Of a stretch of 39,809 nt of DNA, positions 1 to 39,809 are shown piece after piece. A program made the translations under genes and the position numbers. Within the stretch, counting starts at the first letter, position 1. Every line of letters begins with the position of its first letter. The DNA lies in the NCBI GenBank assembly GCA_030680085.1, contig JAUXWU010000118.1:1-39809 (forward strand), given 5' to 3'. Source of the DNA: Rhodocyclaceae bacterium. Its GTDB lineage: Bacteria; Pseudomonadota; Gammaproteobacteria; Burkholderiales; Rhodocyclaceae. The notes under the pieces were generated by a model, which was given only the letters and a program-made list of their open reading frames with translations, was not told the DNA's origin and did no database searches.

Positions 1-1261
1 GCGCGCCCTGCGTCGTCGCGCGCTTCCAGAAGATGCCCGCCACCAGCGGCACGAAGGCCCCAGCCATGGTCCCCTTGTAGGCGCTTTCGACCATGCCGAA
101 AATCGTCGCTTTGGAGTTGAGCGCATACACCAGCACCACGCAGGTGAAGCAGACCAGCGTGACGCGCATCACGAGCAGGAAGCGGTGGTCGCCCATCCGC
201 GGGTAGAAGCCCTTGATGATGTTTTCGGCAAAGGTGACTGAAGGGGCAAGCAAGGTGGCCGACGAACAGCTCATGATCGCGGAGAGCACCGCGCCGAAGA
301 AAATCACCTGCGCGAACAGCGGTGTGTGCTGCAGAACGAGTGTCGGCAGCACGAGCTGCGAATCCTCCTCAATTAACTTGCCAAACAACACCGGGTCGAT
401 GAGGGTGGCCGAGTAGGCGATGAACATCGGCACAAAGGTGAAGCAGAAATAGATCGAGGCGCCGATGATCGAGCCCCACAGGGCGATCCGCGCGCTTTTC
501 GCCGAGGTGATGCGCTGGAACACGTCCTGCTGCGGCACCGAGCCGAGCATCATGGTGAGCCAGGCGCCGAGGAAGGCGACCCATTTCCACGGATCGGCCG
601 CAGGGAAGAAGTCGAGCTTGCCGGCCAGCGCGGCATGGTCGATGACCGCGGGCGCGCCGCCCTCGACCTTGCCGCCGATGAGGATGGCGATGAAGAGCAG
701 TCCGCCCATCGACACGGCCATCTGCACAAAGTCGAGAATCGCCACCGAGAACATGCCGCCGAAGGTGGTGTAGGAGAGCACGATCGCCGCGCCGAGGATC
801 ATGCCGGTGTCCTGGCTGATCGCGCCATCGGTGACGACGAAAAAGATCAGGCCGAGCGCCTTGATCTGCGCCGCCACCCAGCCGAGGTAGGCGGAGACGA
901 TGCACAGCGTGGTGAGCACCTCGACCGTGCGGTTGTAGCGCATGCGATAGAAGTCGCCCAGCGTCAGGATGTTGAGCTTGTAGAGATAGCGCGAAAACAG
1001 CACGCTGGCAATCACCAGGCACAGCGCCGCGCCGAACGGGTCGGCCACGACGCCGCCGAGACCTTCCTTGACGAAAGTCGCCGAGACGCCGAACACCGCT
1101 TCCGCGCCAAACCAGGTGGCGAACACAGTGGCGCTGACGACCGGCAGCGGCAGCGACCGACCGGCGACGGCGAAGTCCTTGGCGCTGTGCACGCGGGTCG
1201 CGGCGAACAGGCCGATGCCGACCGAGACCATCAGGTAGAGGATGACGAACCACAAGAGCAT
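1..1261 (-). CDS. Sodium:solute symporter family transporter (3' end beyond window)
   Basis: Reading the minus strand from the ATG at 1259-1261 gives 420 open codons running off the left edge. The gene is missing from the ORF track because it has no stop in the window. The protein starts MLLWFVILYLMVSVGIG and continues as alternating hydrophobic helices with short loops (KDFAVAGRSLPLPVVSATVFATWFG is split across the first two helices), as expected for the SSS family, whose members are usually 450-550 residues with about 13 helices. A Shine-Dalgarno GAGG lies 7 nt before the ATG, which fixes the start. These carriers use the sodium gradient to import small solutes across the inner membrane; the substrate cannot be read from the sequence. 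The 305-aa track ORF here is in the wrong frame. Confidence 0.85.
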   Translation of the reverse strand, partial: MLLWFVILYLMVSVGIGLFAATRVHSAKDFAVAGRSLPLPVVSATVFATWFGAEAVFGVSATFVKEGLGGVVADPFGAALCLVIASVLFSRYLYKLNILTLGDFYRMRYNRTVEVLTTLCIVSAYLGWVAAQIKALGLIFFVVTDGAISQDTGMILGAAIVLSYTTFGGMFSVAILDFVQMAVSMGGLLFIAILIGGKVEGGAPAVIDHAALAGKLDFFPAADPWKWVAFLGAWLTMMLGSVPQQDVFQRITSAKSARIALWGSIIGASIYFCFTFVPMFIAYSATLIDPVLFGKLIEEDSQLVLPTLVLQHTPLFAQVIFFGAVLSAIMSCSSATLLAPSVTFAENIIKGFYPRMGDHRFLLVMRVTLVCFTCVVLVYALNSKATIFGMVESAYKGTMAGAFVPLVAGIFWKRATTQGA

Positions 1262-1346
1262 GACCGACCTCGTTAAATTGCCGCAATCGGGGCGGAATTA
1301 TCGCATTTCGACGTGGTGTGACCGATGTCAGATTCCAAGGCAGATT

Positions 1347-1841
1347 TCATGCCTTGGGATATGTGGGTAATGGTATGCGCTGTGGTACGTCATCTATCAA
1401 CTCGTCTTCATCTTCAATATCCATTAAATTTTCAGGGAACACGCGGCTCATTTCCGCTTCAATTTCTTCCTTTGACTTGACGTTCCTGATTGAACATGTT
1501 TGCCTAAAATCGCGAGCCTCTGCAATTTTCGTAAACTCGATTACATACTCGTTATCGTGCGCAAATTCCTCAAGGTCATTCAATGTGACGTTGAAAAACT
1601 CTTTCCTGTTATTTATCAAGTTCAGTCTGTTATATGCGAATTTTTTGTGGAATTTGCTTTCCAGTTCTGGAGCATTTTTGGAATAAATCATGGCGTGTAT
1701 GTCAAACCCAAAAGGTACAGACGCACCACTCAGTTCTCTGACGCGGTCTGAGGGTTCCATCCTTCGTGTCATTCCTATTTTGTAAACGTTATCTCCAAAA
1801 GAGCCAATATTGGAAATTACATAAACGTGCCTCCATTTATG
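1347..1841 (-). pseudogene. Decayed MUG113/T5orf172 (GIY-YIG-like) domain gene, N-terminal part lost
   Basis: The track ORF begins at MTRRMEPSDRVREL (1772), but the same frame is open upstream to 1841 and encodes HVYVISNIGSFGDNVYKIG, the conserved opening of the MUG113/T5orf172 domain. A TGA at 1842-1844 then closes the frame. There is no ATG before the MTRR methionine, which lies inside the domain. Full-length family members normally carry a long N-terminal part, often DUF4041 plus coiled coil; no trace of it was seen further upstream. The C-terminal half (FHKKFAYNRLNLINNRKEFFNVTL) is well preserved. The segment is clearly lower in GC than its surroundings, which suggests acquisition by transfer. 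An 8-bp-arm hairpin (CCAAGGCA ... TGCCTTGG, 1335-1357) covers its stop codon. A shortened protein starting at 1772 could still be made. Confidence 0.7.
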
Positions 1842-1998
1842 TCAATGCCTTGTATCTAATCAATTCCGAAACGACTACCACTAGAAAAACCAGGATGCCG
1901 GACATTTCGGCAACAGGTGCGGTCTGCCATTCGCCATCAGGCAGTGTGAGCGCATAAGGCTTTGCGTTCTTGGGGTGCGCCCCATTCCATTACCCACA
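1362..1998. repeat. Inverted repeat pair bounding a low-GC segment
   Basis: TGTGGGTAATGGTATG at 1362-1377 reappears in reverse complement at 1983-1998 with one mismatch (15 of 16 bases). The 637-bp interval holds almost the entire MUG113 remnant and the gene-free, AT-richer stretch 1842-1982. The arms resemble terminal inverted repeats of a small element, but no transposase and no target-site duplication was recognised. The left arm lies in the 3' coding part of the MUG113 remnant and the right arm at the end of the methyltransferase stub. Confidence 0.45.
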
Positions 1999-2109
1999 CC
2001 TCTCGTCTGGCAATAAAGGGTAGCGTCCCCTTTTTGCCGGCCGCCGGTCGCGCTCGGGCAACAGGCGCCGGAGCTGCTCGGGGGAGTAGTCGTCGTAGTT
2101 GTCGGCCAT
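1990..2109 (-). pseudogene. N-terminal stub of a type III-like site-specific DNA methyltransferase
   Basis: The 39-codon frame MADNYDDYSPEQLRRLLPERDRR... starts with an ATG at 2107-2109 that overlaps the higA stop (TGATG), a coupled arrangement. The pattern 'DYxxYSxEQLRRLLxERDRR' resembles the first residues of type III modification methylases and related adenine-specific methyltransferases, which normally continue with RxGLVWE and run to 500-700 residues. Here the similarity ends after ERDRR, where the frame enters an imperfect palindrome (2015-2033), and the reading frame stops 20 codons later. No downstream methyltransferase motifs (DPPY, FxGxG) were seen. The identification rests on a short segment and is from memory of the family. 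An alternative is a small coupled peptide of unknown role. Confidence 0.45.
2015..2033. repeat. Imperfect palindrome at the break point of the methyltransferase stub
   Basis: AAAGGG at 2015-2020 and CCCTTT at 2028-2033 form an inverted repeat around TAGCGTC. It lies where similarity of the stub to methyltransferases ends, so it may mark an insertion or deletion junction. Confidence 0.4.
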
Positions 2110-2405
2110 CAGGCGGCGAGTGCTGCGTAAGTTTTTGGCAAATGACCGGCGACGCGCTGTTCCGCCAGCCAGAGGTCGCGGCGCGTCTGCATGTCGATCC
2201 ACAACTGCGGGCCATTGCCGAAGAATGCCCCCAAGCGTAGCGCCATCTCGGGCGATACCGCCGACCTTTCGGCCAGAATGCCATGCACCATCTGCCGCGA
2301 CACACCCAGCGCACGCGCGAAGGCCGCCACGGACAACCCCAGCGCCGGCAGGCTATCCTCTCTCAAGATGGCGCCAGGATGGGTCGGGCAGCGTGTCGCG
2401 GTCAT
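2109..2405 (-). CDS. higA: HigA-family antitoxin
   Basis: This 98-residue protein (MTATRCPTHPGAILREDSLP...) has the HigA layout: a short N-terminal HPGxxLRED motif, a Cro/CI helix-turn-helix at about residues 25-60 (VAAFARALGVSRQMVHGILAERSAVSPEMA is the core, with the recognition helix near VSRQMVHG), and a C-terminal WLxxQ helix. The track starts it 28 codons earlier. I chose the ATG at 2403-2405 because GAGGAG lies just upstream and the family starts here. It follows higB by 10 bp, the toxin-first order typical of higBA. It should bind and neutralise HigB and repress the shared promoter. The stop overlaps the ATG of the methyltransferase stub. Confidence 0.9.
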   Translation of the reverse strand: MTATRCPTHPGAILREDSLPALGLSVAAFARALGVSRQMVHGILAERSAVSPEMALRLGAFFGNGPQLWIDMQTRRDLWLAEQRVAGHLPKTYAALAA

Positions 2406-2415
2406 GGTTCGCTCC

Positions 2416-2691
2416 TCAATGATAGTTTTCCAGATCGACGTTGACGGCGTTTTCGCCATCCCAGCCGAAGGTGATGCACCACGGGCCATTCACATGGACG
2501 CTGTAGCGCTGTGGGCTGCCCCGCAAGGGATGAAAGTCGAACCCTGGCACCCGTAACGCCTCCGGTGTCTTGGCCGTCGCGATGGCATCAAGCCGACGCA
2601 AGGCGCGGGACCACAGATCGGGCCTCACCCTGGCTGACTTCCCGGCCCCGACCAGCTCTTGCAAGCCCTTGTGCTTGAAGCTCGAAATCAT
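2416..2691 (-). CDS. higB: HigB-family mRNA interferase toxin
   Basis: This is a 91-residue RelE-superfamily protein with the HigB signature: MISSFKHKGLQEL at the start, GKSARVRPDL, the PGFDFHPLRG core, and the ending RYSVHVNGPWCITFGWDGENAVNVDLENYH. HigB toxins are ribosome-dependent mRNA endonucleases that slow growth when the antitoxin is degraded. Length and motifs are complete, so the pair is probably functional. No Shine-Dalgarno precedes the ATG, and a good promoter sits so close that the transcript may be leaderless (see the promoter entry). Confidence 0.92.
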   Translation of the reverse strand: MISSFKHKGLQELVGAGKSARVRPDLWSRALRRLDAIATAKTPEALRVPGFDFHPLRGSPQRYSVHVNGPWCITFGWDGENAVNVDLENYH

Positions 2692-2697
2692 GACCGA

Positions 2698-2726
2698 AGT
2701 GTAAAGTCATGATTGACGGCTGTCAA
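2698..2726 (-). promoter_or_regulatory. higBA promoter with overlapping palindromic operator
   Basis: On the minus strand TTGACA (2726-2721) and TACACT (2703-2698) are separated by 17 bp, a close match to the sigma-70 consensus. A palindrome TTGAC-N4-GTCAA (2713-2726) covers the -35 box and is a natural HigA operator. The expected transcription start falls on or within a base or two of the higB ATG (2691), implying a leaderless or nearly leaderless mRNA. Confidence 0.65.
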
Positions 2727-2776
2727 ACGGATATTTACAGTGCTCCAATCTTCTCTCGCAAGGGGAGAAAACCAGT

Positions 2777-2880
2777 AGTCTCGCCGCCGGGCCGCCCCAA
2801 GGCGAGACGGCACGCGCCGCCAGGCGCAACCTGCTCCCCAGCATGAACGGGCGCTCCCCGTAACAGACGAGCGCAGCGAC
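2777..2880. repeat. Copy A of a ~100-bp dispersed repeat
   Basis: This segment aligns with 25601-25702 over its whole length. The first about 45 bp are identical (AGTCTCGCCGCCGGG... through GGCGAGACGGCACGCG), and it ends in a shared GAGCGCAGCGA. It contains a perfect inverted repeat GTCTCGCC ... GGCGAGAC that would fold as a stem-loop. Both copies lie downstream of a response-regulator gene. The rest of 2692-2972 holds the higB promoter plus short hairpins such as GTCGGC-GTA-GCCGAC and no gene. Confidence 0.75.
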
Positions 2881-2962
2881 AACAAGCGACATAGTCGCGC
2901 CGTTGCGGCGAAGGCTAATGTCGGCGTAGCCGACGTTAAGCCGCGAAGCGGCGGCCGTAGGC

Positions 2963-2995
2963 AAAAAAACCGTCACCCCTCCCGCAAGGGAGGGG
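2963..2995 (-). terminator. Rho-independent terminator of ntrBC
   Basis: On the minus strand CCCCTCCC-TTGC-GGGAGGGG (2995-2976) forms an 8-bp stem and is followed after TGACGG by seven T (2969-2963). The stem overlaps the last codons and stop of ntrC. Confidence 0.65.
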
Positions 2996-4397
2996 CCGGG
3001 GGAGGGCGGGCCTCAACAGCCTCAATTTCCTGAATCTTCCGGGTGATCGTGTTGCGGCCGATGCCCAGCAATTGCGCCGCTTCGATGCGGCGGCCGCCGG
3101 TGGCTTTGAGCGTGCAGCGGATCAGTGTTGATTCAAAAGCCAGGCTCAGGTTTGCCCACACGCTGCCGGGCTGCCTGGCCAGCAGCTCATCCACCGTTGC
3201 CGCCAGGAGCGTCTGCCAATCGGCCGCACCGGGTGCGGTGCTGATATCGCGCATTTCGGCCGGCAGGTCGTCAATCTCGATTTGCTGCCCGGGCGCCATC
3301 ACGGTCAGCCAGTGACAAAGATTTTCGAGTTGGCGGACGTTGCCCGGCCAGGGCGCGGCTTGCAGGAATTTGAGCGCGCCCTCGGTCAGGCGCTTGGCTT
3401 CGACGCCGAGTTGTTGCGCGCTGCTCGCGAGGAAATGCCGGGCCAGCGCCGGAATATCTTCGCGCCGTTCCCGCAGCGGCGGCAGGCGCAGGCGGATGAC
3501 GTTGAGGCGATGAAACAGGTCTTCGCGGAACAGGCCATCCTTGACGCGCTGTTCGAGATTCTGGTGGGTCGCGGTGATGACGCGCGCATTGCTGCGCAGG
3601 GGCTCCCGGCCGCCGACGCGATAGAACTGGCCGTCGGAGAGCACGCGCAGCAGGCGGGTTTGCAGTTCGGCGGGCATGTCGCCGATCTCGTCGAGAAACA
3701 GCGTGCCGCCGGCGGCCTCTTCGAAGCGGCCGCGCCGCTGCGCGGCGGCCCCGGTAAAGGCGCCCTTTTCATGGCCAAACAGTTCGGATTCGAGCAGGTC
3801 GCGCGGGATGGCCGCCGTATTGAGGGCGATGAAGGGCCCGTCCCTGCGGGGACTGTGGCGATGCAGCGCACGCGCCACCAGTTCCTTGCCGGTGCCGGAT
3901 TCGCCGTTGATCAGCACCGTCGCATGGGATTGGGCCAGGCGACCGATGGCCCGAAACACCTCCTGCATCGCCGGGGCCTGCCCGAGAATTTCTGGCGCAA
4001 CGGGTTCGACGGCCGGCGCACCAGATTGGGGCGCAACCTGCTCCAGCGCGCGGCGAACCAGGGCGACGGCCTGATCGATGTCGAAAGACTTGGGCAGGTA
4101 TTCGAAGGCGCCGCCCTGAAAGGCCGCCACGGCGGAATCGAGGTCGGAATAGGCGGTCATGATGATGACCGGCAGATCCGGGTGGGCTTGTTTCACCTGA
4201 CGCAAGAGATCAAGTCCGCTCGCGCCGGGCATGCGAATGTCGGAGACCAGCACACGCGGCGCTGCCCCCGCGCCGAGTTTCGCCAGCGCCTCGTCGGCGG
4301 AAGCGAAGCTGACGCAATCAATGTTTTCGCGCGCCAGCGCTTTTTCGAGCACCCAGCGAATCGAACGGTCGTCGTCGACGATCCAGACGTCGGTCAT
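2973..4397 (-). CDS. ntrC: NtrC nitrogen-regulation response regulator, sigma-54 activator
   Basis: This is a 474-residue protein with the full NtrC architecture. The receiver domain spans residues 1-120 with phospho-acceptor D53 (VSDIRMPG) and K103 (LPKSF). The AAA+ sigma-54 interaction domain runs from about 137 to 370, with Walker A GESGTGKE (165-172), the sigma-54 contact loop GAFTGA (212-217) and Walker B GTLFLDEIGD (231-240). A Fis-type helix-turn-helix lies near the C-terminus (RRIEAAQLLGIGRNTITRKI). When phosphorylated by NtrB under nitrogen limitation it activates sigma-54 promoters, and matching sites lie ahead of glnA in this window. It overlaps ntrB by 4 bp (ATGA). The last dozen residues (ARPPPAPPLREG) come from the terminator hairpin and look like a recent tail. 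Confidence 0.97.
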   Translation of the reverse strand: MTDVWIVDDDRSIRWVLEKALARENIDCVSFASADEALAKLGAGAAPRVLVSDIRMPGASGLDLLRQVKQAHPDLPVIIMTAYSDLDSAVAAFQGGAFEYLPKSFDIDQAVALVRRALEQVAPQSGAPAVEPVAPEILGQAPAMQEVFRAIGRLAQSHATVLINGESGTGKELVARALHRHSPRRDGPFIALNTAAIPRDLLESELFGHEKGAFTGAAAQRRGRFEEAAGGTLFLDEIGDMPAELQTRLLRVLSDGQFYRVGGREPLRSNARVITATHQNLEQRVKDGLFREDLFHRLNVIRLRLPPLRERREDIPALARHFLASSAQQLGVEAKRLTEGALKFLQAAPWPGNVRQLENLCHWLTVMAPGQQIEIDDLPAEMRDISTAPGAADWQTLLAATVDELLARQPGSVWANLSLAFESTLIRCTLKATGGRRIEAAQLLGIGRNTITRKIQEIEAVEARPPPAPPLREG

Positions 4398-5500
4398 GCG
4401 GACTTACCCCTTTCATTATTTAGCGGCAGGCGCAGGGTGAAGCAGGTGCGACCGGGCGCCGACTCGGCTTCGATGCTGCCATGATGGTGCTGAACGAAGC
4501 TTTGTGCCAGCGCCAGCCCGAGCCCGGTGCCACCCTGCCTTCCCGAAACGAGCGGGTAGAAAATCCGGTCGCGGATTTCTTCGGGGATGCCGGGGCCGTT
4601 GTCGATGATTTGCAATTCCAGCGCCAGCCGGTAGCGTTTTTTGGCCAGCGTGACCTGACGGATCGCCCGGGTGCGGGTGATGATTTCTCCCGCGCCGTTC
4701 ATTGCCTGCGCGGCATTGCGCAGGATGTTGAGCAGGGCCTGAATCAATTGTTCGCGGTCGCCGGTGAGGTCGGGCAGCGAGGTGTCGTAGTCGCGCCGCA
4801 CGCGCACGCCGGGAAATTCGGCGTGGATCAGCCGCCGCACGCGTTCGAGGATTTCGTGGATGCTGATTTGCGTCGGCTGCATGGCGCGATGCGATGACAG
4901 CAGCCGGTGCAGCAGGTCCTGCAGCCGGTCGGCTTCGTGGATGATGACATCGGTGTACTCGCGGAGCGCCGCCGCGTTTTCCATGCCCGCCAGTTCGCGG
5001 TCGAGCAGTTGCGCCGAACCGCGGATGCCGCCGAGCGGGTTTTTGATCTCGTGCGCCAGGTTGCGGATCAGTTCCTGGGTGGCGCGTTGCTGCACGGCCT
5101 CCTGCTCTTCGCGCACCACGCGCAACTGCTGGTCGATGGGGCGAAATTCCAATAGCAGGCTGGCCGCGCCGGCCTCGATGGGACTGACGGTGCAGTCGAG
5201 GTGGAGCGGCTCGGTACTCATTTCGCCATGCTCACGCGCTACAACGATGTCGTGGCCGGTGTAGCTCCACTGGTTGGCGAGTGCGTTTTCGAGCGCGGCG
5301 ATCAGCGTCGACGGCGTGCCCAACAGTTGTGCCAACGGCTGGCCGAGGCAGGCGCGCTGGCTGACGGCGAAGAGGTTTTCGGCGGCAGGATTGCAGTGGC
5401 GAATCCGCAACTGGCCGTCCAGCAGGAGCACTGCGGAGGACAGCAGATCAAGCCCGGCGAATGCCGGGTCGGCTGGGCTGGGGTGGGTCTGGACGTTCAT
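4394..5500 (-). CDS. ntrB: NtrB (GlnL) nitrogen-regulation histidine kinase/phosphatase
   Basis: This 368-residue cytoplasmic sensor kinase has an N-terminal PAS-like domain (about 15-120, with LDGQLRIRHCNPAAENLF). The HisKA H-box follows with phospho-acceptor H150 (NLAHEIKNPLGGIRGSAQLL). The HATPase has an N-box (LLNILRNAAQAM) and G-boxes (DNGPGIPEEI, GGTGLGLALAQSF). There are no transmembrane segments. The H-box and the G-box spacing are those of NtrB rather than generic kinases. It phosphorylates or dephosphorylates NtrC according to the state of PII. It is coupled to ntrC by an ATGA overlap and follows a DUF4124 gene by 32 bp, so the three are probably co-transcribed. Confidence 0.96.
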   Translation of the reverse strand: MNVQTHPSPADPAFAGLDLLSSAVLLLDGQLRIRHCNPAAENLFAVSQRACLGQPLAQLLGTPSTLIAALENALANQWSYTGHDIVVAREHGEMSTEPLHLDCTVSPIEAGAASLLLEFRPIDQQLRVVREEQEAVQQRATQELIRNLAHEIKNPLGGIRGSAQLLDRELAGMENAAALREYTDVIIHEADRLQDLLHRLLSSHRAMQPTQISIHEILERVRRLIHAEFPGVRVRRDYDTSLPDLTGDREQLIQALLNILRNAAQAMNGAGEIITRTRAIRQVTLAKKRYRLALELQIIDNGPGIPEEIRDRIFYPLVSGRQGGTGLGLALAQSFVQHHHGSIEAESAPGRTCFTLRLPLNNERGKSA

Positions 5501-5532
5501 GGCAAAACCAGTCGCAAGAACCGCGCCAGACT

Positions 5533-6015
5533 TTATCTTAAGTTGCCGATTTCCCTGCGAATCGACTCGATGTTGCGCTCGTGGAGCTGCGCTTTGTCGC
5601 GGAAGGACTGGATGCGCGCCTCGCGCTTGCCGCCCTGGATGCCGCCGCCGGCGATGCGCTCTTCGGGCAGGATGAGGTTTTCCTGTTCGGCCAGCGTTTT
5701 CTTCGCCGCGTCGAGATTTCTTTGCTCGTTCGCCAGTTCCTGCTCAAGGATAGCGCGGCGGTCGCTGTCGCGGGCCTTTTGCTGCTCGCCGCCGACACGC
5801 GGGAAGTCGCTGGGCGTGGCCTGGCGCGGTTTTTGCGTCGGCGGGCTGAAGGTCGACACCGGCTTGTCCTGCGCGATGATCTCGCAGCTTTTGGCGCCCG
5901 TCACCTTCTGGTTGGTGTAGGTCATGCGTCCATCGGCGCCCTCGCACTTGTAGAGCGTGTTGGCTTGGGCGGCAGACGTGCCGAGCAATACAAGCAGCAG
6001 GATGCGTTTTCTCAT
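5533..6015 (-). CDS. DUF4124 domain-containing exported protein
   Basis: This 160-residue protein has a Sec signal peptide (MRKRILLLVLLGTSAAQA, cleavage probably after AQA). The DUF4124 motif follows (NTLYKCEGADGRMTYTNQKV, about 19-40), with a second cysteine near 53 (AKSCEIIAQ) that could pair with the first. A charged coiled-coil helix occupies about 85-158. DUF4124 proteins are periplasmic with no settled function. In betaproteobacteria they commonly sit beside glnA/ntrBC, as here. A glnA-facing terminator lies 40 bp upstream, so it probably has its own promoter within 6016-6054. Confidence 0.85.
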   Translation of the reverse strand: MRKRILLLVLLGTSAAQANTLYKCEGADGRMTYTNQKVTGAKSCEIIAQDKPVSTFSPPTQKPRQATPSDFPRVGGEQQKARDSDRRAILEQELANEQRNLDAAKKTLAEQENLILPEERIAGGGIQGGKREARIQSFRDKAQLHERNIESIRREIGNLR

Positions 6016-6054
6016 GGCGGGCAGTGTATGCGAATCGGTCGGGGAATGGACAAG

Positions 6055-6083
6055 AAAAAAGGACGGGCGCCCCGTCCTTTTTT
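6055..6083. terminator. Rho-independent terminator downstream of glnA
   Basis: AAAAAAGGACGGG-CGC-CCCGTCCTTTTTT is a perfect stem with A and T runs on both sides, so it can stop transcription in either direction. Its natural client is glnA, whose frame ends at 6101. Confidence 0.9.
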
Positions 6084-6100
6084 CCGGCTTGCGCCGACGT

Positions 6101-7519
6101 TCAGATAGAGAAGTACATGTCGTATTCGACCGGGTGGGTCGTCATGCGGTAGCGCTGGACTTCCTCCATCTTCAGCTCGATGAAGGCATCGATGAAGTCG
6201 TTGGAGAACACGCCGCCACGGGTGAGGAACTCGCGGTCCTTGTCCAGATACTCCAGCGCCTGGTCGAGGCTGGAGCAGACGGTCGGGATCTTGGCATCCT
6301 CTTCCGGCGGCAGGTCGTAGAGGTTCTTGTCGGCCGGTTCGCCCGGATGGATTTTGTTTTGCACGCCGTCCAGGCCGGCCATCATCATGGCGGTGAAGGC
6401 CAGTTAGGGGTTGGCACCCGGATCCGGGAAGCGCACTTCGTTGCGGCGCGCCTTGTCCGAATGCACGTAGGGAACGCGGATCGAGGCGGAACGGTTGCGC
6501 GCCGAATAGGCCAGCTTGACGGGGGCCTCGAAGCCGGGCACCAGGCGCTTGTAGCTGTTGGTGCCGGGGTTGGTGATGGCGTTCAACGCGCGGGCGTGCT
6601 TGATGATGCCGCCGATGTAGTAGAGCGCGAAATCGCTGAGACCCGCATAACCGTTGCCGGCGAACAGGTTCTTGCCGTCCTTCCAGATCGACTGGTGCAC
6701 ATGCATGCCGGAGCCGTTGTCGCCGACGATCGGCTTGGGCATGAAGGTTGCCGTTTTCCCGTAGGAGTGGGCGACGTTATGCACGATGTATTTCAGCACC
6801 TGGGTCTGGTCGGCGCGGCGCACCAGGGTGTTGAAGACGGTGCCGATCTCGCACTGGCCGGCGGTGGCGACTTCGTGGTGATGGACTTCGACCGGGCAGC
6901 CGCAGGCTTCGAGCGCCAGGCACATGGCGGAGCGGATGTCGTGGAGGCTGTCGACCGGCGGCACGGGGAAATAGCCGCCCTTGACGGTGGGCCGGTGGCC
7001 GGTGTTGCCGCCATCGAATTTATCCCCGGTCGCCCAGGCGGCTTCTTCCGAAAACACCTTGCAGTAGGAGCCGGACATGTCGATTTTCCATTCGACGCTG
7101 TCGAAGATGAAGAACTCGGGCTCGGGGCCGAAGTAGGCGGTGTCGCCCAGGCCGGAAGCCTTCAGATAGGCCTCGGCGCGCTTGGCGATGGAGCGCGGGT
7201 CGCGGTCATAGCCCTTGCCATCGGCCGGCTCGACCACGTCGCAGGTGATGACCAGCGTGGTCTCGTCCATGAATGGGTCGATGTAGGCGGTGGCGGGGTC
7301 GGGCATCAACTGCATGTCCGACGCTTGAATGCCTTTCCAGCCGGCGATCGAGGAGCCGTCGAAGGCATGGCCGTCCTCGAATTTTTCAAGGCCGAAGGCG
7401 GAGACCGGCACGCTGACGTGCTGTTCCTTGCCGCGGGTGTCGGTGAAGCGGAAATCGACGAAACGGACTTCCTTTTCCTGAACCATCTGGATGATGTCTT
7501 GGGGTGTCATGGGGGTCAT
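6101..7519 (-). pseudogene. glnA: Glutamine synthetase glnA interrupted by an in-frame TAA
   Basis: The frame encodes a GlnA-type type I glutamine synthetase of 472 residues, which makes glutamine from glutamate, ammonia and ATP. A TAA at 6404-6406 interrupts it at codon 372. The expected text around it is [17 protein letters not shown]; the window has ANP[17 protein letters not shown]. A single change (TAC to TAA, plus-strand G to T at 6404) explains it, since the frame continues unbroken to 6101. All catalytic motifs lie before the stop ([38 protein letters not shown]). The adenylylation tyrosine (NLYDLPPEE) lies after it. The track shows 371- and 95-aa halves. The start is set by AGGAG 8 nt upstream. 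A base-calling error is a real possibility because glnA is normally essential for glutamine prototrophy. Confidence 0.9.
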
Positions 7520-7575
7520 GGGGTGAGCTCCTGGAGGGTGTCTGAAAGAATGCGGAATTAAACGTGGATAAACCT

Positions 7576-7591
7576 AGCAGCAAACGTGCCA
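7576..7591 (-). promoter_or_regulatory. Sigma-54 promoter of glnA
   Basis: The minus strand reads TGGCACGTTTGCTGCT, matching TGGCACG-N4-TTGCW at all defined positions but one, with the invariant GG and GC correctly spaced. The start site would lie about 45 nt before the glnA ATG. Confidence 0.85.
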
Positions 7592-7653
7592 GGACGGAAT
7601 GTGGCGCAGGTAATTGTCCCATAAGGCAAAGCGCCGGAAACCTCCGCCCGTAT

Positions 7654-7670
7654 CGCACCGCGATGGTGCG
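7654..7670. promoter_or_regulatory. NtrC binding site 1 upstream of glnA
   Basis: CGCACCGCGATGGTGCG is a perfect palindrome of the form GCACC-N5-GGTGC, the NtrC consensus. It lies about 63 bp upstream of the sigma-54 promoter, in enhancer position. Confidence 0.8.
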
Positions 7671-7684
7671 TATCTGCCGCAGAG

Positions 7685-7701
7685 CGCACCATTATTGTGC
7701 A
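7685..7701. promoter_or_regulatory. NtrC binding site 2 upstream of glnA
   Basis: CGCACCATTATTGTGCA is a near-perfect NtrC palindrome, centred 31 bp (three helical turns) from site 1, as in the paired enhancer sites of enteric glnA. It overlaps the last codons and stop of the cation efflux gene. Confidence 0.8.
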
Positions 7702-8609
7702 TCGTTTTCTGCATCGAGGTGAATCAGCACATCGAGCACTTCGGGGTGCGCCGCCAGCACCCGGTGGCGGGCCGCCTCGCCGATGTCGTGGCCTGCGGCC
7801 ACCGTGATGCGGCCATCCACCTGGATATGCACATCGACGAGCACCTGGTGCGCCATGCGGCGCGTGCGCAATTCATGCAGGTCGATCACGCCGGGCGTGG
7901 CGGCGAGCGTGGCGCGAATGCGCGCCACCTCGTCGGCCGCCAGGCCGGTGTCGACCAGTTCGCGCATCGCTTCCAAGGCGAACCCCCCGCCCGCCTTGAT
8001 GATCATGCCGCCGACGATGATGGCCGCCGCGCTATCGGCGACGGGGAAGCCGAGCAGCGCACCGCCGACGCCAGCCGCCACCACCAGCGAGGACAGCGCA
8101 TCGGCGCGGGCATGCCAGGCATTGGCGATCAGCATCGGCGAGCGCAGGCGTTCGGCCACCTTGCGCATGTAGCGGAACAGGCCTTCCTTGGCCGCCAGCG
8201 TGAAGAGCGCCGCCCAGATTGCCGCGACACCCACGGCGGGCAGGGCATCCAGATTCTGCAGCCGACCGGCGGCCGAGATCAGGATGCCGGCGCCCGTCAC
8301 CATCAACAACAGCCCGAGCACCAGCGAGGCGGCGGTCTCGTAGCGACCATGGCCATAGGGATGCTCGTCGTCGGCCGCTTCTGCGCCCTTGCGGTTGGCC
8401 CAGAGCACAAAGGCATCGGCGAAGATATCCGAGAGCGTGTGCATCGCGTCGGCCACCAGCGCCATCGAATGGGCCAGGAAGCCGACCACGATCTGCATGG
8501 CCGTCAGCACCACATTCACCGCCACGCTCACCCAGGTAATGCGCTGCCCTTCGCGGAAGCGCTGCGGGTCGACCCGGATGGCAGGGGGAGGCGTGTCGTG
8601 CTGGTGCAT
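7692..8609 (-). CDS. Cation diffusion facilitator (CDF) family metal efflux protein
   Basis: This inner-membrane divalent-metal/proton antiporter has 305 residues from the ATG at 8607-8609 (MHQHDTPPPAIRVD). The track start 17 codons upstream falls in the intergenic region. Membrane segments with the paired CDF metal-site patterns are clear: ALVADAMHTLSDIFAD (DxxxHxxxD type) and NAWHARADALSSL (HxxxD). A cytoplasmic C-terminal dimerisation domain with metal-binding histidines follows (PGVIDLHELRTRRM, VLVDVHIQVDG). Substrates of the family include Zn, Fe, Mn and Co; which applies here cannot be told. It diverges from nadA, with 49 bp between the starts. Confidence 0.92.
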   Translation of the reverse strand: MHQHDTPPPAIRVDPQRFREGQRITWVSVAVNVVLTAMQIVVGFLAHSMALVADAMHTLSDIFADAFVLWANRKGAEAADDEHPYGHGRYETAASLVLGLLLMVTGAGILISAAGRLQNLDALPAVGVAAIWAALFTLAAKEGLFRYMRKVAERLRSPMLIANAWHARADALSSLVVAAGVGGALLGFPVADSAAAIIVGGMIIKAGGGFALEAMRELVDTGLAADEVARIRATLAATPGVIDLHELRTRRMAHQVLVDVHIQVDGRITVAAGHDIGEAARHRVLAAHPEVLDVLIHLDAENDAQ

Positions 8610-8620
8610 GGGTAAATCGC

Positions 8621-8626
8621 TATACT
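8621..8626 (+). promoter_or_regulatory. Possible -10 box of nadA
   Basis: TATACT lies 32 bp before the nadA ATG in the 49-bp divergent gap. No convincing -35 box accompanies it, so this is tentative. Confidence 0.35.
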
Positions 8627-8658
8627 CGTTGGCCGCCAAAATTTGGATTCTACCGCCC

Positions 8659-9756
8659 ATGCAAGTTGTGCCTATTCAGTTCGAGCCCTTCAACGCGTTG
8701 TCAGACCAGGCTGCGGCAGCGCGCATCACCGCCGCCCGTCAGGTGCTTGGCAAGCGCGCCGTGCTGTTGTGTCACCACTACCAGCGCGCCGATGTTTATG
8801 CCCACGCAGACATCACCGGCGATTCGCTGAAACTCTCGCGTCTTGCCGCGCAGTCGGACGCCGAATTCATCGTCTTCTGCGGCGTGCATTTCATGGCCGA
8901 GGTCGCCGACATCCTCTCGCGCCCGGAACAGATTGCCATCCTGCCCGACCTCGCCGCCGGCTGCTCGATGGCCGACATGGCGAGCCTGGCCAAGGTCGAG
9001 CGCTGCTGGCGCGAACTGGCCACGGTGCTCGATCCCGACGAGCACGTCACTCCCGTCACCTACATCAACTCCGCCGCCGACCTCAAGGCCTTTTGCGGCG
9101 AACACGGTGGCATTGTCTGCACGTCATCCAACGCAACAAAAATACTCGAATGGTCGTTCGCCCGCCGCGACAAGGTGCTGTTCTTCCCCGACCAGCACCT
9201 CGGCCGCTGGAGCGGTCACCGGATGGGCATTCCGCTGGAGCAGATGGTCATCTGGACTCCCGACCTCGAAATGGGCGGCCTGACGGCCGAACAAATCCGC
9301 AATGCGAAGATCATTCTCTGGCACGGCTTCTGTTCGGTGCATCAGATGTTCCAGCCGGCGCAGATCGCGAAATTTCGTGCCCGCTATCCCGACGGCAAGG
9401 TGATCAGTCATCCCGAATGCAGCTTTGAAGTCTGCGCGCAATCCGATGCCATCGGCTCGACCGAGACCATCATCCGCGTCGTCAAGGAATCGCCGCCCGG
9501 CACGCGCTGGCTGGTCGGCACCGAGCTGAATCTGGTCGACCGGCTGGCCAACGAGGTCAAGAGCGAGGGCAAGATCGTCCAGTTCATGGCCGATACCGTG
9601 TGCATGTGCTCGACCATGCAGCGCATCGACCCGCAACACCTCGCCTGGACGCTGGAAAACTTGGTCGCCGGCAACGTGGTGAATCAGATCAAGGTGCCCG
9701 AACACGAGGCGAAGCTGGCGAAGATCGCGCTGGAACGGATGCTGGCCGCTTCCTGA
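8659..9756 (+). CDS. nadA: Quinolinate synthase NadA
   Basis: NadA condenses iminoaspartate with dihydroxyacetone phosphate to quinolinate in NAD synthesis, using a [4Fe-4S] cluster. The 365-residue protein starts at MQVVPIQFEPFN; the track's 90-codon extension is antisense to the CDF gene and is rejected. Visible motifs are HHYQRADVY, GDSLKLSR, the first cluster cysteine in VFCGVHFMAEVA, LPDLAAGCSMADM, the second in LWHGFCSVHQMF, HPECSFEVC, and the third in ADTVCMCSTMQ. The length fits the longer NadA form of proteobacteria. The Shine-Dalgarno is weak. The ChaN gene follows after 30 bp, so read-through is likely. Confidence 0.96.
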   Translation: MQVVPIQFEPFNALSDQAAAARITAARQVLGKRAVLLCHHYQRADVYAHADITGDSLKLSRLAAQSDAEFIVFCGVHFMAEVADILSRPEQIAILPDLAAGCSMADMASLAKVERCWRELATVLDPDEHVTPVTYINSAADLKAFCGEHGGIVCTSSNATKILEWSFARRDKVLFFPDQHLGRWSGHRMGIPLEQMVIWTPDLEMGGLTAEQIRNAKIILWHGFCSVHQMFQPAQIAKFRARYPDGKVISHPECSFEVCAQSDAIGSTETIIRVVKESPPGTRWLVGTELNLVDRLANEVKSEGKIVQFMADTVCMCSTMQRIDPQHLAWTLENLVAGNVVNQIKVPEHEAKLAKIALERMLAAS

Positions 9757-9786
9757 GTGACACACTCTCCCGGGGGACTCAACCGC

Positions 9787-10938
9787 ATGCGCCTCCTTGC
9801 ACTCTCCGCCACCTTGATGATGACGCTTTCGACCGCCTGTTCCGGTTCGCAGCCCCCCGCACCGCCCTGCGGCCAGGCGGGGCAATGGCTGACGCCAGCG
9901 GCGGCAACTGCCCAGATCATCCAGCCCGGCCCGCTGCTGGAACGCCTGGCGCGGCAGCCGGTGGTGCTGCTCGGCGAAGCGCATGACAGTGCCGAGGACC
10001 ATCGCTGGCAACTGCATACGCTGACGCAGTTGTATGCGTTCCAGCCGCGTCTCGCCATCGGCTTCGAGATGTTCCCGCGCCGCATTCAGCCGGTGCTGGA
10101 CCAGTGGGTGGCGGGTGCGCTGTCGGAGGACGAATTCCTCAAGCGCAGCGAATGGGAGAAGGTCTGGAGCTTCGACCCGCGCGACTATCTACCCTTGTTC
10201 CACTTCGCGCGCATGAATCGTCTGCCGATGCTCGCGCTCAACGTCGAGCGCAGCCTGGTCGAGGCGGTGGGCAAACAGGGCTGGGATGCCGTGCCCGATG
10301 CAGAGAAAGAAGGCGTGACCCGGCCGGCGGCACCCAGTCCGGCCTATCAAAAGGAGCTGCGCGTGGTGTTCGACCACCACCCGGTGAAGGAGCGCGAGCA
10401 GGTGCAGGCCGCCTTCCTGCGCTTCGTCGAGGCGCAGACACTGTGGGACGGGGCCATGGCCCAGGTCATGGCGCGGCATCTGGAAAAGAACCACGGCACG
10501 CTGGTGGTCGGCATCCTGGGGGCTGGCCATGTGAGGAACGGCCACGGCGTGGCGCATCAACTCAAGCATCTCGGCATCGCGCCGGTGGGCACCCTGTTGA
10601 CCTGGGATCGCGCCGAAAGCTGCGAGTCTCTCGGCGAGGAATTTGCCGATGCCATCTATCTCGTCGAACAGCCCAAGAGCAATCCACCCCGGCTGGGCGT
10701 GTCGACGGATCAGGTCGGGGACAGCCTGCGCATCACCAGCGTGATGGCGGGTAGCGTGGCGGAACAGGCCGGACTCAAGAGCGGCGACGTGATTGTCGCG
10801 GTCGCCGGGCAGCCGGTGAAAGGTATCGAGACGCTGCGCGCCGCCGTGCAGCGGCAGGCGCCGGGGACCTGGCTGCCCCTGAAGATCCGCCGCGAGAACA
10901 GCGAGCTGGAGATCATTGCGCGCTTTCCAAATCCATGA
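9787..10938 (+). CDS. ChaN-family lipoprotein with C-terminal PDZ domain
   Basis: This 383-residue protein begins with a lipoprotein-like signal (MRLLALSATLMMTLSTACSGS, probable lipid-modified Cys near 18). The ChaN/haem-binding uptake domain follows (about 35-265): VVLLGEAHDSAEDHRWQL, AIGFEMFPR and the histidine-rich GILGAGHVRNGHGVAHQL are typical. A PDZ domain occupies roughly 290-375 (LRITSVMAGSVAEQAGLKSGDVI). ChaN proteins bind haem in dimers, and some are linked to iron uptake; the role here is inferred. I chose the ATG at 9787, preceded by a G-rich stretch, over the GTG at 9757 that directly follows the nadA stop. It overlaps the next gene by 4 bp. Confidence 0.88.
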   Translation: MRLLALSATLMMTLSTACSGSQPPAPPCGQAGQWLTPAAATAQIIQPGPLLERLARQPVVLLGEAHDSAEDHRWQLHTLTQLYAFQPRLAIGFEMFPRRIQPVLDQWVAGALSEDEFLKRSEWEKVWSFDPRDYLPLFHFARMNRLPMLALNVERSLVEAVGKQGWDAVPDAEKEGVTRPAAPSPAYQKELRVVFDHHPVKEREQVQAAFLRFVEAQTLWDGAMAQVMARHLEKNHGTLVVGILGAGHVRNGHGVAHQLKHLGIAPVGTLLTWDRAESCESLGEEFADAIYLVEQPKSNPPRLGVSTDQVGDSLRITSVMAGSVAEQAGLKSGDVIVAVAGQPVKGIETLRAAVQRQAPGTWLPLKIRRENSELEIIARFPNP

Positions 10939-12896
10939 AGTCCTGGTTCGCCCTGCTGCTCTGGCTGCCGCTGGCGGCGCTGGCCCTGCCGCGCCTCGAT
11001 CTGGACGTGCAACTCGATCCGGCAACCCGACAATTCAGCGCAACAGCCACGCTGAGCGATGAGCGTGACTTGACGGGTTTCCGCCTCGGCCCGGATTTCG
11101 AGATTACCGCCATGACGGTGAACGGGCAGTCGATGAAGCCCACCCGCCGTCTTGCCAGCGCCGACTTTCGCTTGCCGGCAGGCGCGCGCCGCGTGGTGAT
11201 TGCCTATCGTGCAACCCTGGCAGCGACGCCGAATCTCGATCACCGCCAGGTACTGGGCCAGAGATCGGGCACGGCAGCACCCGACGGCAGCTTTCTGCCC
11301 GGCGCGGCGGGATGGTACCCGGAGACCGGCCAACGCTTCAGCTACCGACTTGTGCTCAGGCTGCCGGCGGGCCAGAAAGGCCTGGTGCCGGGCAATCTGG
11401 TGGAGGAATCCGCCACGGCGGCAGGCTACCGCGCCGAGTTCGAATTTCCCCACCCGGCCGACGGCATCGACCTCATGGCCGGGCCCTACACCGTGAGCGA
11501 GCACACGCTGCGGCTGAACGACGGCGGCATGATCCGCGTCCGCACCTGGTTCCATGACGAGTTGGCTGGATTGGCGGAAGGCTATCTCGACGACTCGGCG
11601 CGTTACCTCGAACGCTACAGCAAGCTGATCGGCGAATATCCGTTCGGCATCTTCAGTGTGGTGTCGAGCCCGACTCCCACCGGCTTCGGCATGCCCAGCC
11701 TCACCTATCTGGGGCGCGAGGTCATCAAGCTGCCCTTCATCCGCGCCACCTCGCTGGGCCACGAGGTGCTGCACAACTGGTGGGGCAACGGCGTCTATCC
11801 GGATTGGCAAAAAGGCAACTGGTCCGAGGGGCTGACCACCTTCCTCGCCGATTACGCCTACAAGGAAGACGAGAGCGCCGAGGCCGCGCGCGAGATGCGC
11901 CTCGCCTGGCTGCGCGACCTGGCGGCGATCCCGGCCGGCGCGGATATTGCTCTCAAGGACTTCACCTCACGCCACCATGGCATCAATTCCATCGTCGGCT
12001 ACAACAAGGCGGCGATGGTTTTTCTCATGCTGGAGGACGAAATCGGCCGCGACGCCTTCCGGCGCGGCCTGCGCCTGTTGTGGCAGCAGAGGCGCTTCCA
12101 GAGCGCAGGCTGGGCCGATCTCGAAGCGGCCTTTGCCTCGGCGTCCGGGCAATCGCTGTCAGTCTTCTTCCGCCAATGGGTGGACCGTTCCGGCGCGCCG
12201 GAGATCCGGCTGAAATCCGCCGAACGCAGCGGCGACAAATTGACGGTACAGCTCGCCCAAAGCGGCAGCCATGCGCTGACGCTGCCGCTGCGGCTGGTTT
12301 ATCCGGAGCGGACTGAAATGCGCCGGGTCCGGCTCGCCGGGCGCGAGACCAGCGTGGTTCTCGACGGCATCGACGCCGCCCTTGAGGCTGTCGAAGCCGA
12401 TCCCGATTACCGCCTGTGGCGGCGCGTCGCCCCCGCCTTGCTGCCGCCGATCCTGCGGGAAGTCTTCGTCGCGCCCGGCGCGCAGGTTGTCGCGGCCGAC
12501 GCTGATGCCGCTATCCGCGTTGCCGCGCGCGCGCTCGCGGCCCGCGTGCTCGATGCGCAGCCGTCAACGGTCGGCGCGGAATGGCCCGCGACCGGCGCGG
12601 TGCTGCTCGTCGGCCTCGACCCATCGATCGATGCCATGCTCGCGCGGCTGGGACTGCCGGCCAGACCTTCGTCCCGGCGCGGCAGTGCGCAGGTGTGGGC
12701 GGGGCGCGACGCCGCGGGCCGCCCCTATGCCGTGATCGCGGCGCGCGATGCCGCCGCGCTCAAAGCGCTGGAACGCGGCCTGCCGCACTACGGCCGGCAG
12801 AGCTGGCTGTTGTTCGAGGGTGCCCGCATGGCGGAAAAAGGCGTGTGGCCGCCGCGCGTGGAATGCTTGCCGGTCAATGCTGCCCGCCTGCCTTGA
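10935..12896 (+). CDS. Exported M1-family (gluzincin) metallopeptidase
   Basis: This 653-residue protein has a Sec signal peptide (MKSWFALLLWLPLAALA). An aminopeptidase-N-like beta domain follows, then a thermolysin-like catalytic domain. The zinc site is HEVLHNWWGN (HExxH, about residues 276-280), with the downstream glutamate in NWSEGLTTFLADY. The usual GxMEN exopeptidase motif is not obvious: the corresponding region reads GFGMPSLTYLG, so exopeptidase activity is uncertain. The last about 200 residues resemble no domain I recognise. It overlaps the ChaN gene by 4 bp (ATGA) and is probably translated with it. Residues TRRLASADF (about 71-79) are encoded by a copy of the dispersed 24-bp repeat. 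Confidence 0.85.
   Translation: MKSWFALLLWLPLAALALPRLDLDVQLDPATRQFSATATLSDERDLTGFRLGPDFEITAMTVNGQSMKPTRRLASADFRLPAGARRVVIAYRATLAATPNLDHRQVLGQRSGTAAPDGSFLPGAAGWYPETGQRFSYRLVLRLPAGQKGLVPGNLVEESATAAGYRAEFEFPHPADGIDLMAGPYTVSEHTLRLNDGGMIRVRTWFHDELAGLAEGYLDDSARYLERYSKLIGEYPFGIFSVVSSPTPTGFGMPSLTYLGREVIKLPFIRATSLGHEVLHNWWGNGVYPDWQKGNWSEGLTTFLADYAYKEDESAEAAREMRLAWLRDLAAIPAGADIALKDFTSRHHGINSIVGYNKAAMVFLMLEDEIGRDAFRRGLRLLWQQRRFQSAGWADLEAAFASASGQSLSVFFRQWVDRSGAPEIRLKSAERSGDKLTVQLAQSGSHALTLPLRLVYPERTEMRRVRLAGRETSVVLDGIDAALEAVEADPDYRLWRRVAPALLPPILREVFVAPGAQVVAADADAAIRVAARALAARVLDAQPSTVGAEWPATGAVLLVGLDPSIDAMLARLGLPARPSSRRGSAQVWAGRDAAGRPYAVIAARDAAALKALERGLPHYGRQSWLLFEGARMAEKGVWPPRVECLPVNAARLP
11145..11168 (+). 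repeat. Dispersed 24-bp repeat, copy 1 (inside the M1 peptidase gene)
   Basis: It matches the consensus CCGTCCCGCCAGCGCCGACT except for CC to TT in the middle. It is in frame and read as RRLASADF. Confidence 0.65.
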
Positions 12897-12925
12897 TATC
12901 GTCACGCCATTTTGGCCCTGGCAGC

Positions 12926-12950
12926 AAAAGTCGGCGCTGGCGGGACGGCG
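12926..12950 (-). repeat. Dispersed 24-bp repeat, copy 2 (intergenic)
   Basis: It is a perfect copy in reverse orientation, in the 121-bp gap between the M1 peptidase and ybhP. TACACT at 12963-12968 just after it could be a -10 box for ybhP. Confidence 0.8.
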
Positions 12951-13017
12951 GCGCGAATGTTCTACACTGACGGTTGACGGCGGAGATTGCTCTGCCCATG
13001 TTGGTTTGTCCCTCGCC

Positions 13018-13779
13018 ATGCTGTCCATCGCCACCTGGAATATCCACAAGGGTTTCTCGCAGTTCAATCGCCGCATGATGGTGCATGAGCTGCGCGAGCG
13101 GCTGCGCGCGCTCGACGCCGACATCGTATTTTTGCAGGAAGTGCAGGGCGAGCACCTGTTGCATGCCGAGCAGCACGCGGACTGGCCGGCCGAGCCGCAA
13201 CACGAGTTTCTTGCCGAGGGAGTCTGGGACAGCCATGCCTATGGCCGCAACATGGTGTATGACCACGGTCATCACGGCAATGCGATCCTCGCGCGTTTTC
13301 CCATCGCCAACGTGTTCAACCAGGATGTGACGCGCCTGCGTTTCGAGAAGCGCGGCATCCTGCATTGCACCGTCGCCGTGCCGGGGTTGGCGGTGCCGCT
13401 GCACTGCGTCTGCGCGCATCTGTCCTTGTTCGGCCGCTCGCGCCGCCACCAGATGGATGTGCTGGCGACGCACATCGAGGCCAGCGTGCCGCACGACGCG
13501 CCGCTGTTGATTGCCGGCGATTTCAACGACTGGCGCAACCGCGCCCAGATTCTCCTGGCGGCGCGCCTCGGCCTGACCGAGGTGTCCGCCGGCACCAGCA
13601 AACGGCCGCTGCGCAGCTTTCCGGCGGCGCTGCCGATGTTTCGCCTCGACCGGATCTATTCGCGCGGACTGCAGGTCGAGGCGAACGTCGTGCATCACGG
13701 CCTGCCGTGGTCGAAAATCTCCGACCATGCCGCGGTGTCGGCGCGGTTTTCGTTCGCGCTCGTCGATCCAGCGGGATGA
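13018..13779 (+). CDS. ybhP: Endonuclease/exonuclease/phosphatase family protein (YbhP-like)
   Basis: This 253-residue protein starts at MLSIATWNIHKGFSQ. The track extends it 90 codons into the previous gene, which is rejected. EEP-fold motifs are in order: TWNIHKG, IVFLQEVQ (metal-binding Glu), HGNAILARFPI, HCVCAHLSL, LIAGDFNDWR (DxN), and the terminal KISDHAAVSA (catalytic DH). The EEP superfamily includes DNases, sphingomyelinases and inositol phosphatases, so the substrate is open. Its position directly before a cardiolipin synthase, overlapping it by 4 bp, repeats the ybhP-clsB pairing of Escherichia coli and suggests a role with phospholipids. Confidence 0.85.
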   Translation: MLSIATWNIHKGFSQFNRRMMVHELRERLRALDADIVFLQEVQGEHLLHAEQHADWPAEPQHEFLAEGVWDSHAYGRNMVYDHGHHGNAILARFPIANVFNQDVTRLRFEKRGILHCTVAVPGLAVPLHCVCAHLSLFGRSRRHQMDVLATHIEASVPHDAPLLIAGDFNDWRNRAQILLAARLGLTEVSAGTSKRPLRSFPAALPMFRLDRIYSRGLQVEANVVHHGLPWSKISDHAAVSARFSFALVDPAG

Positions 13780-15002
13780 GTGGCATGAGTGGAATGACCG
13801 GCATCGACTTCCACCGGCGCCGTCCCGCCGGGGCCGACTTTCTGGCCGACAATCGCGTGCTGCTGCTGGAAAACGGCACGCAGTTTTTTCCGGCGCTGCT
13901 CGCGGCCATCGAATCCGCCACCCACGAGATCGCGCTTGAAACCTATATCTTCGCCGCCGACGCCACCGGCTTGCGCATCGTCGCGGCGCTGGCGGCCGCC
14001 GCGCGGCGCGGCGTGGCGGTGCGAGTGCTGGTGGATGGTTTTGGCGCGCGCGACTTTCAGCAGGGATTGAACCTGGGCCTGGCGCTGACGGCCGCCGGCG
14101 CCGAGGTGGAGGTCTATCGCGCCGAGGCGGCGCGCCTCAAACTACGCCGTCACCGCCTGCGCCGCCTGCACCGCAAGCTCGCCGTGATCGACGGCCGCAT
14201 TGCTTTTGTTGGCGGCATCAACATCATCGACGATGACGATGCCATCCTCCACGGGTCGCGCCTTGACTATGCGGTAGAGGTCAGCGGGCCGCTGGCGGGC
14301 GTCATCCATGCCAGCATGCGGCACCTGTGGCGGCTGGTGGGCTGGGCGAAGCTGCAGCGCCGGCCGCCCAGCCTGCCCGTCTCTCCGCTGGCGGGGGAGG
14401 CGCCGGCCGGGACGATGGCAGCGGCATTTCTGGTGCGCGACAACCTGCGGCATCGGCGCGATATCGAGGAAGCCTATCTGGCCGCCATCGCCGGGGCGCG
14501 CGCGGAAGTGTTGCTGGCCAGCGCCTATTTCCTGCCCGGCCGGCGCTTTCGACATGCCCTGCTGGCTGCGGCGGCGCGCGGCGTCGCCGTGACGATTGTC
14601 CTGCAGGGGCGAGTGGAATATGCGCTGCAGCATTACGCCACCCAGGCGCTGTATGGCAACCTGCTGGCCGGCGGCGTGCGCATCTTCGAATATCACGCCG
14701 GTTTGCTGCACGCCAAGGTGGCGGTGGTGGATGGCGGCTGGGCGACGGTGGGCTCGTCCAACATCGACCCCTTCAGCCTGTTGCTGGCGCGCGAAGCCAA
14801 CGTGGTGGTGCAGGATGCCGGTTTCGCCAAGGAACTCTCCGCCAGCCTGCAACGCGCACTCGACAGCGGCGCCAGTGAAGTCGTCCTGGCCGATCTCCAG
14901 CGCCGCTCACTGCCAGCGCGCATCCTGCGCTGGGCAGCCTACGGCCTGGTGCGCCTGCTGCTGGGTATTACGCGCTACGGCGGTAATGACTATCGTGAGT
15001 AG
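13776..15002 (+). CDS. clsB: Cardiolipin synthase B (phospholipase D family)
   Basis: This 408-residue protein contains two HKD motifs, HRKLAVIDGRIAFVGG and HAKVAVVDGGWATVGSSNIDP, the hallmark of PLD-type cardiolipin synthases. It lacks the N-terminal transmembrane pair of ClsA and so matches ClsB, which joins phospholipid head groups at the inner membrane. I chose the ATG at 13776 because it overlaps the ybhP stop (ATGA); ATGs at 13785 and 13794 are alternatives. The 545-aa track ORF wrongly extends into ybhP. Near the N-terminus RRRPAGADF comes from a diverged copy of the dispersed repeat. The stop is followed at once by another, perfect copy. Confidence 0.9.
   Translation: MSGMSGMTGIDFHRRRPAGADFLADNRVLLLENGTQFFPALLAAIESATHEIALETYIFAADATGLRIVAALAAAARRGVAVRVLVDGFGARDFQQGLNLGLALTAAGAEVEVYRAEAARLKLRRHRLRRLHRKLAVIDGRIAFVGGINIIDDDDAILHGSRLDYAVEVSGPLAGVIHASMRHLWRLVGWAKLQRRPPSLPVSPLAGEAPAGTMAAAFLVRDNLRHRRDIEEAYLAAIAGARAEVLLASAYFLPGRRFRHALLAAAARGVAVTIVLQGRVEYALQHYATQALYGNLLAGGVRIFEYHAGLLHAKVAVVDGGWATVGSSNIDPFSLLLAREANVVVQDAGFAKELSASLQRALDSGASEVVLADLQRRSLPARILRWAAYGLVRLLLGITRYGGNDYRE
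13818..13841 (+). repeat. Dispersed 24-bp repeat, copy 3 (inside clsB, diverged)
   Basis: It matches the consensus except for AGC to GGG. It is read in frame as RRPAGADF in the N-terminus of ClsB. Confidence 0.55.
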
Positions 15003-15115
15003 GCGCCGTCCCGCCAGCGCCGACTTTTAGCCGAATAACCGCGCATATTCGATTTTCGGGCAGCGATCCATCTTTCGAGTATCCGGGCAATGGCGGCGTC
15101 GTCGGTGACGATCAT
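14990..15115 (-). CDS. Possible small protein translationally coupled to gluQ
   Basis: The 41-codon frame MIVTDDAAIARILERWIAARK... starts with an ATG overlapping the gluQ stop by 4 bp (ATGA), an arrangement typical of real coupled genes. The last third ([12 protein letters not shown]) is encoded by the dispersed repeat and then runs 13 bp into the 3' end of clsB on the other strand. It matches no family I recognise. It may be a true short protein whose end was replaced by the repeat, or a chance frame. Confidence 0.35.
   Translation of the reverse strand: MIVTDDAAIARILERWIAARKSNMRGYSAKSRRWRDGAYSR
15004..15028 (+). repeat. Dispersed 24-bp repeat, copy 4 (after clsB)
   Basis: This is a perfect copy, starting two bases after the clsB stop codon, between the convergent clsB and gluQ. 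Confidence 0.8.
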
Positions 15116-16074
15116 GGGATTTTTTCCTCGTAAAAGTGATGAGCGGGCAGCGTGAGAACGCGCGGCACATTCTCCAGCTTCCAATGAGCGAGTGCCCAGG
15201 CCCAAAAGTCGGCGCTGGCGCGACGGCGTTCCGCCGGCGCGCCGCCACTCCGGGCACGGCGTAACTCTGGCGGCGGCTGCTGGCCGAGAAAGGCCAGTGC
15301 GGCAAGCAGCGCGGGGCCGGGATGCGCCGCATCGACGGGTGCGGCGCGGGTTTGCTTCGACAGCTTGTTGCCGGCGGCATCGACGGCCACCGGCAGGTGG
15401 GCATAGGCCGGCGTGGGCAAGCCCAGCAGGCCTTGCAGATAGATCTGGCGCGGTGTCGAGTGCAGCAGATCGGCGCCGCGCACCACATGATCGACGCCCT
15501 GATCGGCGTCATCGACCACCACGGCGAGTTGATAGGCGAACAGACCGTCGGCGCGCAGCAGCACGCAGTCGCCGACGTCACGTGGCAGATTTTGGCACTG
15601 TGGCCCCTGCACGGCATCGTCAAATTCGATGTCGCCCGCGAGTCGCAAGCGCCAGGCGCGCGCCGTTTTGCCCGGCGGCAGACCGGCGCGACAGGTGCCG
15701 GGATAAACCGGCGCGCCGTCGATGCCTGGCGGTGCGTTGGCGAGTTCGCTGCGGGAGCAAGCGCAGGGATAAACCGCGCCCGCGGTGCGCAACTGCTCGA
15801 AAACCTCGCGATAGCGCTCGGTGCGGGTGCTTTGCAGCATGACCGCGCCGTCCCACTCGAAACCGCAGGCTTCCAGCGTGGCGAGGAGCTTGGCGGCGGC
15901 GCCCGGGCGACAGCGCGGCTGATCGACGTCTTCCATGCGCAACAGCCAGCGTCCGCCGCGCGAGCGCGCCTCCAGGCAACTGCCGAGTGCGGCGACCAGC
16001 GAGCCGAAATGGAGCGGCCCGGTGGGGGATGGCGCGAAGCGTCCGCAAGCGTTACTGATGACTTGAATCCTCAA
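15112..16074 (-). CDS. gluQ: Glutamyl-Q tRNA(Asp) synthetase GluQRS
   Basis: This 320-residue protein is a shortened glutamyl-tRNA synthetase catalytic domain without the anticodon-binding part. It attaches glutamate to queuosine in tRNA(Asp). Motifs are RFAPSPTGPLHFGSLVAAL (the HIGH equivalent HFGS, 22-25), LRMEDVDQPR, a zinc site of the C-x-C...Y...C type (YPCACSR, YPGTC) and KLSKQ (KMSKS equivalent). RRRASADFWAWALAHW near the C-terminus contains a nearly perfect, in-frame copy of the dispersed repeat just before a conserved-looking helix. It diverges from the thioredoxin gene. Confidence 0.93.
   Translation of the reverse strand: MRIQVISNACGRFAPSPTGPLHFGSLVAALGSCLEARSRGGRWLLRMEDVDQPRCRPGAAAKLLATLEACGFEWDGAVMLQSTRTERYREVFEQLRTAGAVYPCACSRSELANAPPGIDGAPVYPGTCRAGLPPGKTARAWRLRLAGDIEFDDAVQGPQCQNLPRDVGDCVLLRADGLFAYQLAVVVDDADQGVDHVVRGADLLHSTPRQIYLQGLLGLPTPAYAHLPVAVDAAGNKLSKQTRAAPVDAAHPGPALLAALAFLGQQPPPELRRARSGGAPAERRRASADFWAWALAHWKLENVPRVLTLPAHHFYEEKIP
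15204..15228 (-). repeat. Dispersed 24-bp repeat, copy 5 (inside gluQ)
   Basis: One mismatch to the consensus. It is read in frame as RRRASADF near the C-terminus of GluQRS, the same frame as in the M1 peptidase and clsB. Confidence 0.7.
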
Positions 16075-16077
16075 ACT

Positions 16078-16105
16078 TTGGTTAAGACGCGGGCTGATTT
16101 AGAAT
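16078..16105 (+). promoter_or_regulatory. Probable sigma-70 promoter of the thioredoxin gene
   Basis: TTGGTT (16078-16083) and TAGAAT (16100-16105) lie 16 bp apart, leaving a leader of roughly 25 nt before the thioredoxin ATG. Confidence 0.5.
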
Positions 16106-16137
16106 GCCCGGCCACCCTACCTATCACGGAGCGCCGC

Positions 16138-16506
16138 ATGGCCACCATCACCCTTACCGCCGACAACTTCAAGGAAACCATCTCCAGCCACGACATCGTG
16201 ATCGTCGATTTCTGGGCGGCGTGGTGCGCGCCTTGCCGCGCTTTTGCACCGATCTTCGAGGCGGCGTCCGAAAAATATCCCGAGATCGCCTTCGCCAAGG
16301 TGAACACCGAGGAAGAGCGCGAGATGGCCAACGGCTTCAACGTCCGCTCGATCCCGATGCTGATGATTTTTCGCGAGCAGGTCATTCTCTACGCCGAGGC
16401 GGGATCGCTGCCGGCCCCCGCGCTGGATCAACTGATCGAGCAGATTCGCGCGCTCGACATGGAAAAGGTGCGCGCCGAGATCGCCGCCGCGGAAGAGCAA
16501 GCCTAA
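16138..16506 (+). CDS. Thioredoxin-family protein
   Basis: This 122-residue cytoplasmic protein has a complete thioredoxin fold. The active site is WCAPC (C30, C33) in VIVDFWAAWCAPCRAFAP and the cis-proline is in RSIPMLMIF. A charged helix extends the C-terminus by about 15 residues (MEKVRAEIAAAEEQA) beyond classical TrxA. The start ATG at 16138 is preceded by GGAG; the track ORF of 394 aa is an antisense run through gluQ. It probably acts as a general or dedicated disulfide reductant; the partner is unknown. It converges on the PfkB kinase gene with only 4 bp between. Confidence 0.92.
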   Translation: MATITLTADNFKETISSHDIVIVDFWAAWCAPCRAFAPIFEAASEKYPEIAFAKVNTEEEREMANGFNVRSIPMLMIFREQVILYAEAGSLPAPALDQLIEQIRALDMEKVRAEIAAAEEQA

Positions 16507-16510
16507 AACC

Positions 16511-17446
16511 TCAATCAAGGCTTTCGCCAAAGGCCGCGCGGAAATTTTCCGCGATTTCGGCGCGCGTCGGTTTGTGGTTCTGCCCGCCGCGCCGGGCGAT
16601 TTTGATGCTGCCCATCAGCGTGGCGAGGCGGCCTGATTTCTGCCAGTCCCAGCCGCGCGCCATGCCATACAGCAGGCCGGCGCGATAGGCGTCGCCGCAG
16701 CCGGTCGGGTCGACAAGCTGGGCTGGAGCAACAGCCGGGATGTCGAGGCGCGCGCCACCCGCATAAATTTGCGAACCGTTGCCGCCGAGTGTCACCACCA
16801 GCGCGCGCAATGAGTCGGCGAGCGCTTCGAGGCTTTTGCCGGTGCGTTCCGTGAGCAGTTTCGCCTCGTAGTCATTGACGGTGCAGACATCGGCGAGGCG
16901 GATGAAATCCAGCAGTTCCGCGCCGTCGAACATCGGCAAGCCCTGGCCCGGATCGAAAACGAAAGGAATGCCCGCCGTGTGAAATTCGCGCGCGTGCTGC
17001 AGCATGCCGGCGCGGCCGTCGGGAGAAACGATGCCCAGCGTGACGTCGCTGGCATCGGCGATGCGGTTTTCGTGCGAAAAATTCATCGCGCCCGGGTGAA
17101 AGGCGGTGATCTGGTTGTCGTCCAGATCGGTGGTGATGAAGGCCTGCGCGGTGAAGCTGTCGGGCACCGCGCGCACGTGCCGCGCCGACAAGCCGAGTTG
17201 CTTGAGCCGCGCCAGGTAGGGCGCGCTGTCGTCGCCAACCGCCGCCATGATGAGCGGTGCGCCGCCGAGCAGATTGAGGTTGTAGGCGATGTTGCCGGCG
17301 CAGCCGCCGTACTCGCGCCGCATGTCGGGCACCAGGAAGGCGACGTTGAGGATGTGGATTTGCTCCGGCAGGATGTGGTTCTTGAAGCGATCCTTGAACA
17401 CCATGATGGTGTCGTAAGCGAGCGAGCCGCAGATAAGGGTATGCAT
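16511..17446 (-). CDS. PfkB-family carbohydrate/nucleoside kinase
   Basis: This 311-residue ribokinase-fold protein has the family's GG motif at the start (REYGGCAGNIAYNLNLLGG) and the C-terminal signature DPTGCGDAYRAGLLYG with the catalytic Asp and anion hole. The N-terminus MHTLICGSLAYDTIM and the overall pattern resemble bacterial adenosine-kinase-like PfkB members. The phosphate acceptor is not certain. It is the last gene of an apparent minus-strand run aroQ-accB-accC-prmA-DUF3426-pfkB, 15 bp after the DUF3426 gene. Confidence 0.88.
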   Translation of the reverse strand: MHTLICGSLAYDTIMVFKDRFKNHILPEQIHILNVAFLVPDMRREYGGCAGNIAYNLNLLGGAPLIMAAVGDDSAPYLARLKQLGLSARHVRAVPDSFTAQAFITTDLDDNQITAFHPGAMNFSHENRIADASDVTLGIVSPDGRAGMLQHAREFHTAGIPFVFDPGQGLPMFDGAELLDFIRLADVCTVNDYEAKLLTERTGKSLEALADSLRALVVTLGGNGSQIYAGGARLDIPAVAPAQLVDPTGCGDAYRAGLLYGMARGWDWQKSGRLATLMGSIKIARRGGQNHKPTRAEIAENFRAAFGESLD

Positions 17447-17461
17447 TTCAGTGGTCAGTGG

Positions 17462-18265
17462 TCAGGGATAAAAGAGATAGAGGCGATAGCCGACGGCGGG
17501 CAGGCCGGAAATTTCGAGTGTCAACTGGACGGCGACCTCGGCGTTGGCGGCGAAGCCGGTGGTGGCGTCGTGGTCGGCGGGAAGATACTCGGCGGGCGCC
17601 AGCACCTTCTTCAGCAGGGCGGCGTCCTGGGTGTCGGTCAGGGTCAGTTCGAGGTGCGGGTATTCCTGGTCGAACGGCGCGCGGTTTTTCAGGGTGGCGG
17701 TGAGGAGCAGACGGCCAGCGCCTGCGGCTCCAGTCGCCTCGGCCGGCGCGAGGTCGGAGCTTTCGATGCCGATCAGCTCGGCTTTTTGCGGTCGCGGCAG
17801 CGTGCAGCCGAACTGCTCGCAAGCGGCCAGGAGCGCCGGACGCAGTTCGGGCGCCAGCACCGCCAGTTCGACGCGAAAAATGTACAGCAACTGGCCGGCA
17901 GCCAGCGCCAGCAGAATCAGCAGACCGGTGATCAATGGCCAGCGGCGCGCAGGCGGCGGTTCGCCAATGGTTTCCCACGCGGCGGGGACGGGCGTCTCTG
18001 CCGGGGGCGGCGGGCTGTCGTCTTCCGGCGCTGTGCTGGTTGCGGGTTCCGGTTCCGCTTCGGGTTCTGTCGCCAGAATGGGTTCGGGCAGCGCCTCGAC
18101 AGGTACTGCGGCCGGCCCGATCACCACCGGCACTTCATCGGCCAGACTGTCGATTGCATTGAACACCCCGCGGCAGGTGCCGCAACGTACCTGCCCCAGG
18201 CGCGCTTTCAACTGCTCGGGCGCAACGCGAAAGGTGGTCTGGCAATGGGGGCAGCGGGTCAGCAT
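17462..18265 (-). CDS. Zinc-ribbon (MJ0042-type) DUF3426 membrane protein
   Basis: This 267-residue protein begins with a zinc ribbon (MLTRCPHCQTTFRVAPEQL and VRCGTCRGVFNA, two CxxC knuckles). A Pro/Glu-rich linker follows (about 50-125). One transmembrane helix (WPLITGLLILLALAAGQLLYIF, about 128-150) leads into the DUF3426 domain, which would lie in the periplasm. The function is not established. It overlaps prmA by 7 bp and is found next to prmA/accC in many betaproteobacteria. Confidence 0.85.
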   Translation of the reverse strand: MLTRCPHCQTTFRVAPEQLKARLGQVRCGTCRGVFNAIDSLADEVPVVIGPAAVPVEALPEPILATEPEAEPEPATSTAPEDDSPPPPAETPVPAAWETIGEPPPARRWPLITGLLILLALAAGQLLYIFRVELAVLAPELRPALLAACEQFGCTLPRPQKAELIGIESSDLAPAEATGAAGAGRLLLTATLKNRAPFDQEYPHLELTLTDTQDAALLKKVLAPAEYLPADHDATTGFAANAEVAVQLTLEISGLPAVGYRLYLFYP

Positions 18266-19149
18266 GCGCGACTTCCCTCAAGCCGTACCCAGCCTTCATG
18301 GGCCGCTCCCACTGCGAGCGGCAGATAGGGCGCATAGGCGGCGATGACCTGCCCGGCCTGGGTTTCCAGCACGCCGGAGAGCGCCAGTCGCCCGCCCGGT
18401 TTGAGGCGCGCGGTCAGCAGCGGGGCCAGCAACATCAGGGGGTTGGTGAGGATGTTGGCGACGACGCAGTCGAAGGTTGCGGTAAGCGCATCACCCGAAT
18501 TGGCGACCCGCAGACTGACCTGATTGCGGGCGGCGTTGGCGGTGGCGGCAGTCAGCGCGCTGGTGTCGATGTCGATGCCAAGCACATCGCTCGCGCCGAG
18601 TTTCAAAGCCGCGATGCCGAGAATGCCGGAGCCGCAGCCATAGTCGAGCAGCGTAAGGCCGGTGGCGATTTCCCGTTCCAGCCACAACAGGCACAGGCGC
18701 GTGGTGGGGTGGCTGCCGGTGCCGAAGGCCAGGCCGGGATCCAGTTCCAGATTGAGTGCCGTCGGGTCGGGGGCGCTGTGCCAGGAGGGCACGATCCACA
18801 GCCGGTCGGAGATGCGGATCGGGTCGAACTGCGACTGCGTCAGGCGCACCCAGTCCTCGTCGGCCACCTCGGCAAAACTGATCTTCGGCGGGTTCTCGAT
18901 GCCGGCGTCGCTGAGAGCGGCGTTAATTCGGGCGGAGAGGTCATCGGCCGGATCGAACAGCGCGACGACGCGGCTTATCTCCCAAAGTGGCGTCGTGGGC
19001 GAGCCGGGTTCGCCGAACTGCGGCGTTTCAAGTTCGGTGCCCGCCTGGGCATCCTCGACGCTGACCGAAATTGCGCCCGCCGCCAGCAGCGCATCCGAAA
19101 ACGCCTCGGCATGCGCCGCATCGGTGACGATTGCGGCTTCAACCCACAT
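18259..19149 (-). CDS. prmA: Ribosomal protein L11 methyltransferase PrmA
   Basis: This 296-residue SAM-dependent methyltransferase trimethylates L11. The N-terminal substrate domain ([26 protein letters not shown]) is followed by the Rossmann catalytic domain with DPGLAFGTGSHPTTRLCL, LLDYGCGSGILGIAALKLGA and VVANILTNPL (the NxxxxP motif). All are conserved in PrmA. Its start overlaps the accC stop (TAATG) and its end overlaps the DUF3426 gene, so it is inside a tightly packed operon. Confidence 0.95.
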   Translation of the reverse strand: MWVEAAIVTDAAHAEAFSDALLAAGAISVSVEDAQAGTELETPQFGEPGSPTTPLWEISRVVALFDPADDLSARINAALSDAGIENPPKISFAEVADEDWVRLTQSQFDPIRISDRLWIVPSWHSAPDPTALNLELDPGLAFGTGSHPTTRLCLLWLEREIATGLTLLDYGCGSGILGIAALKLGASDVLGIDIDTSALTAATANAARNQVSLRVANSGDALTATFDCVVANILTNPLMLLAPLLTARLKPGGRLALSGVLETQAGQVIAAYAPYLPLAVGAAHEGWVRLEGSRAC

Positions 19150-20516
19150 TATTTGCGGCTGGCTTCCTCGCGCGCGGCGAGTTTTTCTTCAAGGTAGTGG
19201 ATGTTGGTGCCGCCCTTCATGAAGCGCTCGTCGAGCATCAGGTCCTGATGCAGCGGGATGTTGGTCTTGATGCCTTCGACCATCATTTCCGACAGGGCGA
19301 TGCGCATGCGGCGGATGGCCTGCTCGCGCGTGTCGCCGTAGGCGATCAGCTTGCCGATCATCGAGTCGTAATGGGGAGGCACGGTATAACCCGTGTAAAC
19401 ATGCGAGTCGACCCGGATGCCGGGGCCGCCCGGCGGGTGCCAATTGGTGATTTTACCGGGAGATGGAGTGAACTTGAAGGGGTCTTCGGCGTTGATGCGG
19501 CATTCAATGGCGTGGCCGCGAAGTTCGACGTCACGCTGGCGGAGCCAGAGTTTTTCACCGGCGGCGATACGAATCTGCGCCTGCACGATGTCGATGCCGG
19601 TGGTCAGTTCGGTCACCGGATGTTCGACCTGCAAGCGCGTGTTCATCTCGATGAAGTAGAACTCGTTGTTTTCGTAAAGGAATTCGAAGGTGCCGACGCC
19701 GCGATAGCCGATCTTCTTGCAGGCCTCGGCGCAGCGGTCGCCGATGCGCGTGATCAGGCGACGATTCACTTCCGGCGCGGGCGCCTCCTCGATCACCTTC
19801 TGGTGGCGGCGCTGCATCGAGCAATCGCGCTCGCCCAGCCACACCGCACTCTTGAAACTGTCGGCCAATATCTGGATTTCGATATGGCGGGGGTTTTCAA
19901 GGAATTTTTCCATGTAAACAACTGGGTTGCCGAATGCCGCATCCGCCTCGCTTCTTGTCATGGTCACGGCATTGATGAGCGCCGCTTCGGTATGCACCAC
20001 ACGCATGCCGCGTCCGCCGCCGCCGCCGGCCGCCTTGATGATGACGGGGTAGCCAATACTTCGCGCAATTTTCGCGATTTCCTTGTTATCTTCTGGCAAC
20101 GCGCCTTCAGAACCGGGTACGCAGGGTACGCCGGCCGCCTTCATGGCGTTCTTGGCCGAGACCTTGTCGCCCATCAGCCGGATGGTTTCGGGGCGCGGGC
20201 CGATGAAGACAAACCCGGATTTTTCGACGCGCTCGGCGAAGTCGGCGTTTTCCGACAGGAAGCCGTAGCCCGGATGAATCGCTTCCGAATCGGTGACTTC
20301 GGCCGCCGAAATAATCGCCGGAATATTGAGATAGCTCTGGGCGGACGGTGCGGGACCGATGCAGACCGATTCGTCGGCAAGCTTGACGTATTTGGCCTCG
20401 GCGTCGGCCACCGAATGGACCGCAACGGTGCGAATACCCAACTCGCGACAGGCGCGCAGAATCCTCAGCGCGATCTCTCCCCGGTTGGCGATCAGGAGTT
20501 TTTCAAACATTGCCAT
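19149..20516 (-). CDS. accC: Acetyl-CoA carboxylase biotin carboxylase subunit AccC
   Basis: This 455-residue protein carboxylates the biotin of AccB using ATP and bicarbonate, the first step of fatty acid synthesis. Features are the N-terminal domain [25 protein letters not shown], the ATP-grasp glycine loop [28 protein letters not shown] with the catalytic Glu and Arg, and the C-terminal domain to about 450. Length is normal. Start and stop overlap those of accB and prmA by one base (TAATG at both junctions). Confidence 0.97.
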
Positions 20517-20992
20517 TAAACGATGATGAACAGCGGTTGGTCGAACTCGACAGCCTGGCCATTCTCAACCAGGACGGCCTTGATGACGCCGTCGGCGTCG
20601 GCCTCGATCTCGTTCATCAGTTTCATGGCTTCGATGATGCACAGGGTGTCGCCCTTCTTGATGGCCATGCCGACTTCGACCAGTGGCGCGGCGCCCGGAC
20701 TGCCGGCGCGGTAGAAGGAGCCGACCATCGGCGACTTCATCACGTGGCCTTCGGGTACGGCGGGAGCGGCGGGTGTGGCTTCGGCGGGCGCAAAAGTCGG
20801 CGCTGGCGGGACGGCGTGCCCCGCATGGGGTATGTTGCCCATATGACCCATGGGCATGCTGACCATGGTGGTCTGCACCGGGGCGGCATGCTTGGCGATG
20901 CGAATTTTTTCCTCCCCCTCGCTGATTTCCAGCTCCGAAATGCCGGAATTCTGTACCAGGTCGATCAGGGTTTTCAGTTTTCTGAGATCCAT
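20516..20992 (-). CDS. accB: Biotin carboxyl carrier protein AccB
   Basis: This 158-residue protein has a conserved N-terminal helix ([23 protein letters not shown]), a Met/Pro/Ala-rich linker (about 35-82) and the biotinyl domain with the modified lysine K124 in [12 protein letters not shown]. The linker residues [10 protein letters not shown] (61-70) are encoded by a perfect copy of the dispersed 24-bp repeat, read in a different frame from the copies in clsB and gluQ. Such linkers tolerate length changes. It is co-transcribed with accC (1-bp overlap). Confidence 0.96.
20792..20816 (-). repeat. Dispersed 24-bp repeat, copy 6 (inside accB linker)
   Basis: A perfect copy, in frame within the AccB linker and translated as AVPPAPTFA. 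Confidence 0.8.
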
Positions 20993-21069
20993 TTAGCCTC
21001 CTGACCCGCGGATGACGGGCGTTACTGTTGATGCTCCGGGTGAGGGCATGGATGCGCCCCGGGAGCGAT

Positions 21070-21585
21070 TCAAGCGGACTGCTGAATACGGGTAAGCGCT
21101 GCTTCGAGCGCGAGGGCGTAACCCTGTGCGCCCAGGCCGCAGATCACGCCGACGGCGATGTCCGAGAAATGGGAGTGATGCCGGAACGCTTCGCGGGCGA
21201 AAATGTTGGACAGATGCACCTCGACGAAGGGAATCGAGACGGCGGCCAGCGCATCGCGCAAGGCGATGCTGGTGTGGGTGTAGCCACCCGGGTTGATGAT
21301 GATGAATTCGATGCCTTCGGCCCCGGCGGCCTGGACGCGGTCGATCAGGCCGCCCTCGCTGTTGCTCTGGAAACTTTCGATTTGCACGCCCATGGCTCTG
21401 GCGCGTGCTTCCATCATGGTGTGGATGTCGGCCAGGGTGGTGCGCCCATAAACCTCGGGCTCGCGGGTGCCGAGCAGGTTCAGATTGGGGCCGTGCAGGA
21501 CGAGGATGCGGGCGTTGCGGCCGGTACCACTACCTGCGCCGCTATCCATTTTGGCAGAGGCCTTTTTGCTTTTTGAGTTCGACAT
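21070..21585 (-). CDS. aroQ: Type II 3-dehydroquinate dehydratase AroQ
   Basis: This enzyme converts 3-dehydroquinate to 3-dehydroshikimate in the shikimate pathway. It has 171 residues with the motifs [21 protein letters not shown] (catalytic Tyr at its end), [20 protein letters not shown] and [18 protein letters not shown]. The first 27 residues ([25 protein letters not shown]) are an extra polar extension compared with usual family members of about 145 residues. An internal ATG (MDSGAG) is an alternative start, and neither start has a strong ribosome site. It heads the accBC operon. Confidence 0.95.
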
Positions 21586-21632
21586 GGCATCAAGTTTGCC
21601 GCAAATGAGGGCAAGTTGTCCAGATGGGAGAA

Positions 21633-21660
21633 ATTATAGCCAAAGGCTCACGCTTGGCAA
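21633..21660 (-). promoter_or_regulatory. Sigma-70 promoter of the aroQ-accBC operon
   Basis: On the minus strand TTGCCA (21660-21655), a 16-bp spacer and a perfect TATAAT (21638-21633) precede aroQ, with a leader of about 40 nt. The -35 box lies inside the 3' end of the upstream gene. Confidence 0.75.
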
Positions 21661-22271
21661 GGCGGTCCTGCTGGGATGTTCAGTGCCTCGACCGCCTCGA
21701 CCCGGGCACGCGTTCTGACACGGCCATCGTGGCCTTTCTGGGCTGCCCGTTCGTCGCGTGGCGGGAGCACGATCAGGTTGGCCGGCCGATTCTCGTCGTC
21801 AATCACAAAGACCGCTTCGACGCGTTCGCTCCGGGGGTTGCCGTGGTGGAAGGGGATGCCCTGGTCGAGCAGGAAGATTTCCAGTTCCTTGGCGCTGTCG
21901 GGAAAGAGCAGGAGGTCGATGCGCGCATGGCGCCCGGCCGTGCCCTCCAGAACCGATCCGCTGAGGTAGGGCGAAAACCGCGCCAGCCGGTGCATCAGGT
22001 CGATGGCCGCGCCGCGCAGGAAGGCGAGCCGCTCGGCCTGCTCATCCTCCTGGTAGATGGCCTGATACTCGCGCACGGCGGTTTCGATCTCGGCATTGCC
22101 AGGCAGCGGAAAACTTTCCGGCAAGCCCAGTTGGCGCAGCGCCTTCTTCTTGGCGAAGCCGTAGTCCACGCCGTCTTCGGCGATCATCCGCGCGGCGGCA
22201 TGGACCAGCTCGGAACGCAAAGCGGGCGCGCCTGGACTTGGGATGCGTGGAGAATGGTTGCGGCGTGACAT
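21648..22271 (-). CDS. Conserved nucleotidyltransferase-like protein of unknown function
   Basis: This 207-residue protein starts at MSRRNHSPRIPSPG; the 341-aa track ORF adds an N-terminus antisense to mpl and is rejected. It has a helical N-terminal half (AARMIAEDGVDYGFAKKKALRQLGL) and a C-terminal part (IPFHHGNPRSERVEAVFVIDDENRPANLIVLPPRD) as in a conserved betaproteobacterial family that is generally found divergent from mpl and is sometimes described as nucleotidyltransferase-like. I recognise the family pattern, not a reaction. It shares a 66-bp divergent promoter region with mpl. Confidence 0.75.
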   Translation of the reverse strand: MSRRNHSPRIPSPGAPALRSELVHAAARMIAEDGVDYGFAKKKALRQLGLPESFPLPGNAEIETAVREYQAIYQEDEQAERLAFLRGAAIDLMHRLARFSPYLSGSVLEGTAGRHARIDLLLFPDSAKELEIFLLDQGIPFHHGNPRSERVEAVFVIDDENRPANLIVLPPRDERAAQKGHDGRVRTRARVEAVEALNIPAGPPCQA

Positions 22272-22285
22272 GGAACCTGCTCCCG

Positions 22286-22305
22286 TAGAATACGGGCCCA
22301 TTCTA
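22286..22305. promoter_or_regulatory. Face-to-face -10 boxes of the divergent mpl pair
   Basis: TAGAAT on the plus strand (22286-22291) and TAGAAT on the minus strand (22305-22300) form a dyad between the two divergent starts, consistent with overlapping back-to-back promoters. Confidence 0.4.
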
Positions 22306-22337
22306 TCCATATCCATATCCGCAACCGATTTTCCCCC

Positions 22338-23687
22338 ATGCACATCCACATTCTCGGCATCTGCGGCACCTTCATGGGCGGTATCGCACTGATCGCTCGT
22401 GCCGCCGGCCATCGTGTCACCGGTTGCGATACCAATGTATATCCGCCGATGAGCACCCAACTGGAAGCTCAAGGCATCGACCTGGTTGAAGGCTATGGGG
22501 CCGACCAAGTGGCGTTGAATGCCGACCTGTGGGTCGTCGGCAATGCCGTGTCGCGCGGCAATCCGCTGCTGGAGGCGATTCTGGCGCGCGGTCTGCCCTA
22601 TGTTTCGGGACCGCAATGGCTGGCCGAGAATATTTTGCGGGAGAAATGGGTTTTGGCGGTGGCCGGCACCCATGGCAAGACGACAACGGCGGCCATGCTG
22701 GCGTGGATACTCGAAGATGCCGGACTGCAGCCGGGATTCTTGATCGGCGGGGTGCCGCAGAATTTCAAAAAATCGGCTAATTTCAGCGAATCATCATTCT
22801 TCGTCGTCGAAGCTGATGAATACGACACGGCTTTCTGCGATAAGCGATCAAAGTTTGTGCATTACCATCCGCGCACGGCGATCCTGAATAACCTCGAATT
22901 CGATCATGCGGATATCTTCGCCGATCTAGCCGCTATCGAAACACAATTCCATCATTTTGTGCGCACAATTCCGGGGAATGGCCTGGTGGTGGCGAATGCC
23001 GCCGAACCGGCGCTGGAACGGGTATTGGAGCGCGGCTGCTGGACGCCGGTCGAGCGCTTCAATGAAATGTCTGGCTGGCACGCCACGGGTGACGACGCGA
23101 GCGGTCGGCTCGTTATCCGGCAGGGCGGGCAGGAAGTGGGTGCGATCACCTGGCAGCTTGCCGGTGAACACAATCGCAACAATGCGCTGGCCGCGCTTCT
23201 GGCCGCACGTCATGCCGGCGTGCCGCTGGCTCATGGACTCGCTGCGCTCACCCGCTTTGAAAACGTCAAGCGTAGGCTCGAAGTGCGCGGCACGGTGAAT
23301 GGGGTGACGGTCTATGACGACTTCGCCCATCATCCGACGGCGATTGCCACCACGCTGGCTGGTCTGCGCGGCAAGGTGTGTGCGTCCTCCATCCTCGCCG
23401 TGCTGGAGCCGCGCTCCAACACCATGAAACTCGGCGCCATGAAAGACGCCCTGCCCGGTAGCCTCGCGGCGGCTGACCGGGTGTTCTGTTACAGCGCCAA
23501 CCTGGGTTGGGATGCCGCCGCCGCCCTGGCCCCGCTGGGTGGCAAAGCCGCAGTGACCGATGACCTGACCGATCTGGTGGTGCAAATCGCCGCCGTCGCA
23601 GCGCCGGGCGACCATGTGCTGGTGATGAGCAACGGCGGTTTCGGCGGCATCCACGACAAATTGCTGGCGGCGCTCGCCGCGCGCTAG
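22338..23687 (+). CDS. mpl: UDP-N-acetylmuramate:L-alanyl-gamma-D-glutamyl-meso-DAP ligase Mpl
   Basis: This 449-residue Mur-ligase-family enzyme recycles cell-wall tripeptide by joining it to UDP-MurNAc. The N-terminal MHIHILGICGTFMGGIALIA is the Mpl version of the MurC start (GICGTFMGG). The ATP loop is AGTHGKTTTAAML (GTHGKTT, 110-116), followed by VEADEYDTAFCDKRSKF and NLEFDHADIF, which are Mpl-specific. EHNRNNALAAL and DDFAHHPTAI complete the central and C-terminal domains. Length matches the family. A tiny membrane-protein gene follows after 6 bp. Confidence 0.96.
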   Translation: MHIHILGICGTFMGGIALIARAAGHRVTGCDTNVYPPMSTQLEAQGIDLVEGYGADQVALNADLWVVGNAVSRGNPLLEAILARGLPYVSGPQWLAENILREKWVLAVAGTHGKTTTAAMLAWILEDAGLQPGFLIGGVPQNFKKSANFSESSFFVVEADEYDTAFCDKRSKFVHYHPRTAILNNLEFDHADIFADLAAIETQFHHFVRTIPGNGLVVANAAEPALERVLERGCWTPVERFNEMSGWHATGDDASGRLVIRQGGQEVGAITWQLAGEHNRNNALAALLAARHAGVPLAHGLAALTRFENVKRRLEVRGTVNGVTVYDDFAHHPTAIATTLAGLRGKVCASSILAVLEPRSNTMKLGAMKDALPGSLAAADRVFCYSANLGWDAAAALAPLGGKAAVTDDLTDLVVQIAAVAAPGDHVLVMSNGGFGGIHDKLLAALAAR

Positions 23688-23693
23688 CGCGCC

Positions 23694-23873
23694 ATGTTCA
23701 TCAAGATCGTCATCATCCTGCTGCTGCTGATTGTGGCGGCCAGCCTGCTCGGCGGGCGTGGCGCCCAACCAGCCGGCGGACGGATCAAGCCCGGCGTGCG
23801 CAAATTGATGTTCCGTGTTGCGGCCGTGTTGCTGGCCATTGGCGTGGTGGTGGCCGTCTTGCACATCGCGTAA
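23694..23873 (+). CDS. Small two-helix membrane protein (59 aa)
   Basis: Below the length cut of the ORF track. The frame MFIKIVIILLLLIVAASLLGG ... GVRKLMFRVAAVLLAIGVVVAVLHIA codes for two transmembrane helices joined by a short, basic, glycine-rich loop. The start ATG is 6 bp after the mpl stop, so it is probably translated from the mpl mRNA. Codon use is GC-rich like its neighbours, which supports a real gene. The function is unknown. Confidence 0.65.
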   Translation: MFIKIVIILLLLIVAASLLGGRGAQPAGGRIKPGVRKLMFRVAAVLLAIGVVVAVLHIA

Positions 23874-23885
23874 AAGCGGTAGAAA

Positions 23886-24788
<903 letters not shown>

Positions 24789-24813
24789 ATTCAAAGCCTC
24801 CATTCTGGGAATT

Positions 24814-24840
24814 TTAGCACTCGGTCGCTGTGAGTGCTAA
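24814..24840. promoter_or_regulatory. CIRCE element (HrcA operator) upstream of rpoH
   Basis: TTAGCACTC-N9-GAGTGCTAA is a perfect match to the CIRCE consensus. On the rpoH strand the 3' arm runs into TAAAAT, a plausible -10 box, so bound HrcA would block the rpoH promoter. It also lies 70 bp before the Crp/Fnr gene on the other strand. Confidence 0.95.
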
Positions 24841-24910
24841 TAGTCTAACAAGTTCCCGACTGATTTACTATGGTTTTGTTGATTTCGGCTCTCGCCTAGA
24901 ATATCCCCAC

Positions 24911-25594
24911 ATGGAAAATCACCTCGTCACCCTGATCAAGCGCATGCCGTCGTTTGGGGATTTGCCGGCGCCAACACGCGCGCGGATCGCCGCCGCGACC
25001 GAGGAGCGCCGCTACGGGCGGGGTGTCGTGGTCTTGCAAAAAGGTGCGCGGCCGAGCGGTCTGTTTGTCGTCGTCTCTGGCAAGCTCAAGGAGTCCTGCT
25101 GCTCGCCCGGCGGCGAGGAGAAGGTCGTGGAAATCCTCGGCGTCGGCCAGACCTGCGGCGAGGCGGCGCTGTTTCTCGATAGCCCTTACCCGATGTGCGC
25201 CAGCGCACTGACCAACGCGGTGCTATTGCATGTCGAGAAGCAGGCCATCGAGGAGCTCATCGACGGCGCCCCGAAATTTGTCGGCCGGCTGCTGCAGGCG
25301 CTGGCCGAGCGACAGGATGCGATCCTGCGCGACATCGAGGCCGATGCCCGCTCCAGTCCGCTGCAGCAGGTGGTCGGTTATCTGCTCGAACAATGCCGCG
25401 CGGACGGCGCGGACACGGCGAGCATCACCCTGCCGGCGGCCAAACAGGTGATCGCCTCCCGCCTGAGCATGACGCCCGAGGCCCTGTCGCGCACCTTTCG
25501 CGATCTTGCCGACGCCGGCCTGATCGAGATGAGCGGCAAACGGGTAAAGCTGCTCGATGCCGCCCGGCTCGGTGAATTCGCGCGTTTACCGTAA
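24911..25594 (+). CDS. Crp/Fnr-family transcription regulator, DNR-like
   Basis: This 227-residue protein starts at MENHLVTLIKRMPSF; the track's 27-codon extension runs into the CIRCE region. An N-terminal cyclic-nucleotide-type beta-barrel (about 20-130: VVLQKGARPSGLFVVVSGKLKE) is followed by a long dimer helix and a C-terminal winged helix (LPAAKQVIASRLSMTPEALSRTFRDLADAGLIEM). The C-terminal domain closely follows the pattern of DNR, the haem-based NO sensor of denitrification genes. The four-cysteine FNR cluster motif is absent, though CC occurs at about 58-59. Given regBA and nos genes next door, NO- or redox-linked control of denitrification is likely but inferred. No FNR-type box was seen at its own promoter. 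Confidence 0.85.
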   Translation: MENHLVTLIKRMPSFGDLPAPTRARIAAATEERRYGRGVVVLQKGARPSGLFVVVSGKLKESCCSPGGEEKVVEILGVGQTCGEAALFLDSPYPMCASALTNAVLLHVEKQAIEELIDGAPKFVGRLLQALAERQDAILRDIEADARSSPLQQVVGYLLEQCRADGADTASITLPAAKQVIASRLSMTPEALSRTFRDLADAGLIEMSGKRVKLLDAARLGEFARLP

Positions 25595-25600
25595 AACAGC

Positions 25601-25702
25601 AGTCTCGCCGCCGGGCCGCCCCAAGGCGAGACGGCACGCGGCGCCAGCCGCAATCCGCTCCGCTGCCAAAAGAAGCACCCCGTGATAAGCGAGCGCAGCG
25701 AG
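25601..25702. repeat. Copy B of the ~100-bp dispersed repeat
   Basis: Collinear with 2777-2880, nearly identical over the first 45 bp and diverging in the middle. It contains the same GTCTCGCC ... GGCGAGAC stem. It fills the gap between the convergent DNR-like gene and regA. A G/C-run hairpin (CCCCCC-GCGA-GGGGGG) follows in the last codons of regA. Confidence 0.75.
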
Positions 25703-25705
25703 CCG

Positions 25706-26260
25706 TTAAGACCCCCCCGCGAGGGGGGCGAAGGGGGACGGGCGTTTCCCCAGTTTGCGCTGTAGCGTGCGGCGATGCATCTGCAGGGCACGGGCCGTGG
25801 CCGAGATATTCCCCTCATTTGCCTGCAATATGCGCTGAATGTGCTCCCATTCAAGTCGGCTGACCGACATGGGTTCGGCGGTGATGGCACCTTCGATTTC
25901 CGGGGTGGCATCCTCAAGGGCGGCGAGAATGGCGTCGATCTCTACTGGTTTGGCCAGGTACTGCATTGCGCCCAGCTTGATGGCTTCGACCGCGGTGGCG
26001 ATGCTGGCATAGCCGGTGAGCACGACAATGCGGCAGTCCTGCCGTGCCGCCAGCAATTCCGGGATCAGCGTCAGGCCTGAGGTGCCAGCCAGATTGAGAT
26101 CGAGCACGACAAGTTCCGGCGCCGCCTGCCGGATGACCGCCCGGGCCTCGTCCGGGCTGGTGACGCCGCGGGCGGGCATGCCACGCCGCACGAAGGCGCG
26201 CACCAGCACTGCATTGAAGGTGGCGTCGTCGTCGATAATCAGAATAGGAGCGGTGGTCAT
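25706..26260 (-). CDS. regA: RegA/PrrA/ActR-family redox response regulator
   Basis: This 184-residue regulator has a receiver domain with phospho-acceptor D54 (VVLDLNLAGTSGL) and K104 (LAKPVEIDAI). A short linker leads to a Fis-type helix-turn-helix (EGNISATARALQMHRRTLQRKLGKR), the almost invariant recognition helix of the RegA/PrrA family. The family controls respiration, CO2 and N2 fixation and denitrification in response to redox. It overlaps regB by 4 bp. The last dozen residues (PSPFAPLAGGS) come from a GC-hairpin tail, as in ntrC. Confidence 0.93.
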   Translation of the reverse strand: MTTAPILIIDDDATFNAVLVRAFVRRGMPARGVTSPDEARAVIRQAAPELVVLDLNLAGTSGLTLIPELLAARQDCRIVVLTGYASIATAVEAIKLGAMQYLAKPVEIDAILAALEDATPEIEGAITAEPMSVSRLEWEHIQRILQANEGNISATARALQMHRRTLQRKLGKRPSPFAPLAGGS

Positions 26261-27534
26261 GGTGAAATTCTATCCAGCGGTAGTTCGATGCGCGCCAGTC
26301 CGCCGCCACCCGCCGCGTTGGCGAGGACCAGTCGACCGCCCAGTCGATCGATGACGCCCTGTGTCAGCAGCAGGCCGATGCCGCTGCCGCCGCTGCCACC
26401 GAAATTGGCCGAAAACGGTATCCGGCCGGCCTGCCGCAGCACTTCAGCGGAAAATCCGGGACCCTGATCGCGCACCTCGATCACCAGCGTCGTCGCGTTC
26501 CATTGCACGCCAAGGACGATTTCGCCGCCGCCAACATTGGCGGCATTGTTGAGCAGGTTGATTACGCCCTGTTCCAGCGCCGGATCGGCGATGATTTCTG
26601 GCGTCGGCGGCTGTGCTGAAATCTCGACCCGGCTCGCGCAATGCGTTCGCTGCTGGCGCCAGCGACGATGAAGCGCGTCGATCCAGATATCGACGGCAAC
26701 GGCCGAGGCATTTTCAAGCCGGCCGACACCGGCACGCTCGGTCAGGCCGGTGAGGAGGGTCTTGCAGGCGGCAATCTGGCCGCGCAGGATGCCGATATCG
26801 GCACGCGCAGCCTCGTTCAAAGTGGTGTCATGCTCCAGTTCGCCGGCAATCACCGCCATGGTCGCCAACGGCGTGCCCAGCTCGTGCGCGGCGCCCGCCG
26901 CCAGGGCGCCCAGGGCGACGAGATGCTCGTCCCGCAGCGCCCGCTCGCTGGCGGCCGCAAGTTCGGCGTCGCGCTGACGGATGGTCGCCATCATGCGCAT
27001 GATGAACCAGGCCATCAGCGCCGCCGAAACCACGAAGGTCAGCCACATGCCGGAGAGGTGCAACTGCGCCGCGCGGCTGCCGTCGCCGATCGGCAACGGC
27101 ACGAACACCACCATCAGCGCCGAATAGGCGGCAATCGCCAGCCCGGTGACAACGACGACATAGGGGCGCGGCAGGGTCAGCGCCGCAAAGGCGACGGACG
27201 GCAGCAGCAGCGAAATCAGCGGATTGGTGGCGCCACCGCTAAAAAACATCAGGGCGGCGAGCGTCGCCAGATCGAGGCAAATCTGGCGGAACAGTTCGGC
27301 GGCGCTGGCCGCGGATATTGAACGGAAACGCCGCCAGGCAAAGCCGTTGAACAGGGCCGCGACGCCAATGATGGCGAGCAAGGGCAGCGCCATCAGCGGA
27401 ATGGCCAGCAGGAACGGGGCGACAAGAATTACCGCCGCCGCCAGGCCTAAGACGACCCAGCGCACGGCAATCAAACGGCGCAGGCTGGCGAGGGTTTGGG
27501 CGCCGTCCCAGCTCCGGCTCAGGTTCGATATCAC
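26257..27534 (-). CDS. regB: RegB/PrrB-family redox-sensing histidine kinase
   Basis: This 425-residue protein starts at a GTG (27534; VISNLSRSWDG) between the nosL stop and this frame; the 588-aa track ORF is antisense-extended. Six transmembrane helices span about 22-185. GGATNPL (100-106) corresponds to the quinone-binding GGxxNPF motif of RegB, with Leu instead of Phe. The H-box AAGAAHELGTPLATMAVIAGEL (H217) is RegB-type. C257 in QIAACKTLL is at the place of the redox-active cysteine. The ATPase domain ends with GGSGGSGIGLLL. It senses quinone/redox state and phosphorylates RegA. Confidence 0.9.
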   Translation of the reverse strand: MISNLSRSWDGAQTLASLRRLIAVRWVVLGLAAAVILVAPFLLAIPLMALPLLAIIGVAALFNGFAWRRFRSISAASAAELFRQICLDLATLAALMFFSGGATNPLISLLLPSVAFAALTLPRPYVVVVTGLAIAAYSALMVVFVPLPIGDGSRAAQLHLSGMWLTFVVSAALMAWFIMRMMATIRQRDAELAAASERALRDEHLVALGALAAGAAHELGTPLATMAVIAGELEHDTTLNEAARADIGILRGQIAACKTLLTGLTERAGVGRLENASAVAVDIWIDALHRRWRQQRTHCASRVEISAQPPTPEIIADPALEQGVINLLNNAANVGGGEIVLGVQWNATTLVIEVRDQGPGFSAEVLRQAGRIPFSANFGGSGGSGIGLLLTQGVIDRLGGRLVLANAAGGGGLARIELPLDRISP

Positions 27535-27569
27535 GAGCGGATTATCCTGAAAAACCGACGCCGCAGTGC

Positions 27570-28061
27570 CTAGAACTTGCCGTCGTCGAGCCGTGCGGGC
27601 AAATCGCGCGTTACCTGATCGAAGCGCAGAATTTTCTGGCCCTTGTGCTCCCGGAGGAAATCCTCGGCATCGGTGCGGGTGGCCAGCGGTATCAATTCGT
27701 GGCCCATCGGCCCCAGGACATCCGAGCCGATCACGTAGAAAGCATTTTTTGCGTCGACCTTCTGGAGGTTGTAATAATCGGTGACGGCAATCGTCATGAT
27801 GTCCTCGCGGCGGTGGTTCGGCGCATATTTGGGCAAATCGAACAGATATTTGAACATGTCCTTGGCGCCGTCGAAATGATGCGCGTGGCCGTTTCGGTAG
27901 AGCACCGTCGCCACCCAGTTCGGATATTTCGACACCAGCATGCCGCAGACGGGGCAAAGGTCGCGCGGCCCCGGCTTGGGCACGACGAGCGCCTGGGCGG
28001 AGGCCAGCCCCACCCAGACACAAAGTAAAACGATGAAAAAAACGCGCAGGCTACGCGGCAT
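27570..28061 (-). CDS. nosL: NosL-family copper-binding protein
   Basis: This 163-residue exported protein has a signal sequence (MPRSLRVFFIVLLCVWVGLASAQA) and the NosL copper motif PVCGMLVSKYPNWVA (CxxCGM), followed by FDGAKDMFKYLFD. NosL delivers Cu(I) during assembly of the CuZ site of nitrous oxide reductase. Typical NosL is a lipoprotein; no clear lipobox is seen here (the signal ends in LASAQA), so it may be soluble or kept by its signal helix. It overlaps the upstream NosL-like gene by one base (TGATG) and precedes regB by 35 bp. Confidence 0.88.
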   Translation of the reverse strand: MPRSLRVFFIVLLCVWVGLASAQALVVPKPGPRDLCPVCGMLVSKYPNWVATVLYRNGHAHHFDGAKDMFKYLFDLPKYAPNHRREDIMTIAVTDYYNLQKVDAKNAFYVIGSDVLGPMGHELIPLATRTDAEDFLREHKGQKILRFDQVTRDLPARLDDGKF

Positions 28062-28672
28062 CAGGATTTGCCCTGCTGCTCCAGCATGCGCTTGCGCCGT
28101 TCGGCGCGATTTTTGCGGATCATGCTGACGTCCTGCGACATGTCGGTGTAGGCGGCCAGTAGCGCCTGGTCGAAATTGGCCAGCTCGCCGCCGTGGGCCG
28201 CCCGCGAGGCGGCAGCCGCGTCGGCCGTGCCATAGGCGACTTTGCTGCGCTTGGTCATCACGCCCTTGAGCGACGAGCCGACGAGGAAGCGCGCCTTGTC
28301 GACATCGACCAGCGGTTTCAGCTCGGCGGGCGAAGCATTGTCGCCGACCCAGATCGCCTTCGGCTCCCGGTCGATATTGATCGAGAGACTGATGGCGGCG
28401 CAGTGGAGCGAGCAGGTGCCGTCGGCGAGGTCGTCGCCGTAGTGGATCAGCATGCGCGAGTGGTGAAACTGCTTGCGGTCCATGCCGCAATAGGGGCACT
28501 TGGGATACTTCTCGATGTCGCTTTCATGCGCCTGTGGATCCGGCGCCTGCTTGGGAATGAACTGCGTCGGCGTGCCGTCGCCATGACATTGGGCGGCGTG
28601 GGCGGGGGTGGCGCTGACAGCGAGGCCGACGCCGGCGAACAGGGACAATTTCAGGGCTGCGCGACGATCCAT
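28061..28672 (-). CDS. Second NosL-like exported protein with CPYCGM motif
   Basis: This 203-residue protein has an N-terminal export signal with two arginines (MDRRAALKLSLFAGVGLAVSATPAHA). It has the copper-type motif KCPYCGMDRKQFHHSRMLIHY (C-x2-C-G-M plus a His/Met cluster), then GTCSLHCAAISLSI with further Cys and His. The last 40 residues are strongly basic (RKNRAERRKRMLEQ). It belongs to the NosL superfamily but is longer and richer in Cys/His than NosL. A strong ribosome site (GGAAGGAGA) precedes the ATG. It is probably co-transcribed with nosL, so a two-step copper relay is a reasonable inference. Confidence 0.8.
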   Translation of the reverse strand: MDRRAALKLSLFAGVGLAVSATPAHAAQCHGDGTPTQFIPKQAPDPQAHESDIEKYPKCPYCGMDRKQFHHSRMLIHYGDDLADGTCSLHCAAISLSINIDREPKAIWVGDNASPAELKPLVDVDKARFLVGSSLKGVMTKRSKVAYGTADAAAASRAAHGGELANFDQALLAAYTDMSQDVSMIRKNRAERRKRMLEQQGKS

Positions 28673-28744
28673 GACGATCTCCTTCCAAGGTTAAAAAAGA
28701 TAACGATATTAGGCGCAGAAGATCCGGACGCGGCTGCGGCATTT

Positions 28745-28761
28745 TGTCGCGTGCGACGACA
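28745..28761. promoter_or_regulatory. Candidate operator between divergent nosL-like and TonB receptor genes
   Basis: TGTCG-N7-CGACA encloses a tighter palindrome GTCGC-GT-GCGAC in the 156-bp divergent region. It does not resemble FNR/DNR or Fur boxes. TAGGAT at 28791-28796 is a possible -10 box for the receptor gene. Confidence 0.3.
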
Positions 28762-28828
28762 CGTCGCAGAGCAGCGGCCCGTCATCTGACTAGGATGGCG
28801 GCTCCCTCATTTCTCCTCCACTCTATCC

Positions 28829-31048
28829 ATGAAACAGCACCGATTTTCCATCGCGCTAGCCATCGCGGCCCTGCCTTTCACCTTGCACGCTCAGGACGAC
28901 GAACTGTTCACTGTCGTCGTGACGGCCCAGAAAATCCAGAGCTTGAATGCCACTCGTCTCGGTGGCGCAGACCTGGCTCCCTTGCGTCCGGCCACCAGCG
29001 ATACCGCCAGCCTGCTGCGTGACATTCCCGGCGTCAGCCTCTACGGCGCCGGCGGCGTTTCCAGCCTCCCGGCGATTCACGGCCTTGCCGATGACCGGCT
29101 GCGCATCAAGGTCGATGGCATGGACCTTATTTCCGCCTGCGGCAACCACATGAATCCGCCACTCTCCTACATCGATCCGACCCACGTCGGCAGCATCAAC
29201 GTATTTGCCGGCATCGCGCCGGTAAGCTCCGGCGGCGACAGCATCGGCGGCACGATTCTGGTCAATTCCCCCGCTGCGGAATTTGCCAAGGCCGGGCAAG
29301 GCCTGCTCCTCAAGGGCGCGGCAGGTGCCTTTTACCGCAGCAACGGCAATGCCAATGGCGGCAACCTTTCCGCGACCATCGCCAACGAAAAACTGAGCAT
29401 GACCTACAGCGGTTCGACCGCCAAGGCCGATAACTACACGGCGGGCGGCGACTTCAAGCCAGCCGGGCTTGCGGCAGCCGGTCGCGGCTGGCTGGCTGGC
29501 GACGAGGTTGGCTCGTCCATGTATGAGTCGACCAATCAGTCGCTCAAATTCGCGCTGCGCCACGAAAACCACCTGGTCGAGTTCAAGTACGGCGTGCAGG
29601 ACATCCCTGTCCAGGGCTGGACCAACCAGCGCATGGACATGACCGGCAACGACAGCACACAACTCAACCTGCGTTACCGGGGCCAGTTCGACTGGGGCGC
29701 ACTGGAGGCGCGTGCCTATAACGAAAAGACGCGGCACGTCATGCAATTTGGCGACGACAAGCTTTACTGGTATGGCTCAACCACGGCGGTGGACGGCATT
29801 CCCTGCGTGCCCAGCGGCGGCACCACCGGTTGTGCGGCGGGTATGCCGATGGATACCCAGGGCGACAACACCGGCGTGGTCGTCAAGGCGGACATCATCC
29901 TTTCGGCGCGCGATCTGCTGCGGGTGGGTGGCGAGGCCCAGCGTTATCGCCTCGACGACTGGTGGGATCCGTCCGGCAAAGGAATGTGGCCCAATGTTTT
30001 CTGGAATATCAACAATGGCGAGCGTGATCGTCTGGCCCTCTTCGGTGAATGGGAGGCGCAGTGGAATCCGCAATGGCTGACGCAATTGGGCCTGCGGCAC
30101 GAAACTGTCGATATGAATGCGGGCAATGTGCAGGGCTATAACGTTCTCTCCTATGGCGCTGATGCAACTGCCTTCAATGCCAAAGACCGCAAGAAGACCG
30201 ACCACAATCTGGACTTCACCGCACTGGCGCGCTATACGCCGGATGCCACGCAAACCTTCGAGGCCGGTTATGCCCAGAAAACCCGCTCACCCAACCTCTA
30301 CGAGCGCTACGCCTGGTCGACGGGCGGGATGGCGATGCGCATGATCAACATGACTGGCGACGGCAACGGCTATGTCGGCAATCTCGACCTGAAGCCGGAA
30401 GTGGCCCATACCCTGAGCGCCACCGCCGACTGGCACGATGCCGCGAAGGAGCAATGGGGCTTCAAGCTCACGCCCTACCTCACCTACGTCGATGATTACA
30501 TCGATGCCGCCCGGATCGCCACCACCTACACATCGACACAGTACGTCTATCTCCGCTTCGTCAATCAGTCTGCCCGGCTGTATGGCCTGGATCTCTCGGG
30601 CCACTTCCCGTTGGCGAAGATCGATGGTTACGGCAGTTTCACCGCAACCGGCAAGTTGAATTACGTGCGCGGCAAGAACCGCACGACCGGCGACGATCTC
30701 TACAACATGATGCCGCCGAACGCGAAACTGGCTGTGGTGCATAAGCTCGGTGCCTGGACCAATACCCTCGAAACCGAACTGGTGAGCGCCAAGGACCAGG
30801 TTAACGCAGAGCGCAACGAAGTCCGGACGTCCGGCTATGGCCTGATCCACCTGCGCAGTAGTTACGAGTGGAAGCAGGCGCGCTTCGATATCGGTATCGA
30901 GAACCTGTTCGACAAGCTCTACAAGCATCCGCTGGGCGGCGCTTACCTGGGCCAGGGCAAGACCATGTCCGGAACGATTGTCCCCTGGGGCGTTACCGTT
31001 CCCGGCATGGGCCGCTCGATTTACGCCGGGGTGAACGTCAAGTTCTGA
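28829..31048 (+). CDS. TonB-dependent copper receptor, NosA/OprC-like
   Basis: This 739-residue outer-membrane receptor has a Sec signal (MKQHRFSIALAIAALPFTLHA) and a plug domain (LLRDIPGVSLYGAGGVSSLPAIHGLADDRLRIKVDGM). A 22-strand barrel ends in aromatic SIYAGVNVKF. ISACGNHMNPPLSYIDP matches the NosA/OprC plug motif, with a CxxxM copper site (C104, M108). HxM (H303, M305 in TRHVMQFGD) matches the second half of the OprC copper site. It therefore probably imports copper, with the need set by NosZ. It faces away from the two NosL genes. Confidence 0.88.
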   Translation: MKQHRFSIALAIAALPFTLHAQDDELFTVVVTAQKIQSLNATRLGGADLAPLRPATSDTASLLRDIPGVSLYGAGGVSSLPAIHGLADDRLRIKVDGMDLISACGNHMNPPLSYIDPTHVGSINVFAGIAPVSSGGDSIGGTILVNSPAAEFAKAGQGLLLKGAAGAFYRSNGNANGGNLSATIANEKLSMTYSGSTAKADNYTAGGDFKPAGLAAAGRGWLAGDEVGSSMYESTNQSLKFALRHENHLVEFKYGVQDIPVQGWTNQRMDMTGNDSTQLNLRYRGQFDWGALEARAYNEKTRHVMQFGDDKLYWYGSTTAVDGIPCVPSGGTTGCAAGMPMDTQGDNTGVVVKADIILSARDLLRVGGEAQRYRLDDWWDPSGKGMWPNVFWNINNGERDRLALFGEWEAQWNPQWLTQLGLRHETVDMNAGNVQGYNVLSYGADATAFNAKDRKKTDHNLDFTALARYTPDATQTFEAGYAQKTRSPNLYERYAWSTGGMAMRMINMTGDGNGYVGNLDLKPEVAHTLSATADWHDAAKEQWGFKLTPYLTYVDDYIDAARIATTYTSTQYVYLRFVNQSARLYGLDLSGHFPLAKIDGYGSFTATGKLNYVRGKNRTTGDDLYNMMPPNAKLAVVHKLGAWTNTLETELVSAKDQVNAERNEVRTSGYGLIHLRSSYEWKQARFDIGIENLFDKLYKHPLGGAYLGQGKTMSGTIVPWGVTVPGMGRSIYAGVNVKF

Positions 31049-31071
31049 AAGTCGGCTCTGGTGGGACGGCG
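31047..31071 (-). repeat. Dispersed 24-bp repeat, copy 7 (intergenic, two mismatches)
   Basis: It overlaps the stop of the TonB receptor gene by two bases and fills the 28-bp gap to the convergent kinase gene. Confidence 0.6.
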
Positions 31072-31076
31072 CGAGG

Positions 31077-32165
31077 CTATCGAGGAAACGTCAGCCGCAC
31101 GGCCAGCCCCGGCTGGCCGATCCCGTCGGCCAGTTCGAGATGCGCGCCATGCAGCTCGGCGATGCGGGCGACGATGGACAGGCCCAGGCCGCTGCCTTCA
31201 ATGTCCTGCCCGGCCAGGCGATGCAGGCGCCGCAGCGCCTGGTCACGCTGATCGGCGGGTATGCCCGGCCCGCTATCGCTGACCATCAGGAGGACATCGC
31301 TTCCTGTCGACGTGACGGCAACGCGCACCTGCCCGCCCGCCGGCGTATAGCGCACCGCATTGTCGAGCAGGTTGCGCAGCAGGATGCGCAGCATGGCGTC
31401 GTTGGCCATCAGGCTGACCGGCGCGGGTGCAGCGAGTTCGAGCGCGATATTTTTTTCCAGCGCCGCCACGCCGTGATCCGCGCAGATCGCCACGGCCAAC
31501 TCGTCGAGACGCACCGTGTCCATGGGCAACCCGGCGGCCGGATCGAGCCGGGCGAGTGTCAGCAATTGTTCGACCAGATGGCTGGCGCGGCGCGCACCGG
31601 CGGCCAGTTGCGCGATGGCATGATCGCGTTCCGCCGCATCGCGCGCGCGCAAGGCGACCTGCGCCTGGGCGGCGATGGCGGCAAGCGGCGTGCGCAGTTC
31701 GTGGGCCGCATCGGCGGTGAAGCGACGCTCATTCTCGAGCGCGCGATCGACGCGGGTAAACAGTTTGTTGAGGGCTTCGAGCAGGGGCCGGATCTCGCGT
31801 GGCGCCACCGCAGGCGCTACCGGATCGAGGCGCTCGGGCGCACGTTTGCCGAGTTCGGCGGCGACTTCGTCGAGCGGCGCCAGTCCGCGCCGCGTGGCGA
31901 ACCAGATCCAGCCCCCCAGCAAGGGCAGGCCGAACAGGAGCGGGGTCAGCAGGCCTTGGATGAAATGCTCATCGAATTCTTCACGCAAGCGATCCCGGGC
32001 TTCATGGCGATCGCGCTTTTCCTCATGCTTGTGCAACTTGGCCAGTTCGTGGCGCGCCTCGAAGTAGACAACGCCCATCGCCCCCAGCCAGCCGATGGTG
32101 ATGCCGCCCAGCAGCCAGACGAGCAGGCGCCGCCGCAACGAGAACCAGCGCGTCTGCCCGCTCAT
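31077..32165 (-). CDS. QseC/PmrB-like sensor histidine kinase with short His-rich sensor loop
   Basis: This 362-residue kinase has two transmembrane helices (about 14-35 and 71-90). Between them is a periplasmic loop of only about 35 residues that is highly charged and rich in histidine (H39, H45, H47, H54, H67; LAKLHKHEEKRDRHEARDRL). Then come HAMP, the H-box RFTADAAHELRTPLAAIAAQ (H155), the N-box RNLLDNAVRY and the G-box GSGLGLSIV. The cytoplasmic part is QseC-like. QseC normally has a periplasmic domain of about 130 residues, so the sensor is reduced or replaced, and metal sensing is a possible reading. It overlaps the response regulator by 4 bp and ends the SHP operon. Confidence 0.88.
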   Translation of the reverse strand: MSGQTRWFSLRRRLLVWLLGGITIGWLGAMGVVYFEARHELAKLHKHEEKRDRHEARDRLREEFDEHFIQGLLTPLLFGLPLLGGWIWFATRRGLAPLDEVAAELGKRAPERLDPVAPAVAPREIRPLLEALNKLFTRVDRALENERRFTADAAHELRTPLAAIAAQAQVALRARDAAERDHAIAQLAAGARRASHLVEQLLTLARLDPAAGLPMDTVRLDELAVAICADHGVAALEKNIALELAAPAPVSLMANDAMLRILLRNLLDNAVRYTPAGGQVRVAVTSTGSDVLLMVSDSGPGIPADQRDQALRRLHRLAGQDIEGSGLGLSIVARIAELHGAHLELADGIGQPGLAVRLTFPR

Positions 32166-32821
32166 GCCCTGGCCACCATGTAGCCCACGCCACGCAGCGT
32201 CTTGATCAGCTCGGCGCCGAGTTTTTTGCGCAAATGATGGATATGCACTTCAAGCGCGTTGCTGTCCGGCTCGTCGCGCCAGCCATAGAGCGCGCCTTCG
32301 AGCTGGGCACGCGTCATGACCCGGCCGCGGTTTTCCAGCAGGGTCTGCAACAAGGAAAACTCGCGCACCGAAAGCTCCACGGCCGTTCCGGCCCGCGTGA
32401 CCTGGCGGGCGGCGGGATCAAGCACCAGATCGCCATGCCGCAACAAGGGCACCGCGCGACCCGCCGTACGCCGCGCCAGCGCTCGCACGCGCGCCGCCAG
32501 TTCGTCGAGATCGACCGGCTTGACGAGGTAATCGTCGGCGCCGCCATCGAGTCCGGCGATCTTGTCGCCGGTGGCGTCGCGCGCGGTCAGGATCAGCACC
32601 GGCAGCGTCTGTCCGCGCCCGCGCAGGCGCGCCAGCACCTCCATGCCCGCCAGGCGCGGCAGGCCGAGATCGAGCACCAGCAGGTCGAAGCTTTCGCTCT
32701 TGAGGGCGAGGTCGGCGGCAATGCCGTCCTTCACCCAGTCGACGGCATAGCCGTCTTGGCGCAGGCCAACCATCAGGCCATCGCCCAGTTGTGGATCATC
32801 TTCGGCAAGGAGTATGCGCAT
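32162..32821 (-). CDS. OmpR/PhoB-family response regulator (QseB/PmrA-like)
   Basis: This 219-residue protein has a receiver domain with D51 (LLVLDLGLPRLAGMEVL) and K101 region (YLVKPVDLDELAARV), and an OmpR-type winged helix (LTVREFSLLQTLL-like region, GRVMTRAQLEGALYGW, SNALEVHIHHLRKKLGAELIKTLRGVGYMV). It is of the QseB/PmrA branch, whose members recognise CTTAAG repeats; four such half-sites lie ahead of the operon. It sits 10 bp after the cytochrome b561 gene. Confidence 0.92.
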   Translation of the reverse strand: MRILLAEDDPQLGDGLMVGLRQDGYAVDWVKDGIAADLALKSESFDLLVLDLGLPRLAGMEVLARLRGRGQTLPVLILTARDATGDKIAGLDGGADDYLVKPVDLDELAARVRALARRTAGRAVPLLRHGDLVLDPAARQVTRAGTAVELSVREFSLLQTLLENRGRVMTRAQLEGALYGWRDEPDSNALEVHIHHLRKKLGAELIKTLRGVGYMVARA

Positions 32822-32831
32822 GCCCGTAATC

Positions 32832-33437
32832 TTAGCGCGCCAACCACCATGCGCAGACAGCCACCCAGCCGAGCAGCAACACGACCGCCAGCGGGCGGGT
32901 ACTGCTGATCGCCTCGTCGGGCCGTCCCTGCTTCAATCCGGTGAACATCGCCTGCACCAGATTCTCGCGATGGGCAAGACTGCTGACGACGACGCCGCCC
33001 ACGTGCAGCAGGGCCACGGCCAGCATGCCCGACGCCAGCGCTTCATGCACTTCCTCCAGCCACTCCCCACCGATGTCTTGATAGACAAGCCAGCCGCTCG
33101 CCCCAGCCAGCAGCCCCAGGCTCAGCAAGGCAAGGATGGCCCAACCGCCTGCGGCATTGTGGCCGGCATACTGCGACTCTTCACGCCGGAACAGGCCAGA
33201 GACATAGTCCAGCACCGCCCCCGGGCCGCGCACGAAGCTGGAAAAACGCGCATGGCGCGTACCGAAAACTCCCCAGAGCAGGCGAAACAGCACGACGCCG
33301 ACGACGGTGCCGCCGGCGAAGGCATGCACCAGACGCCATTCCTCGCTCTCGCCGGTAATCCAGGCCAGCGCGAACGCGCCAACCAGCAACCAGTGGCCGA
33401 TGCGCACCGGCCAGTCCCAGACCCGGATCTTGTTCAT
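32832..33437 (-). CDS. Cytochrome b561-type membrane protein
   Basis: This 201-residue protein has four transmembrane helices and paired histidines for two b haems (RIGHWLLVGAF, LVHAFAGGTVVG, VHEALASGMLAVALLHVGGVV). The N-terminus IRVWDWPVRIGHWL is typical of the bacterial cytochrome b561/HydC-like group. It would pass electrons from the quinol pool to the periplasmic cytochromes encoded just upstream (dihaem cytochrome c and SHP), with 1 bp between genes. This matches the known shp-dhc-b561 gene set. The terminal acceptor is unknown. Confidence 0.9.
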   Translation of the reverse strand: MNKIRVWDWPVRIGHWLLVGAFALAWITGESEEWRLVHAFAGGTVVGVVLFRLLWGVFGTRHARFSSFVRGPGAVLDYVSGLFRREESQYAGHNAAGGWAILALLSLGLLAGASGWLVYQDIGGEWLEEVHEALASGMLAVALLHVGGVVVSSLAHRENLVQAMFTGLKQGRPDEAISSTRPLAVVLLLGWVAVCAWWLAR

Positions 33438-33438
33438 G

Positions 33439-33918
33439 TCAGTCCTTCCTGTGCTTGCCGTTCGGCATCACGATCTCGCGCTCGCGATAACTTCCATCCG
33501 CCGCCCTGGTATGGCAGGCCGCGCAGTTGGCCGGCGTTTTCACCTTGGCATGCGTCCAGTCGGCGCGCGGTACCTCGCGGTGTTCGCGCAGGAACCAGTC
33601 CGTCTGCGTGAGCCGCGGCAGCTCGCCGGCTGGTGCCGTCCTGCCAGCGCCGACTTTTCTGCCGCCCGCATTGCGGACGTGAAAGTCTTCGAGGGTCTGG
33701 CGCGTTTTCTCATCAAGGCTCGCGTTGTCGCCGTAGTGCTTGTCCAGCGAGCGCATCACGCGCCGCCAGTCGTCCGCCACCAGCAACTGCGGGGGAAAGG
33801 CCACGTGGCAGCTCCCGCACTCGGCCTGGAAGGCCGGCGGCGCATTGAGGGGCAGGCGCAGGTCGTCCGCATAGGCGGCCAGCGGGAGCAATGCAATCAG
33901 CAACAGGGATTTGTTCAT
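33439..33918 (-). CDS. Dihaem cytochrome c (DHC family)
   Basis: This 159-residue periplasmic protein has a signal peptide (MNKSLLLIALLPLAAYA) and two haem c sites, CGSCH (34-38) and CAACH (132-136). It matches the DHC family, the usual electron donor to SHP. Residues RKVGAGRTA (87-95) between FHVRNAGG and PAGELPRL are read from the antisense of a nearly perfect dispersed-repeat copy and look like a 9-10 residue insert in the segment joining the two haem domains. It lies 1 bp after shp and 1 bp before the b561 gene. Confidence 0.9.
   Translation of the reverse strand: MNKSLLLIALLPLAAYADDLRLPLNAPPAFQAECGSCHVAFPPQLLVADDWRRVMRSLDKHYGDNASLDEKTRQTLEDFHVRNAGGRKVGAGRTAPAGELPRLTQTDWFLREHREVPRADWTHAKVKTPANCAACHTRAADGSYREREIVMPNGKHRKD
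33634..33658 (+). repeat. Dispersed 24-bp repeat, copy 8 (inside the dihaem cytochrome gene)
   Basis: Two mismatches to the consensus, near its 5' end. It lies antisense to the gene and is translated as RKVGAGRTA, a third reading frame for this repeat. Confidence 0.7.
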
Positions 33919-33919
33919 G

Positions 33920-34324
33920 TCAGCGTCCTCCGGTCAGAAAAGCGATGTAGTCGGCCTTCTCGGCCGGGTTGCATTCGCGGCCTACGACTTCGGTGCAGTT
34001 GCGCTTGAACCACTTCTCCACCTTGGCCGGATCGGTGAAGCGTTCCGCATTCGCGGCAGGCGCCAGCGGCTTGATCGACTTGTCGGTGACGACATGGCGG
34101 CCGGCCTGTGCTGGCGCATCGGTATGGCAACTGGCGCAGGACGACAACTTCGCCGAAACGCCAAAGCGGCGCGCATGGAACTCGGCACCGCGCTGGGCGG
34201 AAGGCTGGAAGCCCGCAGCCTGTTGCGCGGCTTCCGTGCGATAACCTGCCAGCAGTTCGGCGGGTGTGGCAGCCTGGGCGGATGCGGCGCACAGGACAGT
34301 CAGGACAGCAATGACGATTTTCAT
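33920..34324 (-). CDS. shp: SHP-type monohaem cytochrome c (DUF1924)
   Basis: This 134-residue periplasmic protein has a signal peptide (MKIVIAVLTVLCAASAQA), a haem site CASCH (63-67), and the SHP signature LAPAANAERFTDPAKVEKWFKRNC. The Asn of PAAN (about N92) corresponds to the unusual Asn haem ligand of sphaeroides haem protein, which leaves when O2 or NO binds. Cysteines 114 and 123 (NCTEVVGREC) match the conserved disulfide. The biological role of SHP is not settled; oxygen or NO reduction/sensing has been proposed. It is the first gene of the operon, with a good AAGGAGA ribosome site. Confidence 0.9.
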   Translation of the reverse strand: MKIVIAVLTVLCAASAQAATPAELLAGYRTEAAQQAAGFQPSAQRGAEFHARRFGVSAKLSSCASCHTDAPAQAGRHVVTDKSIKPLAPAANAERFTDPAKVEKWFKRNCTEVVGRECNPAEKADYIAFLTGGR

Positions 34325-34376
34325 GGCCGGTCTCCTTTGGGTGGGTTGAACATGGCCCGCAGTGTGACGACCGGAA

Positions 34377-34415
34377 CTTAAGATCGGCTTAAGCCAGGCT
34401 TACGGCAGGCTTAAG
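34377..34415. promoter_or_regulatory. Four PmrA/QseB-type half-sites upstream of the SHP operon
   Basis: CTTAAG at 34377, CTTAAG at 34388, CTTACG at 34399 and CTTAAG at 34410 repeat with an exact 11-bp period (6 bp + 5 bp spacer). CTTAAG-N5-CTTAAG is the PmrA/QseB box, here doubled. The array lies 53 bp before shp, whose operon encodes a matching regulator. The rest of 34325-34480 shows no gene. Confidence 0.8.
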
Positions 34416-34480
34416 CCGACTGAAACACGCGACCCAACAAGCGCTGCGATTACCGACCACGAACCAGACTTGTAAAGTCG

Positions 34481-35479
34481 TCAGCCGATCAGGATCAGGT
34501 TGGAGCGCAGGATCATGGCCGTGGCAACTGCCGCGAAAATCAGATAGCCGACGGCAGCGGCGCCGGCCAGCCGCGCGGCGGTGCGCGGCACGACCTCGGC
34601 CAGGCTGGGGACGCGGCGAAAGGCCTGCAGGGCGCCGACCGCCAGGCCGGCGGCGGTGGCGGCGAACAGGGGGATGTAGAGCAGGTAACCCTGGTAGTCG
34701 TATTCCGGCTTGAGGATGCAGAACGGGCAATGGTGGTGCGGATGTTCGTAGATGTAGAGCGAGACGAAAGAAATGATGCCGGCGATGGCGGCAACAAATG
34801 CGGCGGCGCTCGCCAGGGCGACGAGATAACCGCCGCGCCTTGTTGCGGCGTGGAGTGTCGCCATCAGTAGCGCCGCGCCCAGCGCGGCATAGAAACCGAT
34901 CATGGCCGGCTGCGGCGGCAAGGCGGCAAGGTCGCCGGTGAGTGTCTGGGCACCCGCCGAAAACAGGCTGCCGCAGCAGGAGGTGATGACATCGGCTTTG
35001 AGGCCGAGAAAATACCAGAGCTGGAGTAGGAAATTCGCCGCCAGCAGCGGCACGAGCGCCAGCAGCAGCGCGTATTTGATGCGCACCAGGGGATAGTCCG
35101 GGGCGCGGGTATCGACGTGGTTGATGACCAGCCAGAGGGCGGTCAGGAAGAAGCTGGCTATCTGAGCGATCAGGGCCGGATAGCCATAGGCATTGACGTT
35201 CAAGACCCCGGCGGCGCACATCGCACCGACGAAATGCCCCGCCAGGCGGTCGGCATTGAAGATGAACAACAGCAGGGCGATGCCCTGGATGGCGAGCACG
35301 AAGCTCAGCAGCGTCGAGAAGAGATAGGTGCGGCGCTCCAGTTGCAGTTGCCGTTCGGAGCCGCTACGGATGTTCCAGTGGCGGATGATCTGCACGGCGA
35401 AAGGCGCGGCAGCCAGCAGCATGGCCAGCCCCAGGCCGGCAGCCAGCAGCAGGGCGATGATCGTCGGCTGGAATATCAC
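34481..35479 (-). CDS. Unrecognised polytopic membrane protein with Cys/His clusters
   Basis: This 332-residue protein has about nine transmembrane helices. Distinctive conserved-looking sites are GHFVGAMCAAGVLNVNAYGYP (about 81-101), TSCCGSLFSAG (167-176) and the loop EHPHHHCPFCILKPEYDYQGYLLY (245-268), all good candidates for soft-metal ligands. I know of no named family for it. It is last in a minus-strand run behind PCuAC, a small anchored protein, an FtsX-like permease and an ABC ATPase, overlapping the ATPase by 4 bp. The context and the Cys/His clusters suggest copper handling for NosZ; that is inference. Confidence 0.8.
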   Translation of the reverse strand: MIFQPTIIALLLAAGLGLAMLLAAAPFAVQIIRHWNIRSGSERQLQLERRTYLFSTLLSFVLAIQGIALLLFIFNADRLAGHFVGAMCAAGVLNVNAYGYPALIAQIASFFLTALWLVINHVDTRAPDYPLVRIKYALLLALVPLLAANFLLQLWYFLGLKADVITSCCGSLFSAGAQTLTGDLAALPPQPAMIGFYAALGAALLMATLHAATRRGGYLVALASAAAFVAAIAGIISFVSLYIYEHPHHHCPFCILKPEYDYQGYLLYIPLFAATAAGLAVGALQAFRRVPSLAEVVPRTAARLAGAAAVGYLIFAAVATAMILRSNLILIG

Positions 35480-36150
35480 GCTGCCACGATGCGTCCGTCA
35501 CGCATGTTGATGACGCGATGGACGGCGGCCGACTGGATCACTAGCGGATCGTGGCTGCTCAGAATGACCGTCCGCCCCGCGCTGGCGAAGCCGTCCAGGA
35601 TGGCGAGAAATTCCCTGGCCAGGGTGGTGTCGAGGTTGGCGGTCGGCTCGTCGGCGATCAGCACTTCCGGGTCGTTGATCAGCGCCCGGGCAATGGCGAC
35701 GCGTTGCTGCTCGCCGCCGGAGAGCCACTCGACCTTCGCGTCGCGACGGTGGGCGAGTTGCAGTTGATCGAGGAGCATGGCGGCCTTGGCGCGCACCTCA
35801 TGTTGCGGGCGGCCGCAGGGCGCGGCGGGCAGCATGACGTTTTCTTCCGCCGACAGGCCGCGGATCAGGTTGAACTGCTGGAAGACGAAGCCGAAGCTGC
35901 GGCGGCGCAGTTGCGTCAGGAAGCGCTCGGGCAGGCCGGAGATGTCCTCGCCCTTGAAGCGCGCACGGCCGCTGGTCGGCCGCGCCAGGCAGCCGATCAG
36001 CGTCAAGAGCGTGGTCTTGCCCGAGCCGCTGGGACCGCAGATGGCTGTAACCCGATTTGCCTCGATGCTGAGATTGATGCCATCCAGGGCCCGGAACTCG
36101 TTGTGCTGTCCCTGGTTGAACACCTTGCGAACGTCGGCTAGTTCGATCAT
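35476..36150 (-). CDS. ABC transporter ATP-binding protein (LolD/MacB-like)
   Basis: This 224-residue ATPase contains Walker A GPSGSGKT (39-46), a Q-loop (FVFQQFNLIRGLSAEENV), the signature LSGGEQQRVAIARAL, Walker B VLIADEPTANLD and the switch His in ILSSHDP. The sequence style is that of LolD/MacB ATPases that drive FtsX-type permeases, which work mechanically on periplasmic substrates rather than importing solutes. It overlaps the permease gene by 4 bp on one side and the membrane protein on the other (both ATGA). Confidence 0.92.
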   Translation of the reverse strand: MIELADVRKVFNQGQHNEFRALDGINLSIEANRVTAICGPSGSGKTTLLTLIGCLARPTSGRARFKGEDISGLPERFLTQLRRRSFGFVFQQFNLIRGLSAEENVMLPAAPCGRPQHEVRAKAAMLLDQLQLAHRRDAKVEWLSGGEQQRVAIARALINDPEVLIADEPTANLDTTLAREFLAILDGFASAGRTVILSSHDPLVIQSAAVHRVINMRDGRIVAA

Positions 36151-37283
36151 GAACGCATGGCCGCGTCGGGGTCGGTGGTCGCCGCGCGCCAGATCGGCAC
36201 CAGCACCGCCGCCGTGTAGGGAATCACCGTGAAAAAGCCCAGCGTCACCACGGCCAGGCCGTCAATCTCGGGGGTAAGTTGAAAACGCGGGTAGAGCACG
36301 GACCAACCCTTGAGCACCGGTTCGAACAATATGCCGCCAGCGTAAAACACATGCAGATAGGCGGCGAGATAGCCGAGCAGAAAAGCCGTGAGCGAAATCA
36401 ACACGCCCTCCCAGAGCTTCATGCGGATGACGTCGCCGGTCTCCCAACCAATCGCTTTGAGGATGCCGATCTCGCGCTTTTCCTCGGCGGAAAGCCCTGC
36501 CGCCTTGTCCCAGGCGAGAATGGCGAAGGCCAGGATCGCGCCCGAGAGAATCGCCAGGACGATACCCTCGCGCCAGTCAAAGATCGACGCATAGGTGCGC
36601 AGCACTTCCTCGCGCAGGATGGGCCGCGAATCGGGCAGCGCGGCGGCCAGCTTGGCGGCGACGTTCCGCACCTCCTGCGGATTGGCCACGGAGAGCGTGA
36701 TATCGGTGTAATGCCCGGCCGGGAAACCGAAGAAGTCACGGAAATCGTCTGCGTGCATCAGCACCAGATCGGCGCTGATCAGCTCGGAGTCATGCGGCAG
36801 GATGTCGGCGACGATGAAGGAGTACAACTTGCCCGAATAGGCGCGGAAGGAGATGCCGGTCTCCTGCGTCAGCCCGCGTATGCGCTCAAGGCCCGAGCCG
36901 ATCACGATGGTGCCGCGCTCGACGTCGCCGGCGGTGGGCGCCATGAAGGTGTAGTTGGCCTTGATCACGGGGTCGTAGTAGTAACCCCACAGCCGTCCTT
37001 CCATCTTCTGCACGCCGCGGATCTTCCCGATCTTGTCCAGGTAGCCGGGTGGAATCAGGTCGTGGCGACCCGCCACCATGCGCTGCAGGATGAGTTCGGG
37101 CGAATCGGCGAGCACGCGCGTCGCCTCGTGGCGCAGCGCATGGGAAAACAGCGTCACCGAGGCCAGCACGAACACCAGTAGCGTGTAGACGGCCAGCAGG
37201 CCGAGGTTCTTCGCCTTGCGCCGCGCCAGCGAAGCCAGCGTGAAGTCAATCAGCGCGCGCTGCTGTTCTATCCAGATACGCAT
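36147..37283 (-). CDS. FtsX/MacB-like ABC permease
   Basis: This 378-residue protein has the MacB/LolC plan: one N-terminal helix (about 25-50), a periplasmic domain of roughly 200 residues (LILQRMVAGRHDLIPPGYLDKI onward) and three C-terminal helices (from about 240, including EKREIGILKAIGWETGDVIRMKLWEGVLI). The EIGILKAIGW coupling motif is typical of FtsX permeases. With the ATPase it should form a mechanotransmission transporter. The partner in the periplasm is unknown; PCuAC and NosZ are candidates by location. Its start overlaps the preceding small gene by 38 bp. Confidence 0.88.
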   Translation of the reverse strand: MRIWIEQQRALIDFTLASLARRKAKNLGLLAVYTLLVFVLASVTLFSHALRHEATRVLADSPELILQRMVAGRHDLIPPGYLDKIGKIRGVQKMEGRLWGYYYDPVIKANYTFMAPTAGDVERGTIVIGSGLERIRGLTQETGISFRAYSGKLYSFIVADILPHDSELISADLVLMHADDFRDFFGFPAGHYTDITLSVANPQEVRNVAAKLAAALPDSRPILREEVLRTYASIFDWREGIVLAILSGAILAFAILAWDKAAGLSAEEKREIGILKAIGWETGDVIRMKLWEGVLISLTAFLLGYLAAYLHVFYAGGILFEPVLKGWSVLYPRFQLTPEIDGLAVVTLGFFTVIPYTAAVLVPIWRAATTDPDAAMRS

Positions 37284-37581
37284 GACTATGGCTTGGCGGA
37301 ATGATCAAGCTACCGGTGGGGAAATGTTCCAGCGCCAGGGGGTGATCCTGAAAGGCGGCATGCCGGTCGGCCTGGGAAGGATGGCGCGTATAGCGCGCTT
37401 CGGTGAACAGCGCGAGGTCGGTCAGCCCCAGGCGTTCCGCCAGCGCGCGGTTGGCCTCAATGCGCACGGCGTGCTGTTTACGCAGCAGTGCCGCATCGAC
37501 AAAGCTCATGGCGAAACCTAACAGCGCCACGGCCAGGCAGGGCAAGACAAGGCGGCGCTTGTTGAATGATCTGATGAGCAT
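37246..37581 (-). CDS. Small membrane-anchored protein, unknown function
   Basis: This 111-residue protein has an N-terminal transmembrane helix (RRLVLPCLAVALLGFAMSFVDAALL, about 9-33) and a soluble part, probably periplasmic (RALAERLGLTDLALFTEARYTRHPSQ, LEHFPTGSLIIPP). I recognise no family. It overlaps the permease gene by 38 bp, which argues for tight co-expression. The last 12 residues (HSHAYLDRTAARAD) are coded in the overlap and may be expendable. Confidence 0.65.
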   Translation of the reverse strand: MLIRSFNKRRLVLPCLAVALLGFAMSFVDAALLRKQHAVRIEANRALAERLGLTDLALFTEARYTRHPSQADRHAAFQDHPLALEHFPTGSLIIPPSHSHAYLDRTAARAD

Positions 37582-37586
37582 TGCAG

Positions 37587-37621
37587 AAGTGTAGCGGAGA
37601 CGCCGTCCCCATGCTGGCGGC
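37587..37621 (+). repeat. Diverged relative of the dispersed repeat, between PCuAC and the ABC genes
   Basis: AGTGTAGCGGAG-A-CGCCGTCCC followed by CATGCTGGCGGCG. The first 23 bases recur at 38250-38272, with one difference. It shares the CGCCGTCCC head with the 24-bp repeat but not its CCGACTTT tail. Confidence 0.5.
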
Positions 37622-37643
37622 GTGGCGGCGGCAAGACTGCATC

Positions 37644-38141
37644 TCAGTGCTTCATCTTGCTGTGATCCATGCCGCCCATGTCACCCTTGGGCGGCGCGTC
37701 CGCTGTTGGCTTTTTCACCGGCGCTTCGATGGTCTTGCTGCTGCCGTCGGCAAAGCCAAGCGTAATGGCGACCTGGTCACCCTCCCTGAGCGACACCTTC
37801 ATGTCGATCAACATGACGTGGTAGCTGCCGGGTTTGAGCAGTACCTCACCCTTGGCCGGCGCGACGATCTCCTTCACCTGGCGCATCCGCATCACGCCAC
37901 CATCGTTGATGTGGTTATGCAACTCGGTGATGCTGGCGGCCGTGGCGGCTGCGCTGACCAGCGGGATGGCCTTGTCGCCGGCGTTACGGAGTGTCATGAA
38001 GGCGCCGGTTGCCCTGGCGCCGGGAGGCGCCAGGCGGACACGGGGATCGACCACGCTGATCTGGTCGGCCATGCCGGCGGCAGCGGCCGGGGTGGCAAGA
38101 CTCGTCAGGACAAGGGCGGCGAGCGAGAGAAGGATTTTCAT
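37644..38141 (-). CDS. PCuAC-family periplasmic copper chaperone
   Basis: This 165-residue protein has a signal peptide (MKILLSLAALVLTSLATPAAA) and the PCuAC copper motif H-x10-M-x21-H-x-M, here H75, M86, H108 and M110 (TELHNHINDGGVMRMRQ, PGSYHVMLIDM). The C-terminal tail MGGMDHSKMKH adds a His/Met metal-binding end, as seen in some PCuAC proteins. PCuAC passes Cu(I) to CuA-type sites; NosZ has a CuA site. GGAG precedes the ATG. It heads the run of small protein, permease, ATPase and membrane protein, with 62 bp and one repeat copy in between. Confidence 0.92.
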   Translation of the reverse strand: MKILLSLAALVLTSLATPAAAAGMADQISVVDPRVRLAPPGARATGAFMTLRNAGDKAIPLVSAAATAASITELHNHINDGGVMRMRQVKEIVAPAKGEVLLKPGSYHVMLIDMKVSLREGDQVAITLGFADGSSKTIEAPVKKPTADAPPKGDMGGMDHSKMKH

Positions 38142-38249
38142 ATTGAACTCCGTTCAGTTTGTGGGTGGGTTTGCGAATTTCGCTGATCAGTCGCCTTGCT
38201 CAAGGTACGCTTCGAGCGCGTTGATTGCCGATGGTGATGACGGCTTCAA

Positions 38250-38346
38250 GTGTAGCGGAGGCGCCGTCCCCGTGGTGGCGCGCCGGCTAGCGCCGTCCCC
38301 ATGCTGGCGGCGCGCCGGCTATCGCCGTCCCGCCAGCGCCGACTTT
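38250..38346 (+). repeat. Tandem array of three repeat units, ending in dispersed-repeat copy 9
   Basis: Units start at about 38261, 38290 and 38322. The first two share CGCCGTCCC ... GGCGCGCCGGCTA. The third (38323-38346) is a perfect copy of the 24-bp repeat. The array fills most of the 246-bp gap between divergent PCuAC and Sco genes; no other gene is seen there. Confidence 0.65.
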
Positions 38347-38387
38347 CCGTGATAATCCCCACGTCTTTCACCACGGAGCCAACCACC

Positions 38388-39299
38388 ATGCGCCAATTTC
38401 TCCTGCTCTTCTTCGCCGCTGCCCTTGCCGGAACAGCCGGCGCCGGCGACACGCCCGTTTCACCCATTGCGCCGAAAGTGGCCGACCCGGTCGCCATCGC
38501 GGCGGCGGTGCAGGAACTCGGCGGCATCAACGGCATTGCGCTGGCCTGTGGCCAGAAGGAGGTGGTGGCCCGCGCCAAAACACTGATGATCATGCGCGTG
38601 CCGAAAACGCGCGAATACGGCGAGATCTTCGAGAAGGCGACCAATGACGGTTTCCTGGCCCAGTCGGCGGGCAAGGCCTCCTGCCCCAGCCGCGCCAGCG
38701 TCGCGGCGCGGCTGGAAACCGCGGCACGGCCGCTGCCGGCGGCGCCCAGCCACCAGGCAATCACCGAAACCGCCGCGCCCGCGGTCGGCGTCAATCCGCG
38801 TTACCTGCTGCAAGACACCCAGGGCCGCGCCTTCATGGACAGCGACTTTCGCGGCCGCTTCCAGTTGATTACCTTTGGCTACACCTTCTGTCCCGACATC
38901 TGCCCGACCACGCTGATCGAGATGGCCGAGGTGCTCAAGCTGCTGGGCGCCGACGCGGCGCGACTCCAGCCCATTTTCGTCTCGGTCGATCCCGAGCGCG
39001 ACACGCTCGATGTGCTGCGGAGCTACACCGGCTTTTTCGACCAGCGCATCCTCGGCGCCACCGCTTCGCCGGAACTGGTGCGCCGCGCCGCCGACAACTT
39101 CAAGGTGCGCTACGAAAAGGTCCAGGAGACAGGCGCCGCGCCCCTGCAGTACGCGGTCGACCACTCGGCCGGCATGTACCTGCTCGGCCCCGGCGGCGAG
39201 TTCATCACCAAGTTCAGCTACGCCACGCCGGTCGCCGACGTGGCGACGCGCATCCGCGCGCACATGGCGCAGGCGCCGACGACCCCGGCCGGAAATTGA
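38388..39299 (+). CDS. Sco1/SenC-family copper protein with extra N-terminal domain
   Basis: This 303-residue exported protein starts at MRQFLLLFFAAALAGTAGAG (signal peptide); the track's earlier start lies in the repeat array. The C-terminal half (about 135-295) is a Sco domain with CPDIC (C168, C172) in FGYTFCPDICPTTLIEM and the third ligand H259 (YAVDHSAGMYLL), which hands copper to CuA sites. Residues 25-115 form an additional domain with two cysteines (C54 in GIALACGQKE, C99 in KASCPSR) that ordinary Sco proteins of about 200 residues lack. It lies 138 bp before nosZ on the same strand, so maturation of the NosZ CuA centre is the likely job. Confidence 0.9.
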   Translation: MRQFLLLFFAAALAGTAGAGDTPVSPIAPKVADPVAIAAAVQELGGINGIALACGQKEVVARAKTLMIMRVPKTREYGEIFEKATNDGFLAQSAGKASCPSRASVAARLETAARPLPAAPSHQAITETAAPAVGVNPRYLLQDTQGRAFMDSDFRGRFQLITFGYTFCPDICPTTLIEMAEVLKLLGADAARLQPIFVSVDPERDTLDVLRSYTGFFDQRILGATASPELVRRAADNFKVRYEKVQETGAAPLQYAVDHSAGMYLLGPGGEFITKFSYATPVADVATRIRAHMAQAPTTPAGN

Positions 39300-39343
39300 C
39301 AGAGGTCAAGGCCATCCGACCGGCAGGGGACTACTGTGTGCGT

Positions 39344-39366
39344 CAAATTGCCGCAGCGGCGTTTTG
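39344..39366 (+). terminator. Possible hairpin terminator after the Sco gene
   Basis: GCCGC-A-GCGGC with flanking CAAA ... TTTG forms a stem, followed only by a short T run (GTTTTG). Its one-base loop is too tight, so the real fold must open some pairs. The call is weak. Confidence 0.3.
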
Positions 39367-39385
39367 CCGCATGGCGACTGTAGTT

Positions 39386-39407
39386 GGACAAGTGGTGGGA
39401 CAAGTGG
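39386..39407 (+). promoter_or_regulatory. Direct repeat ahead of nosZ
   Basis: GGACAAGTGG occurs twice with a 12-bp period, ending about 30 bp before the nosZ ATG. It could be a regulator site or part of the promoter; it does not resemble an FNR/DNR box. Confidence 0.35.
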
Positions 39408-39437
39408 CACAACACACAGTGTTTATCGGAGGATGTT

Positions 39438-39809
39438 ATGAATAAATTTTCAGTGCGGACCGTCGCGCTATTTCTGGCGGCGGGACTCGGACTTGCGGCG
39501 GCCGGCGCGGCCTGGTCGCAGGAATCTTTGCAAGACGTGATGAAGCGGCGCGGCCTGAGCCAGCAGGACCTGCTGGCGGCGTCCAAGACCTACGTACCCA
39601 CCGGCAAGCGCGACGAGTTCGTCGCCTTCAGTTCCGGCGGCCAGTCGGGTCAGGTCATCGTCTATGGCATTCCCTCGATGCGCATCCTCAAGTACATCGG
39701 CGTGTTCACGCCCGAGCCCTGGCAGGGCTACGGCTTCGACGAGAACTCGAAAGCCGTGCTGCGTCAGGGCAACATCGACGGCAAGGAAATCAACTGGGGC
39801 GACACCCAC
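39438..39809 (+). CDS. nosZ: Nitrous oxide reductase, clade II, N-terminal part (3' end beyond window)
   Basis: The first 124 codons are present. MNKFSVRTVALFLAAGLGLAAAGAAWSQ is a Sec-type signal without the twin arginine of clade I NosZ, which marks the clade II (atypical) enzyme. The mature start ESLQDVMKRRGLSQQDLLAASKTYVPTGKRDEFVAFSSGGQSGQVIVYGIPSMRILKYIGVFTPEPWQGYGFD follows the NosZ beta-propeller opening (split here for reference only). NosZ reduces N2O to N2 in the periplasm using CuA and CuZ. GGAGG 7 nt before the ATG fixes the start. The copper-site motifs lie beyond the window. Confidence 0.93.
   Translation, partial: MNKFSVRTVALFLAAGLGLAAAGAAWSQESLQDVMKRRGLSQQDLLAASKTYVPTGKRDEFVAFSSGGQSGQVIVYGIPSMRILKYIGVFTPEPWQGYGFDENSKAVLRQGNIDGKEINWGDTH

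Follow-up and report, generated by a model that had tools for sequence, protein, structure and literature searches.

A perfect CIRCE element, the predicted operator of the HrcA repressor, lies just upstream of rpoH, the gene for the heat-shock sigma factor sigma-32. This arrangement is a trait of the class to which the genome belongs (the beta- and gamma-proteobacteria), in which CIRCE at rpoH tracks the presence of hrcA across ~160 sampled rpoH genes. Judging from the manner in which the element overlaps two promoter-like sequences, we consider it quite probable that it is a functional HrcA operator inside a double rpoH promoter, and that HrcA directly represses rpoH and thereby gates its sigma-E input. 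Such control is probably class-wide, in which case one repressor would gate the whole heat-shock regulon.

The first-pass annotation of the window (the whole 39,809-nucleotide stretch of DNA analysed here) had placed a perfect CIRCE element at the rpoH promoter, and this was confirmed with respect to both the element and the gene. An exact search of the window returned a single CIRCE, which spans 24814-24840 and matches the layout TTAGCACTC-N9-GAGTGCTAA without any mismatch, as a perfect 9-9-9 inverted repeat. A chance occurrence was ruled out, because only ~0.01 matches would be expected in the window, even at 3 mismatches. The product of the downstream gene matches the TIGR02392 'RpoH' equivalog model with 380 bits (cut-off, 323), and the likely rpoH start is located 25 bp downstream of the inverted repeat. 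We chose ATG 24788 as this start because GGAGG stands 8 nt upstream of it; an alternative ATG at 24803 is the start of the longer ORF in the ORF list. The features discussed in this study are as follows.

23886..24788, minus strand: rpoH, heat-shock sigma factor sigma-32, 300 aa (above the TIGR02392 cut-off; end-to-end alignment with relatives)
24797..24801, minus strand: Shine-Dalgarno sequence GGAGG, 8 nt before ATG 24788 (read from the sequence)
24811..24819, minus strand: predicted extended -10 of the sigma-70 type, TGCTAAAAT, made up of the CIRCE right arm plus AAT (promoter scan)
24814..24840, no strand: CIRCE, predicted HrcA operator (exact match; one of two in the genome)
24829..24833, minus strand: predicted -10 of the sigma-E type, TCACA, made up of the last 2 bases of the CIRCE left arm plus 3 spacer bases (conserved TCnnA)
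24850..24856, minus strand: predicted -35 of the sigma-E (RpoE) type, GGAACTT (pattern match; offset enriched in 142 relatives)
24911..25594, plus strand: CRP/FNR-family regulator, 227 aa, divergent from rpoH (PF00027 and PF13545)

The annotation had made its proposal depend on the presence of hrcA, and the genome, a draft assembly of 2.44 Mb (96.6% complete, 225 contigs) in which all genome-wide statements are pattern searches, contains one intact copy: a full-length ORF with a PF01628 match of 228.8 bits. Only two CIRCEs were found genome-wide (≤3 mismatches), one upstream of groES in groESL and the other upstream of rpoH, and the same search found none at hrcA itself. The hrcA gene (L001 1447-2466, minus strand) is followed by a ferrochelatase-like ORF and is not located in a dnaK operon. 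The genome also encodes RpoE, in a gene (G000:C216) that scores above the TIGR02939 cut-off and is followed by an rseA-like ORF.

CIRCE at rpoH and hrcA across genomes

Is a CIRCE at rpoH peculiar to this genome? The annotation had implied as much, treating the arrangement as an oddity, but within the class it is the rule. Among the 80 nearest RpoH loci, which belong to named genomes that are nearly all betaproteobacterial by name, CIRCE (≤2 mismatches) was present upstream of rpoH in 78. We also considered a wider sample of rpoH upstream regions, drawn from a spread of Burkholderiales families and from further orders of the class, in which hrcA was counted per genome and the lineages beyond the 80 named loci are known by rank. 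In the Burkholderiales genomes with hrcA, CIRCE (≤3 mismatches) was found at 94 of 96 rpoH genes, and the remaining two had it at 4 mismatches, whereas in those without hrcA it was found at 0 of 9. The other gammaproteobacterial orders gave a similar picture, with CIRCE at rpoH (≤3 mismatches) in 48 of 49 genomes that have hrcA versus 2 of 6 that do not, a pattern that fits an operator kept only alongside its repressor; the genomes compared are related, so that these counts are not independent events and the p-values given below express the strength of a pattern. As for the two genomes with CIRCE but no hrcA, they may be drafts from which hrcA is missing. In a separate sample of the phylum, CIRCE was present at rpoH in 5 of 5 genomes with hrcA and 0 of 10 genomes without it within the class, and in 0 of 14 genomes with hrcA in other classes. 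Because CIRCE follows hrcA inside the class and is absent from rpoH in the genomes sampled elsewhere, we regard it as a trait of the class that is tied to the repressor.

Promoter sequences overlapping the operator

When 142 rpoH upstream regions were aligned on CIRCE, two more conserved signals became apparent, both of which are assigned to promoter types by consensus match, and a consensus match is not proof of use. One is of the sigma-E type. GGAACTT (at least 6 of 7 matches) starts 16 or 17 bp before CIRCE in 51 and 19 of the 142 sequences, respectively, compared with about one sequence at most other offsets, and in the full pattern GGAACTT-N16-TCnnA, the conserved TCnnA sits at CIRCE positions 7-11. 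With related Burkholderiales genomes counted individually, the -35 and -10 halves were found to co-occur (Fisher p = 2e-11). In the window, the two halves lie ~16 bp apart at 24829-24856, and this is one of two exact matches to GGAACTT-N16-TCNNA in 2.44 Mb. A reversed control pattern gave nine matches; therefore, the motif by itself is no rarity, and it is its position that constitutes the evidence.

The other signal is of the sigma-70 type. The right arm GAGTGCTAA continues into AAT to form TGCTAAAAT at 24811-24819, an extended -10 of the form TGnTAAAAT that resembles TGnTATAAT, and TGnTAnnnT is present in 137 of the 142 relatives. A promoter scan independently picked TTAGCA-18-TAAAAT with its TG. 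The final T of this element occurs at 138 of 142 rpoH CIRCEs (97%) versus 3 of 38 groESL CIRCEs (8%; p = 3e-29). The possibility that the flanking AAT is an extended HrcA contact was ruled out by the same comparison, in that the T accompanies just 3 of the 38 groESL elements.

The two putative promoters differ in how widely they are distributed. A recognisable sigma-E -35 is missing at this place in about a third of the CIRCE-bearing relatives, among them the loci of Ralstonia, Cupriavidus, Pandoraea and Herbaspirillum, and the sigma-E half is absent in 11 of the 43 sampled families of Burkholderiales. CIRCE and the predicted extended -10 are nearly universal, but the same does not hold for the predicted sigma-E half.

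At rpoH, the embedded promoter parts hold a fixed position relative to CIRCE, and they are missing from the groESL CIRCEs of the same order, at which TCTnA was found in 0 of 38. In Burkholderiales, the groESL CIRCE is instead preceded directly by CCCTATTA, which resembles a sigma-32 -10; therefore, the groESL and rpoH operators appear to stand in different promoter settings, and HrcA would oppose sigma-32 at groESL and both sigma-E and sigma-70 at rpoH. An autoregulatory sigma-32 -10 in the manner of groESL was not seen before the rpoH CIRCE. We also noted that the groESL upstream regions L249-L288 carry CCC-TATTA, a sigma-32-like -10, directly before CIRCE, so that the signals for HrcA and sigma-32 are likewise fused at groESL.

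Some genomes without hrcA allow the operator and the promoter to be viewed apart. In G033, which has no hrcA, the palindrome is gone, and GGAACTT-N16-TCATA and TGATAAAAT are kept; its congener G077, which has hrcA, carries a perfect CIRCE. G111, a genome of another order that is also without hrcA, keeps GGAACTT-N16-TCTCA and has no CIRCE. Because the promoter pattern is kept without the palindrome in G033 and G111, we deduced that promoter and operator are separable, and that the operator alone was lost with the repressor. In other hrcA-less genomes, neither the sigma-E-type motif nor CIRCE was found at rpoH. Viewed irrespective of hrcA, the rpoH region of a Nitrosospira (L048) has no CIRCE but shows a sigma-E-like GGAACTT-N17-TCTTA at about the same distance.

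Relation to known systems

In many bacteria, the HrcA/CIRCE system controls groESL and also hrcA-grpE-dnaK. The operator sequence and the repressor family are the same in the case described here, and groESL also has a CIRCE in this genome, but the target is the sigma-32 gene, and the operator is embedded in putative sigma-E and extended -10 promoters. The upstream region of E. coli rpoH contains GAACTT-N16-TCTGA, which matches the sigma-E promoter P3 described for that gene, and the general pattern GAACTT-N16-TCnnA is thus found upstream of rpoH in both cases. In contrast, the E. coli sequence has no CIRCE at rpoH and E. coli, which served as a control, has no HrcA, whereas in the window the predicted -10 is part of the HrcA operator.

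A predicted CIRCE upstream of rpoH was reported in 2004 for Geobacter sulfurreducens (site at -51, Table 8; PMC545781). The likeness is close, in that a perfect CIRCE lies just upstream of rpoH and groESL is also a target. However, this is a single deltaproteobacterial case, reported with no promoter analysis, and hrcA-grpE-dnaKJ is also a target there (PMC545781), unlike the hrcA gene of the present genome, which is without CIRCE. The predicted sigma-E input at rpoH agrees with published work in two betaproteobacteria in which rpoH is driven by sigma-E: in vitro transcription of rpoH (fam) by SigE has been shown for Bordetella bronchiseptica (PMC3490749), and RpoE of Burkholderia pseudomallei controls a heat-inducible rpoH promoter (PMC5994319). 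The passages on these promoters do not consider HrcA control in either species, and the Bordetella paper does not mention CIRCE. Our search of the open literature for CIRCE at rpoH in betaproteobacteria turned up nothing beyond Geobacter, and we found no report there of a class-wide rule or of embedded promoters. The sigma-32 and HrcA regulons of the beta, gamma and epsilon classes are reportedly the subject of a 2003 study by Permina & Gelfand, which lay outside this search and in which rpoH may already be listed.

A proposed circuit and its alternatives

How might HrcA act at this site? The annotation had proposed that HrcA gates rpoH and, through it, the sigma-32 regulon, and apart from the supposed oddity of the arrangement, the comparison supports this proposal well, with an intact hrcA, a CIRCE that lies over promoter-like sequences and a CIRCE that tracks hrcA. 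In the circuit that we envisage, the left half of CIRCE would contain the -10 of one promoter, of the sigma-E type, and the other promoter, of the extended -10 sigma-70 type, would take its -10 from the right half and the adjoining AAT. While GroE is free, HrcA would be folded, and HrcA dimers would sit over the two -10 elements and hold rpoH at a low level. Once GroE is taken up by unfolded proteins, HrcA would come off the DNA, groESL and rpoH would be released together, and sigma-32 would then raise the remaining heat-shock regulon. Because groESL would be derepressed too, GroE would later restore HrcA and close the loop. Envelope stress would reach rpoH via sigma-E, within the limit set by HrcA. 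The analysis shows the sequence elements together with their positions, conservation and linkage to hrcA, whereas we infer the binding of HrcA, the occlusion, the link to GroE and the direction of the effect; a link between GroE and HrcA is established in other bacteria.

It might be supposed that HrcA controls the sigma-70-type promoter alone, and that the sigma-E match in the window is inherited or due to chance and is unused. Such a reading would suit the relatives, roughly a third, that lack the sigma-E -35 but carry CIRCE and the extended -10, and also the near-invariance of the last T of the extended -10 (138/142). We nevertheless find it rather unlikely, because Bordetella SigE transcribes rpoH (PMC3490749), the -35 here is a perfect GGAACTT whose spacing, 16 nt, is that of E. 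coli rpoH, and the sigma-E halves co-occur across genomes and persist after the loss of CIRCE. That CIRCE is a functionless relic in this genome is barely credible, given that the palindrome is perfect, that hrcA is intact and that hrcA-less lineages lose the palindrome.

CIRCE can fold into a hairpin, and the groE CIRCE elements of Gram-positives have been described as influencing mRNA stability. On this basis, the element could exert its main effect at the mRNA level, where a 5'-UTR hairpin would affect the stability or translation of rpoH, but we regard this as very improbable: transcription from either predicted promoter would begin within CIRCE or beyond it and give transcripts without the full hairpin, and the tie to the presence of hrcA points to protein binding. 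Nor do we give appreciable weight to the idea that CIRCE serves the divergent CRP/FNR gene instead of rpoH. The element does lie in the intergenic region that the two genes share, ~70 bp before the CRP/FNR ATG, but it stays with rpoH where no homologue of the CRP/FNR gene adjoins, and all of the promoter-like sites found point to rpoH.

Repression of rpoH by HrcA at a double promoter thus remains our preferred reading, and it bears on how heat-shock control is viewed. Models of sigma-32 control are mostly derived from E. coli, a species without HrcA. A broader proposal, on which our own judgement is evenly balanced, is that rpoH is a core HrcA target in the beta- and gamma-proteobacteria that keep hrcA, that the 45-bp composite acts as an AND-NOT gate at which sigma-E and sigma-70 fire only with HrcA off, and that E. 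coli-type rpoH control, through sigma-E and in the absence of HrcA, is the remainder after repressor loss. If HrcA directly represses rpoH in all beta- and gamma-proteobacteria that have hrcA, two systems that are usually treated as parallel would form one hierarchy, with the repressor above the sigma factor, and in these bacteria the deletion of hrcA would be expected to turn on the sigma-32 regulon as a whole. The sigma-E -10 within the operator would, in addition, be a concrete, mutable site at which envelope stress and cytoplasmic folding stress are joined.

An effect of CIRCE on the divergent gene, which the annotation had called DNR-like and thought might also be affected, was not supported. 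The gene matches no DNR model, its best NCBIfam matches being sub-threshold FtrB, FixK and CRP models, and the promoter scan found no promoter-like site for it overlapping CIRCE. None of the 80 nearest rpoH loci has this gene beside rpoH, and CIRCE is conserved in them regardless. Control of this gene by CIRCE was rejected on the grounds of this non-adjacency and the lack of promoter overlap, and the gene is probably outside the HrcA circuit. Next to it, at 25706-28023 (minus strand), a response regulator and a histidine kinase lie side by side as a redox-type two-component pair, for which the best models are ActR/PrrA/RegA and ActS/PrrB/RegB, respectively, both below the cut-off. Further along, at 28829-31048 (plus strand), the window encodes a TonB-dependent receptor whose best NCBIfam models, also sub-threshold, are haem/haemoglobin and copper receptors.
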